DNA of 64,000 nucleotides from Hypericibacter adhaerens (GTDB lineage: Bacteria > Pseudomonadota > Alphaproteobacteria > Dongiales > Dongiaceae): contig NZ_CP042582.1 of assembly GCF_008728835.1 (NCBI RefSeq), positions 5,191,001-5,255,000 on the forward strand, given 5' to 3'. Shown here piece after piece: positions 1 through 64,000 of this stretch (its first letter is position 1; each line of letters opens with the position of its first letter). The notes under the pieces are model-generated. The model had not been told where the DNA came from. It made no database searches and saw nothing but the letters and a program-made list of their open reading frames with translations. Position numbers and translations under genes: made by a program.

Positions 1-2
1 AG

Positions 3-869
3 GCCGCCTGGGGCGTGCAAAGCTTCGCCGCCGCCGTACCCCGCAAGCGCGTCGTCGTGATCGGCGCCGGGCCGGCCGGGCTGGAGGCGGCGCGGGTCGC
101 GGCGCTGCGCGGTCACGAGGTCCGGCTGATCGACCGGCGGGATCATATCGGCGGCGCGCAGAGCCTGATGGCGACGCTTCCCGGCCGCGAGGTGGTGGAC
201 GACGTCTTACGCTGGTATGAGCGCGAGCTTGGCGATCTCGGCGTGGCGCTGCATCTGAACGAGGAAGCCCGCGCGGATGCGATCGCCGCCCTGCAACCCG
301 ATGCCGTCGTCATCGCCACCGGCGCCCGGTTCGAGCGGACGGGCGTCACCGGCTTCATCGCCGCGCCGATTCCGGGCTGGGACCGGCCCTTCGTCTTCAC
401 CCCGGAACAGATCCTCGAAGCAGAGGCCGAATGCGGAGACCGCGTGATCGTTCTCGATGAAGAAGGGCAATCCACCGCCGCCGGCATTGCCGAACGGCTC
501 GCCACCGGTGGCGCGAAGGTCGATATCGTCACGCGATGGCAGCTCGTGGCGCCGCGGCTGCAGGGCAGCGGCCAGTTCGCCTGGGTTCTGACCCGGCTCT
601 ATGCGCAGGGCGTGACCTTGCGGCCCAATCACTACCTCAAGGAAATCGGCGACCGCCGGGTCACGTTGTTCAACATCTTCAGCAACGAGGAGACGGAGAT
701 CGGCGATGTCACGGCCGTGGTGCTGGTCGGCGCCAAGCGGCGGGAGGACGATCTCGCGGCGGCGCTGCGGGACAAGGTCGCCGAGATCCATCTCGTGGGC
801 GATGCGGCGGCCCCGCGCTCGCTGTTCGAGGCCGGCTATGAGGGCCACCGCGCCGCGCGGCTGATTTGA
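3..869 (+). CDS. NADH:flavin oxidoreductase (old yellow enzyme family), C-terminal part
   Basis: The reading frame is open to the left edge, so only the C-terminal FAD/NAD(P)-binding part is present. It begins with a Rossmann dinucleotide motif (GAGPAGLEAAR near residue 20) and has a second pyridine-nucleotide fold with VVIATGAR. This layout matches the C-terminal half of large flavoproteins with an N-terminal FMN barrel, such as 2,4-dienoyl-CoA reductase, trimethylamine dehydrogenase and N-methylproline demethylase. In these proteins the C-terminal domain passes electrons to the FMN barrel. The barrel and iron-sulfur cysteines lie outside the window, so the substrate cannot be judged. An internal GTG at 15 is not a convincing start. 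The gene converges on the cupredoxin gene. Confidence 0.75.
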   Translation, partial: AAWGVQSFAAAVPRKRVVVIGAGPAGLEAARVAALRGHEVRLIDRRDHIGGAQSLMATLPGREVVDDVLRWYERELGDLGVALHLNEEARADAIAALQPDAVVIATGARFERTGVTGFIAAPIPGWDRPFVFTPEQILEAEAECGDRVIVLDEEGQSTAAGIAERLATGGAKVDIVTRWQLVAPRLQGSGQFAWVLTRLYAQGVTLRPNHYLKEIGDRRVTLFNIFSNEETEIGDVTAVVLVGAKRREDDLAAALRDKVAEIHLVGDAAAPRSLFEAGYEGHRAARLI

Positions 870-901
870 CGCGAAAACCCTGACTAATCATAGGGTTAAG
901 G

Positions 902-1333
902 TCACGGCGCCGGCAGCACCGTGATGGTGCCCAGCATGCCGTGCCGTTCGTGATGCTTGCAGAAATAGCGATAGGTGCCGGGCGCCGGGAACTTGAAGAG
1001 GAAGACCTCGCCGGCCGGCACGTCGCCGGAATCGAAGGGCATCACCCCCGGCGGCAGGAGCGCGTCGGCATGAAAATCGGCCAGCGCCGGATCGTCCGTG
1101 ATGGTGTGGGTCACAAGCGAGATATTGCGCCATTCGACGATCTGGCCGGCATGGATCGTGACATCGGTGGGCTTGAAGCGGTGGAAGCCCATATCGATGA
1201 TCACGTCCGCCTGCGGGTCGGGCGCGCCATGGGCCGGGCCGAACAGCCCACACCCCGCCGGCCCCGCCAGCAGGCAGGCCACAAGCACCGAAACGGCCAA
1301 TGCTGGTCGTCCCGTCATCGCCATCCCGATCAC
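902..1333 (-). CDS. Exported plastocyanin/azurin-like cupredoxin
   Basis: A 143-residue protein with an N-terminal hydrophobic export segment (residues 10-28) and a single cupredoxin domain. Type 1 copper ligands are visible as H76, C125, H128 and M133. The C-x2-H-x4-M spacing is that of pseudoazurin-type proteins. The ligand loop is unusually His-rich, with further His at 127 and 131. It probably acts in the periplasm as a small electron carrier or copper-binding protein; the partner is unknown. A Cys at 28 ends the leader, but Pro at -3 makes a poor lipobox. Starts at M4 or M6 are also possible. It is divergent from the PhyH gene and converges on the flavin oxidoreductase gene. Confidence 0.8.
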   Translation of the reverse strand: MIGMAMTGRPALAVSVLVACLLAGPAGCGLFGPAHGAPDPQADVIIDMGFHRFKPTDVTIHAGQIVEWRNISLVTHTITDDPALADFHADALLPPGVMPFDSGDVPAGEVFLFKFPAPGTYRYFCKHHERHGMLGTITVLPAP

Positions 1334-1461
1334 TCCCCCGCGGCGACACCGCCGACCACCGGCGCATAGAGTAGCGTCACGACCCGTCCCTCGCCCATAG
1401 CGCCGTTGGGCGCCGGCGGCCGGCTCGGCTAGACTGAGGCGGCAACCATCGAGAGCCCTCC

Positions 1462-2244
1462 ATGACCCTGAAAAGCTTCGCCCCTTCGGTCGCCTCGTCC
1501 GAGCTCATCGCCGCGCTGCGCGAGGATGGCGCGGTCATCCTGCGCGAGCTGGCGTCGACCGAGCTCGCCGATGCGGTCGCCTCCGAGTTGCGGCCGCACT
1601 TCGACCGCATCGGCCAGAAGGCGCAGAGCGACTTCAACGGCTACAAGACGCTGCGTATCTCCAGCATCCTCAAGCGCTCGCGCCGCTCGGCCGAGCTCAT
1701 CGCCCATCCGCGCATCCTCGAAATCGCCGACGCGATCCTGCTGCCCCATTGCATCAACTACCGGATCGGGAGCTGCACCGGGATCGAGATCTGGCCGGAG
1801 GAATCGCAGCAGCGCCTGCATCGCGACGACGGTATCTACCCGATCCGGATGCCCGGCATGGAATGGCAGATCGGGGTCAATTGGGCGCTCGACGATTTCA
1901 CCCTCGAGAACGGCGGCACGCACGTCATCCTCGGCAGCAACCGCTGGAAGGAGCCGCGCCTGCCGCAGGATGAGCCGACGGTCCAGGCCGTGATGCCGAA
2001 GGGATCGGCCGTGATCTATATGGGCTCGACCTGGCATGGCGGCGGCGCCAACCGCAGCAACCGTCCGCGCATGGGGCTGGTCAACACCTACAGCCTCGGC
2101 TGGCTGCGGCAGGAGGAGAACCATTATCTCTCGATCCCGCGCGAGGTTGCCGATTCCTACCCCGAGCCCATCCGCCGCCTGATGGGCTATCAGGGTCATG
2201 GCCGCATCCTCGGCTGGTTCCCCGGCAACCCGGACGGCTACTAG
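1462..2244 (+). CDS. PhyH-family Fe(II)/2-oxoglutarate dioxygenase
   Basis: A 260-residue protein of the phytanoyl-CoA dioxygenase superfamily. The iron triad is visible as H120-x-D122 and distal H192, with Arg at 201/203 suited to bind 2-oxoglutarate. The family hydroxylates small or lipid-like substrates using O2 and 2-oxoglutarate. Nothing in the sequence fixes the substrate. The next gene, rlmH, starts 9 bases downstream and is probably cotranscribed. A second, only distantly similar PhyH protein lies at 53.4 kb. Confidence 0.8.
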
Positions 2245-2253
2245 CCCCTCTCC

Positions 2254-2721
2254 ATGCGCATCCTGATCGGCGCCGTCGGACGCTGGAAGGCAGGTCCCAC
2301 CCGCGACTTGTTCGAGGATTACCGGCAGCGCCTGACCTGGCCCGTCGAGCTCAAGGAGGTCGAGGAGAAGCGGGCGCTGCCGGAAGCCCAGCTCAAGGCG
2401 CGCGAGGCCGAGCTGCTGCTGGCGGCGCTGCCGCGTGGAAGCGGCGGGCTGGTGACCGTGGCCCTGGACGAAAAGGGGCAGAATCTCGGCAGCGAGGCCT
2501 TCGCGGGCCGGATCGGGAAATGGCGGGACGAGGGCCGTGCCACGATCGCCTTCCTGATCGGCGGGGCCGCCGGCCATGGCAGCGCCGTCCTCGAGGCGGC
2601 CGACCTCAAGCTGGCGCTGGGCGCCATGACCTGGCCGCATCTCCTGGTGCGGGGAATGCTGATGGAGCAGCTTTACCGGGCCCAGCAGATCCTTGCCGGC
2701 CACCCCTATCACCGGTCATGA
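2254..2721 (+). CDS. rlmH: 23S rRNA (pseudouridine-1915-N3)-methyltransferase RlmH
   Basis: At 155 residues this is the usual length for this SPOUT-class methyltransferase, which methylates pseudouridine 1915 in helix 69 of 23S rRNA using S-adenosylmethionine. The trefoil-knot signatures are present: IGGAAGHG at 102-109, TWPHLLVR at 126-133, and the C-terminal HPYHR at 150-154. The glycine-rich loop differs slightly from the common IGGADG form. It is followed by the lipoprotein and gpmI, an order common in alphaproteobacteria. Confidence 0.95.
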   Translation: MRILIGAVGRWKAGPTRDLFEDYRQRLTWPVELKEVEEKRALPEAQLKAREAELLLAALPRGSGGLVTVALDEKGQNLGSEAFAGRIGKWRDEGRATIAFLIGGAAGHGSAVLEAADLKLALGAMTWPHLLVRGMLMEQLYRAQQILAGHPYHRS

Positions 2722-2780
2722 AAAGCCCTTAATTTGCTGCTCGATTCGGCCTCCAGGAGCCCAACCTCAGGAGAGGATAG

Positions 2781-3398
2781 ATGCTCGCGAATCCCGCGCC
2801 GGGCCGGCGCCACCGGCCTGCCGCCGCCCGCTGGCTGGCCGTTGGGCTGGCGCTGTTCCTGACCGGCTGCCTGATCGATTCCAAGAACCCGATCGCGCCC
2901 CCCAGCGCCGACGCCATCGACCCCGAGATACTGGGCAGTTGGGGCGCCACCGGTGACGACGGGGCGATCTTCGTCCATGTGTTCCAGCCGGCCGACAGCC
3001 CGCCGGGCTCCGTGGAGGTGATCACGGTCGGTTTCGAGAAGGACAAGAGCGGCTCGATCGACCATTATTGCGGCCATCTGAGCCGGCTCGAGAAGCGGTA
3101 TTTCATCAACCTGATAGGCCCGGTCGAGGACTGCAAGAAGGCGGCGGGCGAGCCCTATTTCTTCGTCGCTTACGACCGCTCGCTCGACGATGTCCTGACC
3201 GTCAGCCTGATGAAGGAGGATGTGGTCCACAAGGCGATCGCCAGCGGGAAAATCGCCGGCCTCAAGGATGCCAATGGCGCCCCGACGGACCATATTACGG
3301 CGGAGTCCGACGCGATCCGGGCCCTCATCCTGGGCGATACCGGCGGGCTTTGGGACCGGGCCCTGACCCTGCGCCGGGTCAAGCCGCCCGGGAGTTGA
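2781..3398 (+). CDS. Predicted lipoprotein of unknown function
   Basis: A 205-residue protein with an Arg-rich n-region, a hydrophobic stretch (residues 18-28) and a lipobox LTGC with the lipidated Cys at 30. This predicts an outer- or inner-membrane lipoprotein. The mature part starts with an acidic/Pro-rich linker, followed by a motif around ILGSWGATGDDG. That motif resembles the first strand of small lipocalin-like folds, but I cannot assign a family. A Shine-Dalgarno-like AGGAGAGG lies just upstream of the ATG. It sits between rlmH and gpmI on the same strand. Confidence 0.75.
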   Translation: MLANPAPGRRHRPAAARWLAVGLALFLTGCLIDSKNPIAPPSADAIDPEILGSWGATGDDGAIFVHVFQPADSPPGSVEVITVGFEKDKSGSIDHYCGHLSRLEKRYFINLIGPVEDCKKAAGEPYFFVAYDRSLDDVLTVSLMKEDVVHKAIASGKIAGLKDANGAPTDHITAESDAIRALILGDTGGLWDRALTLRRVKPPGS

Positions 3399-3441
3399 GC
3401 CGGCGTCCCCTTCTGCTTCGTGAGAGACAGACTCCCAAACG

Positions 3442-5043
3442 ATGACCGATAAACCTCCCGCCCGTCCCCGCCCCGTCCTGCTCTGCATCCTCGATGGCTG
3501 GGGCCATCGCCCCGAGCCGGCCCAGCCGGACAACGCGATCTGGCAGGCGAGCACCCCCAACCTCGACCGCCTGGCCAAGAGCTCGCCGATGTCCTTCCTC
3601 GACGCCTCGGAAAGCTCGGTCGGCCTGCCGCTGGGGCAGATGGGCAATTCCGAGGTCGGGCATATGAATATCGGCGGCGGCCGCGTGGTGATGCAGGACC
3701 TGCCGCGCATCGATCAGGCCGTGGCCAACGGGTCGCTGGCGAAGAACAAGGTGCTGCTCGATTTCGCCGCCAAGCTCAAGGCGAGCGGCGGCACCTGCCA
3801 TCTCATGGGGCTGGTCTCGCCCGGCGGCGTGCACAGCCATCAGGCGCATATCGCGGCCCTGGCCAACATCGTCGCCGGCGCCGGCGTCAAGGTCGCGATC
3901 CACGCCTTCCTCGACGGGCGCGACACGCCGCCCTCGAGCGCGCGCGGCCAGCTCGCCGATTTCCAGAAATCGCTGAAATCCGGGGCGGCCATCGCCACAG
4001 CGACGGTGAGCGGGCGCTTCTACGCGATGGATCGCGACAAGCGCTGGGAGCGCATCGAGAAGGCCTATGACGCGATGGTTCTGGCGCAAGGCGAGCATGC
4101 CCGCAGCGCCGACGCGGCCGTGGCCCAGAGCTATGAGCGCAAGGCGACCGACGAGTTCGTGGCCCCGACCGTGATCGGCGACTATGCCGGCATGCGCGAT
4201 GGCGACGGCGTGCTGATGGGCAACTTCCGCGCCGACCGCGCCCGCGAGATCCTGCACGCGCTGCTGGATCCCGCCTTCGACGGGTTCGCACGCCGGCGCA
4301 TCGTCACGTTCGCCGCTGCCGCCGGCCTCGTCGAATATTCGGACGCGCTCAACAAGCTGCTGCCGGCGCTGTTCGCGGCGCAGACCGTTTCCAACAGCAT
4401 CGGCGAGCTGGTCGCGAAAGCGGGACTGAAGCAGCTGCGCATCGCCGAGACCGAGAAGTACGCGCACGTCACCTTCTTCTTTAACGGCGGCGAGGAGACC
4501 GTGTTCCCCGGCGAGGACCGCATCCTCGTGCCGTCGCCCAAGGTCGCGACCTACGATCTCCAGCCCGAGATGTCGGCCTACGAGGTGACGGACAAGCTGG
4601 TGGCCGCGATCGACAGCGGCAAATACGATTTCATCGTGGTCAATTTCGCCAACACCGACATGGTCGGCCATACCGGCAAGCTCGACGCCGCCATCAAGGC
4701 GGTCGAGGCCGTGGATCGCTGCATCGGTCGGATCGACGAGGCGCTGCGCCGGGCCGGCGGCACGATGCTGATCACGGCCGACCACGGCAATGCCGAGATG
4801 ATGTTCGACCCCGAGACCAACCAGCCCCACACCGCCCACACGCTCAACCGCGTGCCGGCGATGCTGGTGAACGGCCCCGCCGATGCCGCGGCGCTGGCCG
4901 ACGGCAAGCTCGCGGATGTGGCGCCCACCCTGCTTCAGGTGATGGGGTTGCCGGCACCGAAGGAGATGACGGGCCATTCGCTCATCCGCCAGGCCCGGTC
5001 GCAAGCGGCCCAGGCCCAACGGGAGCGGCGCGTCGGCGAGTGA
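3442..5043 (+). CDS. gpmI: 2,3-bisphosphoglycerate-independent phosphoglycerate mutase
   Basis: A 533-residue enzyme interconverting 3- and 2-phosphoglycerate with two Mn ions, without the bisphosphoglycerate cofactor. The metal-binding LDGWG (D18), the phosphoserine motif GNSEVGH with catalytic S70, and the substrate loop DGRDTPP are all visible. The C-terminal metal site appears as NTDMVGHTG and TADHGNAE. Length is slightly above the usual 510-515 because of C-terminal residues rich in Gln, Ala and Arg. The stop codon overlaps the GTG start of envC (GTGA), so the two genes are likely translationally coupled. Confidence 0.97.
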   Translation: MTDKPPARPRPVLLCILDGWGHRPEPAQPDNAIWQASTPNLDRLAKSSPMSFLDASESSVGLPLGQMGNSEVGHMNIGGGRVVMQDLPRIDQAVANGSLAKNKVLLDFAAKLKASGGTCHLMGLVSPGGVHSHQAHIAALANIVAGAGVKVAIHAFLDGRDTPPSSARGQLADFQKSLKSGAAIATATVSGRFYAMDRDKRWERIEKAYDAMVLAQGEHARSADAAVAQSYERKATDEFVAPTVIGDYAGMRDGDGVLMGNFRADRAREILHALLDPAFDGFARRRIVTFAAAAGLVEYSDALNKLLPALFAAQTVSNSIGELVAKAGLKQLRIAETEKYAHVTFFFNGGEETVFPGEDRILVPSPKVATYDLQPEMSAYEVTDKLVAAIDSGKYDFIVVNFANTDMVGHTGKLDAAIKAVEAVDRCIGRIDEALRRAGGTMLITADHGNAEMMFDPETNQPHTAHTLNRVPAMLVNGPADAAALADGKLADVAPTLLQVMGLPAPKEMTGHSLIRQARSQAAQAQRERRVGE

Positions 5044-6275
5044 CGAGGCTCGGGCCCTTTCATTGGATTCTGGTTGTCCCGTTGATCGCGCTGGCCGGAG
5101 CCCCGATCCTGCCCGGCTGGGCGCAGGATTCGGATTCGGCAGCGAGCGCGCCGACGCAAGCGCAGGATCAGGGCCAGCTGCAGCAGGTCGAGCAGGCGCT
5201 GGAGCGCGACCGCGCCAAGATCGAGGCGTTGCAGCAGCAGCAGACCAAGCTGGCGCAGGAGATCGCGGCGCTGCAGGACCGGATGGTGGCGGCCGCCAAG
5301 CGGGCCCAGGAGCTCGAGACCGGCCTCGACGAGATCAGCGGCACGCTGGCGACGCTCGAGGAGAATCTCGACACCAAGGAGGCCGAGCTGGCGGGGCGCC
5401 GCAAGCAGATGGATGCCAGCCTCGCCGCCCTGGGCTGGCTCGCCCTCCAGCCGCCGGCGGCATTGCTGATCGGCGCCGAACGCCCGCTGGACCGCCTGCG
5501 CGGCGCGCTGCTCCTGGGCAGTGCCGTCCCTGCGCTCAAGACGCGGATGGCCGATCTCAGCGGCTCGCTCACCGAGCTCGAGCGGCTCAAGCGGGAGATT
5601 GCCGAGCGCAAGACGGCGATCGAGGCCGAGAATGCCAGCCTCGCCGACGAGAATCGTGACATTGCCAAGATGGTCGAGGCGCGCCAGGCGCTCGCCGCCA
5701 AGACCGGTGCGGAGCAGGCTGCGGCCGCCAAGCGCGTGGAAAAGCTGGCGGCCGAGGCCAAGGATCTGCGCGACCTGCTCGCCCGGCTCGCGACCCTGCG
5801 GCCGCCCACCAAGCCCGTGACGGACGCCGCCGACGAAACCCAGCTGGCGGCCTTGCCGGGCGCCACGGGCCAGCGCCCCTTTCCCGACCCGCCTCAGGCC
5901 ATCGCCCTCCCGGCCGCCGGCGCCGTCCTGGCGGCCTTCGGCGACCCGCTGGACAGCGGCGGCAAGAGCCAGGGCGTTACATTCCAGACACGTAGCGAAG
6001 CGCAGGTGGTGGCCCCCTATGACGGCCAGGTGGTCTTTAAGGGACCGTTCCGGGGTTATGGCGCAATCTTGATCATCGAACATGCGGGCGGATACCATAG
6101 TCTGCTCGCCGGCCTGGGCCGTATCGATGTGACGCTCGGTCAATGGGTCAAGGAGGGCGAACCGGTCGGTCAGATGGGGCCCGTCGCGAGCGGCGGCCCT
6201 AAACTCTATGTGGAGCTGCGGCGTGGTGGACAACCGATCGACCCCGCGCCGTGGCTGGGCATCCGCGACAACTAG
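5040..6275 (+). CDS. envC: EnvC-like murein hydrolase activator (degenerate M23/LytM)
   Basis: A 411-residue exported protein: signal peptide (1-28), long coiled coil rich in Gln, Ala, Glu and Lys (about 45-260), a linker, and a C-terminal LytM/M23 fold (about 300-405). In the LytM domain the catalytic HxH is replaced (EHAGGYHSLLAGL). This suggests a non-catalytic activator of cell-wall amidases, as known for EnvC, rather than a peptidase. It acts in the periplasm in septal peptidoglycan splitting. The GTG start overlaps the gpmI stop. It is followed one base later by ctpA. Confidence 0.88.
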   Translation: MTRLGPFHWILVVPLIALAGAPILPGWAQDSDSAASAPTQAQDQGQLQQVEQALERDRAKIEALQQQQTKLAQEIAALQDRMVAAAKRAQELETGLDEISGTLATLEENLDTKEAELAGRRKQMDASLAALGWLALQPPAALLIGAERPLDRLRGALLLGSAVPALKTRMADLSGSLTELERLKREIAERKTAIEAENASLADENRDIAKMVEARQALAAKTGAEQAAAAKRVEKLAAEAKDLRDLLARLATLRPPTKPVTDAADETQLAALPGATGQRPFPDPPQAIALPAAGAVLAAFGDPLDSGGKSQGVTFQTRSEAQVVAPYDGQVVFKGPFRGYGAILIIEHAGGYHSLLAGLGRIDVTLGQWVKEGEPVGQMGPVASGGPKLYVELRRGGQPIDPAPWLGIRDN

Positions 6276-6276
6276 A

Positions 6277-7683
6277 ATGGACAAACCCCGCATGACTCGC
6301 ACCCTGCGCTTGGCAGCGGCAGCGGCACTCGCCGTCTGCTTCTACTCCTTCCCCGCCGGCTCGGACGACACTTCCGAGACCTACCGGCAACTCAACCTCT
6401 TCGGCGACGTGTTCGAGCGGGTGCGCTCCTCCTATGTGGAGGAGGTCGGCGACAAGGAGCTGGTGGAAGCTGCCATCAACGGCATGCTGAGCTCGCTCGA
6501 TCCGCATTCGAGCTACATGGACCCGCAGAGCTTCGAGGACATGCAGGTCCAGACCAAGGGCGAGTTCGGCGGCCTCGGCATCGAGGTCACGATGGAGAAC
6601 GGCGTGGTGCGCGTGGTCTCGCCCATCGACGACACGCCGGCCTTCAAGGCCGGGCTGCAGCCGGGCGACTATATCGTCCAGATCGACGGCGAGCCGGTGA
6701 TGGGCCTGACCCTGTCGCAGGCGGTCGACAAGATGCGCGGGCCGGTGGATTCGCCGATCAAGCTCACGATCCAGCGTGGCCAGGGCGATCCCTTCGACGT
6801 GACGCTCAAGCGCGCCGTCATCAAGATCCAGTCGGTGCGCTCGCGCCTCGAGGGCAACGATATCGGCTATGTGCGCATCACCAGCTTCAGCGAGCAGACC
6901 GATGTCGGCCTCAAGGCCGCGATCGACAAGCTGAAGCAGCAGTCCAACAACAAGCTGATCGGCCTGGTGCTCGATCTGCGCAACAACCCGGGCGGCCTGC
7001 TCGACCAGGCGATCGCCGTCTCCGACGATTTCATCGACCAGGGCGAGATCGTCTCGACCCGCGGCCGCGATCCCAAGGCCGCCCAGCGCTTCAACGCCAC
7101 GCCGGGCGACATCACCGGCGGCCTGCCGATGGTGGTGCTCATCAACAGCGGCTCGGCCTCGGCCTCGGAGATCGTGGCGGGCGCGCTCCAGGATCACCAT
7201 CGCGCGATCCTGATGGGCACGACCTCCTTCGGCAAAGGCTCGGTCCAGACCATCATCCCGCTGCCGGGCCATGGCGCGATCCGCCTGACGACGGCGCGCT
7301 ACTACACGCCGTCCGGCCGCTCGATCCAGGGCACCGGCATCGTGCCCGACATCGAGGTCCGCCAGGCCAAGGTCGAGGAGATCCCCGGCCAGGTCGAGCA
7401 TCACGAATCCGAGCTGCGCGGCGCCTTGAACAATGACGGGCTCAAGCCCGATCAGGGCCAGAACCAAAACCAGAACCAGAACCAGGACCAGAATCAAAAC
7501 CAGAACCAGAACCAGACCCCGCCCTCCGGCGGCGGCTCGTCCAGCACGACGCCGCCGGCCGGCGCCACCCCGGCACAGACGCCGGCGCCCGGCGAAGGCG
7601 ACGTGGCCCAGGATTACCAGCTGGGCCGCGCTCTCGACCTGCTGCGCGGGCTGGCGCTGATCCAGGCGCAGAAGTCCAACTGA
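6277..7683 (+). CDS. ctpA: Carboxyl-terminal processing protease CtpA (S41 family)
   Basis: A 468-residue periplasmic serine protease. The ATG at 6277 is preferred over an upstream in-frame ATG at 6208 because it follows the envC stop and puts the hydrophobic export segment (residues 10-27) near the N-terminus. Order: leader, N-terminal helical part, PDZ domain (about 95-165), S41 catalytic core. S295, K320 and Q324 show the spacing of the CtpB/Prc Ser-Lys dyad. A Gln/Asn-only low-complexity tract occupies roughly residues 395-415 and is followed by a Gly/Ser/Thr/Pro linker. Substrates are probably murein hydrolases or other periplasmic proteins. Confidence 0.95.
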   Translation: MDKPRMTRTLRLAAAAALAVCFYSFPAGSDDTSETYRQLNLFGDVFERVRSSYVEEVGDKELVEAAINGMLSSLDPHSSYMDPQSFEDMQVQTKGEFGGLGIEVTMENGVVRVVSPIDDTPAFKAGLQPGDYIVQIDGEPVMGLTLSQAVDKMRGPVDSPIKLTIQRGQGDPFDVTLKRAVIKIQSVRSRLEGNDIGYVRITSFSEQTDVGLKAAIDKLKQQSNNKLIGLVLDLRNNPGGLLDQAIAVSDDFIDQGEIVSTRGRDPKAAQRFNATPGDITGGLPMVVLINSGSASASEIVAGALQDHHRAILMGTTSFGKGSVQTIIPLPGHGAIRLTTARYYTPSGRSIQGTGIVPDIEVRQAKVEEIPGQVEHHESELRGALNNDGLKPDQGQNQNQNQNQDQNQNQNQNQTPPSGGGSSSTTPPAGATPAQTPAPGEGDVAQDYQLGRALDLLRGLALIQAQKSN

Positions 7684-7771
7684 GGCGGCAACGCATGACG
7701 ACGGCGAAGCGCGCGATCCAACGACAATCGCGCCTTCGCCGCGTCGTCGCGGAAAGCGGGCCGGCGAAACG

Positions 7772-9529
7772 GTGGTGACGCCCGCATCAGAGGAGGGGCC
7801 CCCGCCGAGGCCGCGACGGGCCGGGCGCTTCTTCGTTCTGTTGGCCATGCTGCTCCTGATCGCCGCGGGCGGCGGCACCCTCTGGCTGCAGCGGACGCAC
7901 AAGCTCCAGGAACTGATGGAGCAGCCGCCCGCCGCGGTGGTGGAGATTCCGGCCGAAGCCCTGACACCCGGCGAAGCCGCTCCCGACAGCACCGCTTCGA
8001 CCCAAGCGCCGACCGCCGGCACCGAGACCGGCGACGCGACGGCTACACCTGCCGAAAGCGGCAGCGAAGCACCCGCAGCGACAACGCCGACGGAAAGTCC
8101 GGCGGAAGCCACGCCGCCCGCCCCGACCCCGGACGCGACGACAACGCCGGCAACGACGGCGACGGATACCGCACCGCCCGCAGGCTCCGCGCCGGCCAGC
8201 ACGCAGCCGGCGGAGATCGCCAGCACGCCTCCGGCGGAACCCGTCGTCCCCACCGCCACGCCGACGCCGGTCGGCACCGCGGAACCGGCCACGGTCGAAG
8301 CGCCCCCGGCCCCGGCCGAGGCGCCCGCGACGGCGGAGCCAGCGACCCCGCCCGCCGAGGTTGCGGCGGCACCGGCGGCCGAACCCGCCCCGACCACCGA
8401 GACCGCGCCGCCGGCCGCGGTGACCGACACCGAAACGCCCGCGGCCACCCCGCCTGTGGAAACGGCGAGCGTCGAATCCTCGCCATCCCCGGCCGCCACT
8501 GAAAACACGGCGCCCGCGGCGACGGAGGAAACGGCGGCGATCACGGCGCTGCCGATCCCGTTGCCTCGGACGAAACCGCCATCGCCCCCGGCCGCGCCGG
8601 CCAGCGCTGCGGTCGAAACCGCTCCCGACAGCGCCCAGGCCGCGCCGGCCGTTGCCGCTTCGGCCGCGCCGGCAGCAGATGCGTCCGCCGTCGGCACGGC
8701 ACCGGCCGCATCGCTGGGAGCCGCCGCCACCGCCGAAGCGGTCAACGCGCCGGCAACGACCCAGACCGCATCGGCCTCGCCCTCCGCTTCACCCGCCGGC
8801 AGCGAGCCGGCCTGGAAGAAGTTCGCGCGACCCTTTCCCGCCGACGATCCCCGCCCGCGCGTGGCGCTGGTGGTCACGGGTCTCGGCCTGACCGCGGCCC
8901 AGACCCAGGCGGCCATCGACCAGCTGCCGCCCGAGGTGACGCTCGCCTTCAGCCCCTATTCGGGGGATTTGCAGGGCTGGATCGCCAAGGCCCGCGCCGC
9001 CGGCCATGAGGTGCTGCTCGAGCTGCCGATGGAGCCGCTCAATTATCCCGCCGACGATCCGGGTCCGCAGGCCCTGCTCTCCAGCCTCTCGCCCGCCGAG
9101 AACCTGAAGCGGCTCGACTGGGTCATGGCGCGCAGCGACGGCGTCGCCGGTCTCGTCGCCAATATGGGGTCCAAATTCCAGGCCAATGCGCGGCTGATCC
9201 GTCCCGTGCTGACGCGGGTGGCCGAGCGGGGCTACCTCTATATCGACAACCGGTCGGGGCCCACCAGCGTCGTCGGCGAGATCGCCGCCAATATCGAGCT
9301 GCCCTGGACCTACAACACCCGCTTCATCGATGCCGAGGCGAGCCGGGTCTCGATCGACGGAAGGCTGCAGCAGCTCGAGCGCACCTCGCGGGAAAAGGGC
9401 TTTGCGCTCGGCCTCGCCCAGGGCTATCCCGTGACGATCGAGCGCGTGGCCGCCTGGGCCAAGAGCCTGGAGATCAAGGGCCTGGTGCTGGCCCCCGCCT
9501 CCGCCCTGGCGAAGATGGGCGCGCAGTAG
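7772..9529 (+). CDS. Divergent polysaccharide deacetylase with long Ala/Pro/Thr linker
   Basis: A 585-residue protein with a short basic cytoplasmic end, one membrane anchor (about 22-41), and roughly 300 residues made almost only of Ala, Pro, Thr, Glu and Ser. The C-terminal domain (about 350-580) is of the divergent polysaccharide deacetylase type (RVALVVTGLG, LPPEVTLAFSPYS, YIDNRSG). The GTG at 7772 is the first plausible start after ctpA. The family shares the NodB-like barrel; activity is not established. The linker could let the anchored domain reach across the periplasm. The order ctpA, this gene, rppH is conserved in related bacteria. Confidence 0.85.
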   Translation: MVTPASEEGPPPRPRRAGRFFVLLAMLLLIAAGGGTLWLQRTHKLQELMEQPPAAVVEIPAEALTPGEAAPDSTASTQAPTAGTETGDATATPAESGSEAPAATTPTESPAEATPPAPTPDATTTPATTATDTAPPAGSAPASTQPAEIASTPPAEPVVPTATPTPVGTAEPATVEAPPAPAEAPATAEPATPPAEVAAAPAAEPAPTTETAPPAAVTDTETPAATPPVETASVESSPSPAATENTAPAATEETAAITALPIPLPRTKPPSPPAAPASAAVETAPDSAQAAPAVAASAAPAADASAVGTAPAASLGAAATAEAVNAPATTQTASASPSASPAGSEPAWKKFARPFPADDPRPRVALVVTGLGLTAAQTQAAIDQLPPEVTLAFSPYSGDLQGWIAKARAAGHEVLLELPMEPLNYPADDPGPQALLSSLSPAENLKRLDWVMARSDGVAGLVANMGSKFQANARLIRPVLTRVAERGYLYIDNRSGPTSVVGEIAANIELPWTYNTRFIDAEASRVSIDGRLQQLERTSREKGFALGLAQGYPVTIERVAAWAKSLEIKGLVLAPASALAKMGAQ

Positions 9530-9558
9530 ATGGCGATGCAACGGCAAGCGGAAAAGGC

Positions 9559-10092
9559 ATGAGCGCCGAAGGCCAGGATACCGGGAAACGCGAGACCCGC
9601 CTCGGCGATCCCTTCGAGGCGCTGCCCTACCGTCCCGGCGTCGGCATCATGCTGCTGAACGGCGAAGGGGCGGTCTTCGTGGCGCAGCGCATCGACATGC
9701 CGAGCGATGCCTGGCAGATGCCCCAGGGCGGCATCGACAAGGGCGAGACGCCGATCGACGCCGCCTGGCGCGAGATGAAGGAAGAGATCGGCACCGACCG
9801 CGCCCAGCTTCTCGCGGAGAGCCGGGAATGGCTCAGCTACGATCTGCCGCGCGATCTCGCCGGCAGGCTCTGGCGCGGGCGATTCCGCGGCCAGCGGCAG
9901 AAATGGTTCGCGTTCCGCTTCACCGGCGAGGATCGCGATATCGACATCGCCGGCACCGACCATCCGGAATTCTCCACCTGGCGCTGGGCGCCGATGGCCG
10001 AGCTGCCGTCGCTCATCGTCCCGTTCAAGCGGCTGCTTTATCGGCAGCTGGTCGAGGAGTTCCAGCCGCTGGTCGCGCCGCTCGCGCGCTGA
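9559..10092 (+). CDS. rppH: RNA pyrophosphohydrolase RppH (Nudix)
   Basis: A 177-residue Nudix hydrolase that removes pyrophosphate from the 5' triphosphate of mRNA and so triggers decay. The Nudix box is at residues 57-79, with G57, E63, R71, E72, E75, E76 and G78 in the G-x5-E-x7-RE-x2-EE-x-G pattern. YRPGVGIMLLN at 24-34 and WQMPQGGID are typical of RppH/NudH. ATG at 9559 follows the deacetylase stop by 29 bases, and it is probably the last gene of the run that starts at rlmH. Confidence 0.95.
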   Translation: MSAEGQDTGKRETRLGDPFEALPYRPGVGIMLLNGEGAVFVAQRIDMPSDAWQMPQGGIDKGETPIDAAWREMKEEIGTDRAQLLAESREWLSYDLPRDLAGRLWRGRFRGQRQKWFAFRFTGEDRDIDIAGTDHPEFSTWRWAPMAELPSLIVPFKRLLYRQLVEEFQPLVAPLAR

Positions 10093-10465
10093 CGCCCGGG
10101 CTCTTGTCGATAACACTGGCCTTCTGGCCTTACATCCTTTTGCCAGCGCGTCTGTTGGTCGATCCGCCAGTGAAGATGCCGCGCGCGATCCGCTTAACCA
10201 CGATGGCCGTCCCTTTCCGGCGTGTATCCGCGCGCCCGTGAGACCGTTTCACAAGCCGCGCGCGATCGCGGATGAGCGACGGGTTAACCACGTCGCGTCA
10301 GTTTGAAACAAGCACCGGCGAAACTTGGCTCAAACTTTCGATGGGGTTCAATTAACAACATCAAGCCGCTAGGGTCTCTTCATCGGGCGCCGCCTTAAAG
10401 AGGCGGTCCATCTCCATGCGCGGGAGAAGGCCCGACACCATGAAGGTCGAAGGGGGCTTGCAGGC
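10093..10465. other. 373-base intergenic region with a duplicated sequence block
   Basis: No gene is visible. A 13-base block GCCGCGCGCGATC occurs at 10178-10190 and again at 10255-10267. Each copy is followed by TTAACCACG (10194-10202 and 10284-10292), so the segment looks partly duplicated. A small hairpin (arms CCGCCT/AGGCGG at 10390-10395 and 10401-10406) lies about 60 bases before the GMC oxidoreductase start. I see no strong promoter. Confidence 0.5.
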
Positions 10466-11971
10466 ATGATGCCAGCGCATGTGGATACGCTCATCCTTGG
10501 TGGCGGCACCGCGGGATGCGCGCTTGCCGGGCTTATCGCCGAACGATCAAGCGACACCATTCTGCTGCTGGAGGCCGGCCCCGACTACGGGTCGCTGCAC
10601 GAGGGACATTGGCCGCGCGAGCTGCTCGATGCGCGCCGCATCCCGGTTTCGCATGATTGGGGCTATGACAGCGGCCCCTTCCTGCCCGGGCGCCGTGTCG
10701 CCTATGAGCGCGCGCGCGTCATCGGCGGCTGCTCCGCCCATAACGGCTGCAGCGCTGTCTGGGGCACGCACTGGGACTATGACGGCTGGGCCGCCGCCGG
10801 CAATGCCGGCTGGAGCGCCGGCGAGGTCCTTCCTTTGCTGCAGGCGGTCGACCGGCGCCTCAAGGTGAGGCGCTACGAGGCGGAGGAGATTCCGCCCTAT
10901 CAGCGGGCGGTCCATGACGCCGCGCGGGCCGCGGGCTTCGCAGCCTCGGCCGACATGAACGATATGGCCGAGGACGAAGCGGTCGCCTATTGCCCGGTCA
11001 ACAACCAGCGCGGCATCCGCTGGAACACGGCCTTCGCCTATCTCGATCCGGTGCGCAACCGTCGCGGCCTGACGATCCGGGGCAGCGCCTTGATCAACCG
11101 CCTTCTCCTCGAGCGCGGCCGCGTGGCCGGGGCCGAGGCGATCATCGACGGGACCCTGCACGAGGTGCGCGCCCGCCGCACCGTGCTCGCGGCCGGCGCC
11201 TACGGTTCACCCGCGATCCTGCTGCGCTCGGGCATCGGCGATCCCCGGCTGATCGAGCCGCACGGGCTCCGGGTCGCGCATGCCTTGCCGGGGGTGGGAC
11301 GCAATCTCCAGGATCACCCGGCGGTCGCCGTGGCCTTTCCCGGCTCGCGGGAGCTCGAGGCGGCGAGCGCCGCCTTCGAGCGCAGCCATTGGACGCCGGA
11401 AGAGCTCGTCATCGTCAAGGCGCGCTCGCGGCAGGCCCGGGAGAGCTTCGATCTCCATCTCTTCTCCGAGGGCGGGCGCGTCGCCGATGGCAGCGATGCC
11501 TGGCGCTGGCAGATCTATGCGGCGGGCCTGCTGCCGCGCTCGCGCGGGCAGCTCCGGCTGGCCTCGGTCGATCCGGCCGCGGCACCGCTGATCGAGCACC
11601 GCCACCTGAGCGACGCGGAAGGCCACGATCTGGCCGTGCTGGCCGACGGCGTCGAGCTCATCCGGCAGCTCGCATCCCAGACGCCGCTCGCCCGATGGCT
11701 CGGAGCGCCGTTCGACGCCGCTATCCTGGGCGACCGCCGCGCGCGGGAAGGCTGGATCCGGGCGCGGGTCGTCCATTACTGGCACCCGGCCGGCAGTTGC
11801 GCCATGGGCAGCGATCCGGCCGCCGGCGCCGTGGTCGATGCGCGCGGGAAGATCCACGGCCTCGAGGATGGCTATGTCGCCGACGCCTCGATCATGCCGG
11901 CGCTGCCCCGGGCCAATACCAACATTCCGACCGTGCTCGTGGCCGAGCGGATCGCGAGCTGGCTGACCTGA
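10466..11971 (+). CDS. GMC-family FAD oxidoreductase
   Basis: A 501-residue glucose-methanol-choline family flavoenzyme. The FAD Rossmann motif GGGTAGCALA begins near residue 13, followed by LLLEAGPDY. The second signature is ACGA-like AAGAYGSPAILLRSGIG. The C-terminal active-site region contains HYWHPAGSCAMG (H437, H440) and NTNIPTVLVAER. The family oxidises alcohols, and sometimes aldehydes or sugars, with FAD; the substrate here is not determinable. It converges on the D-glutamate cyclase-like gene, so it belongs physically, but not necessarily functionally, with the uptake and catabolic cluster that follows. Confidence 0.9.
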   Translation: MMPAHVDTLILGGGTAGCALAGLIAERSSDTILLLEAGPDYGSLHEGHWPRELLDARRIPVSHDWGYDSGPFLPGRRVAYERARVIGGCSAHNGCSAVWGTHWDYDGWAAAGNAGWSAGEVLPLLQAVDRRLKVRRYEAEEIPPYQRAVHDAARAAGFAASADMNDMAEDEAVAYCPVNNQRGIRWNTAFAYLDPVRNRRGLTIRGSALINRLLLERGRVAGAEAIIDGTLHEVRARRTVLAAGAYGSPAILLRSGIGDPRLIEPHGLRVAHALPGVGRNLQDHPAVAVAFPGSRELEAASAAFERSHWTPEELVIVKARSRQARESFDLHLFSEGGRVADGSDAWRWQIYAAGLLPRSRGQLRLASVDPAAAPLIEHRHLSDAEGHDLAVLADGVELIRQLASQTPLARWLGAPFDAAILGDRRAREGWIRARVVHYWHPAGSCAMGSDPAAGAVVDARGKIHGLEDGYVADASIMPALPRANTNIPTVLVAERIASWLT

Positions 11972-12024
11972 GGCTCGACCAGGGCATATATCGTGCCGTC
12001 CAGGTCGTCCCTGCGCGTCTCGCG

Positions 12025-13002
12025 TTATTCGCGACCTGCCGGATCACGGATTTCCATTGTCCGGACGCAAGCGTCGTAGATCTCCTCGTGGATCTGCTCG
12101 AGAACGGACCAGGGCTGGCCATCGACGAAGAGCTGGGGGCGGGGCGTGCCGCCAACGCGGTCCGAAGCCACGGCACCGCCATTGCGAACCGCCGCTTCCA
12201 GCAGGCGCCTGCCGAATTCCGGCCTGATGGAGTCCAGCATCCCCGTGGCCGGCCCGGGCCAAAGTAGGGCGACCGCGCCCAGAAGCGCGGCGCCCGCCCA
12301 GTTCGAGACGCCGCCGACGATGGGATAGTCGCAGCCGACATGGCACCAGAGCTTGTCGCCGCCCGCTATGTTCTTGGCAACCAGGTCGTGGGGAAGGCTG
12401 CCCATGCCGATTTCATTGCCGAGATCGCCGATACCGATCGTCGTCCATGGCCCGCCGTTGAACAGCCGTTCCAGCGGCGCATTGTAGTTCGTGATGTCCA
12501 CGCCGCGCGCATCGCGCGGCGCGCCGTCGAGGGACGGCCCGCAGCGTTCGATGGCGATGACGTGCGTGATGGCGGGCTGCATAGCCCGCCATAGGCGGTC
12601 GACATCGGGCAGCGGCTTGCCGCCGTCGCCGCCCGTTTCATGCATCGAGATGATATCGAGCGGAATCTCGCCCTCGAGCTCGGCACCGGCTCGGGTCGCG
12701 AGGACAACCTGCGCATTGGCGACATCCGTCGCGACCCGGCAAGGAATCCCCACAGAAGAGAAACCCGCCGCCAGCATGAGCGCACCCGGCGGACCATCGG
12801 TCTCGCAATTCGGCGGCTCCCCGTGCTCGAGAAAGAAGCCGGTGATGATCGCGATGCTGGGGGCGGGATGGCGGGCGATCGATTCTGCCGCCCGGGCAAG
12901 ATTGCCGCGAACATGAGCGGCAAGGGGGCCGATATTGCGTTTCTGGATGTCCTGGCCGGACAGCGCCTCGAGCCTCGCGATGGCGCGATCGACAGCATCC
13001 AT
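12025..13002 (-). CDS. D-glutamate cyclase-like protein (DUF4392)
   Basis: A 325-residue protein of the DUF4392 family, whose mammalian member is D-glutamate cyclase (D-glutamate to 5-oxo-D-proline). Recognisable signatures are ITGFFLEHG, CETDGPPGALMLA, IERCGPSLDG, NAPLERLF and GIGDLGNEIGMG. The family assignment is firm. D-glutamate as substrate is inference from the animal homologue. It lies 102 bases downstream of a fold-III PLP enzyme that also typically acts on D-amino acids, and may be the last gene of that minus-strand transcript. Confidence 0.8.
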   Translation of the reverse strand: MDAVDRAIARLEALSGQDIQKRNIGPLAAHVRGNLARAAESIARHPAPSIAIITGFFLEHGEPPNCETDGPPGALMLAAGFSSVGIPCRVATDVANAQVVLATRAGAELEGEIPLDIISMHETGGDGGKPLPDVDRLWRAMQPAITHVIAIERCGPSLDGAPRDARGVDITNYNAPLERLFNGGPWTTIGIGDLGNEIGMGSLPHDLVAKNIAGGDKLWCHVGCDYPIVGGVSNWAGAALLGAVALLWPGPATGMLDSIRPEFGRRLLEAAVRNGGAVASDRVGGTPRPQLFVDGQPWSVLEQIHEEIYDACVRTMEIRDPAGRE

Positions 13003-13104
13003 GGCGTTTCAGGCTGCCAATCGGCAGCAATCGGGGGTGATCCTCCTTCTAGTAAGGGGGAGCCCCAGCCGAAAAGTCAAATGCCGAGAAAGCCGCCGGC
13101 CCCG

Positions 13105-14208
13105 CTATTTGGACTTCCCCCGGGCCGCCACGGGCCAGACGGCCTCAACCTTGCCGTCCCGGATGCCCACGATTTCGTCGTGCAAATGCACGGTGGTGTC
13201 GGAATAGCCGACGATCAGCTCGATGCGGTCCCCGATGCTGGGCCGGTCGCTCGGGTTCAGCAGCTCGATCGTCATATGCTCGGCCGAAAGCCGCAGGCTG
13301 CTGATCTCCGGCAGCCCCAGAGGCATGGGCATGGCCGCGTCGCTGCTCATCACCTTCTTGCCGGCATCGAGAACGATGCGGTTCGGTGTCGGCCGGCTCG
13401 TGACGGTGGCCAGCACTGTCAGCGCGCAGGGAAAATCGACATGGAACTTGGTGCGATAGTACATGTCGGAGAAGACCGCGCCGCCGACCTGCACTTCGGT
13501 CACACCAGGCTGCTCGGCACAGTAAGGAAAGGTGCCGGTCCCTCCGCAGCTCACGATGTCGACGGCGAAGCCTGCCCGTCGGCAGGAATCGGCGCTCGCC
13601 GTCAATTGCGCGATGGCGCCGGCGACGGCCAGCCGCTTCTGTTCCGGATCGGCGATGGTCACGGTGTGGCTTTCCCAGCCCATCACGCCGCGGAACACGA
13701 TCTCCGGACGCCCCGCGATCGCGCGCGCCAGAGCGAGGACCGGTTCACCCGGACCGACGCCGGCGCGTTTCATGCCGACATCGACCTCGATCACGACGTT
13801 CAATCTGCGCCCGCGCGCCTTGGCGGCATCGGCGAGCTCATGGAGGTTTTCGATGCTGTCGACGGCGACGATCGGATCCGCGCGGTCCAGCAGATCGAGC
13901 AGACGGCGCACTTTGATCGGGCTGACGATCTGGTTCGCGATGAGGATGTTGCGGATGCCAGCCGAGGCCATCACCTCCGCCTCGCCGAGCTTGGCGCAGG
14001 TGATGCCGATGGCGCCCGCCGCCAGTTCCTGCCGTGCGATGGCGATCGTCTTCTGACCCTTGATATGCGGCCGCCATTGCACACCGTTGCGACGACAGAT
14101 CGATGCGACCCGCGCGACGTTCGCCATCATCACGTCGAGATCGACCAGAAGCGCCGGCGTGTCCAGCATGTCCTTGGGCATGCCGATCGGAGAGCTGGCG
14201 GTCGTCAT
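13105..14208 (-). CDS. DSD1/D-threonine aldolase-type PLP enzyme
   Basis: A 367-residue fold-III PLP enzyme with an N-terminal alanine-racemase-like barrel and a C-terminal D-serine dehydratase-like domain. The expected PLP lysine is K50 in RPHIKGQKT (usual form RPHxKTHK). A C-terminal metal site is suggested by AEH and HLHDE. Characterised relatives are D-threonine aldolase, D-3-hydroxyaspartate aldolase and D-serine dehydratase; I cannot separate these here. Start ATG 14208 overlaps the upstream dehydrogenase stop (ATGA), so the genes are coupled. GQ in place of TH next to the lysine is a departure from the common motif. Confidence 0.82.
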   Translation of the reverse strand: MTTASSPIGMPKDMLDTPALLVDLDVMMANVARVASICRRNGVQWRPHIKGQKTIAIARQELAAGAIGITCAKLGEAEVMASAGIRNILIANQIVSPIKVRRLLDLLDRADPIVAVDSIENLHELADAAKARGRRLNVVIEVDVGMKRAGVGPGEPVLALARAIAGRPEIVFRGVMGWESHTVTIADPEQKRLAVAGAIAQLTASADSCRRAGFAVDIVSCGGTGTFPYCAEQPGVTEVQVGGAVFSDMYYRTKFHVDFPCALTVLATVTSRPTPNRIVLDAGKKVMSSDAAMPMPLGLPEISSLRLSAEHMTIELLNPSDRPSIGDRIELIVGYSDTTVHLHDEIVGIRDGKVEAVWPVAARGKSK

Positions 14209-15266
14209 CGCAAACCCGCCTTGCCGCGAGAGGTTCGCTCGGCCATGGCGTAGGTCTCCTCGACGAGGCGCAGGGTCTCCAGATTGTCGGTGACATCGGT
14301 TTCGAAGGGTGTGCCGAGGATCAATCCATCCGCGAAATGCGCGATCACTCGGTCGAAGCTGGCCTGGTAGTCGCGGGCGAAATCGAATTTTTCCTGGTGC
14401 GCCTCCGCGCCGATGAAGCGGATATCGACGCCGTCGAGCAGGGCACTCGCCCTGTTGCCGACGATCTCGAGCCGGTCCAGCGTTTTTTCGGGATAACCCG
14501 CCGCGTCCATCGCCCCGCGCAGGACGATCGGCACGCCGGCCGCGGTCTCCATGAAGATCGCCGCCAGCGTCTCGCCGGCAACCTCCGGAACCGTGTGCGC
14601 GGTTCTGGCGCCCAGGATCGTCAGCGGGCCGAACAGCCAACGCAGCACGTCCAGATGATGGATCATGACCTCGGCGACCATCAGCCGCTGTTCCCGGCCC
14701 ATGAAGGGCTGGCGCTCAAGGATGGGGCGGCGCCCGGCGGAATCCGGAAGGAGACCGGAGGACAGCATGGCCATGTCGACCTGGAGCAGGTCGCCCGCAC
14801 GATCGCTATCGAGCCACCGCTTGATCTGCCGGTACCAGGGGCGAAACCGCCAGTTCTCGTGCACCATCAGGCGGATCCGGCCGGCGATCCGCTCCGCGAG
14901 GCCAATGCCGGCGCCAAGTGTCGGGGCGAGCGGCTTCTGGCAAAGCACGTCGATGCCCTTCGCCGCCGCCGTCTCGACGAGCGCCACGTGGGTCTCGCGC
15001 GGGGAGGCGATATCGACGGCGTCCAGCACCTGCTCGGCCAGCATCGTTTCGAGGTCGCAATAGCAGGCCGGAATCCCGAAGGCTTCGGCGCGACCTCGCG
15101 CGTTCTCGAGAACGGGATCACAAATGGCAACGACCCTGGCGCGCGGCTCCCGCGACCAGGCGATGAGATGGTGTTGGCTGATCATTCCCGCACCGACCAT
15201 CCCGATGCGAAGCGAGCCGCCGCTTCGCGCGGCATGGGATTGTTCCTGCCGGTCAGGCTTTGCCAT
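14205..15266 (-). CDS. Gfo/Idh/MocA-family oxidoreductase
   Basis: A 353-residue NAD(P)-dependent dehydrogenase. The Rossmann motif GMVGAGMISQHH is at 22-33. The catalytic lysine K111 is in CQKP (commonly EKP), and the second-domain signature is VMIHHLDVLRWLFG. The family oxidises or isomerises sugars, inositols and related polyols. The ATG at 15266 gives a normal short N-terminus; the frame is open further upstream inside the amidohydrolase gene but without family similarity. It overlaps the PLP enzyme by four bases and starts 5 bases after the amidohydrolase stop, so the three form one translation unit. Confidence 0.9.
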   Translation of the reverse strand: MAKPDRQEQSHAARSGGSLRIGMVGAGMISQHHLIAWSREPRARVVAICDPVLENARGRAEAFGIPACYCDLETMLAEQVLDAVDIASPRETHVALVETAAAKGIDVLCQKPLAPTLGAGIGLAERIAGRIRLMVHENWRFRPWYRQIKRWLDSDRAGDLLQVDMAMLSSGLLPDSAGRRPILERQPFMGREQRLMVAEVMIHHLDVLRWLFGPLTILGARTAHTVPEVAGETLAAIFMETAAGVPIVLRGAMDAAGYPEKTLDRLEIVGNRASALLDGVDIRFIGAEAHQEKFDFARDYQASFDRVIAHFADGLILGTPFETDVTDNLETLRLVEETYAMAERTSRGKAGLR

Positions 15267-15271
15267 GCTGC

Positions 15272-16126
15272 TTACTCCGCGAATCCGAACAACCGCGATG
15301 GGTTCCGCCAAAGGACCCGGTCGCGATCCGCCGCATCCGGAAGCCAGCGGCGCAGAAAGCCGAGCGTGGTCTCGTAGGCAAGCTTCCGATCGATGGCGAG
15401 AAAGGGCCAATCGGAGCCCCAGATGCGCATATCCTCTCCGAACGCCCGGAAGAGCCTTTCGACATGCGCATCGAGCCGGTCGTAGCGATCCGGATCGGAC
15501 ACCATGCGAAACGGCGCCGACAGCTTGAGGACTGCGTGTCCGCCGCGGCCAAGATCGAGGACCGACCGGAATCCCGGCGCGTCGAGGCCGGCATCGGGAT
15601 CGCCGATGCCGAAGTGATCGACGACGATCTTGACGCCGCTGGTCAACAGCAGCGGTGCAACACCGCGCCACTGGTCGTCGCGCGCATGAACCTGCGCGAA
15701 CCAATCCCTCGCCTTGATCCGGGAAAGCAACGCGGGGGCATCCGGGCGGGAGAGCGCGGCGCCATCGAAGCTTCCGAGATTGAAGCGCACGCCGACGACA
15801 CCGCGTTCCGCCAGTTTCTCCAGTGCGCGATCGCTCTCGTCGCCGTTGACGACCGCAATGCCCTTGTAGCGGCCTGCCGACGAGGCCATCGCGTCAAGCA
15901 TGGCCGCATTGTCGAACGCATAGCAGCTGGGCTGCACCAGCACGGCGCGCGTCACGCCGGCCGCGGACAAGGCCGAAGCGAGTTCCTCGCGAGTTCCCGA
16001 TTCGCCCGGCTGCGGCGTATAGCCGACGCCCGGCGTGAACGGGAAGCGAGCGGCGTCGACGATATGGAGGTGGCAATCGACGATGCCGCCCGCTGAGGCC
16101 GGAACCGGCTTCGAACGCTCGCTCAC
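15272..16126 (-). CDS. Amidohydrolase-2 family, lactonase-like (COG3618)
   Basis: A 284-residue TIM-barrel metal hydrolase. The HxH metal pair is D17-C-H19-x-H21. Further signatures are VLVQPSCYAFDN, VVDHFG and the terminal metal-binding aspartate in WGSDWPF. The VLVQPS-x-Y-x-x-DN string closely resembles 2-pyrone-4,6-dicarboxylate lactonase and sugar-lactone lactonases, so lactone hydrolysis is likely but the substrate is open. The GTG at 16126 starts one base after the ABC ATPase stop. Next to a Gfo/Idh dehydrogenase, a dehydrogenase-then-lactonase step is a natural reading. Confidence 0.85.
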   Translation of the reverse strand: MSERSKPVPASAGGIVDCHLHIVDAARFPFTPGVGYTPQPGESGTREELASALSAAGVTRAVLVQPSCYAFDNAAMLDAMASSAGRYKGIAVVNGDESDRALEKLAERGVVGVRFNLGSFDGAALSRPDAPALLSRIKARDWFAQVHARDDQWRGVAPLLLTSGVKIVVDHFGIGDPDAGLDAPGFRSVLDLGRGGHAVLKLSAPFRMVSDPDRYDRLDAHVERLFRAFGEDMRIWGSDWPFLAIDRKLAYETTLGFLRRWLPDAADRDRVLWRNPSRLFGFAE

Positions 16127-16127
16127 G

Positions 16128-17249
16128 TCATGCCCTCCTGGGAATGGCTTTGGTGGTTGCCGGGTCGAAGAGATGGATCGCCGCCGTATCGAGCAGAAGA
16201 TCTGTGTGCTCGCCGGGCCTGAGCGCGGTCTCGCGGCCGATGCGAGCGATGATTTCTTCCCCCGTGCGTGCCGTCAGGATCAGATGCGTCTCGGCGCCGA
16301 GGGGCTCCACCGCCGCAACGGAAGCCGCGATGGGCTGAAATCGGACGCCCGGTGAACGAGCCGGGCCTCCTTCATAGATATCCTCCGGCCGGATGCCGAG
16401 CACGACCGGTCCGTTCGCGTAGCGGGCCAGCACGGCCGGCGCATAGCCGTCGACCGAGAAGCTTCCCTCGGCGGATCGCGCCATATAGCCGGCGCCCTGC
16501 GGCTCCAGGCGTGCCGGCAGGAGGTTCATCGGCGGGCTACCGAGGAACCGCGCGACGAACGTGTCCTCGGGATTGCGATAGACCTCGAGCGGCTTGCCGA
16601 TCTGCACGACGTGCCCGCCATTCATGATGCAGATGCGATGCCCCATGGTCATCGCCTCGACCTGGTCATGGGTGACGTAGATCGTCGTCGTGCCGAGCTC
16701 GCTCTGCTGCTTGACGAGCTCGTTCCGGGTGGTCACGCGAAGCGCCGCGTCGAGGTTGGAGAGCGGTTCGTCGAACAGGAAGACCTTGGGGTCGCGCACG
16801 ATGGCGCGGCCCAGCGCCACCCGCTGTCGCTGGCCGCCGGACAGCGCATGGGGCTTTCGGGCCAGGAAGGCGGAAAGGCCGAGGCGGGCTGCCACGTCCT
16901 TCACCCGCCGTTCGATCTCCGCGGCGGCCACCTTCCGCCGGCGCAGGCCGAACGCGAGATTCTCGCCCACGGTCATGTGCGGATAGAGCGCGTAGGACTG
17001 GAACACCATCGCGATGTCGCGATCCTTGGCGGGCAGGTTGTTGATCGGCCGCTTGTCGATCGACACGGTTCCCGAAGAGATCGCTTCCAGGCCGGCGATC
17101 ATCCTGAGCGCTGAGGACTTGCCGCAGCCCGACGGCCCGAGCAGCACCATGAACTCGCGATCCGCCACGGTAAGGCTCATGTCCTTCACGGAAGGTTCGG
17201 CCGCGCCCTCGTAGTGCTTGCAGAGTTTGTCGATATCGACGACCGCCAT
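16128..17249 (-). CDS. CUT1-type ABC transporter ATP-binding protein (MalK/UgpC-like)
   Basis: A 373-residue ATPase: Walker A GPSGCGKSS at 38-46, ABC signature LSGGQRQRVALGRA, Walker B VFLFDEPLSNLD and switch His in THDQVEAMTMG. The C-terminal part (about 240-373) is a regulatory OB/TOBE domain (GIRPEDIYEG). Length and domain order fit importers of carbohydrates and glycerol-3-phosphate-like solutes. It works on the cytoplasmic face with the two permeases encoded immediately upstream in the transcript. Confidence 0.94.
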   Translation of the reverse strand: MAVVDIDKLCKHYEGAAEPSVKDMSLTVADREFMVLLGPSGCGKSSALRMIAGLEAISSGTVSIDKRPINNLPAKDRDIAMVFQSYALYPHMTVGENLAFGLRRRKVAAAEIERRVKDVAARLGLSAFLARKPHALSGGQRQRVALGRAIVRDPKVFLFDEPLSNLDAALRVTTRNELVKQQSELGTTTIYVTHDQVEAMTMGHRICIMNGGHVVQIGKPLEVYRNPEDTFVARFLGSPPMNLLPARLEPQGAGYMARSAEGSFSVDGYAPAVLARYANGPVVLGIRPEDIYEGGPARSPGVRFQPIAASVAAVEPLGAETHLILTARTGEEIIARIGRETALRPGEHTDLLLDTAAIHLFDPATTKAIPRRA

Positions 17250-17288
17250 AATGCTCCTGGCCCCGGATGATACAGTTGAGCGCTGCCG

Positions 17289-18149
17289 CTACCGCACGGC
17301 TCCTGCCGTCATCCCCTTGATGAGGATATCGGAGAAGAAGGCATAGATGAGAATGACCGGCGCGATCGAGATCATGAGTCCGGTCGCGATCATGCCGACG
17401 TCGAGCTGGTGTGCACCCATAAAATGCATGATGCCCAGCGGCAGGGTTCGCTTGTCGTCGTCGGTCAGGAGCACGATCGCATACAGGAACTCGTTCCAGA
17501 GGATGATGAAGTTGAGCGTGATGGTCGTGAAGACGGCCGGCATCCCGATCGGCAAGGTGATGCGCCAGAAGATCTGGAACTCCGAATAGCCGTCCATACG
17601 CGCCGCATCGAACAGGTCTTGCGGCAATTGCGCGAAGAAGCCTTCCAGGATGTAGACGGTCATCGCGAGCTGTGTCGACACATAGGCGATGATCACGCCC
17701 GGCAGGCTGTTATAGAGACCGAATTGCAGGAGGATCTGGAACAGCGAGAGGATGAGAAGCTGCGGCGGAAGAATCATGCCGCTGAGGATCGCGATCCTTA
17801 CCGCCCGGTTGCCGCGGAAGCGGTAACGCGCCAGGCAGTGCGCCGCCATGGATCCGATGATCGTCAGGAGAATCACGGCACCACCGACCACGATCAGGCT
17901 GTTCCAGAAATAGGTCCCATATTTTGAAACGGTCCATGCGTCGATGAACTTCCCCCAATGCGCGGGGATCGGCAGGGCGTAGGGATTGTCGAAGATCTCC
18001 GGCGTGGTCCGCAGCGACATCGCCGCAACCCACAGGAACGGGCCGCCGGTAGCTACCGTATAGAGGATCAGGAAGATCAGGAGCGGCGTGCGCCGGAGAT
18101 GGGCGAGCCAAAGCCCGAGCGCGCGCCGGTTTCCGAGGTCCGTTTCCAC
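17289..18149 (-). CDS. CUT1-type ABC transporter permease (MalG/UgpE-like)
   Basis: A 286-residue inner-membrane protein with about six transmembrane segments and the cytoplasmic EAA loop AARMDGYSEFQIFWRITLP, which couples to the ATPase. A GTG at 18149 is the only reasonable start and follows the partner permease stop by 3 bases. It forms the translocation channel with the upstream permease. Confidence 0.93.
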   Translation of the reverse strand: METDLGNRRALGLWLAHLRRTPLLIFLILYTVATGGPFLWVAAMSLRTTPEIFDNPYALPIPAHWGKFIDAWTVSKYGTYFWNSLIVVGGAVILLTIIGSMAAHCLARYRFRGNRAVRIAILSGMILPPQLLILSLFQILLQFGLYNSLPGVIIAYVSTQLAMTVYILEGFFAQLPQDLFDAARMDGYSEFQIFWRITLPIGMPAVFTTITLNFIILWNEFLYAIVLLTDDDKRTLPLGIMHFMGAHQLDVGMIATGLMISIAPVILIYAFFSDILIKGMTAGAVR

Positions 18150-18152
18150 CGG

Positions 18153-19100
18153 CTAGAACTCCAGGCGATCGCGCTGCCTGAGCAGGCGGGTCATCAGGAT
18201 AATGAAGACGACGATCATGGCAGACCAGAGGACAGCGATCGCCGACGGATAGCCGAGATCGAACGTGTTCCATTTGAAGGCGCGCTTGTAGACATAGGTG
18301 GAAACGGTCTCGGTCGCCCAGAGCGGCCCGCCGCCGGTCATGATCCAGACTAGGTCGAACATCATCATCTTGCCGATGAAGGACAGGACCAGAAGGTTCA
18401 GCAGGGTCGGGCGCAGCATGGGAATGATGATGTAGACCAGCTTGGCGACCCAGCCGCAGGCATCGAGCTCTGCGGCGCCGAGCACCTCGGACGGCAGCGC
18501 ATAGAGGGCGGCCAGGCAGATGATCATGTTGAAGCCGAGCCACTTCCAGAGATGGGTGACGAGCACCGCCCAAAGCGCGGTCGAGGGATCGCCCAGCCAG
18601 GATTGCTCGAGCGCGCCGAGACCGAGCCAGTGCAGCACGAGGTTGATCAGGCCCCAGTCGTAATCGTAGAGCCAGACCCAGATGATGCCGACGACGACAT
18701 AGGACATCAGTACCGGCGTGAACCAGACGATGCGCAGCGCTCGCGCGAAGGGCGCGCGGGAGAACAGGCACAAGGCGAGCAGCAATCCGCCGAGCACGTC
18801 GGCTATCGTGCCGACGACCGTGAAGACGGCGGTGTTGCCGACCGCGCGCCAAAAGACCGAATCGTGGGTGAGGAGCTGGATGTAGTTCTCGGTGCCGACG
18901 AAGGTCGAGACGCCCTGAGCGCCCACCGTATGGAGGCTGTTATAGAGGGTGCGGAGCACGGGATAGAAGATGAAGCCGGCGTAGATCACCGCGGCGGGGG
19001 CCAGAAAGACCGCGATGGTCCCGGGTGAGGCCTGCCTCGCCCCGATCCCCGCACTGCCTTTGGACGGAACGGATGCCGTATTCGCGACGTCAGCGGACAT
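18153..19100 (-). CDS. CUT1-type ABC transporter permease (MalF/UgpA-like)
   Basis: A 315-residue inner-membrane protein with six predicted membrane helices and an EAA loop (GAAELDACGWVAKLVYIIIP). The N-terminus is short and polar, without the large periplasmic insert of enteric MalF. It pairs with the MalG-like permease. A strong stem-loop lies between the binding-protein stop and this start, which may lower expression relative to the binding protein. Confidence 0.93.
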   Translation of the reverse strand: MSADVANTASVPSKGSAGIGARQASPGTIAVFLAPAAVIYAGFIFYPVLRTLYNSLHTVGAQGVSTFVGTENYIQLLTHDSVFWRAVGNTAVFTVVGTIADVLGGLLLALCLFSRAPFARALRIVWFTPVLMSYVVVGIIWVWLYDYDWGLINLVLHWLGLGALEQSWLGDPSTALWAVLVTHLWKWLGFNMIICLAALYALPSEVLGAAELDACGWVAKLVYIIIPMLRPTLLNLLVLSFIGKMMMFDLVWIMTGGGPLWATETVSTYVYKRAFKWNTFDLGYPSAIAVLWSAMIVVFIILMTRLLRQRDRLEF

Positions 19101-19125
19101 GATTGTTCCGGGCTGCAGATGAAAT

Positions 19126-19167
19126 GCCCGGCCGGCGCGGTCGATCCGATCGACGCACCGGCCGGGC
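19126..19167 (-). promoter_or_regulatory. Strong stem-loop between binding-protein and permease genes
   Basis: Ten-base arms GCCCGGCCGG (19126-19135) and CCGGCCGGGC (19158-19167) pair perfectly. Inside them GTCGATC (19140-19146) and GATCGAC (19148-19154) form an inner stem. There is no T-run, so it is more likely an mRNA-stabilising or partial-termination element after the binding-protein gene, as in other importer operons, than a full terminator. Confidence 0.6.
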
Positions 19168-19180
19168 GTGTCAAGCGGTG

Positions 19181-20464
19181 CTAATGCTTATAGCAGGCTT
19201 CGTTCATCGCCTTGACCGCGTCGTCGACGGTGAGCAGACCGCCCGGGAAGGCCTTGTTCATCACCTGAGCGAAGGTTTCCTTGCACTGCCCGGTGAGAAT
19301 GTCGACCGGCATTCCGGTGAAGTATTTCGCCCCGTTCTGCCGCTCCATCAGCTCGGTGAAATAGGCAGCATAGGGTCCGCTGAACTGAATGCCGGCGGTC
19401 TTGACGGCGGTCTGGAGGTAAACGGTCTCCATCCAGCGCTTGCCCATCTCGGGCTTGGCCAGTTCGTTGAGATAGGCGGCGGCGAGGTCCTTGTGCTTGC
19501 TGGCGGCATTGATCGCGAAGCTCGCGCCGACGGCCACCGTCTTGCACTCGTTGCAGGCCGCGTCGTCCATCGCCGGAAACTGCATGATCCCGAGCGGGAA
19601 ATCCGCGGCCTGGCCGCCTTGATCGACGGGAACGAAGGCGCGGCCGGTATAGAAGCTGCCCATCGGAAACAGCAATGAACCCGGCTTCCGATAGAAATAC
19701 TGGTGCGACTCGCCGAGCTTCAGCGTCATGAAGTTCTTCGGATAGGCGCCGGCATCGACCAGCTCCTTGACCCAGGTGAACGCGGCAACCACGCGCGGAT
19801 CCTCGAAGGACAGCTCGCCCGTCAGCAGCTTGCCGTAATCCTCGGCACCCAGCTTGCGCAGCAGCGCTTCGGCGAGGATGTAGGCACCGGGATAGGGTCG
19901 GTCGCCCACGCCCTGGGAAATCGGCGTCATGTCGGCAGCACGCGCCTTCTTGATCAGATCGAGGAATTCCGCCTGGCTGAATTGCGCGTTCGCCGGCAGG
20001 CTCACGCCGAGCTTCTTCAGCCAGTCCTTGTTGTAGTAGAGCTCGTCGGTATAGGCCTCTTCCGGCAGGGCCCAGGTCTTGCCGTCGATTTTCCAGACGG
20101 CCCGCGCCCAGTCGTAGATGTTGCTCCAGTCCACCAGATCGTCGAGCGGCGCGATGAAGCCCCCCGTGATGTACTGGGTCTCGCCGGGCTCCACATAGAA
20201 GACGTCAGGGCCCTCGCCGGCCGGGAGCGCGGTCCGCAACGCCGAATCGAGCCCGTCCTTTTCATACCAGGTGATCTTGACATGGACCCCGGGGTGGCTC
20301 GCCTCGAGATTCCGGGCAGCCTGTTCCCGCAGCGCGACCTTCGCGGTCTCGTCTGCTTCATGGCTCCAGACCGTCAGCGTGATGTCCTCGGCCTTGGCGG
20401 TCGCGCCACCCATGACGGCCAGCGCCAAGACGGCGGCACAAAAGCCCAATCTCCCTCGATTCAT
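19181..20464 (-). CDS. ABC transporter extracellular solute-binding protein, family 1
   Basis: About 427 residues with a signal peptide ending after ATAKA, then a family 1 sugar-binding fold (ITLTVWSHEADE, GPDVFYVEPGETQYI, WKIDGKTWALPEEAYTDELYYN). It should capture the solute in the periplasm for the two permeases. The ligand is unknown. I chose ATG 20464 because it gives a compact signal peptide; starts at 20494 (ATG) or 20509 (GTG) add 10-15 residues. A Cys pair (CNECKT) lies in the C-terminal half. It is the first gene of the importer operon. Confidence 0.92.
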   Translation of the reverse strand: MNRGRLGFCAAVLALAVMGGATAKAEDITLTVWSHEADETAKVALREQAARNLEASHPGVHVKITWYEKDGLDSALRTALPAGEGPDVFYVEPGETQYITGGFIAPLDDLVDWSNIYDWARAVWKIDGKTWALPEEAYTDELYYNKDWLKKLGVSLPANAQFSQAEFLDLIKKARAADMTPISQGVGDRPYPGAYILAEALLRKLGAEDYGKLLTGELSFEDPRVVAAFTWVKELVDAGAYPKNFMTLKLGESHQYFYRKPGSLLFPMGSFYTGRAFVPVDQGGQAADFPLGIMQFPAMDDAACNECKTVAVGASFAINAASKHKDLAAAYLNELAKPEMGKRWMETVYLQTAVKTAGIQFSGPYAAYFTELMERQNGAKYFTGMPVDILTGQCKETFAQVMNKAFPGGLLTVDDAVKAMNEACYKH

Positions 20465-20533
20465 CCCCTGCTTCCCCGTTTGTAGGGCGTTCATACCGCC
20501 CGCTTTCACGGCACCGTCACAGTGCCCGAAGCG

Positions 20534-20562
20534 ATGCTAGGTGCGGCTTTCGATTGGGACAA
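20534..20562 (-). promoter_or_regulatory. Candidate promoter of the ABC importer operon
   Basis: On the minus strand, -35 TTGTCC (20562-20557) and -10 TAGCAT (20539-20534) are separated by 17 bases. Transcription would begin near 20527, about 60 bases before the chosen binding-protein start. The LysR gene reads away from it. Confidence 0.5.
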
Positions 20563-20584
20563 ATTGAAATTTTGACCGCCATCC

Positions 20585-20596
20585 GATAGGAATATC
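20585..20596. promoter_or_regulatory. Candidate LysR operator (dyad GATA-N4-TATC)
   Basis: An inverted repeat GATA-GGAA-TATC lies just before the LysR start and about 25-35 bases upstream of the putative importer -35. This is where LysR-type activators usually bind to repress themselves and activate the divergent operon. An A/T-rich imperfect dyad lies beside it at 20560-20574. Confidence 0.35.
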
Positions 20597-20602
20597 CAAT
20601 CA

Positions 20603-21484
20603 ATGCGCGCCACGCTCAGCCAGATCGAAGCCTTCTACTGGATCGCCCGCCTGGGCGGCTTCCATGCCGCCGCGGCGCGGCTGAACCTGGCGCAGCCGAC
20701 GATCAGCCTTCGGGTGCGGGGGCTGGAGAAGGCGCTGGGCGTGAAGCTGTTCGAACGAGCGGGCCGGCTGGCCAAGCTGACGACCGAGGGTCGTCACCTG
20801 CTGCCGCATGCCGAGCGCATGGTCGGCCTCTCGGAGGAGTTGCACCTCAAGGCCGCGCTCGAGGATCCGCTCCGCGGACGGCTGCGGCTCGGCGCGCCCG
20901 ACAGTTTCGGCCTCACCTCCATGCCGGCCCTGCTGGCTTCGCTGCGCAAGCAGTACCCCGATCTGAGCGTGGCGCTGACGATCGACAACAGCAGCGTGCT
21001 CAGCCAGATGCTGAACGACCGCGAGCTCGACGTGGCGATTGTGGCGGACCCGGAGGTCGCGGCGCATGTCGGGAAAGAGCCGATCGGAACGATCGAATGC
21101 GTCTGGGTCGCCAGTGCCAAGCTCGGTCTGCCCGATCGTCCCGTGAGGCCGCGCGACCTCCTGCATCATGAGATATTCACCAACCCCGACCCGTCGAATC
21201 TCATCACCCTGCTGAGGGACTGGTTCGCCACCGCCGGGCTTGAGGCGACCCGGCTGAGCACCTGCAACAGCTTGTCGGTGATCCTGCGGCTCACGATGGC
21301 GGGCGAGGGCGTGAGCCTGCTGCCCAAGCCGATTCTGCCGCGGCGTACGCGCGGCAGTTTGCAGATATTGAAGGCGCATCCGCAGATCGGGCGCCCGAGG
21401 CTCTTCGGCGCCTACCAGCTCGACCGTGCAGGCCGGATGGTGGATACGGTCATTGCGACGGCCCGGGCCTTAAGCGCGCGCTAG
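20603..21484 (+). CDS. LysR-family transcriptional regulator
   Basis: A 293-residue regulator: N-terminal winged helix-turn-helix (1-60, FYWIARLGGFHAAAARLNLAQPTISLRVRGLEKALG) and a C-terminal periplasmic-binding-like effector domain (about 90-290, GRLRLGAPDS). Its start is 140 bases from that of the divergent ABC binding protein, so it most likely controls the importer and the catabolic genes behind it. The effector is probably the imported solute or a metabolite. It converges on the ferritin-like gene. Confidence 0.92.
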   Translation: MRATLSQIEAFYWIARLGGFHAAAARLNLAQPTISLRVRGLEKALGVKLFERAGRLAKLTTEGRHLLPHAERMVGLSEELHLKAALEDPLRGRLRLGAPDSFGLTSMPALLASLRKQYPDLSVALTIDNSSVLSQMLNDRELDVAIVADPEVAAHVGKEPIGTIECVWVASAKLGLPDRPVRPRDLLHHEIFTNPDPSNLITLLRDWFATAGLEATRLSTCNSLSVILRLTMAGEGVSLLPKPILPRRTRGSLQILKAHPQIGRPRLFGAYQLDRAGRMVDTVIATARALSAR

Positions 21485-21542
21485 CACCCTGCCCGGTCGG
21501 ATCGAATCGGAAGACACGCCAGGCCGGCCAGGATCGACGTTG

Positions 21543-21565
21543 CTCTTGCCCCCAAGGGGAAAGAG
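21543..21565. terminator. Candidate bidirectional terminator hairpin
   Basis: Arms CTCTT-g-CCCC (21543-21552) and GGGG-a-AAGAG (21556-21565) pair around the loop CAA. It lies between the convergent LysR and ferritin-like genes. A second small stem GAGCC/GGCTC follows directly. No T-run is present, as is frequent in GC-rich genomes. Confidence 0.45.
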
Positions 21566-21577
21566 CCTCGCTTCGGC

Positions 21578-22396
21578 TCAGAATCCCGCCCGCGCCAGGC
21601 GCTGCACGCGCCAGCCCATGAACCAGGCGACGGCGCTGGTGAGCCCGTTGGCGAGCCGGCCCTGCGGCTGCAGCCCCGCCGCCTTCAGCACCATGGAGAT
21701 GCCGCGCTGGATATGGTGGCGGCGGTAGAAGCTGTAGGCGCGGCGCGCATAGCGGGCGCCCCACTGGCGGCGGTCATAGGCCGCCTCGTCGCCGCCATTG
21801 GCGGCGTAATAGGCATAGGCGAGCTCGTCATCCTCGCTCTCGCGGATGCGCCGGAGCGCCACCAGGACGCGGCGCACGCGGCCGATCTTCTCGGCCTCCA
21901 CATAGCGGCGCAGATGCGTGTAGAAGAGCTTGTAGTGGCGCAGCTCGTCGGCCGCGATGTTGCGGCAGATCTCGCGCAGGACCGGTTCCTTGGCCGCTTC
22001 CATCAGCGCCGTGTAGTAGGAGCTGGTGCCGGTCTCGACGATGCAGCGCGCCACCAGTTCGCCGGCGCGCGAGCCGCGGATCGACTGGGTCTTGTCGATC
22101 GAGATTTTGAAGCCGTCCTTGAAGCGGGCGAAGCTCTTGTCGAAGTCGAAGCTGGAATCGGCCATGGCCGCCCAGCGCGCGAGCACCGCGCCATGCTGGA
22201 CTTCCTCGACCGCCCAAAGGCGCGCCGCGTCCTGGAAGGACGGATCGTCGTGGAAGACGTTGCAGAGGTAGGCCGCGTAATCCCCGCCGTTATATTCGAC
22301 CATGCTGGCCGCCTTCACGATCCGCAGCAGCTCCGGATCCACCAGCGAGGGGTCGAATTGAGTCCAGGGAATGTCATCGAGCGTCCAGTGCTTCAT
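21578..22396 (-). CDS. Ferritin-like di-iron protein of unknown function
   Basis: A 272-residue protein with the four-helix di-iron ligand pattern: E34, E65-x-x-H68, E121, E151-x-x-H154. This places it in the ferritin/rubrerythrin-like superfamily that also contains acyl-ACP desaturases and hydroxylases. The C-terminal quarter is basic (YSFYRRHHIQRG) and ends in a hydrophobic-amphipathic segment (TSAVAWFMGW), suggesting membrane association. The ATG at 22396, after a GGGTGG ribosome-binding-like stretch, is preferred over the upstream in-frame start at 22480. An oxygen-dependent oxidase or hydroxylase role is inference. Confidence 0.75.
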   Translation of the reverse strand: MKHWTLDDIPWTQFDPSLVDPELLRIVKAASMVEYNGGDYAAYLCNVFHDDPSFQDAARLWAVEEVQHGAVLARWAAMADSSFDFDKSFARFKDGFKISIDKTQSIRGSRAGELVARCIVETGTSSYYTALMEAAKEPVLREICRNIAADELRHYKLFYTHLRRYVEAEKIGRVRRVLVALRRIRESEDDELAYAYYAANGGDEAAYDRRQWGARYARRAYSFYRRHHIQRGISMVLKAAGLQPQGRLANGLTSAVAWFMGWRVQRLARAGF

Positions 22397-22565
22397 GGTT
22401 TTCCACCCAGCTTTGTACGCGCGGTCGCGAATTAACGTTTCGGCAACGCTTATTTTGCGGGCGGCCACGCCGTTCCGCAAGACCGATTGGAATCGGCCTT
22501 AACCTTTCAACTCAAGCGGTTATAAGGAGTTCCGGCGAGTCGGCCGAACGGCCGAGCCTGTGGAT

Positions 22566-22982
22566 TTAGTAGGGCGAACCCTCGGTCGCCGCTACCATTT
22601 TGGCCTCGGCCACGCTCACGGCCCGCTCGGCGGCGGCCCGGTCGGCGTCGGTCTTGGCGTCGGTCAAATCGTCGCGGGCGTCCTTGAGCTCGGTCTCGAT
22701 CTGGCCCTTGTCGAGGTCTCCCAGCGGCACCGCCTGCTCGGCCAGCACCGTGCAGCGCTCGCCCGTCACCTCGGCGAAGCCGCCCGCCACGAAGATGCGG
22801 TCGGTCACCTGGCCGCCCTCGAACACGGCGATCACGCCGGGACGCACGCTCGAGATGAGGGGCGCGTGATCCGGCAGCACGCCGAAATCGCCCTCGGTTC
22901 CCGGCACGACCACCATGTCGACCGCCTTGGAGATGAGAAGGCGCTCGGGCGACACCAGCTCGAACTGCGTCTTGTCCGCCAT
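22566..22982 (-). CDS. atpC: F1 ATP synthase epsilon subunit
   Basis: A 138-residue subunit of the F1 central stalk, with the N-terminal beta-sandwich (FELVSPERLLISKAVDMV, GTEGDFGVLPDHAPL) and a C-terminal helical part rich in Ala, Asp and Glu. It regulates ATP hydrolysis and joins gamma to the c-ring. It is the last gene of atpHAGDC. Confidence 0.97.
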   Translation of the reverse strand: MADKTQFELVSPERLLISKAVDMVVVPGTEGDFGVLPDHAPLISSVRPGVIAVFEGGQVTDRIFVAGGFAEVTGERCTVLAEQAVPLGDLDKGQIETELKDARDDLTDAKTDADRAAAERAVSVAEAKMVAATEGSPY

Positions 22983-23026
22983 GAAGGCTCCGCTCCGCTA
23001 TGCCTGGTCTGATCGCCGATGCCGCC

Positions 23027-24463
<1,437 letters not shown>

Positions 24464-24493
24464 CTAGCGCGCCCTGCTGGCGTCGTTCGTCGA

Positions 24494-25372
24494 TTACAGC
24501 GCCTCGGCCCCGGAGATGATCTCGATCAGCTCCTTGGTGATATAGGCCTGGCGGCTGCGGTTGTAGTTGATGGTCAGCTTGTTGATCATGTCGCCGGCAT
24601 TGCGCGTGGCGCTGTCCATCGCGGTCATGCGCGAGCCCTGCTCGGAGGCCGCGTTCTCCAGCAGCGCCCGGAAGACCTGGACGCCGAGGTTGCGCGGCAG
24701 CAGCTCCGAGAGGATCTCCTGCTCGTCCGGCTCGTATTCGTAGAAGAGGTCGGTCGTGGCCGCCTTCGCCTCGCCGGCCCCGACGAACGGGATCAGCTGC
24801 TGCGCGGTCAGGATCTGCGTCATCGCCGACTTGAACTTGTTGTAGAAGATCGTGCAGACGTCGAACTCGCCGGCCTCGTAGAGGCTGGTGACGCGGTGCG
24901 CGATCCGGTCGGCATCGGCATAGGTCAGGCGCTGACGGCCGACATCGTCGAAGTTCTCGACGATGAGCTTGCCGAAGTCGCGCTTGAGCTGGTCGCGGCC
25001 CTTGCGGCCGACGGTGATGATCTTGACGGCCTTCCCGGCCCCGATCAGGTCGCGGATCATGCGCCGCGCGCCGCGGACGATCGAGGAGTTGAAGCCGCCG
25101 CACAGACCGCGGTCGGAGGTCATCACCACGATCAGGTGGATCTGGCTCTTGCCGTTGCCGACCAGGAGGGGCGGCGCGCCCTCGCGGCCCGCCATGGCGG
25201 TCGCGAGCGAGCCCAGCATCCGCTCCATGCGCTCGGCATAAGGCCGGGCCGCCTCGGCCTGCTCCTGGGCGCGGCGCAGCTTCGCCGCCGCGACCATCTT
25301 CATGGCCGAGGTGATCTTCTGCGTGGATTTCACGCTGTTGATGCGGACCTTGAGGTCCTTGAGGCTCGGCAT
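24494..25372 (-). CDS. atpG: F1 ATP synthase gamma subunit
   Basis: The rotor subunit, 292 residues. N-terminal [19 protein letters not shown] and C-terminal [22 protein letters not shown] helices form the coiled coil inside the alpha3-beta3 ring, with [12 protein letters not shown] in between. Length is normal for alphaproteobacteria. Confidence 0.98.
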
Positions 25373-25419
25373 GTCCTAGAGCGCCCCGGCTGGTTCCGTT
25401 CGCGGATTCGAGTGGCGGA

Positions 25420-27509
<2,090 letters not shown>

Positions 27510-27624
27510 GTTTCTCGATCCCCGTCGTTACCCTGAAGACGCGGCCCTCTTCCCAAAGGTCCGCGAACCGGCAATGTCCCGCCCGCGCGACCGACCTATA
27601 TCGGCCACGCCGCGGGGCGGGCGG

Positions 27625-27653
27625 TGAATAACATAGACAAGGGGGGCATGCAA
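27625..27653 (-). promoter_or_regulatory. Candidate promoter of atpHAGDC
   Basis: On the minus strand, -35 TTGCAT (27653-27648) and -10 TATTCA (27630-27625) have 17-base spacing. The start point would be near 27618, leaving a leader of about 110 bases before atpH. The rest of 27510-27777 shows no gene. Confidence 0.5.
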
Positions 27654-27751
27654 TGGCCCGGGGCCAGGTTTGCCGCCTTGTGGAAAACCGCTTGTTTTCA
27701 GCCGCTTTGACCGGTTCGCGGGGCACCCGCCAACCGCGCCTTTTTGCCGCT

Positions 27752-27768
27752 CCCGCGAGGGCCGCGGG
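27752..27768 (-). terminator. Possible terminator hairpin after priA
   Basis: Arms CCCGCG (27752-27757) and CGCGGG (27763-27768) with a 5-base loop lie 10 bases after the priA stop. There is no T-run on the minus strand, so intrinsic termination is uncertain. Confidence 0.3.
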
Positions 27769-27777
27769 CAGGGTCGC

Positions 27778-29988
27778 TCAGAAGAAACTGTAGGGGTCGA
27801 TGTCGATCTGGAGCCGGAGCGACCCGGAGAGCTTGATCGGCGCCAGCCAGTCGCGCAGCAGCGGCTGGGGCGCCAGGTCCCGCCGGCATTTCATCAGGAA
27901 GCGGCGGCGGTGGCGTCCTCGCAACAGCGCCAGTGGCGCCGGCGCCGGGCCCAGCACCGTCACGCCGTCGAAATGGGGCGCGCGGGCCGCCACCTCGCGC
28001 GCCAGCCGGTCGACCGCCTCGGCGCTGTCGCCCGAGAGGATCACCGCCGCCAGCCGGCCGAAGGGCGGCATCCCGTGCCGCTGCCGGTCCTCCGCCTCCT
28101 CGGCCAGGAAGCGGTCGCGGTCGCCGCCGACAAGGGCCTGCATCACCGGATGGCCGGGATCGAAGGTCTGCAGCAGCACCTGGCCCGGCCGCTCGGCGCG
28201 GCCGGCGCGGCCCGCCACCTGATGCAACAATTGATAAGTCCGTTCCGCGGCCCGGAGATCGCCGCCGCCCAGCCCCAGATCGGCATCGACCACGCCGACC
28301 AGGGTCAGCATCGGGAAATGGTGGCCCTTGGCGACGATCTGGGTCCCGATCAGGAGATCGACCTCATGCGCCTGGATGCGCCGGACCATCTCCTCGGCCG
28401 CCCTGACCGAGAAGACCGTGTCGCTGGTCATGACGGCGAGGCGCGCCTCGGGATGGAGCGCCACCGCCTCCTCCGCCAGCCGCTCGACGCCGGGCCCGCA
28501 GGCGGCAAAGCTGTCGGTGGCGTTGCAGGCGGGGCAGGAAGGCGGCAGCTCCGTCATATAGCCGCAATGATGGCATTGCAGCCGCCCGCGGAAGCGGTGC
28601 TCGACCAGCCAGGCGGTGCAGTTGGGACATTGCAGGCGATGCCCGCAGGTCCGACAGAGAGTCAGCGGCGCATAGCCGCGACGATTGAGGAACAGCAGCG
28701 CCTGCTCGCCTGCCGCCAGCGTCTCGGCGAGCGCCTTTCGCAGCGGCGGCGAGATCCAGCTCTGGCGCGGCGGCGGATCGCGCCTCAGATCGATGGTCGC
28801 GATCCTGGGCAGGCTGGCGCCGCCATGGCGGTCCGGCAGATGAACCGCACCATAGCGCCCGTTCGCCACGTTCTGCACCGTCTCGAGCGACGGCGTGGCC
28901 GAGACCAGCAGCACCGGGAACGAGCTCTGATGCGCGCGCACCACCGCCATGTCGCGCGCCTGATAGATGACGCCGTCCTCCTGCTTGAAGGCGGCCTCGT
29001 GCTCCTCGTCGACGACGATCAATCCCAGATCCGAGAAGGGCAGGAACAGCGCCGAGCGCGCGCCGACCACGAGCCGCACGTCCCCTTCCGCGACGGCGCG
29101 CCAGGTCCAGCGGCGCTCGGCGCTGCCGAGATCGGAATGCCACTGCGCGGGCTTGGCACCGAAGCGACGCTCGAAGCGCTGCAGCCATTGCGCCGAGAGC
29201 GCGATCTCCGGCAACAGCACCAGCACCTGCCGGCCGGCCTCGAGCGCCGCCGCGATCGCCTCGAAATAGACCTCGGTCTTGCCGGCGCCGGTGACGCCGT
29301 CGATCAGCGTCGCGGAGAAGCCGCCCGCGAGCACCTTCTCGCGCAGGCTGCGCGCGGCCTCGGCCTGGGCCGGCTCCAGCGACGGACCGGGCAGCCGCCA
29401 ATCGGGCGGCGGCGGGCTCATGCGCGCGGGCAGCTCCACCGTCTCGACGGCGCCCGCATCGACCAGCCCCTTGATCACGCCGGTCGAGCAACCGGCCTCG
29501 CGCGCCAGTTCGGAGAGCAGGCGGGCCGGCCCCTCCTTGAGCGTGTCGACCACGCGCTGGCGCGCCTCGGTCATCCGTGCCGGCAACGCTGCGCCGGCGC
29601 ACAGCCGGTAGCCGGTGAGCGCGCGGGGCGGCTCCAGCGCGGCGGAGACGCTCATCGCCATCCGCAGCACGGCGCCGGGCGGGGCCATCGAGTAGCCGGC
29701 AACCCAGTCGACGAATCGCCGCACCGCGGCCGGCATCCGCGGCGCTTCGAGTCGTTCCGTCACATCCTTGAGGCGCGCCGGCGCCAGCTCGCCGCTGCCT
29801 TCGCCCCAGACAACGCCCACCGTTTCGCGCCGGCCCAGCGGTACAATGACGAAATCGCCCGGTTCGAGCGCAAGATCCGGCGGCACCCGGTAATCATAGG
29901 CGCCCGCCAGCGGCAGGGGCAGCAGGACGCTCACGCTTTGCGTGGCGCCGCTCCGCCCGGGGCTCGAACTGGTGCCTGATTCCGCCAT
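27778..29988 (-). CDS. priA: Primosomal protein N' (replication restart helicase PriA)
   Basis: A 736-residue superfamily 2 helicase that reloads the replisome at stalled forks. Visible parts: N-terminal DNA-binding domain (to about 110), Walker [12 protein letters not shown], Walker B variant [12 protein letters not shown], a zinc-binding insertion with paired CxxC motifs ([22 protein letters not shown]), and helicase motif [13 protein letters not shown]. Length is typical. It diverges from the transaldolase gene across 111 bases. Confidence 0.97.
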
Positions 29989-30099
29989 CGGCTACACTCA
30001 AAGAAAGATACAGTCTAAGGAGGGCTGGCCCGAGTCGGCCAATCGTGCCGACCCTCCGCAGCCCGTCTCTTTCGGTCAAGGATCTGGAACCGTTCCCTC

Positions 30100-30756
30100 A
30101 TGAAGTTCTTCATCGATACCGCCGACCTCGCAGAAATTCGCGACCTTGCCGCCACCGGCCTCGTCGACGGCGTGACCACCAATCCCTCGCTGATCCAGAA
30201 ATCGGGGCGCAACTTCATCGAGGTCGTGAAGGAGATCTGCAGCGTGGTCGAGGGCCCGGTCAGCGCCGAGGTGACCGCGACCGAACATGCCAAGATGCTG
30301 GCCGAAGGCCGCAAGCTCGCCAAGATCGCCGACAATGTTTGCGTCAAGGTGCCGCTGACTCCCGACGGGCTCAAGACCTGCAAGGCGCTGCGCAACGAGG
30401 GCATCCAGGTCAATGTGACGCTCTGCTTCTCGCCGGCCCAGGCGCTGCTCGCGGCCAAGGCGGGGGCCAGCTTCATCTCGCCCTTCGTCGGCCGGCTCGA
30501 CGATATCGGCAGCGACGGCATGGGGCTGATCGCCGATATCGTGCAGATCTACAACGCCTACGACCATATCGAGACCGAGGTGCTGGTGGCTTCGGTGCGC
30601 CATCCGGTCCATGTGATCCAGGCGGCGAAGATGGGCGCCGACGTCGCGACCCTGCCACCCTCCGTGCTGCGCCAGATGTTCAATCATCCGCTGACCGACA
30701 AGGGCCTGGCGGCCTTCCTCGCCGATTGGGCCAAGACCGGCCAGTCGATCATCTAG
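30100..30756 (+). CDS. Transaldolase / fructose-6-phosphate aldolase family
   Basis: A 218-residue small-type transaldolase (TalC/FSA group). The N-terminus [16 protein letters not shown], the motif GVTTNPSLI and the Schiff-base lysine K83 in CVKVPLT are characteristic. It transfers or cleaves dihydroxyacetone units of sugar phosphates; transaldolase versus aldolase activity cannot be settled by eye. A DUF484 gene follows after 32 bases. Confidence 0.92.
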
Positions 30757-30788
30757 GCCCTCAGCGAGAAGCACGGGGAACCCGCATC

Positions 30789-31538
30789 ATGACCCAGACG
30801 CCCGAGGATGCCGCCGGCCTGTCCCGCAATGGCGCGGGCTCTGGCGGCACGCGCTCGGCGCGGGTCACCGCCGCCGAGGTCATGGAGTATCTGCAGCGCC
30901 ATCCCGAGTTCCTGAGCCAGCATCCCGATCTCCTGGACAGCCTCAAGCTGCCGGGCCGGCATGATGGCGAAGGGGTGGTCGACCTGCAGCAATTCATGGT
31001 GGAGCGGCTGCGGCGCGAGGTGCAGCGGCTGCGCGGCGACCAGGACGATCTCCTCTCCAACAGCCGCGACAATCTCGCGACCCAGACCCGGGTCCATCGC
31101 GCGGCCCTGGCGCTGCTCGAGGCGCGCAGCCTCACCAATCTGGTCGAGATCGTGACCACCGATCTGGCGGTCATCCTCGATGTCGATGTGGTGACGCTCT
31201 GCCTGGAGCGCAGCGAGGGCTTCACCGAGCCGAGCCGGATGGAAGGCGTGCAGCTGCTCGATCGCGGCGCGGTCGACGCGCTGATCGGGCGCGAGCATGA
31301 GGTGCTGCTGCGCGACGAGGTGGCGGGCGATCCGCTTCTCTTCGGCGGCGGGGCCGGGCTGGTGCGCTCCGACGCGCTGATCCGGCTCAAGTTCGGCGAC
31401 GGCATGCCGCAAGGCCTGATGGCCTTCGGCACGCGCCATCCGGGATATTTCGATTCCGGCCAGGGCACCGAGCTGCTCTCCTTCCTCGCGCGCATCCTCG
31501 AGCATTGCGTGCGCTCATGGCTGATCTCGACCCGCTGA
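30789..31538 (+). CDS. DUF484 family protein
   Basis: A 249-residue protein of the DUF484 family, which has a GAF-like fold. Typical features are VMEYLQRHPEFLSQHPDLL near the N-terminus, a coiled coil (about 60-100, QQFMVERLRREVQRLRGDQ), then the GAF-like domain. The in-frame ATG at 30789 is chosen although the frame is open upstream through the transaldolase gene. It precedes and overlaps xerC by 22 bases, an association known from many proteobacteria; function is unknown. Confidence 0.88.
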   Translation: MTQTPEDAAGLSRNGAGSGGTRSARVTAAEVMEYLQRHPEFLSQHPDLLDSLKLPGRHDGEGVVDLQQFMVERLRREVQRLRGDQDDLLSNSRDNLATQTRVHRAALALLEARSLTNLVEIVTTDLAVILDVDVVTLCLERSEGFTEPSRMEGVQLLDRGAVDALIGREHEVLLRDEVAGDPLLFGGGAGLVRSDALIRLKFGDGMPQGLMAFGTRHPGYFDSGQGTELLSFLARILEHCVRSWLISTR

Positions 31539-32500
31539 GGCTGACGCTCGAGCCGGCGCTGGCGCGCGCGATCGAGGACTGGACCGCCTGGCTCACCCAT
31601 GAACGCCGCGCCTCCGCGCACAGCGTCGCCGCCTACCGGCGCGATCTGGCAAGCTTCCTGCGCTTCCTGACCGAGCATCAAGGCCATGCGCCGGGGCTCG
31701 AGGATCTGCGCCGTCTCGAGCGCGGCGATTTCCGCGGCTGGCTGGCGCGATCGAGCGAGCGCGGGCTTGCCGCCGCCTCCAACGCGCGGGCGATCTCCGC
31801 CCTCAAGAGCCTGTTCCGCTTCCTGGCCAAGCGCGGGCTGGTCGAGAATGCGGCGCTCGGCACCTTGCGCCCGCCCAAGCTGCCGCGTTCGGTGCCGAAG
31901 GCGCTGACGGCCGCCGAAGCCCAGGACGTCGTCGACGAGGCCGGCATCTATGCGCAAGCGCCCTGGATCGCGCTGCGCGACCGCGCGCTCTTCATGCTGC
32001 TCTATGGAGCGGGCCTGCGCATCGCCGAGGCGCTGTCGCTCAATCGCGGCGACCTGCCGGCCGGTGACGCCAACACCATGACCGAGCTGATGGTGACGGG
32101 CAAAGGCTCGAAGCAGCGCCGCGTGCCGCTGCTGCCGGAGATCCGCGACGCCCTCGCCGACTATGCGGCGGCCTGCCCCTTCGGTGCTGGCAAGGAGGAC
32201 CCGCTCTTCGTCGGCGCGAGGGGGGCAAGGCTGGTGGCGCGCGTAGCCCAGCGCGAGCTCGCCCGGCTGCGGGCGCTGCTGGGCCTGCCCGAGACCGCCA
32301 CGCCCCATGCGCTGCGCCACAGCTTCGCGACGCATCTTCTGGCCGGCGGCGGCGATCTGCGCACCATCCAGGAGCTCTTGGGCCACAGCTCGCTCAGCAC
32401 CACCCAGCGCTACACCGACATCGACAGCGCCGCCCTGCTCAAGCTCTATGGCGAGACCCACCCGCGCGCCAAGCGCATCGGCAGCCGGAGGAGTTCATGA
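31517..32500 (+). CDS. xerC: Tyrosine recombinase XerC
   Basis: A 327-residue tyrosine recombinase that with XerD resolves chromosome dimers at dif. The N-terminal SAM-like core-binding domain covers about 15-105. The catalytic set is visible: Arg in GAGLRIAEAL, Lys in GKGSKQRR, HxxR in HALRHSFATHLL, His in LGHSSLSTTQ, and the nucleophile Tyr in QRYTDID. The ATG at 31517 is preferred to a TTG four codons earlier. The housekeeping neighbourhood argues against a mobile-element integrase. Confidence 0.93.
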   Translation: MADLDPLRLTLEPALARAIEDWTAWLTHERRASAHSVAAYRRDLASFLRFLTEHQGHAPGLEDLRRLERGDFRGWLARSSERGLAAASNARAISALKSLFRFLAKRGLVENAALGTLRPPKLPRSVPKALTAAEAQDVVDEAGIYAQAPWIALRDRALFMLLYGAGLRIAEALSLNRGDLPAGDANTMTELMVTGKGSKQRRVPLLPEIRDALADYAAACPFGAGKEDPLFVGARGARLVARVAQRELARLRALLGLPETATPHALRHSFATHLLAGGGDLRTIQELLGHSSLSTTQRYTDIDSAALLKLYGETHPRAKRIGSRRSS

Positions 32501-32949
32501 AACGTCGAACCTTGCTGACGGGCGCCCTCGGCCTCGCTGGCGCGTCGCTGTTCCGCCTGCCCCCTGCACGGGCCGACACGTCGATCGGCGATATCGTCCT
32601 GACCGAGATCGAGCGCCGCCTGATCGCGAGCTACTATCAGCGGCAATATGACGACTGGGACCACCAGAACCACGGCAACGGCCGCAAGAACAAAGGGCTG
32701 CCGCCGGGCATCGCCAAGAAGGGCACGCTGCCGCCCGGGCTCGAGAAGCAGCTGGTCCGCAACGGCACCCTGCCGCCGGGGCTCGGCGCCATGCCGCTGC
32801 CCTACGAGCTGGCGGTGCAGCTGCCGCCGCGCCCCGGCAGCCAGCGGCTGCTGATCCTGGACGACAAGGTCATGCTGGTGCAGGCCGCGACCAATCTCAT
32901 CCTCGACGTCCTGACCGTCGCCGCGGTCGACGCCATCGAGAACCACTGA
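32497..32949 (+). CDS. Small exported protein with LPPG repeats (RcnB/CigR-like)
   Basis: A 150-residue protein with a possible twin-arginine leader (MKRRTLLTGALGLAG, cleavage near ARA at 26). The mature part has three short repeats of the form G-x-LPPG (about residues 67, 77 and 90) with a Lys/Asn-rich start. It ends with a conserved-looking RLLILDDKVMLVQAATNLILDVL segment. The LPPG region resembles the RcnB/CigR type of periplasmic proteins. Function is unknown. The start overlaps the xerC stop (ATGA), so translation is coupled. Confidence 0.75.
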   Translation: MKRRTLLTGALGLAGASLFRLPPARADTSIGDIVLTEIERRLIASYYQRQYDDWDHQNHGNGRKNKGLPPGIAKKGTLPPGLEKQLVRNGTLPPGLGAMPLPYELAVQLPPRPGSQRLLILDDKVMLVQAATNLILDVLTVAAVDAIENH

Positions 32950-32959
32950 GAGGCCGCCG

Positions 32960-33442
32960 GTGGCCGCGCCACTCACGGTCCGCCTGAGCCGCGTCGAGGA
33001 TGCCGAGGACGTCGGCCGCATGGCGGCCGCGTTTGCCGATTATCTGCGGGCGCTCGGCGACGAGACCGACTTCCGCTTCGATGCGGCGGCTTTCCGCCGC
33101 GACGGGTTCGGACCCGACCGCGCCTTCATCGGATTGATCGCCGAGCAGGCGGGTCGCCCCGTGGGCTATCTGCATTACCATCTCGGCTACGATGCCGATT
33201 CCGCCCAGCGCATGGTCGTCCTCGCCGATCTCTGGGTCGAGCCCGACGCGCGGGGGCTCGGCGTCGGCCGCGCGCTGATGCGCGAAGCGGCACGCCAGGG
33301 CCGGGAGCGCCAGGCGCCGCTGCTGTTCTGGGCCGTCTACAAGCCGAACCGGCTGGCCGCCGGGTTCTATGAAAAGCTGGGCGCGCGCTATCTGCGCGAG
33401 CTGGATTTCATGATCATCGAAGGCGCGACGCTCGAAGCCTGA
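32960..33442 (+). CDS. GNAT-family N-acetyltransferase
   Basis: A 160-residue acetyltransferase with the acetyl-CoA binding motif VEPDARGLGVGRALMREAARQ (about 93-113) and a following FYEKLGARYLRE strand. The GTG at 32960, ten bases after the preceding stop, is the best start. The substrate cannot be inferred; relatives acetylate small amines or protein N-termini. Confidence 0.88.
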   Translation: MAAPLTVRLSRVEDAEDVGRMAAAFADYLRALGDETDFRFDAAAFRRDGFGPDRAFIGLIAEQAGRPVGYLHYHLGYDADSAQRMVVLADLWVEPDARGLGVGRALMREAARQGRERQAPLLFWAVYKPNRLAAGFYEKLGARYLRELDFMIIEGATLEA

Positions 33443-33452
33443 GGGCGCCCCG

Positions 33453-35006
33453 TCACAGCTGCGACTGGATCGGCAGCAGGGCGATGATCGTCGCCATCAG
33501 GCGGCGGCGGGCCGGCGCCTCCGGCTCGTCCCGCCAAGTTCTGACAGCCCCTTCCTCCTCGTCCTGCCACAGGATCCGGCCCGCCTCGATGCGGACCCGG
33601 TAGCTTTTCCGCGGCGAGGTCTCGTCGGCGAAGATCGCGCCGATCTGGCGGACCAGGCCCTCATGCTCGAAGAGCAGGCCCATCTCGGTGTTGAGCGAGG
33701 CCGAGCGCGGATCGAAATTCATGGAGCCGACGAAACCCAGACGATCGTCGATCGTGAAGGCCTTGGTATGCAGGCTGGCGCTGATCGATCCGAAGATGGA
33801 TTTGCGGCCGCGGGCCTCGTAGGGCTTGAGCTCGAACAGGCGGATGCCGCCTTGGACGAGAGCCTTCCGGTATCGCGCATAGGCGCCATGGACGGCGGTC
33901 ACGTCCGTGGCGGCGAGCGAGTTGGTGAGCACCGCGATCTCGACGCCCTGCCCCGCCATCTCGGTCAGCCGTGTCGTGCCGGCGTCGCCTGGAATGAAAT
34001 AGGGCGAGATGATCTCGAGCTTCGCCCTGGCCGACGCCAGCAGCGGCCCCAGCGCATGCATCAGCCAGTTCTTCTGCCCGTCGCCTTTGAACTTCTCGGG
34101 CGGGTCCGCGACGATCGACGCTTTCTCCGCCCAGCAGATCTCTCCCTTGCCCGACAGCAGCTCGCCGATGGTGGCTTCCTGGACGATGCGGTGGAGGTAG
34201 GGGCGCGCCGCGTCATTGGCCCCCAGGGAAGCCAGCCGCCGCCGGAGCCGCGACAGGGCCTTCTTGCGCCGCTTGCCGAGCGCCCGGATCGGGATCGCCG
34301 CCTCGCTGTTCCAGTAGAGATCGAACACCGTCTCGGCCTGGTGCACCGCGGGGCCCAGCATGAGGAGGTCGAGGTCGCAGAAATTGGAGCTCGCGGCCGC
34401 GTCGAAATAGGGATCGCCGACGTTCCGTCCGCCCACGACGGCGAGCCGGCCGTCGGCGATCCAGGCCTTGTTGTGCATGCGCCGCGTGATCCGCATGACC
34501 CGCAGCACCGTCTCGAAGGCGAGGCGCAGCAGGCCATGGCGGCTCAGCCGCGGGTTGAACAGGCGCACATCGATGTTGGGATGCGCATCGAGCGCCAGAT
34601 AGGTGCGGTCATGCTGACGCGCATTGAGATCGTCGAGCAGCAGCCGGACCCGGACGCCGCGGTCGGCGGCCTGGAGCACCTCATGCGCCAGGAGCCGGCC
34701 GGTCAGATCGCCATGCCAAAGGTAATATTGGAGATCGAGACTGCGCTCCGCCTGGCGGGCGGCCAGCAGGCGGGCGGCGAAGGCGTCGAGATTGCTGGCG
34801 AGCAGGACCATGCCGCTCTGCCCGGGGCGCCGGGCCAGCAGAGGGGCCACCAGGCGGTCGAGCCGTGCCGCCGTCTCGGAGACGGGCATCGCCAGGGAAG
34901 GCTTGCCGCGGGCGCGTTCGAGAAAGCGGGTGTAGGACAGCAGCGCGAGATAAGCCGCCAGGATCAGCCCGGCCAATGCAACGAGAGCGATGAGGACCGA
35001 TTGCAT
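33453..35006 (-). CDS. Phospholipase D-family protein (cardiolipin synthase-like, ClsC type)
   Basis: A 517-residue protein with an N-terminal membrane anchor (5-27) and two HKD motifs: HNKAWIADG in the first half and HTKAFTIDD in the second, each followed by a GG/GS-x-N element. This arrangement fits ClsC-like phospholipid transferases or phospholipases D that work at the membrane. Converting phosphatidylglycerol to cardiolipin is a reasonable but unproven role. It converges on the GNAT gene. Confidence 0.87.
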   Translation of the reverse strand: MQSVLIALVALAGLILAAYLALLSYTRFLERARGKPSLAMPVSETAARLDRLVAPLLARRPGQSGMVLLASNLDAFAARLLAARQAERSLDLQYYLWHGDLTGRLLAHEVLQAADRGVRVRLLLDDLNARQHDRTYLALDAHPNIDVRLFNPRLSRHGLLRLAFETVLRVMRITRRMHNKAWIADGRLAVVGGRNVGDPYFDAAASSNFCDLDLLMLGPAVHQAETVFDLYWNSEAAIPIRALGKRRKKALSRLRRRLASLGANDAARPYLHRIVQEATIGELLSGKGEICWAEKASIVADPPEKFKGDGQKNWLMHALGPLLASARAKLEIISPYFIPGDAGTTRLTEMAGQGVEIAVLTNSLAATDVTAVHGAYARYRKALVQGGIRLFELKPYEARGRKSIFGSISASLHTKAFTIDDRLGFVGSMNFDPRSASLNTEMGLLFEHEGLVRQIGAIFADETSPRKSYRVRIEAGRILWQDEEEGAVRTWRDEPEAPARRRLMATIIALLPIQSQL

Positions 35007-35068
35007 TCGACCTCGGGTGCCAGCCTTTCCTCGGGTTTCAGGGGCGGCGCACGAGAAGCAGGGCGGCG

Positions 35069-35902
35069 TCAGGCCGCGATTTGCCCATCCGTCGCCGGCG
35101 CCCGGCTGCCTTCCAGATCGACCCAGGCCTTGAGCGGCAGATGATCCGACGCGACCCGCGACAAGGGCGTGTCATGCACCTCGAGGCCGGTGATCAGATC
35201 GTGAGGATTCCCCAGAATCCGGTCCAAGGCAAACAAGGGAAAGCGCGCGGGGAAGCTGGGCAGGTCGGCGGCCATGGGACCGAAGGCGGGGTCGAGGTTG
35301 CGCAGCGAAGAACGCGGGCCCACCCGCCATTCGTTGAGATCGCCCAGGAGCAGCGTCGGCCGCTCGTTGCGGGCGGCGACGGCCGTCAGGATCGCCTCGG
35401 CCTGGCGCAGGCGCGACCGGCGCAGCAGCCCGAAATGCGCCGCGACGATGCGCAGCGGCCCGGCATCGAGATCGACATCGACCACCAGCGCGCCGCGCGG
35501 CTCGACGCCGGGCAGGTCGATCTGATGGACGTCGCGGACGGTGCCTTTGCGGAACAGCAGCAGGTTGCCGTGCCAGCCATGCCCCTTCGGGCGGCCCGCC
35601 ACGGGCACGGCCAGCAAGCCGCTCTCGCGCTCCAGCCGGTCCAGGTCGAGGATATTGGCGCGCGCACCGAACCGCCGGTCGGCTTCCTGCAGCGCCACGA
35701 TGTCGGCGCCGATCTCGCCGATCACCGTCTCGACGCGGGCCGGATCGAAGCGCTGATCCATGCCGACGCATTTATGGACGTTGTAGGAGGCGATGAGCGT
35801 GCCTGCCTTCTTCGTCCCGTTGCGGGACAAGTAGGATTTCCGCTCCTGCTGCAGGACCGCCAGAATATGGGACCTCAGGCGTCCTCTCGACCTGTCAGGC
35901 AC
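35069..35902 (-). CDS. Endonuclease/exonuclease/phosphatase family protein
   Basis: About 277 residues with the EEP fold: ASYNVHKCVG (first metal strand), IVALQEADRRFG (catalytic Glu), HGNLLLFRKG, LLLGDLNEW and the terminal catalytic ASDHLPLKAWV. The substrate could be DNA, phospholipid or a small phosphate ester; the neighbouring PLD protein makes a membrane phosphodiesterase thinkable. The start is uncertain: GTG 35902 (or TTG 35911) follows an AAGGAG stretch, while the frame stays open to 36067. Confidence 0.82.
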   Translation of the reverse strand: MPDRSRGRLRSHILAVLQQERKSYLSRNGTKKAGTLIASYNVHKCVGMDQRFDPARVETVIGEIGADIVALQEADRRFGARANILDLDRLERESGLLAVPVAGRPKGHGWHGNLLLFRKGTVRDVHQIDLPGVEPRGALVVDVDLDAGPLRIVAAHFGLLRRSRLRQAEAILTAVAARNERPTLLLGDLNEWRVGPRSSLRNLDPAFGPMAADLPSFPARFPLFALDRILGNPHDLITGLEVHDTPLSRVASDHLPLKAWVDLEGSRAPATDGQIAA

Positions 35903-35951
35903 AGCCTTCAACTCTCCTTCCCGATGGGCACATAACAAGGCCCGTGGCCGG

Positions 35952-35987
35952 CTCGCGAGGGACCCGCGAGACGAACCTCTAGGTTCG
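35952..35987. promoter_or_regulatory. Two adjacent hairpins upstream of the EEP gene
   Basis: Arms CTCGCG/CGCGAG (35952-35957, 35965-35970) and CGAACC/GGTTCG (35972-35977, 35982-35987) form two back-to-back perfect stems. They lie between lpd and the likely EEP start, in its leader if the GTG at 35902 is used. They may end the lpd transcript, but have no T-run. Confidence 0.4.
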
Positions 35988-36171
35988 ATCGACAGGGGCT
36001 GGGTTTGCATCCCGACGGTCGACGCCGCATCGGCGCGCCGGCCCTCTTGGGCGTCGCACCCCGTCAATATGGGGCAAAGCCACAGGATTTTACAGGGGAT
36101 CCTGGCGCCGCAGCGCGGCTGGCGGGGCCCCGTGCCTTAACACCGGTCCAGGATAGCCCCGAACCCGTCTC

Positions 36172-37581
36172 TCAGATGTGAATCGCCCTTCCGTCCACCG
36201 CCAGGGCGGCTTCCTTGACGGCTTCGTTCAGGGTCGGATGCGCGTGGAACGACCGGGCCACATCCTCGGCCGAGGCCTGGAACTCCATCGCCATCACCGC
36301 CTCATGGATCATCGTGCCGGCTTCGGCCGCGATGATATGGCAGCCCAGGAGCCGGTCGGTCTTGGCGTCGGCGATGATCTTGACCAGCCCGTCCGTATCG
36401 CCGGCGCAGCGCGCGCGGCTGTTGGCGGTCATCGGAAACTTGCCGACCTTGTAGGCGATGCCGGCGGCCTTGAGCTCCTCCTCGGTCTTGCCGACCGTCG
36501 CCACCTCGGGGTGGGTATAGACCACGCCCGGCACCGTCTCGTAATTCACATGGCCGGCCTGGCCCGCCAGGATTTCGGCCAGCGCCACGCCTTCCTCCTC
36601 GGCCTTGTGCGCCAGCATCGGTCCCGCGATCACATCGCCGATGGCATAGATGCCCGGCACGTTGGTGGCGAAATGGCCGTTCGTCTTGACGCGGCCCCGC
36701 TCGTCCTTGGCGACGCCCACCGTCTCGAGGCCCAGCCCCTCGGTGAAGGCGCGCCGTCCGACGCAGAGCAGCACCACGTCGGCCTGGATCGTGGTGGCCT
36801 CGCCGCCGGCCGCCGGCGCCATGGTCAGCGTGACGCCATCGGCACCGGCGGCGGCGCCGGTGACCTTCTGGCCCAGATGGAACTCGAAGCCCTGCTTCTG
36901 CAGCAGGCGCTGGAACTGCTTGGCGATCTCGCCATCCATGCCGGGCAGGATGCGGTCGAGATACTCGACCACCGTCACCTTCGATCCCAGCCGCCGCCAG
37001 ACCGAGCCCATCTCGAGCCCGATATAGCCGGCGCCGATCACGATCAGATGGCCCGGCACGGGATTGAGCGAGAGCGCGCCGGTCGAGGTGACGATGCGCT
37101 TCTCGTCGACCGGGATGCCCGGCAGCGGCGAGGATTCCGAGCCGGTCGCGATGCAGATCGATTTGGCGGTCAGGCTCTGGTTGCCGCCGGCCTCGAGCGC
37201 CACCTCGATCCGGCCGGGGCCCGCGATCCTGCCGCGGCCCTTGATGTAATCGACCTTGTTCTTGCGGAACAGGAACTCGATGCCCCGGGTCAGGTCGTCG
37301 ACCACCTTGTCCTTGCGCGCCAGCATGACGCCCAGATCGAGGGCGGGTGCCGCGACGCCGATGCCGTGGGCGGCCAGGTGCGACGTCGCCTCCTCATAGA
37401 GATGCGAGGATTGCAGCAGCGCCTTGGACGGGATGCAGCCGACATTGAGGCAGGTGCCGCCGAGCCGCCCTCGCATCTCCACGCAGGCCGTCTTGAGGCC
37501 GAGCTGGCCGGCGCGGATGGCGGCGACATAGCCGCCCGGGCCCCCGCCGATGATCACCAGGTCGTAGGCCGTCTCGCTCAT
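36172..37581 (-). CDS. lpdA: Dihydrolipoyl dehydrogenase (E3)
   Basis: A 469-residue flavoprotein that reoxidises dihydrolipoamide in the 2-oxoglutarate dehydrogenase complex. FAD motif [14 protein letters not shown], redox disulfide [16 protein letters not shown] motif [13 protein letters not shown] and the dimer-interface His-Glu pair in [13 protein letters not shown] are present. It is the last gene of the sucAB transcript, after the C39-like gene. Confidence 0.97.
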
Positions 37582-37614
37582 GGGAATTCTCGCCGATTCT
37601 AAGGAATGAGGGCC

Positions 37615-38373
37615 TCAGCGCCCGACCAGGACGCAGGCCCGCTCGCGTTGCTTGCCATAGCAGGTCATGCCGTCGAAGGCCTGCCGCGGCACGGGGAAGT
37701 CGGTCATGTCCTTGGGCGTCTTGCCCTTGTCGAGCGCCACCCAGGGGTCGTTCACATAGACGTTCTCGTCGTCGAAGCCCGTCACCACCACCCAATGGGC
37801 GACATGGTCGCCATGGATGAAATGGGTGCTGACCAGCACGATCGGGATCAGCCCCTCGCGGAACCGGGCCTCGAGGGCCTTCTGGCTGAGCGTGCCGTAA
37901 TGGACCGGGATGCCCCGGCGCTTGGCCTCGGCCAGGTCCTGCTCCTGCAGCACCCGCATCACTTCCTTGCGCTCGGCCGAGCGGGTGCGTTCGCCCAGGA
38001 AGACGTCGCGGTGATTGACATGGACCTCGGCCGTGAAGCCGCGCCGTCCGAGGGCCAGCGCCAGCGCCACCGGGCCGCAGCCGCCATGGCCGCCGGAAGG
38101 CCCGGAGAACACCGAGGTGGCCTCGCGCCAGAGCTGCAGCTCGCTCGCCCGGTCGAACGGCGCCCTGGGATCGAGGGCGCGCATCGACATCAGCACCGAG
38201 GAGGGCCCGCAGGTGAAGTCGGTCGTCTGGCGATAATGCGGGATGCGGCGCGCGGCCTTCGCCTTGGATGTGGCGGCTTTGGGCACGGATCGCTTGGCGC
38301 GCTTGGCCGTCGCCGCCCGTCGGGGAGCCCGGGAAGAGCTGCGGGCGATCGCGCGTTTCGTCTGTTTTGCCAT
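37615..38373 (-). CDS. C39-like cysteine peptidase with basic N-terminal tail
   Basis: A 252-residue protein. Residues 1-43 are rich in Ala, Lys and Arg (16 basic) and look disordered, much like histone H1 tails. From 44 a papain-like C39-type domain follows: candidate nucleophile C55 in DFTCGPSS, His193 in HVAHWVVVTGF and Asn/Asp at 208-209 in VNDPW. No signal peptide or ABC domains are present, so it is a cytoplasmic stand-alone enzyme, not a bacteriocin exporter. It lies 18 bases after sucB and 33 before lpd and must be cotranscribed with the 2-oxoglutarate dehydrogenase genes. Related proteins occur beside RimK or GNAT genes; function is unknown. Confidence 0.78.
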   Translation of the reverse strand: MAKQTKRAIARSSSRAPRRAATAKRAKRSVPKAATSKAKAARRIPHYRQTTDFTCGPSSVLMSMRALDPRAPFDRASELQLWREATSVFSGPSGGHGGCGPVALALALGRRGFTAEVHVNHRDVFLGERTRSAERKEVMRVLQEQDLAEAKRRGIPVHYGTLSQKALEARFREGLIPIVLVSTHFIHGDHVAHWVVVTGFDDENVYVNDPWVALDKGKTPKDMTDFPVPRQAFDGMTCYGKQRERACVLVGR

Positions 38374-38391
38374 GTGGGGAACCGGCGAGGT

Positions 38392-39663
<1,272 letters not shown>

Positions 39664-39721
39664 GGGAACCTCTTGGCAATCGTCGAAAGGGGACCCGGGG
39701 GGCCCTATTGTCAGTGAAATT

Positions 39722-42613
39722 CTAGGCGGCGGTCAAACCGAGAGCCTCGCCGACCAGCTGACCCTGCTCCTTGAGGTGACGCTTGAGCAGGCCGGTCGCC
39801 GGCGAGGCCGAGGCCGGACGACCCGAATAGGTCAGCCGCGGCTGGCGGATGCCGGCTTCGCCCATGACGCGCTCGATCTCGGGCGAGACGAAGCACCAGG
39901 CGCCCATGTTCTTGGGCTCCTCCTGGCACCAGGTGATCTGGATGTCGGGCGAGAAGCGCTGCAGCTCGGCCTTCAGCGCCTTGTCCGGGAAGGGATAGAG
40001 CTGCTCGAGCCGCAGGATGTAGATGTCCTTGAGCCCGCGCTTCTCGCGCTCCTCGTGGATGTCGTAATAGACCTTGCCCGAGCAGAGCACGACGCGGCGG
40101 ATGTCGCGGTCGTTGGCGAGCTGGCCATGCGCCTCGTCATGCAGCACGCGGTGGAAGCTGGTGCCGTCGCTCATGTAGTCGAGCTTCGAGACGGCGAGCT
40201 TGTGCCGGAGCAGCGATTTCGGCGTCATCGCGATCAGCGGCTTGCGGAAATTGCGATGGAGCTGCCGGCGCAGCGCATGGAAATAGTTCGAGGGCGTGGT
40301 GCAGTTCACCACCTGCATGTTGTCCTCGGCGCAGAGCTGCAGGTAGCGCTCGAGGCGGGCCGACGAATGTTCCGGTCCCTGCCCCTCGTAGCCGTGCGGC
40401 AGCAGCATCACCAGGCCCGACATGCGCAGCCACTTGCTCTCGCCCGAGCTGATGAACTGGTCGACGATGACCTGGGCGCCATTGGCGAAATCGCCGAACT
40501 GGGCTTCCCAGATCACCAGCGCCCGCGGCTCGGCGAGGCTGTAGCCGTATTCGAAGCCCAGCACGCCGGCTTCCGAGAGCGGGCTGTCGATGATCTCGAG
40601 CTTGGCCTGCTTCTCGCGGATGTTGTTGACCGGCAGATATTCGTCCTCGTTCTCCTGGTCGATCAGCACCGCATGGCGCTGGGAGAAGGTGCCGCGGCCG
40701 ACATCCTGGCCCGAGAGCCGCACCGGCGCGCCCTCGACCAGCAGGCTGCCGAAGGCGAGCGCCTCGGCCGTGGCCCAGTCGATGCCCTCGCCGCTCTCGA
40801 TCGCCTGGCGCTTGGCCTCGAGCTGGCGGACGATCTTGCGGTTGAGGCTGAAGCCCTGCGGCACCGTGCAGAGCGCGTTGCCGATCTCCTTGAGCTCCTG
40901 CATCGGCACGGCGGTCTGGCCGCGCCGGTCGTCGCCCGAGGCGATCTCGAGCCCGCTCCAGGCGCCTTCGAGCCAGTCGGCCTTGTTGGGCTTGAAGCTC
41001 TTGGCGTTCTCGAACGCCTCGTCGAGGCGCTTCTGGAACTCGGCGACCATGGCCGTCGCGTCGGCCGCGCTCACCACGCCTTCGCGCGCGAGGCGCTCGG
41101 CATAGACCTGCCGCGTGGTCGGCATCTGGGCGATGCGCTTGTACATCAGCGGCTGCGTGAACATCGGCTCGTCGCTCTCGTTATGGCCGTAGCGGCGATA
41201 ACAGAACATGTCGATGACCACGTCGTGCTTGAAGCGCTGGCGGTATTCGGTGGCGATGCGCGACACATGCACGACCGCCTCGGGATCGTCGCCGTTCACG
41301 TGGAAGATCGGCGCCTGGATGATCTTCGCGACCTCCGAGCAGTAGGGGCCGGAACGCGACTGCACCGGATCGGTGGTGAAGCCGATCTGGTTGTTGACGA
41401 TGAAATGGATCGTGCCGCCGATGCGGTAGCCCTTGAGGTCGGAGAGGTCGAGCGTCTCGGCCACCAGGCCCTGGCCCGCGAAGGCCGCGTCGCCATGGAG
41501 CAGGATCGCCGCCACCTCGTTGCGTTCGAGGTCGCCGCGCTGCTCCTGCTTGGCGCGGACCTTGCCCAGCACCACCGTGTTGACCGCCTCGAGATGGGAC
41601 GGGTTGGCGGTGAGCGAGAGATGGACGGTCTGGCCGTCGAACTCGCGGTCCGAGGAGGTGCCGAGATGATACTTCACGTCGGCCGAGCCCTGGACGTCCT
41701 CGGGGTTCGCCGGGTTGCCCTGGAACTCCGAGAAGATCGCCGCGAAGGGCTTGCCCATGAAGTTGGCGAGCGTGTTGAGGCGCCCGCGATGGGGCATGCC
41801 GATCACGAACTCCTTCACGCCGACCTGGCTGCCGCGCTTGATGATCTGTTCCAGCGCCGGGATCATGCTCTCGCCGCCATCGAGGCCGAAGCGCTTGGTG
41901 CCGGTATATTTCTTGTCGAGGAAGCGCTCGAAGCTCTCGGCCGCGGTCAGGCGCTCGAGGATCGCGCGCTTGCCCTTGTCGGTGAATTCGGTCTGGTTGC
42001 GGATGCCCTCGATGCGCTCCTGGATCCAGCTCTTCTGCTCGGGATCCTGGATATGCATGAACTCGACGCCGATGTTCCCGCAATAGGTCTCGCGCAGGAT
42101 CGTGATGATCTGGCGCAGCGTCGCGTATTCGTGGCCCAGCACGTTGTCGATGAAGATCGGCCGGTCCAGGTCGGCTTCGGTGAAGCCGTAGGAGGCGGGA
42201 TCGAGCTCCGAATGCTTGGGGCGGGGCTTCAGCTGCAGCGGATCGAGATTGGCCTCGAGATGGCCGCGCACGCGGTAGGCGCGGATCATCATCAGGGCAC
42301 GGATCGAATCGGTCGCGGCTGCGCGGATCTGGTCGTCGTCGACGCGCTCGGCGAGCTTGGTGGCGCCGTTCTCGCGCGCGGGTGCCGCCGTCGCCGTGTG
42401 ATCATGCCCGTTGACGATGATGCCGTTCTGGCGCGGCGCCCAGCTGGCGCCCTCCAGATCCTTGGCGATGTTGGGAGCATCGTCCGCCAGCTCGGCGAAG
42501 AAGCCGCGCCAGGAGGCATCCACCGACTGGGGATCCTCGAGGTAGCGGGCGTAGAGCTCGGCAATGAAGGTGGCGTTCGGGCCGGAAAGAAACGTCGTGG
42601 GGTCGGTTTGCAT
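39722..42613 (-). CDS. sucA: 2-oxoglutarate dehydrogenase E1
   Basis: A 963-residue thiamine-diphosphate enzyme that decarboxylates 2-oxoglutarate. The N-terminus [19 protein letters not shown] binds the E2 core. [15 protein letters not shown] and the ThDP motif GDAAFAGQG...[10 protein letters not shown] are visible, as is the C-terminal [12 protein letters not shown]. Length is normal for the family. It begins 166 bases after sucD, behind a possible attenuating hairpin. Confidence 0.97.
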
Positions 42614-42751
42614 CGCTCGTTCGGTTCTTGCTTCAGGAGCCTTTCAGGCTCTCGATCCCACCAACCTGTTGAAGAACAACATGGTTAACAGGATCCAGCG
42701 GCCCGCGGCCTCCTCCCCCAGGAATGGCGCTGGCCGGAAAACCCGTCGGGA

Positions 42752-42768
42752 CCGGGCGGTACGCCCGG
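42752..42768 (-). terminator. Hairpin between sucD and sucA (possible attenuator)
   Basis: Perfect arms CCGGGCG (42752-42758) and CGCCCGG (42762-42768) lie just after the sucD stop. About 10 bases further on the minus strand is a TTTT. It could reduce, rather than stop, read-through from sucCD into sucAB. Confidence 0.4.
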
Positions 42769-42779
42769 CGGGCTCTTGG

Positions 42780-43652
42780 CTAGCGCAGTACCTTTAACAT
42801 TGTACTGCCGAGGCTTGCGGGTGACTCCGCGACGGCGATGCCGGCGCTCCGCATGGCCTCGATCTTGTCGCCGGCTCCACCCTTGCCGCCCGAAATGATG
42901 GCGCCGGCATGCCCCATGCGCCGGCCCGGGGGGGCCGACACGCCGGCGATGAAGCCGACGACGGGCTTTTTACGCTTGTCTCGTTTCAGAAATTCGGCAG
43001 CGTCCTCCTCGGCCGAGCCGCCGATCTCGCCGATCATGACGATACCCTTGGTCTCCGGATCGCCCAGGAACATCTCCAGGCAATCGATGAAGTTGGTGCC
43101 GTTGACCGGGTCGCCGCCGATGCCGATGCAGGTGGACTGCCCCAGCCCGGCCGCGGTGGTCTGGGCGACCGCCTCGTATGTAAGCGTGCCGGAGCGGGAA
43201 ACAATGCCGATGACGCCGCGTTTATGGATGTGGCCCGGCATGATGCCGATCTTGCAGGCATCGGGGGTGATGACGCCGGGACAATTGGGGCCGACCAGGC
43301 GGGTTTTCGATCCCTGGAGGCCGCGCTTCACCCGCACCATGTCGAGGACCGGTATACCTTCGGTGATGCAGACCGCGAGCGCCACCTCGGCCGCCACCGC
43401 CTCGAGGATCGCGTCGGCCGCGAAGGGCGGCGGCACGTAGATGGCGGAAGCCGTGGCTCCCGTCTTCTTCACCGCCTCGGCGACGGTGTCGAACACGGGC
43501 AGGTCGAGATGGGTGCTGCCGCCCTTGCCGGGCGTGACGCCGCCCACCATGCGGGTGCCGTAGGCGATCGCCTGCTGGCTGTGGAAGGTCCCCTGCGCGC
43601 CGGTGAAGCCCTGGCAGATGACCTTGGTGTCACGATCGACGAGGACCGCCAT
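42780..43652 (-). CDS. sucD: Succinyl-CoA synthetase alpha subunit
   Basis: A 290-residue CoA-binding subunit. CoA-fold [22 protein letters not shown], and the phospho-histidine site [13 protein letters not shown] are visible, as is [14 protein letters not shown]. With SucC it makes ATP or GTP from succinyl-CoA. The ATG overlaps the sucC stop by one base (TGATG). Confidence 0.98.
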
Positions 43653-44821
43653 CAGGCCGCCTCCTTGACCGCTCGCACGATCTTCTCGGCCGCGTCGGCG
43701 AGGTTGTCGGCGGAGAGGACCTTGAGGCCGCTCTCGGCGAGGATCTTCTTGCCGAGCTCGACATTGGTGCCTTCCAAACGCACGACCAGCGGCACCTTGA
43801 GCGCCAGCTCGCGGGCCGCCGCGACCACGCCCTCGGCGATGATGTCGCAGCGCATGATGCCGCCGAAGATATTGACCAGGATGCCCTTCACGTTCGGGTC
43901 CGACAGGATGATCTTGAAAGCGATGGTGACGCGCTCCTTGGTGGCGCCGCCGCCGACATCGAGGAAGTTGGCGGGCGAGCTGCCATAGAGCTTGATGATG
44001 TCCATCGTCGCCATGGCGAGGCCGGCGCCGTTGACCATGCAGCCGATGCTGCCGTCGAGCTTAATGTAGTTGAGGCCGTGCTTGCCGGCCTCGATCTCGG
44101 CCGGATCTTCCTCGTTCTCGTCGCGGAGCGCGGCGACCTCGGGATGACGGAAGAGGCCGTTGTCGTCGAAGTTCATCTTGGCATCGAGCGCGATCACGTC
44201 GCCCTTGCCGGTGACGACCAGCGGATTGATCTCGACGATCGAGGCATCGAGCTCGTTGAAGGCGCGCCAGGCGGCGGTGACGAACTTGACGCAGGACTTG
44301 ACCTGGTCGCCATCGAGCCCGAGGCCGTAGGCGACGTGGCGCGCATGATGCGGCATCAGCCCGGTCGCCGGATCGACCGGCACCTTGATGATCTTCTCCG
44401 GTGTCTTGGCCGCGACTTCCTCGATCTCGGTGCCGCCCTCGGTCGAGGCGATGATGGTGACGCGCGAGGTGCCGCGGTCGACCAGGAGCCCCAGATAGAG
44501 CTCGCGGCGGATATCGACGCCCTCTTCTATATAGAGACGGCGCACGAGGCGGCCTTGTGGACCGGTCTGCTTTGTGACGAGGGTCATGCCCAGCAGGGCC
44601 TTGGCGTAGTCGCGGACCTCGGCCAGCGACTTGGCGATCTTCACGCCTCCGGCCTTGCCCCGGCCGCCGGCATGGATCTGCGCTTTGACGACCCAGATAC
44701 TGCCGCCGAGCTGCTTGGCGGCCGCTTCGGCCTCGTCGACCGTGAAGGCAGGAACGCCGCGGGGCACCGCGACGCCGAACTTGGTCAGCAGGCTCTTCGC
44801 CTGGTACTCGTGAATGTTCAT
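43652..44821 (-). CDS. sucC: Succinyl-CoA synthetase beta subunit
   Basis: A 389-residue ATP-grasp subunit: N-terminus [17 protein letters not shown], nucleotide-binding [18 protein letters not shown], and C-terminal [18 protein letters not shown] use ATG 44821, the family start; the frame is open further upstream without similarity. It is followed with TGATG coupling by sucD. Confidence 0.98.
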
Positions 44822-44892
44822 CGGCCTAAAGCGCCAAAAAGTGCTGGCGGCGGCACCCGGTCTTGCGACCCGGCTGTTTTTGCGGGGCGCAT

Positions 44893-44920
44893 AATCTAGC
44901 AACTTCCCGGGGCAGCGCAA
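44893..44920 (-). promoter_or_regulatory. Possible internal promoter for sucCD
   Basis: On the minus strand, TTGCGC (44920-44915) and TAGATT (44898-44893) are 16 bases apart, upstream of sucC in the 175-base gap after the small basic gene. The match is weak. The region also holds a small GC-rich stem near 44860. Confidence 0.3.
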
Positions 44921-44996
44921 GCGCGGCCGCCCTAAGCAGGTCGCCAGATCCGGGATACCGCCGCCTTAGGCCTTCAGAACGACTGATGGCCGTGTA

Positions 44997-46132
<1,136 letters not shown>

Positions 46133-46148
46133 TCAGGTCTGGGCATAT

Positions 46149-46166
46149 CACTAGACCTAGTGTCAA
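46149..46166 (-). promoter_or_regulatory. mdh upstream palindrome overlapping a -35-like TTGACA
   Basis: CACTAG-AC-CTAGTG (46149-46162) is a perfect dyad with a two-base centre. On the minus strand TTGACA (46166-46161) overlaps its edge and would serve as -35 for mdh, though the -10 is weak. This has the form of a promoter with an operator in the spacer. An inverted repeat GTTGAA-N7-TTCAAC at 46196-46214 lies after zapE. Confidence 0.4.
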
Positions 46167-46216
46167 TACCCTCTTTTAACCTCAAGAGCAAGTGTGTTGA
46201 ACAAAAATTTCAACAT

Positions 46217-47407
46217 TCAGGTCAGGTGATGCCGTTCGCGGTACTCGTCCGACTGCATTTCGACCAGTCGAGAATGGGTACGGCGATACTCGAATTCGAT
46301 GTCGTCGGAGGCCGCGAGCAACTCGATCGGCGCTTCCATCGTCATCGCCAGCAGCGAGCGATGTTCGTAGAGCTCGTCGACCAGCGTGATGAATCTTTTC
46401 CCCTCGTTCCGGCGCTCCGGCGTGAAGCGCGGCACGCCCGAGAGCAGCAGGGAATGGAAGTGGGTCGCCAGCGTCAGGTAGTCCGCCGCACCCAGCGGAC
46501 GGCCGCAGAGATCGGCGAAGGACATGAAGGCCGTTCCTTTGGCGGCGCGGGTTATTTCGAGTTGTCGGCCCTGGACGGCGAAGCTCGCAGGCTCGCCTTT
46601 GGCGCCGTCGGTGAGCAGCGACCAGACCTCATCGAGCTTCGCGGCCGAGGCCGCGTCGAGCGGATGGAAGTAGAGCGGCCGTCCCTTCATCCGCAGCAGC
46701 CGGTAGTCGGTCGGACCGTCCAGCTCGATCAGGTCGAGCTGCTCGGTGATGAGCGCGATGAAGGGCAGGAACCGATCGCGCTGGAGCCCGCCGCGGTAGA
46801 GATCGGCGGGGGCGGTGTTGGAGGTCGCCACCACCACCACGCCCTTCTGGAACAGCGCCTCGAACAGCCGCCCCAGCAGCATGGCGTCGGCGATATTGGT
46901 GACCTGGAACTCGTCGAAGCAGAGCAGCCAGCTCGATTGCGCGACTCGGGCCGCCAGCGCCGGGATCGGATCGCCCTCGTTCGACTGGCGCCACTCGTGC
47001 ATCGCCTGGTGGATCTCGAGCATGAACTCGTGGAAATGGACCCGCCGCTTGGCCTCCACCGGCGCGCTCGCGAAGAAGAGGTCCATCAGCATGGACTTGC
47101 CGCGGCCGACAGGTCCGAAGATGTAGAGACCCTGTGGCGCCGGCTCCTGGGCGCGCCGCACCAGCCCCAGGCGCTCGCGCCAGTTCCTCGACCCGCCGCC
47201 GTTCGGCCGGTAGTGCAGCAGCGCGTGATAGAGGAGCTGCAGCTTCTCGGCTGCCATCGCCTGCACCGGATCGGCGGCGATGGCGCCCGAGGCGACCAGG
47301 GCCCGATAGCGCGCCATGGGTCCGCGATCGCCGGCGCCGTCGGCATCGGATGGCGTCGCCGGGCGCCCTGACGGGCCGGTCTCGATCGAATCCGCCACCG
47401 GCGTCAT
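46217..47407 (-). CDS. zapE: Cell division protein ZapE (AFG1-like ATPase)
   Basis: A 396-residue AAA-type ATPase: Walker A GPVGRGKSMLMDLFF, the HFHEFMLEIH segment, Walker B LLCFDEFQVTNIADAM and TSNTAPADLYRGGLQR. ZapE associates with the Z-ring in E. coli; the homologue AFG1 acts in mitochondrial quality control. The ATG overlaps the SDR stop (ATGA). Placement next to mdh and suc genes is common in alphaproteobacteria. Confidence 0.93.
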   Translation of the reverse strand: MTPVADSIETGPSGRPATPSDADGAGDRGPMARYRALVASGAIAADPVQAMAAEKLQLLYHALLHYRPNGGGSRNWRERLGLVRRAQEPAPQGLYIFGPVGRGKSMLMDLFFASAPVEAKRRVHFHEFMLEIHQAMHEWRQSNEGDPIPALAARVAQSSWLLCFDEFQVTNIADAMLLGRLFEALFQKGVVVVATSNTAPADLYRGGLQRDRFLPFIALITEQLDLIELDGPTDYRLLRMKGRPLYFHPLDAASAAKLDEVWSLLTDGAKGEPASFAVQGRQLEITRAAKGTAFMSFADLCGRPLGAADYLTLATHFHSLLLSGVPRFTPERRNEGKRFITLVDELYEHRSLLAMTMEAPIELLAASDDIEFEYRRTHSRLVEMQSDEYRERHHLT

Positions 47408-48174
47408 CGGCCTCCGGACACCTGCAGGATGGTGCCGGTCACGTAGCTGGCGTGCGGCGACAGCAGGAAGAGGATGGTCTTGGCGACCTCGAGCGCGGAG
47501 CCGACCCGTCCCAGCGGCACGCTGCCGACCAGGCGCTTGAGCCGGCCGGCATCGCCGACGGAGCCGTGGATCTCGGTCAGGATCAGGCCCGGCGAGACGG
47601 CGTTGACGCGGATGCCGTCGCGCCCGACCTCGCGCGCCAGGCCCACGGTCATGCTGTCGATGGCGCCCTTCGAGGCCGCGTAATGGACGAACTCGCCGGG
47701 GCTGCCGAGCGCCGAGGCCCGCGAGGAGACGTTGACGATGGCGCCGCCGGCGCCGCCGTTCTTCGTCGACATGCGCTTGACCGCCTCGCGCGCGCAGAGG
47801 AAGGCGCCGATCACGTTGGTCCGCATGACCGCCTCGAGCGCCTCGGCCGTCAGATCCTCGACCCGGCCGCTCGAGCCGATGATGCCGGCATTGTTGACCA
47901 GGCCGTAGATCGGGCCGAACTGCGCTTCGGTCTCCTCGAACAGGCTGATCGCCTGATCCTCCTGCGAGACGTCCGCCTGGATCGCGATCGCCTTGCCGCC
48001 GGCTTTCTCGATCGCCTGCACCGTCTTGGCCGCGGCCTTGGCGTTGCTGTTGTAGTTGACCGCCACGCGGTAGCCCTGAGCGGCAGCGAGACGCGCGGTC
48101 GCGGCACCGATGCCGCGGCTGCCGCCGGTGATCACCAGCACCGGTCCCTTGCCTGTCTTGGTCCGAGTCGCCAT
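47404..48174 (-). CDS. Short-chain dehydrogenase/reductase
   Basis: A 256-residue classical SDR: cofactor motif GGSRGIGAATA, NNAGIIG, catalytic Ser in NVSSRAS and Tyr-x3-Lys in YAASK. The form NYNSNAKAA after strand 2 favours NADPH. The substrate is unknown. The ATG at 48174 is chosen over a GTG ten codons upstream. It is coupled to zapE. Confidence 0.9.
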   Translation of the reverse strand: MATRTKTGKGPVLVITGGSRGIGAATARLAAAQGYRVAVNYNSNAKAAAKTVQAIEKAGGKAIAIQADVSQEDQAISLFEETEAQFGPIYGLVNNAGIIGSSGRVEDLTAEALEAVMRTNVIGAFLCAREAVKRMSTKNGGAGGAIVNVSSRASALGSPGEFVHYAASKGAIDSMTVGLAREVGRDGIRVNAVSPGLILTEIHGSVGDAGRLKRLVGSVPLGRVGSALEVAKTILFLLSPHASYVTGTILQVSGGR

Positions 48175-48288
48175 CGCGCTCAATCTATCCCAACTCGCGG
48201 CCACGCAAAGTCCGGCATCGATGATCCGGTGCCAATCCTTGCCGGATCGTGAAGCCCGCGCGGAGGAGAGATCGAGCGGCGTCGAGCC

Positions 48289-49167
48289 TCAGCGCAGCGC
48301 GCGGACCAGCGCGCCCACCAGGTTGCGCGCAATCGTCCGGTTGGGATCGAGATTGGGATTGAAGATGGTGAGATCGAGCCCGACGGCATGGCCGCTGCCG
48401 ACCGCGCTCCGGAGCACGGTGACCAGCTCCTCGAGATCGAGGCCGCCCTCCATCCGGTAATCGACCGCCGGCATGACCGCATCGTCGAGCACATCGACAT
48501 CGAGATGGATCCAGAAGCCGCGGCCTTCGCCGTCGGCGAGCCGGCGCACGGCGGCCGAGGCCGAGGCGGCGACCCCCGCCTTTCGCACGGCCGGCAGGTC
48601 GAGCACCGTGATGTCGGTCGCGTTGACGTCCTGGCTGCCATACTGGCGGGCGATCTCCGCATCGCGATGGCCGAACAGCACGATGTCCTCGTCCCGGACA
48701 TAGGGGCGGCCGCCATCGATGTCGGTCACGATCCCGGGGCCCCGGCCCGAGACCAGCGCCAGGTCCATGTCCGCGGCTTCGCCAGTCAGCGACGCCTCCG
48801 GCTGGTAGAAGTCGGCATGGCCGTCGAGGAACAGCAGGCCATAGCGGTCGCGCCGGCGCAGGGCCAGCATGCAGCCCAGCAGGATGCTGCAATCGCCGCC
48901 GAGCACGATCGGGAACTCGCCCTGATCGACCGCTTCCCCCACGATGTCGGCAAGGCTGACCGAGTAGTCGGCAATCCCCTGAGGGTTCAGCATCCGGGTG
49001 GCCTCGTCGCGCACCGGATCGTAGCCCGGCGGCTCGATCCGGCCGGCATGGCGGGCGTCGAGCGCCCGCCCGAGACCGAGCCTCTGCAGCACCTCAGGCG
49101 TGCGCTCGACGCCGCTGGGCCAGAGACCCAGGGGCGATGGCGCTTCTATGATGGCGTAGCGGGGCAT
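48289..49167 (-). CDS. Arginase/agmatinase/formiminoglutamase-family ureohydrolase
   Basis: A 292-residue ureohydrolase. Manganese ligands lie in GGDCSILLG (usual GGDHS, so the first His is replaced by Cys), LDGHADFY and HLDVDVLDDAVMPA. The His-to-Cys change at a metal position, and DGHAD instead of DAHxD, mean arginase activity should not be assumed. The ATG at 49167 has a GGAG-type site upstream. Confidence 0.82.
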   Translation of the reverse strand: MPRYAIIEAPSPLGLWPSGVERTPEVLQRLGLGRALDARHAGRIEPPGYDPVRDEATRMLNPQGIADYSVSLADIVGEAVDQGEFPIVLGGDCSILLGCMLALRRRDRYGLLFLDGHADFYQPEASLTGEAADMDLALVSGRGPGIVTDIDGGRPYVRDEDIVLFGHRDAEIARQYGSQDVNATDITVLDLPAVRKAGVAASASAAVRRLADGEGRGFWIHLDVDVLDDAVMPAVDYRMEGGLDLEELVTVLRSAVGSGHAVGLDLTIFNPNLDPNRTIARNLVGALVRALR

Positions 49168-49222
49168 CACTTCCTTCTCCTCCCCTTCGAGGACAGGGCG
49201 GTCGCATGGCGGATGAAGCGCT

Positions 49223-49885
49223 TCAGGGATTCTGCGAGACCAATTTCGCCAGATAGGGCTTCTGGATCGCCAGAAGCTTATCATAGGCGCCCGGTGCCGC
49301 CGCCGTCGCCATGTTGGTGTTGACGACGAAGGGCCCCAGCAGGGTGAAGCTGGTGACGCCGGCCTTCGCCATGTCCTGGCCGCCGGCCGAGGCCGTCATG
49401 GCCAGCGCGATATAGAGCCCGTTGCGGTCCTTGTCGACCACGCCCAGGAGCTGGGTATCGGAGAGCTTCATGCCCTGCAGCCGCGCGTTGATCTCGCTCT
49501 CGACCTCTTTGGTATCGAGCTTCGGCATCTGGCTTTGCATGGCGTTGATGAAATCGCCGCGCGACATGCCGGCGACCCGGGGCTGGCCGTTCTCCAGCTG
49601 CACCGCCAGGTTGCCATAGACGCTGTAGCTGGTAAGGCGCCCGGCCCGCCAGGCCTCGATCTCGTTGCAGGGCACGAAATGCATCAGCACCCGGTTCCGG
49701 TCGGCCTGGGCATTCTCGACGGCCTGCATGACCCGGGCATCCTGCGGCTTGGTGCGATCGAGCGCGCAATAGCCTTGCGGCGGCTCGATCGACAGGAACC
49801 GGCCGCCGACCTGGACCTGCTCGGCCTCGGCGAGGGACGCGGTGAACAGAGCGGCACCGAACGCCAGGATCCAGCAGAAGCGCAT
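49223..49885 (-). CDS. Secreted protein of unknown family, paralogue A
   Basis: A 220-residue protein with a signal peptide (MRFCWILAFGAALFTASLAEA). The mature part starts with a beta-like segment ending in PPQGYCALD. LLGVVDKDRNGLYIALAMTA lies in the middle, and the end is YDKLLAIQKPYLAKLVSQNP. ATG 49885 has AAAGGAG upstream. The following upstream gene encodes a clear paralogue, so this is a tandem duplication. No known domain recognised. A two-Cys pattern (GYC and PCNE) suggests a disulfide. Confidence 0.8.
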   Translation of the reverse strand: MRFCWILAFGAALFTASLAEAEQVQVGGRFLSIEPPQGYCALDRTKPQDARVMQAVENAQADRNRVLMHFVPCNEIEAWRAGRLTSYSVYGNLAVQLENGQPRVAGMSRGDFINAMQSQMPKLDTKEVESEINARLQGMKLSDTQLLGVVDKDRNGLYIALAMTASAGGQDMAKAGVTSFTLLGPFVVNTNMATAAAPGAYDKLLAIQKPYLAKLVSQNP

Positions 49886-49929
49886 CGACCGTCTCCTTTG
49901 CTGTCGAACGGGTCTCACGGGATATGGGG

Positions 49930-50607
49930 TCACGGATTGCGGCGCACCAGCTCCGCCGCGAAGCTCTTCTGCGACGCGACGAGCTGGTCGAGAGCGCCCT
50001 CGCCGGTCGGCGCGAACAGATAGAGGTTGACCGGGATCGAGCGCAGCATCGTGCTGGCGACCATTCCCGCCTGCGGGACCGTTTTCCCGTCGAGCTCCAG
50101 GCTGGCGAGGACGCCGACATAGAGGGCATCGTCATTTCGCTCGAGGATGCCCAGAAGCTCCGTCTGCGGAATCTCGGCCCCGGCCGCGGGCGGCTCGCCC
50201 TCGGCCATGCGCCAGGCCGCCGCCTTTCGATCCGGCTCGGGCATCTGCGGGGCGACGATCCTGAAATACTCCTCTTTCGTCAGGGGCAGCGGATGCGGAG
50301 CATCCTTGTAGGAGAGAGGGAGCATGACCTGCCCATAATGGACCAGGCGGTCGGTGCGCCGCGCATGCAGGTCGGCGAGCTCGTCGCAACGCGCGAACTG
50401 GAGCGCCACGATGTTCGACCCCTGCTGCGCGACCTCGTCTTCGACGCGCTTGAGCAGGACCGCCTCGTCGGGATCGTCGTGACGGAGGGCGCAATAGCCC
50501 TCGGGCGGCGACAGCGACAGGGTGACGCCGGCGACCGGGTAATCCTGCGCGGCAACGGGGCGAGCGAGGACCAGCAGGAGAAGGAAAGCCGAGACCGCGA
50601 TGCGCAT
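49930..50607 (-). CDS. Secreted protein of unknown family, paralogue B
   Basis: A 225-residue protein with a signal peptide (cleavage near ARPVAA). It shares with its neighbour PPEGYCAL, a second Cys (ARCDE), LLGILERNDDALYVGVLAS and the end LDQLVASQKSFAAELVRRNP. Order and spacing of these blocks match paralogue A over the whole length. Function unknown. A 44-base gap separates the two genes, so one transcript is likely. Confidence 0.8.
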   Translation of the reverse strand: MRIAVSAFLLLLVLARPVAAQDYPVAGVTLSLSPPEGYCALRHDDPDEAVLLKRVEDEVAQQGSNIVALQFARCDELADLHARRTDRLVHYGQVMLPLSYKDAPHPLPLTKEEYFRIVAPQMPEPDRKAAAWRMAEGEPPAAGAEIPQTELLGILERNDDALYVGVLASLELDGKTVPQAGMVASTMLRSIPVNLYLFAPTGEGALDQLVASQKSFAAELVRRNP

Positions 50608-50676
50608 GGGCTCCCCAGCACGGGCGAAGGCGGAGAGTTCCGGCTTCCCCGCCCGGAAAGGCCGGGCGGCGGCAGG

Positions 50677-51453
50677 CTACCGGCGCGCCACCATCAGCTT
50701 CTTGATCTCGGCGATGGCCTTGGCCGGATTGAGACCCTTCGGGCAGGTCTTGGTGCAGTTCATGATGGTGTGGCAGCGATAGAGCCGGAACGGGTCCTCG
50801 AGATTGTCGAGCCGCTCGCCGGTGCATTCGTCGCGGCTGTCGGCGATCCAGCGATAGGCCTGCAGCAGGATCGCCGGGCCCAGATAGCGGTCGCCGTTCC
50901 ACCAGTAGCTGGGGCAGGAGGTGGCGCAGCAGAAGCAGAGGATGCATTCCCAGAGCCCGTCGAGCTTGGCGCGCTCCTCGGGGCTCTGCGGATGCTCGCG
51001 GCCCGGCGCCGGCGACTTGGTCTTGAGCCAGGGCTCGATCGAGGCATATTGCGCATAGGCGCGGTTTAGGTCCGGGACGAGATCCTTCACGACCTGCATG
51101 TGCGGCAGCGGGTAGATCTTCACCTCGCCCTTCACCTCGTCGATATATTTGGTGCAGGCGAGCGTGTTGGTGCCGTCGATGTTCATGGCGCAGCTTCCGC
51201 ACACGCCCTCGCGGCAGGAGCGGCGGAAGGTCAGGGTCGCGTCCATCTCGTTCTTGATCTTGATGAGCGCGTCCAGGACCATCGGCCCGCATTTGTCGAG
51301 ATCGACCTCGTAGGTGTCGAGCTGCGGCGTCTCGCCCGAATCCGGGTTCCAGCGATAGATCTTGAACTGGCGGATGCGCTTGGCGCCTGCCGGTGCCTTG
51401 TGGGTCTTGCCGGGTCGGATCTTGGAATTGGCGGGCAGGGCGAATTCGGCCAT
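50677..51453 (-). CDS. sdhB: Succinate dehydrogenase iron-sulfur subunit
   Basis: A 258-residue electron-transfer subunit of complex II. The [2Fe-2S] ligands lie in CREGVCGSC and LACTKY. The other clusters use [11 protein letters not shown] and [17 protein letters not shown]. It is not adjacent to sdhCDA: 3.5 kb with four unrelated genes lies between sdhA and sdhB, and the gap upstream of sdhB (130 bases to the flippase-like gene) may hold its own promoter. Confidence 0.97.
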
Positions 51454-51582
51454 CGTCGTGCAAATCCTCTCTCGAATCTCAGGCGAAGAGCGGCCCCTCG
51501 CGACCAGGGACCGCTCTTTCTTGCGGCAAGCCTCGCGCCAAGGCTACGCGGTTTTCGGCGTGAATCGATGCTAAAGCATTAA

Positions 51583-52617
51583 CTAGCTGTTTTCGCTCGC
51601 CTTTACCAGCCCGACCGGGCGCGCCTTGCGCATTTCCAGATAGCCATAGCCGATGGCGAGCCCGGCGGCGATCCAGACCAGCTCGCGGCCCCGGCGCACC
51701 AGCGCCACCGCCACGCCGACCGAAGGCTCGCCCACGAAGGCGCCATAGAGCAGCAGCAGCGCCCCCTCGGTCGCCCCCAAGCTGCCCGGGATGAGGCCCG
51801 TCGCCTGGCGCACCAGCTGCACGGTGGCCTCGATGACGAGGGCTTCGGCGGGGGCCAGCGGATAGCCCAGCAACGCCGAGATGACCCAGAGCTCGAGCGC
51901 GCCCAGGAGCCAGCCGAGGAAGGCCAGCAGAAGGGCGCCGCCGAACCGCAGCGGCGCGAAGACATAGAGACGCTGGATCTCGTCCTCGACCGCGCGGGTT
52001 TCGCTCAAGACGCGCTCGAGCCCGCGCGCATAGCGGTAACGGTGGAGGAAGGAAGCGAGCCGCGAGGCGATCCGCAGGCGCTGCACCAGGAAGAAGCCCA
52101 GGATCCCGGCGGCGAACAGCAGCGCACCGACCCCGATGGCGGCGACCATGTGGGCGTCGAGAGCCGGCTGCCGCTGCATCAGAATGCAGGCGATGCCGAG
52201 GAAGGGCAGGAAGGACAGCAGCAGCGAGGTGCGCGCCACCAGGAGCGACGCGATCGTCTCGCGCGCGTCCAGGCCCCGATGCTTGACCAGGATGAGGCCC
52301 TTGGCCGGCTCGCCGCCGAGCCCGCCCAAGGGCGTCACCACGTTGAGCATCTCGCCGACCAGCCGCAGCTTCCAGAGCCAGAGCCATTCCCTGATCGTGA
52401 AACGCAGCGCCGGCAGCACGGCCAGCCAGCTCGCCACGTCGGCGCTGAAGATCAGGGCCGCGGCCGCCAGCACCAGCAGGAAGCCCCAGCCGATGCGCCC
52501 CAGGAGATCCAGCAGCTGCGCGAGATCGACGTTCGCCAGGATGAGGGCCAGCAGACCCAGGCCCAGCAGCACGGCGGCGAGCTTGACCCAGAGCCGGGAG
52601 GAGATTCGCACCGCCAT
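51583..52617 (-). CDS. Flippase-like / LPG-synthase transmembrane domain protein (UPF0104)
   Basis: A 344-residue membrane protein with about eight transmembrane segments. It has the GGLGGEPAKGLILVKHRG signature and the late motif RQATGLIPGSLGATEGA, typical of the membrane domain shared with lysylphosphatidylglycerol synthase. It lacks the soluble transferase domain, so lipid flipping or transfer is inferred. It lies 40 bases after the CDP-alcohol phosphatidyltransferase. Confidence 0.85.
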   Translation of the reverse strand: MAVRISSRLWVKLAAVLLGLGLLALILANVDLAQLLDLLGRIGWGFLLVLAAAALIFSADVASWLAVLPALRFTIREWLWLWKLRLVGEMLNVVTPLGGLGGEPAKGLILVKHRGLDARETIASLLVARTSLLLSFLPFLGIACILMQRQPALDAHMVAAIGVGALLFAAGILGFFLVQRLRIASRLASFLHRYRYARGLERVLSETRAVEDEIQRLYVFAPLRFGGALLLAFLGWLLGALELWVISALLGYPLAPAEALVIEATVQLVRQATGLIPGSLGATEGALLLLYGAFVGEPSVGVAVALVRRGRELVWIAAGLAIGYGYLEMRKARPVGLVKASENS

Positions 52618-52657
52618 CGTCAGGAGAGACGGGGAGACCGGGACGCGCGCGAACCCG

Positions 52658-53263
52658 TCACGCCGCCGAGCGCAGGAAAAAGCGGCGATGCAGCCAGGCG
52701 AAATAGAGCGCGAAGAGCGGCGTCACGATGGCCGACACATAGAGCAGCGGCAGGCTCCAGCCGAGCCAGACGAAGACGGGGATCAGGACCATGGAATCCT
52801 CGGCGTCGAATCCGGCCACGCTGCGCAGCTCGGCCGCGCGCTGGCCCTTCTGGCCCTCGGCCCACATCACCACGCTGAGGATGAAGACGATCGACAGGCC
52901 CACGATGATGCCGAGCGCCACCATCCAGCCGCCCAGCGGCGCTGAGCGCAGGCCGATACCGAGGCCGACGAAGATCGCCGCGTTGCAGACCGAATCGGAG
53001 ACGAGATCGAAGTAGTGGCCGACCTTGCTCATCTTGCCCGAGAGCCGGGCCAGGATGCCGTCCGCCCGGTCGAGCAGCATGGAGATGAGGAAGAGCGCGC
53101 CGCCGATATTGAGCCAAGTCGAGGATCCCTCCGCATAAGCCGCCGCCGCGCCGAGACCGGTCGCCAACCTTAGCGCCGTGATCTGATTGGGGGAAACGGC
53201 GGTGCCCACCAGCGGCTCGACCATCGGCTGCACCAGCCGGTGAATCCAGGTGTTATGACTCAT
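52658..53263 (-). CDS. CDP-alcohol phosphatidyltransferase family protein
   Basis: A 201-residue membrane enzyme with the full family signature D-x2-D-G-x2-A-R-x8-G-x3-D-x3-D (DRADGILARLSG...GHYFDLVSD). It joins a CDP-activated alcohol to another alcohol, as in phospholipid or phosphonolipid synthesis. The ATG at 53263 places the soluble N-terminus and motif at the normal distance. The neighbouring nucleotidyltransferase could provide the activated substrate. The insert MWAEGQKGQRAAELR between helices is unusually polar. Confidence 0.87.
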   Translation of the reverse strand: MSHNTWIHRLVQPMVEPLVGTAVSPNQITALRLATGLGAAAAYAEGSSTWLNIGGALFLISMLLDRADGILARLSGKMSKVGHYFDLVSDSVCNAAIFVGLGIGLRSAPLGGWMVALGIIVGLSIVFILSVVMWAEGQKGQRAAELRSVAGFDAEDSMVLIPVFVWLGWSLPLLYVSAIVTPLFALYFAWLHRRFFLRSAA

Positions 53264-53372
53264 CTTCGTCAGCCTGCCGTAATGCCATTGACATGATCGG
53301 GCGGCGGCGCCTATCACGGGCGCCTGCGGGGGCCAGTCCGCCGGGGGGCGCGACTCAAAACTGTAGGAAATC

Positions 53373-54137
53373 TTGCTGAAATTAGCCATAGACAAGCTCG
53401 CCTCCGAACAGGTCGAGCAGTTCAGGGCGCGCGGTTATACGCTTTCCCGCCATGCCTTCGATGCGGGCGCGGTGGCCGCGTTCGATCGCTGGGCGCGCGA
53501 GCTGGTGGACGCGCCCGAGGTCTCAGGCCGCCACTGGGTCTATCGCGATCCGAGCCTGCTCGATCCGAACCAGCGCATCATCACGCGCATCGAGCGCATC
53601 TCGCCCTTCCATGACGGCTTCCGGCAATTGACGCAGACGCTGGCGCCTCTGGTCGGGCAGCTCCTGGGAGAGCCCGCCCGGCTCTTCAAGGAGAAGATCA
53701 ACTTCAAGTTCCCCGGCGCCGACGGCTTCAAGCCGCACCAGGACGCGCAAGCCGGCTGGAACAATTATGCCGACTTCTTCGTCTCGGCCCTGGTCTGCTT
53801 CGACGAGGCCACGGCCGCGAACGGCTGCCTGCAGATCGTCGAGAACTACGAGCATAAGGGACTGGCGAAGCTCTGGGAGCCCTTGTCCGAGAGCGATCTC
53901 GCCGGCATGCGCTGGATCGACCTGCCGACCCAGCCCGGCGACATCATCTTCTTCGACAGCTATGTGCCGCACGCCTCGCAGCCCAACGTGACGGACCGGA
54001 TGCGGCGCATCTACTACGCCACCTATAACCGGGCCTCCGCGGGCGATCTGATGGAGCGCTACTACGCGGACAAGCATAAGAGCTTCCCGCCCGACATCGA
54101 CCGGGATCCGACGAAGCGCTACGTGTTCCGCGTCTGA
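53373..54137 (+). CDS. PhyH-family Fe(II)/2-oxoglutarate dioxygenase
   Basis: A 254-residue dioxygenase: H122-x-D124 (KPHQDAQAGW), H200 (YVPHAS) and R209. It falls in the same large group as hydroxylases of ectoine and 2-aminoethylphosphonate, but the substrate is unknown. The only reasonable start is TTG at 53373, after an AGGAAA site. It is transcribed against the sdh genes and diverges from the CDP-alcohol transferase. With its neighbours it may hydroxylate a lipid head group or its precursor. Confidence 0.82.
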   Translation: MLKLAIDKLASEQVEQFRARGYTLSRHAFDAGAVAAFDRWARELVDAPEVSGRHWVYRDPSLLDPNQRIITRIERISPFHDGFRQLTQTLAPLVGQLLGEPARLFKEKINFKFPGADGFKPHQDAQAGWNNYADFFVSALVCFDEATAANGCLQIVENYEHKGLAKLWEPLSESDLAGMRWIDLPTQPGDIIFFDSYVPHASQPNVTDRMRRIYYATYNRASAGDLMERYYADKHKSFPPDIDRDPTKRYVFRV

Positions 54138-54164
54138 TCGCGGGACGCGTCGGCCCCAGGATGC

Positions 54165-54905
54165 TCAGTCGTTGTGCAGCGCCGGCTCGACCACCGTGTG
54201 GGCCCGGGTCAGGTCCTCCGGCGTGTCGATCTCGATCCAGGCCTGGCCTGTGATGTCCTCGCAGGCGACGGGCTGCGAGGGATCGGCGAAGAAGACCTCG
54301 CGCATCGCGGGCTCGTAGGGCTCGCCCGCACGGCCGGCGGCGATGAAGCGCTCGGTTGCGGCCGCCAGCCGTTCCGCCATCTGCGGACCGAGCTTGAGGA
54401 AGCCCGGCCATTCGCCCATGGCGTCGAACCGGCCCTCGACGATCTTGCCGAACTCGACCAGCCGGCCGTCCCGAAGGCAGGCCTTGACCGGCTCGGGGCC
54501 GGGCTCGAGATCGCGATCGACCAGCAGGCAGTTCCGGTGCGGCGATTCCACCAGCCGGCGCAGCACCTCGCGGTCATAGAGCACATCGGCGTCCATGAAG
54601 AGAATGTCGGCGCCGCTGCGCAGCACCGCGCGGGCGGTCCAGAGCGACAGCACGGCGCCTTCGTCGAAGCGCGGGTTGTGGATCGTCTCGATCCAGGGCC
54701 TGCGGCCGATCGCGTCGAGCTCGGCCTGGATCTCCTCGGCCTTGAACCCCACCACCATCGTGAGCTTCTCGATGCCGAGGGATTCGAGGATCCGCACATG
54801 CCGGCGCAGCAGCGTCTTGCCGCCGAACTCGAGCAGGCATTTGGGATGGCCGGCGCCGTTGGATAGCCGGATGCCCCGGCCGGCCGCGAGCATGATGGCG
54901 TGCAT
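54165..54905 (-). CDS. Sugar/alcohol-phosphate nucleotidyltransferase (LicC/PntC-like)
   Basis: A 246-residue NTP transferase: N-terminal nucleotide motif MLAAGRGIRLSNGAGHPKCL, metal-binding MDADVLYD, and the C-terminal IEIDTPEDLTRA. Relatives are phosphocholine and phosphonate cytidylyltransferases and sugar-1-phosphate nucleotidyltransferases. It starts 44 bases after the sdhA stop and is probably transcribed with sdhCDA. It could make the CDP-alcohol used by the phosphatidyltransferase 0.9 kb away. Confidence 0.83.
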   Translation of the reverse strand: MHAIMLAAGRGIRLSNGAGHPKCLLEFGGKTLLRRHVRILESLGIEKLTMVVGFKAEEIQAELDAIGRRPWIETIHNPRFDEGAVLSLWTARAVLRSGADILFMDADVLYDREVLRRLVESPHRNCLLVDRDLEPGPEPVKACLRDGRLVEFGKIVEGRFDAMGEWPGFLKLGPQMAERLAAATERFIAAGRAGEPYEPAMREVFFADPSQPVACEDITGQAWIEIDTPEDLTRAHTVVEPALHND

Positions 54906-54949
54906 GGCCGGCTAGCGCCCCGGGAAGCTGGATCTGGCGCGGTCGCGGC

Positions 54950-56779
54950 TCAATAGACGCGCGCCTTGGGCGGGAAGGACTGAACGTCGTTCGAGAGCGG
55001 CTGCAGGTGGACGGGCCGGTAGTCGATCTTCGGCCTGCCGTCCTCGCCGCACCAGACGACCGTGTGCTTGAGCCAGTTCTTGTCGTCGCGCTCGGCATGA
55101 TCCTCGCGCGCATGGGCGCCGCGGCTTTCGGTGCGGTTGACCGCCGAGGCGACCGAGACCACCGCCTGGCTCAGCAGATTGTCGAGCTCGAGCGTCTCGA
55201 CCAGGTCGCTGTTCCAGATCATGGAGCGGTCGGAGACGCCGACATCCGAACGCTTGCTCCAGCAGCCCTCGAGCAGCTTCAGGCCCTCGGCCAGCACCTC
55301 GCCGGTGCGGAACACGGCGCAGTTCGACTGCATGATCCGCTGCATCTCGAGCCGCAAGGCCGCCGTGGGCGTGCCGCCCTGGGCATGGCGCCAGCGGTCG
55401 AGCCGCGCCAGCGCCGCGTCCCCGGCATTGGCCGGCAGCGACGGGACGGCTTCGTCGGTGTCGATCGTCGCGGCGCAGCGGTTGGCGGCGGCGCGGCCGA
55501 ACACGACGAGGTCGAGCAGCGAGTTGGATCCCAGGCGGTTGGCGCCATGGACCGAGACGCAGGCCGCTTCGCCGATCGCCATCAGCCCGGGCACCACGCT
55601 GTCGGGATTGCCGTTCCTGAGCGTCACGGCCTCGCCGTGATAGTTGGTCGGGATGCCGCCCATGTTGTAGTGGCAGGTCGGCAGCACCGGGATCGGCTCG
55701 CGCGTGACATCGACGCCGGCGAAGATCCGCGCCGTCTCGGCGATGCCGGGCAAGCGCTCATGGATGATCTTCGGATCGAGATGCTCGATATGGAGATGGA
55801 TATGGTCCTTGTGCTCGCCCACGCCGCGGCCTTCGCGGATCTCCATGGTCATGGCGCGGCTGACCACGTCGCGCGAGGCGAGATCCTTGGCCGAGGGCGC
55901 ATAGCGCTCCATGAAGCGCTCGCCCTCGGAGTTCGTCAGATAGCCGCCCTCGCCGCGCACGCCCTCGGTGATGAGGCAGCCGGCGCCATAGATGCCGGTC
56001 GGATGGAACTGGATGAACTCCATGTCCTGCAGCGGCAGCCCGGCCCGCAGGACCATGGCATTGCCGTCGCCGGTGCAGGTATGGGCGGAGGTGCAGGAGA
56101 AGTAGGTCCGGCCATAGCCGCCGGTCGCGAGCACGACGGTCTTGGCGGCGAAGCGGTGGATCGAGCCGTCGTCGAGATTCCAGGCCATCATGCCGCGGCA
56201 ATGGCCTTCCTCGTCCATAATCAGGTCGAGCGCGATATATTCGATGAAGAACTCGACCGAATGCTTGAGGGCCTGCTGATAGAGCGTGTGCAGGATCGCA
56301 TGGCCGGTGCGGTCGGCGGCGGCGCAGGTGCGCTGGGCGATGCCCTTGCCGAAATGCGTGGTCATGCCCCCGAAGGGACGCTGGTAGATCTTGCCCTCGG
56401 GCGTGCGGCTAAAGGGCACGCCGTAATGCTCGAGCTCGATCACGGCGGGGATCGCTTCGCGCACCATGTACTCGATCGCGTCCTGGTCGCCGAGCCAGTC
56501 CGACCCCTTGATGGTGTCGTACATGTGCCAGCGCCAGTCGTCCTCGCCCATATTGCCGAGCGAGGCCGACATGCCGCCCTGGGCCGCCACCGTGTGGCTG
56601 CGGGTCGGGAACACCTTGCTGATGCAGGCGGTGCGCAAGCCCCGCGCGGCCATGCCGAAGGCCGCGCGCAAGCCGGCGCCGCCGGCGCCGACCACCACCA
56701 CGTCATAGGCATGATCGGTGATCGGATAAGCCTGCCCGTTGATCTTGGGCGCTGCCGTCGGCGCGGCCGGTTCAGCCAT
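54950..56779 (-). CDS. sdhA: Succinate dehydrogenase flavoprotein subunit
   Basis: A 609-residue catalytic subunit of complex II. FAD motif [14 protein letters not shown], the covalent-FAD histidine H62 in [10 protein letters not shown], and the active-site region [15 protein letters not shown] and [12 protein letters not shown] are visible. It follows sdhD by 5 bases. The next gene in the transcript is a nucleotidyltransferase instead of sdhB. Confidence 0.98.
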
Positions 56780-56784
56780 GATGA

Positions 56785-57180
56785 TCAGCCTCCGAAGGCG
56801 ATGTCGAAGAGCGCGATGGCGGCGGCGAGCGCCAGCACGATGCAGAGGAAGCGCACGAGGATCAGCAGCGTCAGCTTCGCCGCCTCATGATGGATATAGT
56901 CTTCCACCACGACCTGGAGCCCCAGAAGCGCGTGCCAGAAGCCGGCGCCCAGCACCAGCAGCATCAGGCCGAAAGTGACCGGCGAGCCGAGCCATTCGAC
57001 GGCGCCGGCACGATCGATGCCGGCATGGGCCACCAGCCCCGCCACCAGCCAGATCAGGAGCGGGATGAGGGCGAGCGCCGTGAGGCGCTGATACCACCAA
57101 TGCTGCACTCCTTCCTTGGCCGAGCCCAAGCCGCGGACGCGGCCGAGCTCGCTGCGAAGATTCGTTCGCGATTTCGCCAT
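56785..57180 (-). CDS. sdhD: Succinate dehydrogenase membrane anchor subunit
   Basis: A 131-residue membrane protein with three helices. The N-terminus carries [20 protein letters not shown]. The heme-ligand region is [20 protein letters not shown]. The ATG at 57180 overlaps the sdhC stop by one base (TGATG); the frame is open upstream only as an overlap with sdhC. Confidence 0.94.
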
Positions 57181-57575
57181 CAGGGAAGATCCATCTGCCA
57201 ATAGCCGAGACCCCAGGCGATGAGCGCGAGCACCAGGGCCGCCACCACCGCCGTCCAGCCCGTCAGCGACACGGTCTTCAGCTCGAAGCCCCAGCCGGCA
57301 TCCCAGAAGAGGTGGCGGATGCCGTTCACCAAGTGGAAGAACAGGGCATAGGTCCAGCCGAACAGGAGGAGCCGGCCGATGACGGAGCCGATCAGGCTCT
57401 GCGCGGTCGCGAAGGCCTCGGGCCCGACCGCCGCGGCGATGATCCAATAGACCAGGAGCAGCGAGCCCACCGCGAGCGCCACGCCGGTGATGCGGTGCAG
57501 GATCGACAGCACCGAGGTGATCTGCGGGCGATAGACCTGGAGGTGGGGTGAAAGCGGCCGGTTCTGTGTCGCCAT
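57180..57575 (-). CDS. sdhC: Succinate dehydrogenase cytochrome b556 subunit
   Basis: A 131-residue membrane protein with three helices. The family N-terminus RPLSPHLQVYRPQITSVLSI, SILHRITGVAL and the heme-ligand segment FHLVNGIRHLFWD are present. The ATG at 57575 gives the usual short N-terminus; the frame extends further upstream without similarity. It is the first gene of sdhCDA. Confidence 0.95.
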   Translation of the reverse strand: MATQNRPLSPHLQVYRPQITSVLSILHRITGVALAVGSLLLVYWIIAAAVGPEAFATAQSLIGSVIGRLLLFGWTYALFFHLVNGIRHLFWDAGWGFELKTVSLTGWTAVVAALVLALIAWGLGYWQMDLP

Positions 57576-57648
57576 GGCGTGCGTGATTCTGAGCCTTTCT
57601 CGAGCCTTTCCGCGGCCCTTCGAGGGACTTTCTTGTAGCCCGGCGAGG

Positions 57649-57677
57649 GATTTAGACCCCGCGGGAAGGCAAGTCAA
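57649..57677 (-). promoter_or_regulatory. Candidate sdhCDA promoter
   Basis: On the minus strand, -35 TTGACT (57677-57672) and -10 TAAATC (57654-57649) are 17 bases apart. Transcription would begin near 57642, about 65 bases before the sdhC ATG. This is the best promoter match in the region. Confidence 0.55.
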
Positions 57678-58478
57678 TTGCACCCGCCCACGCCGTTCCG
57701 CAACCGCGAAATGTGGATAGCCGAGTGGAAACCCTGTGCGCAGATTGTGCAATTCTCCGCCAGCTATACACAGGAAAAATATGTCCGGCCTGTGAAACCA
57801 CATTGCCCGGGGGGCGCGATTCGCCTCAAGCTTTCCTCAGCACGCGAAAGCGTCGGCTTGAGACCGCTCGCTGGATCATGGCGCAAGGCATGGACCGCCC
57901 CCGTCTGACGTGCCTCGGGGGCATATCGGGCGGTGAGCCCCATGCCGACGGTGCCGCCAGGCGCCCGCCATTCTTCGTGAGTTCGGGATCCGGCCGCAGG
58001 GGACGGGGAAAGCGCTTCGAGCCTTTCCGTCCGCGATCTGGCGCCGGCGGTTGCGGGATCGGCAGGCTGCCCTCGAGGCAGGGAGCCGGTCGAAACAGCC
58101 CCGGGGTGGCGCGGCGGGTCGCCCTCACACGAGCACTCGCCGACCCGGTCGGTCCCGATCGTCCCGTGCCTTTGGCCGAGGCGAAGAGGGACCTGAAAGA
58201 CGGCGCCGGCACCTCCCCGCGCGAGCGGTCGGTCCGGATGCCGTCGGAAGAGCGTGCCTGGGCTGTCGGGTCCGGAGCCCATCCGGGACCAGGACGCAGG
58301 TGCCACCGGGCGGCTGGTCGGAGGGAGGACACGTACGGAGCCATTGGGTGCTCGGAAGGACCGGCCTCGCCCGAGACCGGTCGCTACCGAGGCGAAGGTC
58401 GAAGCTTGCGGTCGCTGGATGCCAGGTCCGGGCTTGCCGCGAAGATCGACCGGGAAAGACCCCGCCGTTTTTTCGTGC

Positions 58479-58564
58479 CGGAGCCCTTGCCGGCTCCGAG
58501 GGCGTCAGTCAGCACCCCGCTTGCCGGGGTGCGGCGCGCGGGATCTTTCGGGATCCCGCGCGCC
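58479..58564. repeat. Three consecutive strong hairpins
   Basis: Stem 1: CGGAGCC/GGCTCCG (58479-58485, 58492-58498). Stem 2: GCACCCCG/CGGGGTGC (58512-58519, 58525-58532). Stem 3: 13 perfect pairs, GGCGCGCGGGATC/GATCCCGCGCGCC (58533-58545, 58552-58564), loop TTTCGG. Stems 2 and 3 are directly adjacent. Stems 1 and 2 share the sequence CTTGCCGG. They could end the lipoprotein transcript or belong to a structured RNA. A T6 run at 58468-58473 lies on the plus strand before them. Confidence 0.65.
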
Positions 58565-58663
58565 TGACGCCTTGAATCCCCTTTAACATGCGCGAGTCGC
58601 GCGTTTCAACAAGATTTAGATCTCTGGCTGGCTGCGCCCTCAATATGTGGCGGCCACCACAAG

Positions 58664-58990
58664 CTAGAGGGGTGCCTCCGGGCGCGGGCGCCAGAGCATC
58701 TCGCGACGATAGGCCGGCAGCTCCCGCCATTCATTCGGGTGGGCGTTGAAGTCGGCCAGCACCCGTTCGATCACGGCGCCATCGCGGACCTGATTCCACT
58801 CCACGGGCGCCACCCGCTTGAACATGATGACATCGCCGGCGGCGACCGGCCGCGTGAGACCGCGGTCCATCTCGATCGCATAGCCCTGGCTGTCGCGTTG
58901 ATAGGCGACGCGTCCCGCCGTCGTGCCGCTGCAGCCTGCGAGCGCCAGCAGCGCAAGACCGACCAGGAGAATTTGCCGGCGCGGCCTCAT
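58664..58990 (-). CDS. Small lipoprotein, paralogue 2 of a tandem pair
   Basis: A 108-residue lipoprotein with lipobox LAGC (Cys 20). The mature part shares with the neighbouring gene the blocks GRVAYQRDSQGYAIEMDR, VIMFKRVAPVEWNQVRD and DFNAHPNEWREL. No known family. Both copies are exactly 108 residues, so a simple tandem duplication is likely. The conserved Trp-rich C-terminus (EWRE, LWRP) may be a binding surface. Confidence 0.78.
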   Translation of the reverse strand: MRPRRQILLVGLALLALAGCSGTTAGRVAYQRDSQGYAIEMDRGLTRPVAAGDVIMFKRVAPVEWNQVRDGAVIERVLADFNAHPNEWRELPAYRREMLWRPRPEAPL

Positions 58991-59002
58991 TCCTTCGGAT
59001 CC

Positions 59003-59329
59003 TCACATGAGGGGCGGTTCGGCGATCGGGAACCAGAGCCGCTGTTCCTCGTAAGGCAGCATCTCCCGCCACTGGGCCGGGTTGGCGTTGAAGTCGTCGA
59101 CGATCCGCTGGGCCGTCGCGGGATCGCGCACGCGGTTCCAATCCAGCGGCCCGACCTGCTTGAAGACGGCTACGTCGTCGGGCTTCACCGGCCGGACGCG
59201 GTTGCGCTGCATGTCGATCGCATAGTCGCCGTGGCTGTAAGCCACGTTGCCGGGACTGTTGAAGAAATCGCACCCCGCCAAGCTCAGAAGGGCCAGGGCG
59301 CCCGCCAGCAATCTTCGTCGCGTTGTCAT
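59003..59329 (-). CDS. Small lipoprotein, paralogue 1 of a tandem pair
   Basis: A 108-residue lipoprotein with lipobox LAGC (Cys 20). It shares GNVAYSHGDYAIDMQR, VAVFKQVGPLDWNRVRD and DFNANPAQWREM with the next gene, 12 bases away. The ATG at 59329 is used. The preceding ATG at 59344 is also possible, because the segment TTCGTGCCATGAC is directly repeated there and gives two equivalent starts. Function unknown. Confidence 0.78.
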   Translation of the reverse strand: MTTRRRLLAGALALLSLAGCDFFNSPGNVAYSHGDYAIDMQRNRVRPVKPDDVAVFKQVGPLDWNRVRDPATAQRIVDDFNANPAQWREMLPYEEQRLWFPIAEPPLM

Positions 59330-59361
59330 GGCACGAACAGTCATGGCACGAAGATGGATCG

Positions 59362-60426
59362 TCAGCCGCGCCGGGGCAACAAGGCCCAATAGTCGAAATC
59401 GAGCACGACCGCGGGATCGGGATTGCCGTCGGCGGCCTTGTCCGGGAAGCCGGCGGCCGGCTGGTTCTTGGTCGCGACCAGCCGCAGCCGCAGCGCGCCG
59501 GCTTGCGGCGCGCCGTCCAGCTCCGCCTTCGCCAGCACCTCGCTCCAGGCATAGATCGTGTCGCCGGCGAAGCTCGGGTTGGTGTGGCGGCCGCCATTGA
59601 TGGCGAGGAGCTTCAGCGCATTGCCGAGCCCGTTGACCGAGAGCGCGCGCGCCAGGCTGATGACATGGCCGCCATAGACGATGCGCCGGCCGAAGCGGCC
59701 GTCCTTCTCCGCATGCTGGTTGAAATGCACGCGCGCATTGTTCTGGTAAAGCCGCGTCGCGGTCATGTGGCAGGATTCCTCGATCGTCATCCCGTCCACA
59801 TGGTCGATGCGCTCGCCGGGCTCGTAATCCTCCCAGCGATGCGGGGAACCGGTGACCGCCGGATCGAAATGCCGCAGGTCGAGCCCGCCGCCCACGTCGA
59901 GCGCCGTGCCCGGCAGGGCCGCGACCAGCTCGGGCACCGTCGCCGTTGGGGCGGGCGATTGCGGGTCGCGCTTGCGCACCAGCACCCAGCGCACATAGTC
60001 GACCACCATGGCGCCGCGCTGGTTGCGGCCGATCGAGCGCACATAGACCACGCCGGTCTGGCGGTTCGAGTTCTCCTTGAGCCCGATCACGGTCGAGGTG
60101 GCCGACAGCGTGTCGCCGGGATAGACCGGCGCGCCGAACGACCCTTGCGCGTAGCCGAGATTGGCGATGGCGTTGAGCGAGATGTCGGGAACGGTGCGGC
60201 CGAAGACGATGTGGAACACCAGCAGGTCGTCGAGCGGCGCCTGCGGCAGGCCCAGCGCCTTCGCGAAGGCGTCGGAGCTGGGAAGCGCGAAGCGGCTGCC
60301 GGTCAGCGCCGTATAGAGCGCCACGTCGCCGGCGGTGACGGTGCGCGGAACCGCATGGCGGATCTCCTGGCCGAAGCGGAAATCCTCGAAGAAATTGCCG
60401 GCGCTGGTCTTGGCGGAGGCGGTCAT
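59362..60426 (-). CDS. MaoC-type dehydratase, mesaconyl-CoA hydratase-like
   Basis: A 354-residue double-hotdog protein. N-terminal half: FFEDFRFGQEIRHAVPRTVTAGD and ALTGSRFALPSSDAFA. C-terminal half: GGHVISLARAL and INGGRHTNPSFAGDTI. Length and layout match mesaconyl-CoA (beta-methylmalyl-CoA) hydratase of the ethylmalonyl-CoA pathway. The neighbouring CoA-ester lyase supports a role in C5 acyl-CoA metabolism, such as glyoxylate/propionyl-CoA, methylaspartate or itaconate/citramalate routes. ATG at 60426 is the family start. Confidence 0.85.
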   Translation of the reverse strand: MTASAKTSAGNFFEDFRFGQEIRHAVPRTVTAGDVALYTALTGSRFALPSSDAFAKALGLPQAPLDDLLVFHIVFGRTVPDISLNAIANLGYAQGSFGAPVYPGDTLSATSTVIGLKENSNRQTGVVYVRSIGRNQRGAMVVDYVRWVLVRKRDPQSPAPTATVPELVAALPGTALDVGGGLDLRHFDPAVTGSPHRWEDYEPGERIDHVDGMTIEESCHMTATRLYQNNARVHFNQHAEKDGRFGRRIVYGGHVISLARALSVNGLGNALKLLAINGGRHTNPSFAGDTIYAWSEVLAKAELDGAPQAGALRLRLVATKNQPAAGFPDKAADGNPDPAVVLDFDYWALLPRRG

Positions 60427-60435
60427 CGCGATCCG

Positions 60436-60527
60436 CCCCTCCCCCTTACCCCCTCCCGCAAGGGGAGGGGGTTTGATGTTTGCAGCTTCCCGCCCCCTCC
60501 CCTTGCGGGAGGGGGCAGGGGGAGGGG
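60436..60527. repeat. Composite C/G-rich palindromic repeat, copy 1
   Basis: Two hairpins with identical arms CCCCCTCCC/GGGAGGGGG (60449-60457/60463-60471 and 60493-60501/60507-60515) carry 5-base loops GCAAG and CTTGC, so the two units are reverse complements. Outer arms CCCCTCCCCCT (60436-60446) and AGGGGGAGGGG (60517-60527) also pair. This is the architecture of BIME/REP-type intergenic repeats. Confidence 0.75.
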
Positions 60528-60559
60528 TGAGGCCGCTCGTTGCTCGAACATATGAGCGA

Positions 60560-61450
60560 TCACCGCGCGCCGTCGCCGCCTTCGCGCGCGGCGATGGCCT
60601 CGGCGAGCTCGACGATGCGCCGCGCATTCAGCACATGGAGATTCTCGATCAGCTTGCCGTCGAGCACGACGATGCCGCGCCCGCCGGCCACCGCGTCCGC
60701 ATGGGCCGCGATGATGCGGCGCGACCATTCCACCTCGGCCGGCGCCGGTGCGAAGGCCGTGTTGGCGGCGGCGATGGTCTTGGGATGGATCAGGGTCTTG
60801 CCGTCGAATCCCATCTCGGCACCCTGGCGGCAGGCCGCCTCGAAGCCGGCATCGTCATCGAGATCGAGATGGACGCCGTCGAGGATCGCGAGGCCGTAGG
60901 CGCGCGCCGCCAGCATGCAGAGCCCGAGGCTGGTGACGAGCGGCAGGCGGTCGCGCGTATGGACGGCGTGCAGGTCCTTGGTCAGGTCCGAGGTGCCCAT
61001 GACGAAGCATTGCACGCGCCGCGAGGAACCCGCGATCTCCTCGACATTCAGCATTGCGCGCGGCGTTTCCATCATGCACCAGAGGGCGAGGTCCTCGGGG
61101 GCGCCGTTCGCCACCAGCACGGTCTCGGCCTGGCGCACGGTTTCGACGCTCTCGACCTTGGGGATCAGGATCGCGGCGGCACCGGCCTCGGCCACCGCGG
61201 CCAGATCGCCATAGCCCCAGGGGGTGTTGAGGCCATTGACGCGGATCACCACCTCGCGCGCGCCATAACCGCCGGCCTTGACCGCGTTCACCACCTGGAT
61301 GCGGGCGTCGCGCTTGGCCTCGGGCGCCACCGCATCCTCGAGATCCATGATCAGCACATCGGCCGGCAGGGTCTTGCCCTTCTCCAGGGCGCGAAGATTG
61401 GAGCCGGGGGTATAGAGCGCGCTGCGGCGCGGGCGGGTGGATTGGAACAT
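60560..61450 (-). CDS. HpcH/HpaI aldolase/citrate lyase-family CoA-ester lyase (malyl-CoA lyase-like)
   Basis: A 296-residue TIM-barrel protein of the CitE/malyl-CoA lyase group: RSALYTPGSNLRALEK, LEDAVAPEAK (metal), VVIRVNGLNTPW, LIPKVESVE, ETPRAMLNVEEI and MGFDGKTLIHPKTI. It may cleave malyl-CoA, beta-methylmalyl-CoA or citramalyl-CoA, or act as a malyl-CoA thioesterase; these are hard to separate by eye. It is transcribed together with the MaoC hydratase, across copy 1 of the palindromic repeat. Confidence 0.87.
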   Translation of the reverse strand: MFQSTRPRRSALYTPGSNLRALEKGKTLPADVLIMDLEDAVAPEAKRDARIQVVNAVKAGGYGAREVVIRVNGLNTPWGYGDLAAVAEAGAAAILIPKVESVETVRQAETVLVANGAPEDLALWCMMETPRAMLNVEEIAGSSRRVQCFVMGTSDLTKDLHAVHTRDRLPLVTSLGLCMLAARAYGLAILDGVHLDLDDDAGFEAACRQGAEMGFDGKTLIHPKTIAAANTAFAPAPAEVEWSRRIIAAHADAVAGGRGIVVLDGKLIENLHVLNARRIVELAEAIAAREGGDGAR

Positions 61451-61598
61451 GCCGTCATTCCCTGACAGAAAAAAATGAATAGCCGCCGGCCCGGGTCCGG
61501 CCGGCCGCCGGAAGCCCGCGACTATAGCGAAACCGCGAGACGGGAACAGCGGCCGGCATCCGGCGGTTCCCCGCGGGAGGCGCCGCCGGGGGCTCGAT

Positions 61599-61611
61599 TG
61601 TCACCGTGACA
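61599..61611. promoter_or_regulatory. Perfect dyad TGTCAC-C-GTGACA between divergent genes
   Basis: A 13-base palindrome with one central base lies 100 bases upstream of pdxY and 150 bases upstream of the lyase gene. Its size and symmetry suit a dimeric regulator, for example of the GntR or CRP/FNR type. No regulator gene is adjacent. Confidence 0.4.
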
Positions 61612-61710
61612 CCCGCGGAAATGCTGGCTTTTTTGGCCCTCCGGACGCTCCTGCCGCCTTCCCAGCCGAGGGCTTCGCATGGGAGAGTGCGCGCTTCATC
61701 CGAGGGCTTC

Positions 61711-62559
61711 ATGAACATCCTGTCGATCTCGTCGCGCGTCACCTACGGCCATGTCGGCCATGCCGCCTCCGTCTTCTGCCTGCAGCGTCTGGGCCACGAG
61801 GTCTGGCCGGTCGAGACCACGCTGCTGTCGAACCATCTGGGCTATCCCGCCTGGGGCGGACGCCAGCTCGCGACCGAGGAGGTGGCGATGGTGCTGGACG
61901 GGCTCGAGCGGCTCGGCGTCTATGGCAGCGTCGATGTCTATGCGACGGGCTTCCTCGGCAAGGCGCCGCAGCTCGCGGTCGAGACCCTCGGCAAGCTGCG
62001 CCGCCAGCGCCCCGACATGCTCTATGCGCTGGACCCGGTGATGGGCGAGCGCCAGGGCGGGCTCTATGTGCCGGCCGAGACCGCCGCGCTCATCAAGCGC
62101 GAGCTCCTGGCCGAAGCCGATCTCACCTTCCCCAACATCTTCGAGCTCGACTATCTCTCCGGCAGCCGGGTCGAGACGCTCGAGGACGCGATCAAGGCCT
62201 GCGCGGCGATCCGCGCGCAAGGACGGCCCGATCTCACCGTGATCGCCACCGGCATCGAGCGCGTCGACGGCAACCCGCAGGCGATCGAGACCATGGCGGT
62301 GGGGCCGCAAGGCGTGTTTCTCGCCACCGCGCGGCGTCACGCGCTCAAGGCGCATGGCACCGGCGACTGCTTCGCCGCCCTCTTCCTCGGCCATTATCTC
62401 AAGAACGAGCGCAACCTCGAAGCCTCGCTCGGCATCGCCGCCAGCGCCATGGCCGCGGTGGTCGAGGCGACCGGCGACGCGATGGAGCTGGCGCTCGTCG
62501 CCGCGCAGGACGCCTTCGCGAACCCGCCGAAGAAGGCGGTGCTGCAGCGGTTGGGGTAG
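61711..62559 (+). CDS. pdxY: Pyridoxal kinase
   Basis: A 282-residue ribokinase-fold enzyme of B6 salvage: MNILSISSRVTYGHVGHAA, WPVETTLLSNHLGYP, LDPVMGE, and the catalytic GTGDCFAALFLGHYL with Asp. The ATG at 61711 is the family start; the frame is open upstream without similarity. It is divergent from the CoA-ester lyase. Confidence 0.94.
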   Translation: MNILSISSRVTYGHVGHAASVFCLQRLGHEVWPVETTLLSNHLGYPAWGGRQLATEEVAMVLDGLERLGVYGSVDVYATGFLGKAPQLAVETLGKLRRQRPDMLYALDPVMGERQGGLYVPAETAALIKRELLAEADLTFPNIFELDYLSGSRVETLEDAIKACAAIRAQGRPDLTVIATGIERVDGNPQAIETMAVGPQGVFLATARRHALKAHGTGDCFAALFLGHYLKNERNLEASLGIAASAMAAVVEATGDAMELALVAAQDAFANPPKKAVLQRLG

Positions 62560-62583
62560 GGCGCGCGATCTACTGTTTGTTGT

Positions 62584-62683
62584 CCCCTCCCCCGGAACGG
62601 GGGAGGGCTAGGGAGGGGGCTGCGCGATACCAGATACCGAGCGGCCCCCTCCTTAATCCTCCCCCGCCGTGCGGGGGAGGAAA
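62584..62683. repeat. Composite C/G-rich palindromic repeat, copy 2
   Basis: Hairpin CCCTCCCCC/GGGGGAGGG (62585-62593, 62599-62607) is followed by a pair of arms GGAGGGGGC and GCCCCCTCC around a spacer. A second hairpin CCTCCCCCGC/GCGGGGGAGG (62658-62667, 62671-62680) ends it. It shares the CCCTCCCCC core and 5-base loop with copy 1, two kilobases away. It sits between convergent pdxY and asd. Confidence 0.7.
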
Positions 62684-62698
62684 CAATGAGTCAGAACC

Positions 62699-63712
62699 TC
62701 AGAGATAATTCTCCGCCAGATGCTCCGCGATCTGCACGGCGTTGAGCGCCGCGCCCTTGCGGAGATTGTCGGAGACCACCCAGAGCGAGAGGCCGTTCGG
62801 CACGGTGGGATCGGCGCGCAGACGGCTGACGAAGGTCGCATCGTCGCCGACGCATTCGACCGGCGTGATATAGCCGCCGGGCTCGCGGCGATCCTCGACG
62901 ATGATGCCGGGGGCACCCGAGAGCGCCTCAAAGGCCTCTTCGACCGAGATCGGGTTCTCGAACTCGAGATTGACCGCTTCCGAATGGCCGACGAAGACCG
63001 GCGCGCGCACGCAGGTCGCCACCACCTCGATCTCGGGATCGAGGATCTTCTTGGTCTCGACCTTCATCTTCCACTCCTCCTTGGTCGAGCCGTCCTCCAT
63101 GAAGACGTCGATCTGCGGAATGAGGTTGAAGGCGATCTGCTTCGGGAATTTGTGCTTCTCGATGGGCGCCGCCATGTAGATGGCGCGCGTCTGGTTGTAG
63201 AGCTCGTCCATCGCCTCCTTGCCGGCGCCCGAGACCGACTGGTAGGTCGCGACCACCACGCGCTTGATGCGCGCCAGGTCGTGCAGCGGCTTCAGCGCCA
63301 CCACCATCTGGATGGTCGAGCAGTTCGGATTGGCGATGATGTTGCGCCTGGTGTAACCCGCGATCGCGTCCGGATTGACCTCGGGCACCACCAGCGGGAT
63401 CTCGGGATCCATGCGGAAATGCGAGGTGTTGTCGATCACGACGCAGCCGGCCTTGGCGGCGCGCGGCGCATGGATGGCCGAGACCTTGGCGCCCGGCGAG
63501 AACAGGCCGATATCGCAGCCCTTGAAATCGAACTTGGCGAGGTCCTGGCATTTCAGGATCTCGTCCTCGCCGAAGGAGACGTCCTTGCCAACGGACCGCT
63601 CCGACGCCAAGGCGACGACCTCGTCGACCGGAAACTCGCGGTCGGCCAGCGTCTGTAGCATTTCTCGGCCGACATTGCCGGTGGCACCGACGACCGCTAC
63701 CTTGTAACCCAT
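62699..63712 (-). CDS. asd: Aspartate-semialdehyde dehydrogenase
   Basis: A 337-residue NADP enzyme that reduces aspartyl phosphate in the lysine/threonine/methionine pathway. NADP motif VVGATGNVGREML, catalytic C131 in NPNCSTIQMV, and the C-terminal VGHSEAVNLEF and WVVSDNLRKGAALN are present. The ATG at 63712 (MGYKVAVVG) is the family start. Confidence 0.97.
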   Translation of the reverse strand: MGYKVAVVGATGNVGREMLQTLADREFPVDEVVALASERSVGKDVSFGEDEILKCQDLAKFDFKGCDIGLFSPGAKVSAIHAPRAAKAGCVVIDNTSHFRMDPEIPLVVPEVNPDAIAGYTRRNIIANPNCSTIQMVVALKPLHDLARIKRVVVATYQSVSGAGKEAMDELYNQTRAIYMAAPIEKHKFPKQIAFNLIPQIDVFMEDGSTKEEWKMKVETKKILDPEIEVVATCVRAPVFVGHSEAVNLEFENPISVEEAFEALSGAPGIIVEDRREPGGYITPVECVGDDATFVSRLRADPTVPNGLSLWVVSDNLRKGAALNAVQIAEHLAENYL

Positions 63713-63815
63713 TGTCTGCTCGCTCTTCTCTGAGGGTGAGGGTGAATTAGGACCGAACTCCGTCCGGCGCAAGCGCCGACGGGTGGGTGGGATGAGGGCG
63801 CGAGGTCGCACCCCG

Positions 63816-64000
63816 ATGGCATCTGCCGCGATGAGCTATGCCGAGTTCTGGCCGCGCTATCTCAAGGCGCATGGCAAGCCCCGGACGCGGCTTTTGCATG
63901 TGATCGGCACCAGCCTCGCCATCGCCAGCCTGGCCTGGGCCGCGATCGCGCTCGATTGGCGCCCGCTCGTCGCCGTGCCGATCCTGGGCTACGGCTTCGC
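63816..64000 (+). CDS. DUF962 / Mpo1-like protein, 5' part
   Basis: The gene runs off the right edge. The visible N-terminus carries YAEFWPRYLKAHGKPRTRLLH followed by a membrane helix (VIGTSLAIASLAWAAIAL), the mark of the DUF962 family, whose yeast member Mpo1 is a dioxygenase in fatty-acid alpha-oxidation. Start could be ATG 63816 or 63831. It is divergent from asd. Confidence 0.8.
   Translation, partial: MASAAMSYAEFWPRYLKAHGKPRTRLLHVIGTSLAIASLAWAAIALDWRPLVAVPILGYGF

Follow-up and report, generated by a model that had tools for sequence, protein, structure and literature searches.

The sdh operon of Hypericibacter adhaerens was found to be interrupted by a module of four genes, which encode a PntC-like nucleotidyltransferase, a PhyH-family dioxygenase, a CDP-alcohol phosphatidyltransferase (CAPT), and an HpnL-like flippase-family protein. 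This combination corresponds to the tailoring part of a cluster type that has been recognized before; its unusual features are the missing C–P-forming half and the position inside sdh. On balance, it appears somewhat probable that the four genes carry out the tailoring steps of a phosphonolipid pathway fed with imported 2-aminoethylphosphonate (AEP) or a close relative. In the window, i.e., the whole 64,000-nt stretch of DNA that was analyzed, the module and its flanks were arranged as follows:

54950..56779, minus strand: sdhA, the upstream flank of the insertion (TIGR01816, 968 bits)
54165..54905, minus strand: PntC-like, putative CTP:phosphonate (aminoalkyl) cytidylyltransferase, 246 aa (Pfam NTP_transf_3, 2.6e-15)
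53373..54137, plus strand: PhyH-family Fe(II)/2-oxoglutarate (2OG) dioxygenase, TTG start (Pfam PhyH, 4.1e-22)
53288..53317, plus strand: probable PhyH promoter, TTGACA-N18-TATCAC, with the TTGAC block kept in the congener
52658..53263, minus strand: CAPT, 201 aa (Pfam CDP-OH_P_transf, 6.1e-14)
52994..53071, minus strand: CAPT catalytic motif DRADGILARLSGKMSKVGHYFDLVSD, complete D-x2-D-G-x2-A-R-x8-G-x3-D-x3-D, read from the translation
51583..52617, minus strand: HpnL-like flippase-family membrane protein, 344 aa (LPG_synthase_TM, 1e-27)
51454..51585, minus strand: gap between the flippase gene and sdhB, in which approximately 47 nt are kept as a block in the congener; sdhB probably has its own promoter here
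50677..51453, minus strand: sdhB, the downstream flank of the insertion (dhsB family)

The gene order sdhC-sdhD-sdhA-nucleotidyltransferase-PhyH (plus strand)-CAPT-flippase-sdhB was read from the sequence and its ORFs and is real. With the end of sdhA at 54950 and the start of sdhB at 51453, the two genes are 3.5 kb apart, and 44 nt separate the sdhA stop codon from the ATG of the nucleotidyltransferase gene (54905); the protein families, order, and both spacings reported in the first-pass annotation were thus confirmed. In all 14 of the 14 other genomes of the family that have sdhB, this gene adjoins sdhA, and the split is therefore specific to the genus Hypericibacter. The module would have moved from a locus of the hopanoid type into the sdh operon in the ancestor of the genus, so that its first gene may be transcribed together with sdh. 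The earlier proposal that the nucleotidyltransferase is tied to the expression of respiration genes has one point in its favor, the 44-nt gap. Since the split is limited to one genus and PhyH has a probable promoter of its own, no functional link to sdh was established, and the connection between the module and respiration is one of gene position only. The assignment of the PhyH promoter, based on conservation between two species only, is tentative because the consensus scan did not report this element; the promoter and terminator scan yielded no result above chance.

In the profile search, the top match of the nucleotidyltransferase was PntC (6pd1, 79 bits), ahead of LicC, and its AF2 model (pLDDT 95) matched the fold of PntC with a Z of 30.3, compared with 25 for LicC. 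By profile and modelled fold, AEP-specific PntC is therefore the best match of this enzyme, for which a preference for AEP is predicted. LicC, a phosphocholine cytidylyltransferase that acts with LicD on glycans, belongs to the same superfamily and shares the CDP-alcohol logic but had the lower profile score and Z. The fold, the metal-site Asp, and the Glu touching the AEP amine are shared with the PntC enzymes of Treponema denticola (Tde1415) and Atopobium rimae (PMC6697681), whereas the identity is approximately 25%, the Hypericibacter enzyme is not fused to AEPT, E104 is replaced by Asp, and its genome has no PEP mutase (Ppm). The positions matching the AEP-contacting E104 and E196 of Tde-PntC carried D or E in 27 of 27 stand-alone sequences and Tyr/Met in two Ppm-fused domains, which suggests that AEP is activated by the stand-alone enzyme; at the first of these amine-contact positions, D was present instead of E, as in LicC. 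Against the model of inositol-1-P cytidylyltransferase/DIPP synthase (NF041135), the two proteins scored 68 and 39 bits, well short of its cut-off of 580, which refers to the full-length fusion. Nucleotidyltransferase homologues of approximately 29% identity in other members of the family were set aside as a different group, and no module genes were found around them, except weak CAPT matches in two loci.

By far the best NCBIfam model for PhyH was that of methylphosphonate hydroxylase PhnY (NF052437), with 150 bits, which falls below the curated cut-off of 500 bits. The protein has the iron ligands HxD...H and the Arg that binds 2OG, as expected for the PhyH superfamily (H122, D124, H200, and R211, invariant in 26 sequences), and the Ppm-linked PhyH homologues likewise scored best against the phosphonate hydroxylase model; the protein is a probable phosphonate alpha-hydroxylase. 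Translation of CAPT probably begins with the ATG at 53263, as suggested by the codon model and by the congener protein, which opens with the same MSHNTWIH; this start is favored because the longer TTG ORF overlaps PhyH. The full CAPT catalytic motif claimed earlier was complete, and D109, D112, G113, A116, R117, G126, D130, and D134 (numbering of the 245-aa ORF) were invariant in 19 aligned sequences. The flippase scored 142.7 bits against HpnL (TIGR03476), under the cut-off of 195.65, and exceeded that of TIGR00374; a true HpnL (241 bits) is encoded elsewhere in the genome, and the module protein is a paralogue. These sub-threshold scores of PhyH and the flippase, like the status of the latter as a paralogue, speak against the AEP reading.

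The same four genes were found together in the congener (G014, locus L025), in a third genus (G015, locus L055), and in about ten further loci, and this co-location exceeds chance. They are intact, with no internal stops and a dN/dS of 0.18–0.33 between the two congeners, values that indicate purifying selection on all four. Independent scattering in related genomes, named in the first-pass annotation as evidence against a module, was thus contradicted in the congener, in G015, and in locus L099, whereas many of the 80 wider loci lacked at least one of the genes; clustering of the nucleotidyltransferase with unrelated sugar pathways was not seen in the loci examined. PntC homologues in relatives adjoin PEP mutase, often within a hopanoid cluster: Ppm with the motif EDKxxxxxNS was present in 36 of the 80 loci, the module directly adjoined hpnA in 31, and at least two hpn genes were present in 35, the identities of the hopanoid-cluster genes around the module being confirmed for Rhodospirillales. 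The gene order in Mycetohabitans was CAPT-2OG-flippase-PntC-aepX-aepY-AEPT, and the same functions were located beside Ppm, phosphonopyruvate decarboxylase (PPD), and AEPT in Roseomonas, Cupriavidus, Burkholderia, and Rhodospirillales MAGs. An AepX match at 47% was recorded in G005, with no bearing on the H. adhaerens genome. Ppm-minus loci are encountered repeatedly across several lineages, and several Ppm-minus MAGs have the same set, the Ppm-minus relatives being mostly draft MAGs. No alignment column in PntC, PhyH, or CAPT distinguished Ppm-plus from Ppm-minus relatives, and the two were interspersed on the PntC tree; thus, the substrate is probably unchanged. A residue-level substrate switch was considered and rejected; an early GEW versus GES difference after E165 disappeared with more sequences.

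The earlier statement that no PEP mutase lies nearby holds and extends to the whole complete genome, in which two PF13714 proteins considered as candidates both lacked the Ppm motif. PPD was also absent from the genome, and none of pepM, ppd, and AEPT was found in the locus. Meanwhile, the genome encodes PhnCDE, which is generally taken to import AEP, together with C–P lyase, PhnW, PhnA, PhnY, TmpA, and a Phn-HD oxygenase (all above the model cut-offs); the dedicated AEP-binding protein (TIGR03261) was weak, with 92 bits versus 392. Since the genome has no phosphonate synthesis of its own, the building block is probably taken from the surroundings. An imported pool would compete with AEP breakdown, which counts against salvage.

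In the proposed pathway, AEP or a close relative would be imported from the environment and converted with CTP into a CMP-phosphonate by the PntC-like enzyme; the carbon adjoining phosphorus would be hydroxylated by the PhyH enzyme, the order of this step relative to the others being left free; the phosphonate would then be transferred by CAPT to a lipid hydroxyl (diacylglycerol or hopanoid), and the product would be flipped by the HpnL-like protein. A predicted phosphonolipid cluster of a lichen Nostoc and Burkholderia (PMC5987646, adapted from Yu et al. 2013) comprises pepM, ppd, AEPT, NTPT, OG-Fe(II), CAPT, and hpnL. It has the nucleotidyltransferase, CAPT, and HpnL-like families in common with the present module and likewise assigns the corresponding role to a 2OG/Fe(II) oxygenase; however, it retains the genes missing here, it is not inserted in sdh, and the oxygenase of the Burkholderiaceae cluster is HalD-like rather than of the PhyH type. 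The hopanoid–phosphonate hybrid clusters of Roseomonas (PMC8776678) and Rhodospirillales MAGs contain homologous PntC and CAPT, the Rhodospirillales version also sharing PhyH and a flippase in the HpnL position, whereas in Hypericibacter the module stands apart from the hpn genes and Ppm. The logic of activation, hydroxylation, transfer, and flipping put forward in the first-pass annotation agrees with the published cluster and with the gene order of relatives; the substrate, its salvage, the lipid acceptor, the order of the steps, and the flipping are inferences. A phosphonate, then one option among several, is now favored by the PntC profile and fold and by the similarity of PhyH to a phosphonate hydroxylase.

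It is rather unlikely that the substrate is instead a phosphate ester made by the cell (phosphoethanolamine, phosphocholine, or a relative), which would make the module a bacterial Kennedy-like branch with no phosphonate and with a dioxygenase targeting the head group or the lipid. The absence of Ppm and PPD, the same set in Ppm-minus MAGs, the LicC fold match, the resemblance of D105 to the smaller Asp of LicC, and the choline-kinase-family proteins of the genome (weak matches, as in all genomes searched) are consistent with such a substrate, but PntC outscored LicC (by 15 bits in the profile search and by 5 Z units in the fold comparison), no residue separated Ppm-plus from Ppm-minus enzymes, PhyH was closest to a phosphonate hydroxylase, and the locus contained no kinase.

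A hopanoid acceptor (e.g., bacteriohopanetetrol) in place of diacylglycerol would yield a phosphonohopanoid, exported with the help of proteins of the HpnN/HpnL type; this narrower version of AEP salvage is, taken by itself, unlikely. The embedding of the module in the Rhodospirillales hopanoid cluster points in this direction, as do SHC and HpnH in the own genome, the terpene-phosphonate suggested for Roseomonas (PMC8776678), and HpnL, whose function was not established according to a 2025 study (PMC12583986); a literature search combining hopanoids with AEP yielded a single paper. Nevertheless, the module lies outside the hpn locus in H. adhaerens, no hpn core surrounds the Nostoc and several Burkholderiaceae loci, and co-location may reflect only a common outer-membrane destination. 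It is improbable that a surface glycan or a polyprenyl carrier, and not a bulk lipid, receives the head group: PntC homologues elsewhere adjoin LicD-like phosphotransferases and the published PntC clusters are glycan-linked (PMC6697681), but the partner here and in the hopanoid-type loci is CAPT, not LicD, and the module has no glycosyltransferase. The loss of Ppm and PPD would also fit four genes left over after their substrate had gone, which is very improbable given the intact ORFs, the preserved catalytic residues, the low dN/dS, and the recurrence of the Ppm-minus state in several lineages.

The making of lipid phosphonates is generally attributed to organisms with PEP mutase, and genome surveys usually detect the makers by the gene of this enzyme. 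If mutase-free PntC-PhyH-CAPT modules use imported AEP, such surveys overlook a group of bacteria that carry phosphonates, and mineralization is not the only fate of AEP in the environment. The broader proposal that external AEP enters membrane lipid with neither C–P synthesis nor C–P cleavage in widespread hopanoid-producing Alphaproteobacteria, in its strongest form with a hopanoid as the acceptor, is possible but doubtful. A comparable route was proposed for a diatom, in which external AEP would be incorporated into lipid directly via CTP activation by PCYT2/EPT1; external AEP, CTP activation, and lipid transfer are common to both, whereas the diatom uses eukaryotic Kennedy enzymes, and no hydroxylase or flippase is reported in the available part of that source (PMC9765203). 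If AEP salvage with a hopanoid acceptor is true, phosphonohopanoids would exist and HpnL-like proteins would gain a role, and the linkage to hopanoid genes provides a testable idea for the function of HpnL.

Four genes lie between sdhA and sdhB of Hypericibacter adhaerens, all on the minus strand with the exception of the PhyH gene:

54950-56779, minus strand, sdhA, upstream flank of the module
54165-54905, minus strand, NTP_transf_3 nucleotidyltransferase (NTase)
53373-54137, plus strand, PhyH dioxygenase
52658-53263, minus strand, CDP-alcohol phosphatidyltransferase (CAPT; ATG start favoured over a longer TTG ORF)
51583-52617, minus strand, LPG_synthase_TM/HpnL-like membrane protein (flippase)
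50677-51453, minus strand, sdhB, downstream flank

The first-pass annotation described this set accurately: re-reading recovered the same gene order and families, 44 nt between the sdhA stop and the NTase start, and a CAPT motif with all positions present. The split of sdh by the module is specific to the genus Hypericibacter, as sdhA and sdhB were adjacent in all 14 other family genomes having sdhB, while in the congener G014 they were separated by the same four genes together with two further genes between PhyH and the NTase (L025:6613-8990); these encode an AMP-dependent ligase of the acyl-CoA type and a GNAT acetyltransferase, which could modify a head-group amine. The base composition of the inserted genes resembles that of sdh (GC3 0.89-0.92). 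The four genes are maintained, with dN/dS between the two congeners of 0.25 (NTase), 0.18 (PhyH), 0.25 (CAPT) and 0.33 (flippase); the corresponding values were 0.08-0.09 for sdhA and sdhB and about 0.55 for two rapidly evolving genes nearby.

The NTase had been proposed to share expression with the respiratory genes. Since PhyH is reversed and preceded by its own promoter-like element (TTGACA-N18-TATCAC-like, TTGAC core retained in the congener), and one block conserved in the congener lies in the flippase-sdhB gap, such a tie is plausible for the NTase only; the link of the module to sdh looks incidental. In the same gap (51454-51585) lies an inverted repeat rich in GC, AAGAGCGGTCCC...GGGGCCGCTCTT, whose congener counterpart is less perfect and which may be an attenuator or a terminator without a T-tail. 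Two tandem secreted paralogues beside sdhB (49226-50607), about 29% identical to each other, evolve very fast: identity with the congener proteins is 41-51%, and dN/dS is about 0.55.

The main rival to a phosphonate as the module substrate, still plausible on sequence grounds, is a phosphate ester, e.g., phosphocholine or phosphoethanolamine. A profile built from 27 relatives of the NTase matched best the Treponema denticola PntC specific for 2-aminoethylphosphonate (AEP) (79 bits), with LicC next (64 bits), and the AlphaFold model (pLDDT 95) gave Z = 30.3 against PntC, 25.4 against LicC and about 24 against inositol-phosphate cytidylyltransferase. Atopobium rimae PntC prefers AEP over phosphocholine 440-fold, and in the T. 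denticola enzyme the AEP amine is contacted by E104 and E196 (PMC6697681). These positions were Asp/Glu in 27 of 27 relatives, whereas the Ppm (PEP mutase)-fused NTase domain of two Ppm-plus clusters had Tyr/Met, which points to the stand-alone NTase, rather than the fused domain, as the putative amine-recognising enzyme.

Gene neighbourhoods in relatives assign the four genes to a recognised group of phosphonolipid genes, depicted in Nostoc and Burkholderia (PMC5987646), here in a hopanoid-linked version. In annotated plasmid or chromid records, Mycetohabitans carried CAPT-2OG oxygenase-flippase-PntC-aepX-aepY-AEPT, and Roseomonas a locus mixing hopanoid and phosphonate genes, a hybrid already noted in 2021 (PMC8776678); the same seven genes as in Mycetohabitans were found in Cupriavidus and Burkholderia. 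A GTDB genome scan yielded 80 named loci, and the usual order in Rhodospirillales MAGs, with gene identities confirmed on representatives, was HpnC/D/E-SHC-HpnG-HpnH-IspH-HpnA-PntC-PhyH-Ppm-PPD-AEPT-CAPT-HpnN-CAPT-HpnL-HpnM (PPD, phosphonopyruvate decarboxylase). PntC was immediately beside HpnA in at least 31 of the 80 loci, and at least two hpn genes were present in at least 35, Ppm in at least 36, CAPT in at least 33 and PhyH in at least 28, all lower bounds because many loci are short contigs.

The H. adhaerens genome (single contig, 99.5% complete) yielded neither Ppm, with zero matches to a true AepX query at E 1e-40, nor PPD; its two PF13714 proteins were ruled out as Ppm, having no EDKxxxxxNS. 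Loss of Ppm is not unique to this genome: among 20 genomes without a visible Ppm at the locus, 13 had no Ppm match genome-wide, although these are draft MAGs, and at locus L083 of a relative an intact hopanoid locus surrounds PntC-PhyH-CAPT and lacks precisely the Ppm-PPD-AEPT block. The PntC tree implied about 10 changes of Ppm status, of which well-supported branches require at least four, and no column in the PntC, PhyH or CAPT alignments separated Ppm-plus from Ppm-minus sequences. The most parsimonious interpretation is that a single substrate is supplied in two ways.

AEP-type compounds are very probably imported and degraded by the organism, given its C-P lyase operon with PhnCDE and a second operon, PhnW-PhnA-PhnY-FAD oxidoreductase-TmpA-HD oxygenase (Phn-HD type; L140:9469-19020, at about 1.79 Mb), the latter for combined breakdown of AEP and trimethyl-AEP. 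A dedicated AEP-binding protein gave only a weak match in this genome. A diatom has been proposed to build AEP from outside the cell into lipid (PMC9765203); no report of this in bacteria was found in the literature searched. In the pathway proposed from the observed families, gene order, conservation, presences and absences, AEP would be taken up via PhnCDE or another importer and converted by PntC to CMP-AEP, PhyH would perform alpha-hydroxylation at some stage, CAPT would transfer the head group onto diacylglycerol or a hopanoid, and the HpnL-like protein would flip the product. The pathway interpretation of the first-pass annotation is partly supported, and a phosphonate, formerly one of several options, is now the best option for the substrate. 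We regard the four genes as a mutase-less phosphonolipid tailoring module, a variant of an already known cluster type.

Several loci of relatives deserve separate mention. In many Rhodospirillales MAGs (L062, L068, L083, L088 and L104), the part of the hopanoid cluster that runs from HpnA to HpnN/HpnL houses PntC, PhyH, Ppm, PPD, AEPT (the Ppm block being absent at L083) and up to three CAPTs, an arrangement that suggests a phosphonohopanoid or a phosphonolipid that is co-exported. One hopanoid-phosphonate cluster (L097) came from a MAG titled Klebsiella pneumoniae, which is probably mislabelled. Rhizobium rhizogenes plasmid pC5.7d (L022) carries PntC-PhyH-LicD near aepY, i.e., the same tailoring pair with a glycan-type transferase. 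Between PntC and PhyH at L101:4983-5816, and also at L036, L050, L052, L058 and L095, lies a candidate phosphonate permease, a membrane protein of the DMT type with a relationship to TIGR03340 (phosphonate utilisation associated).
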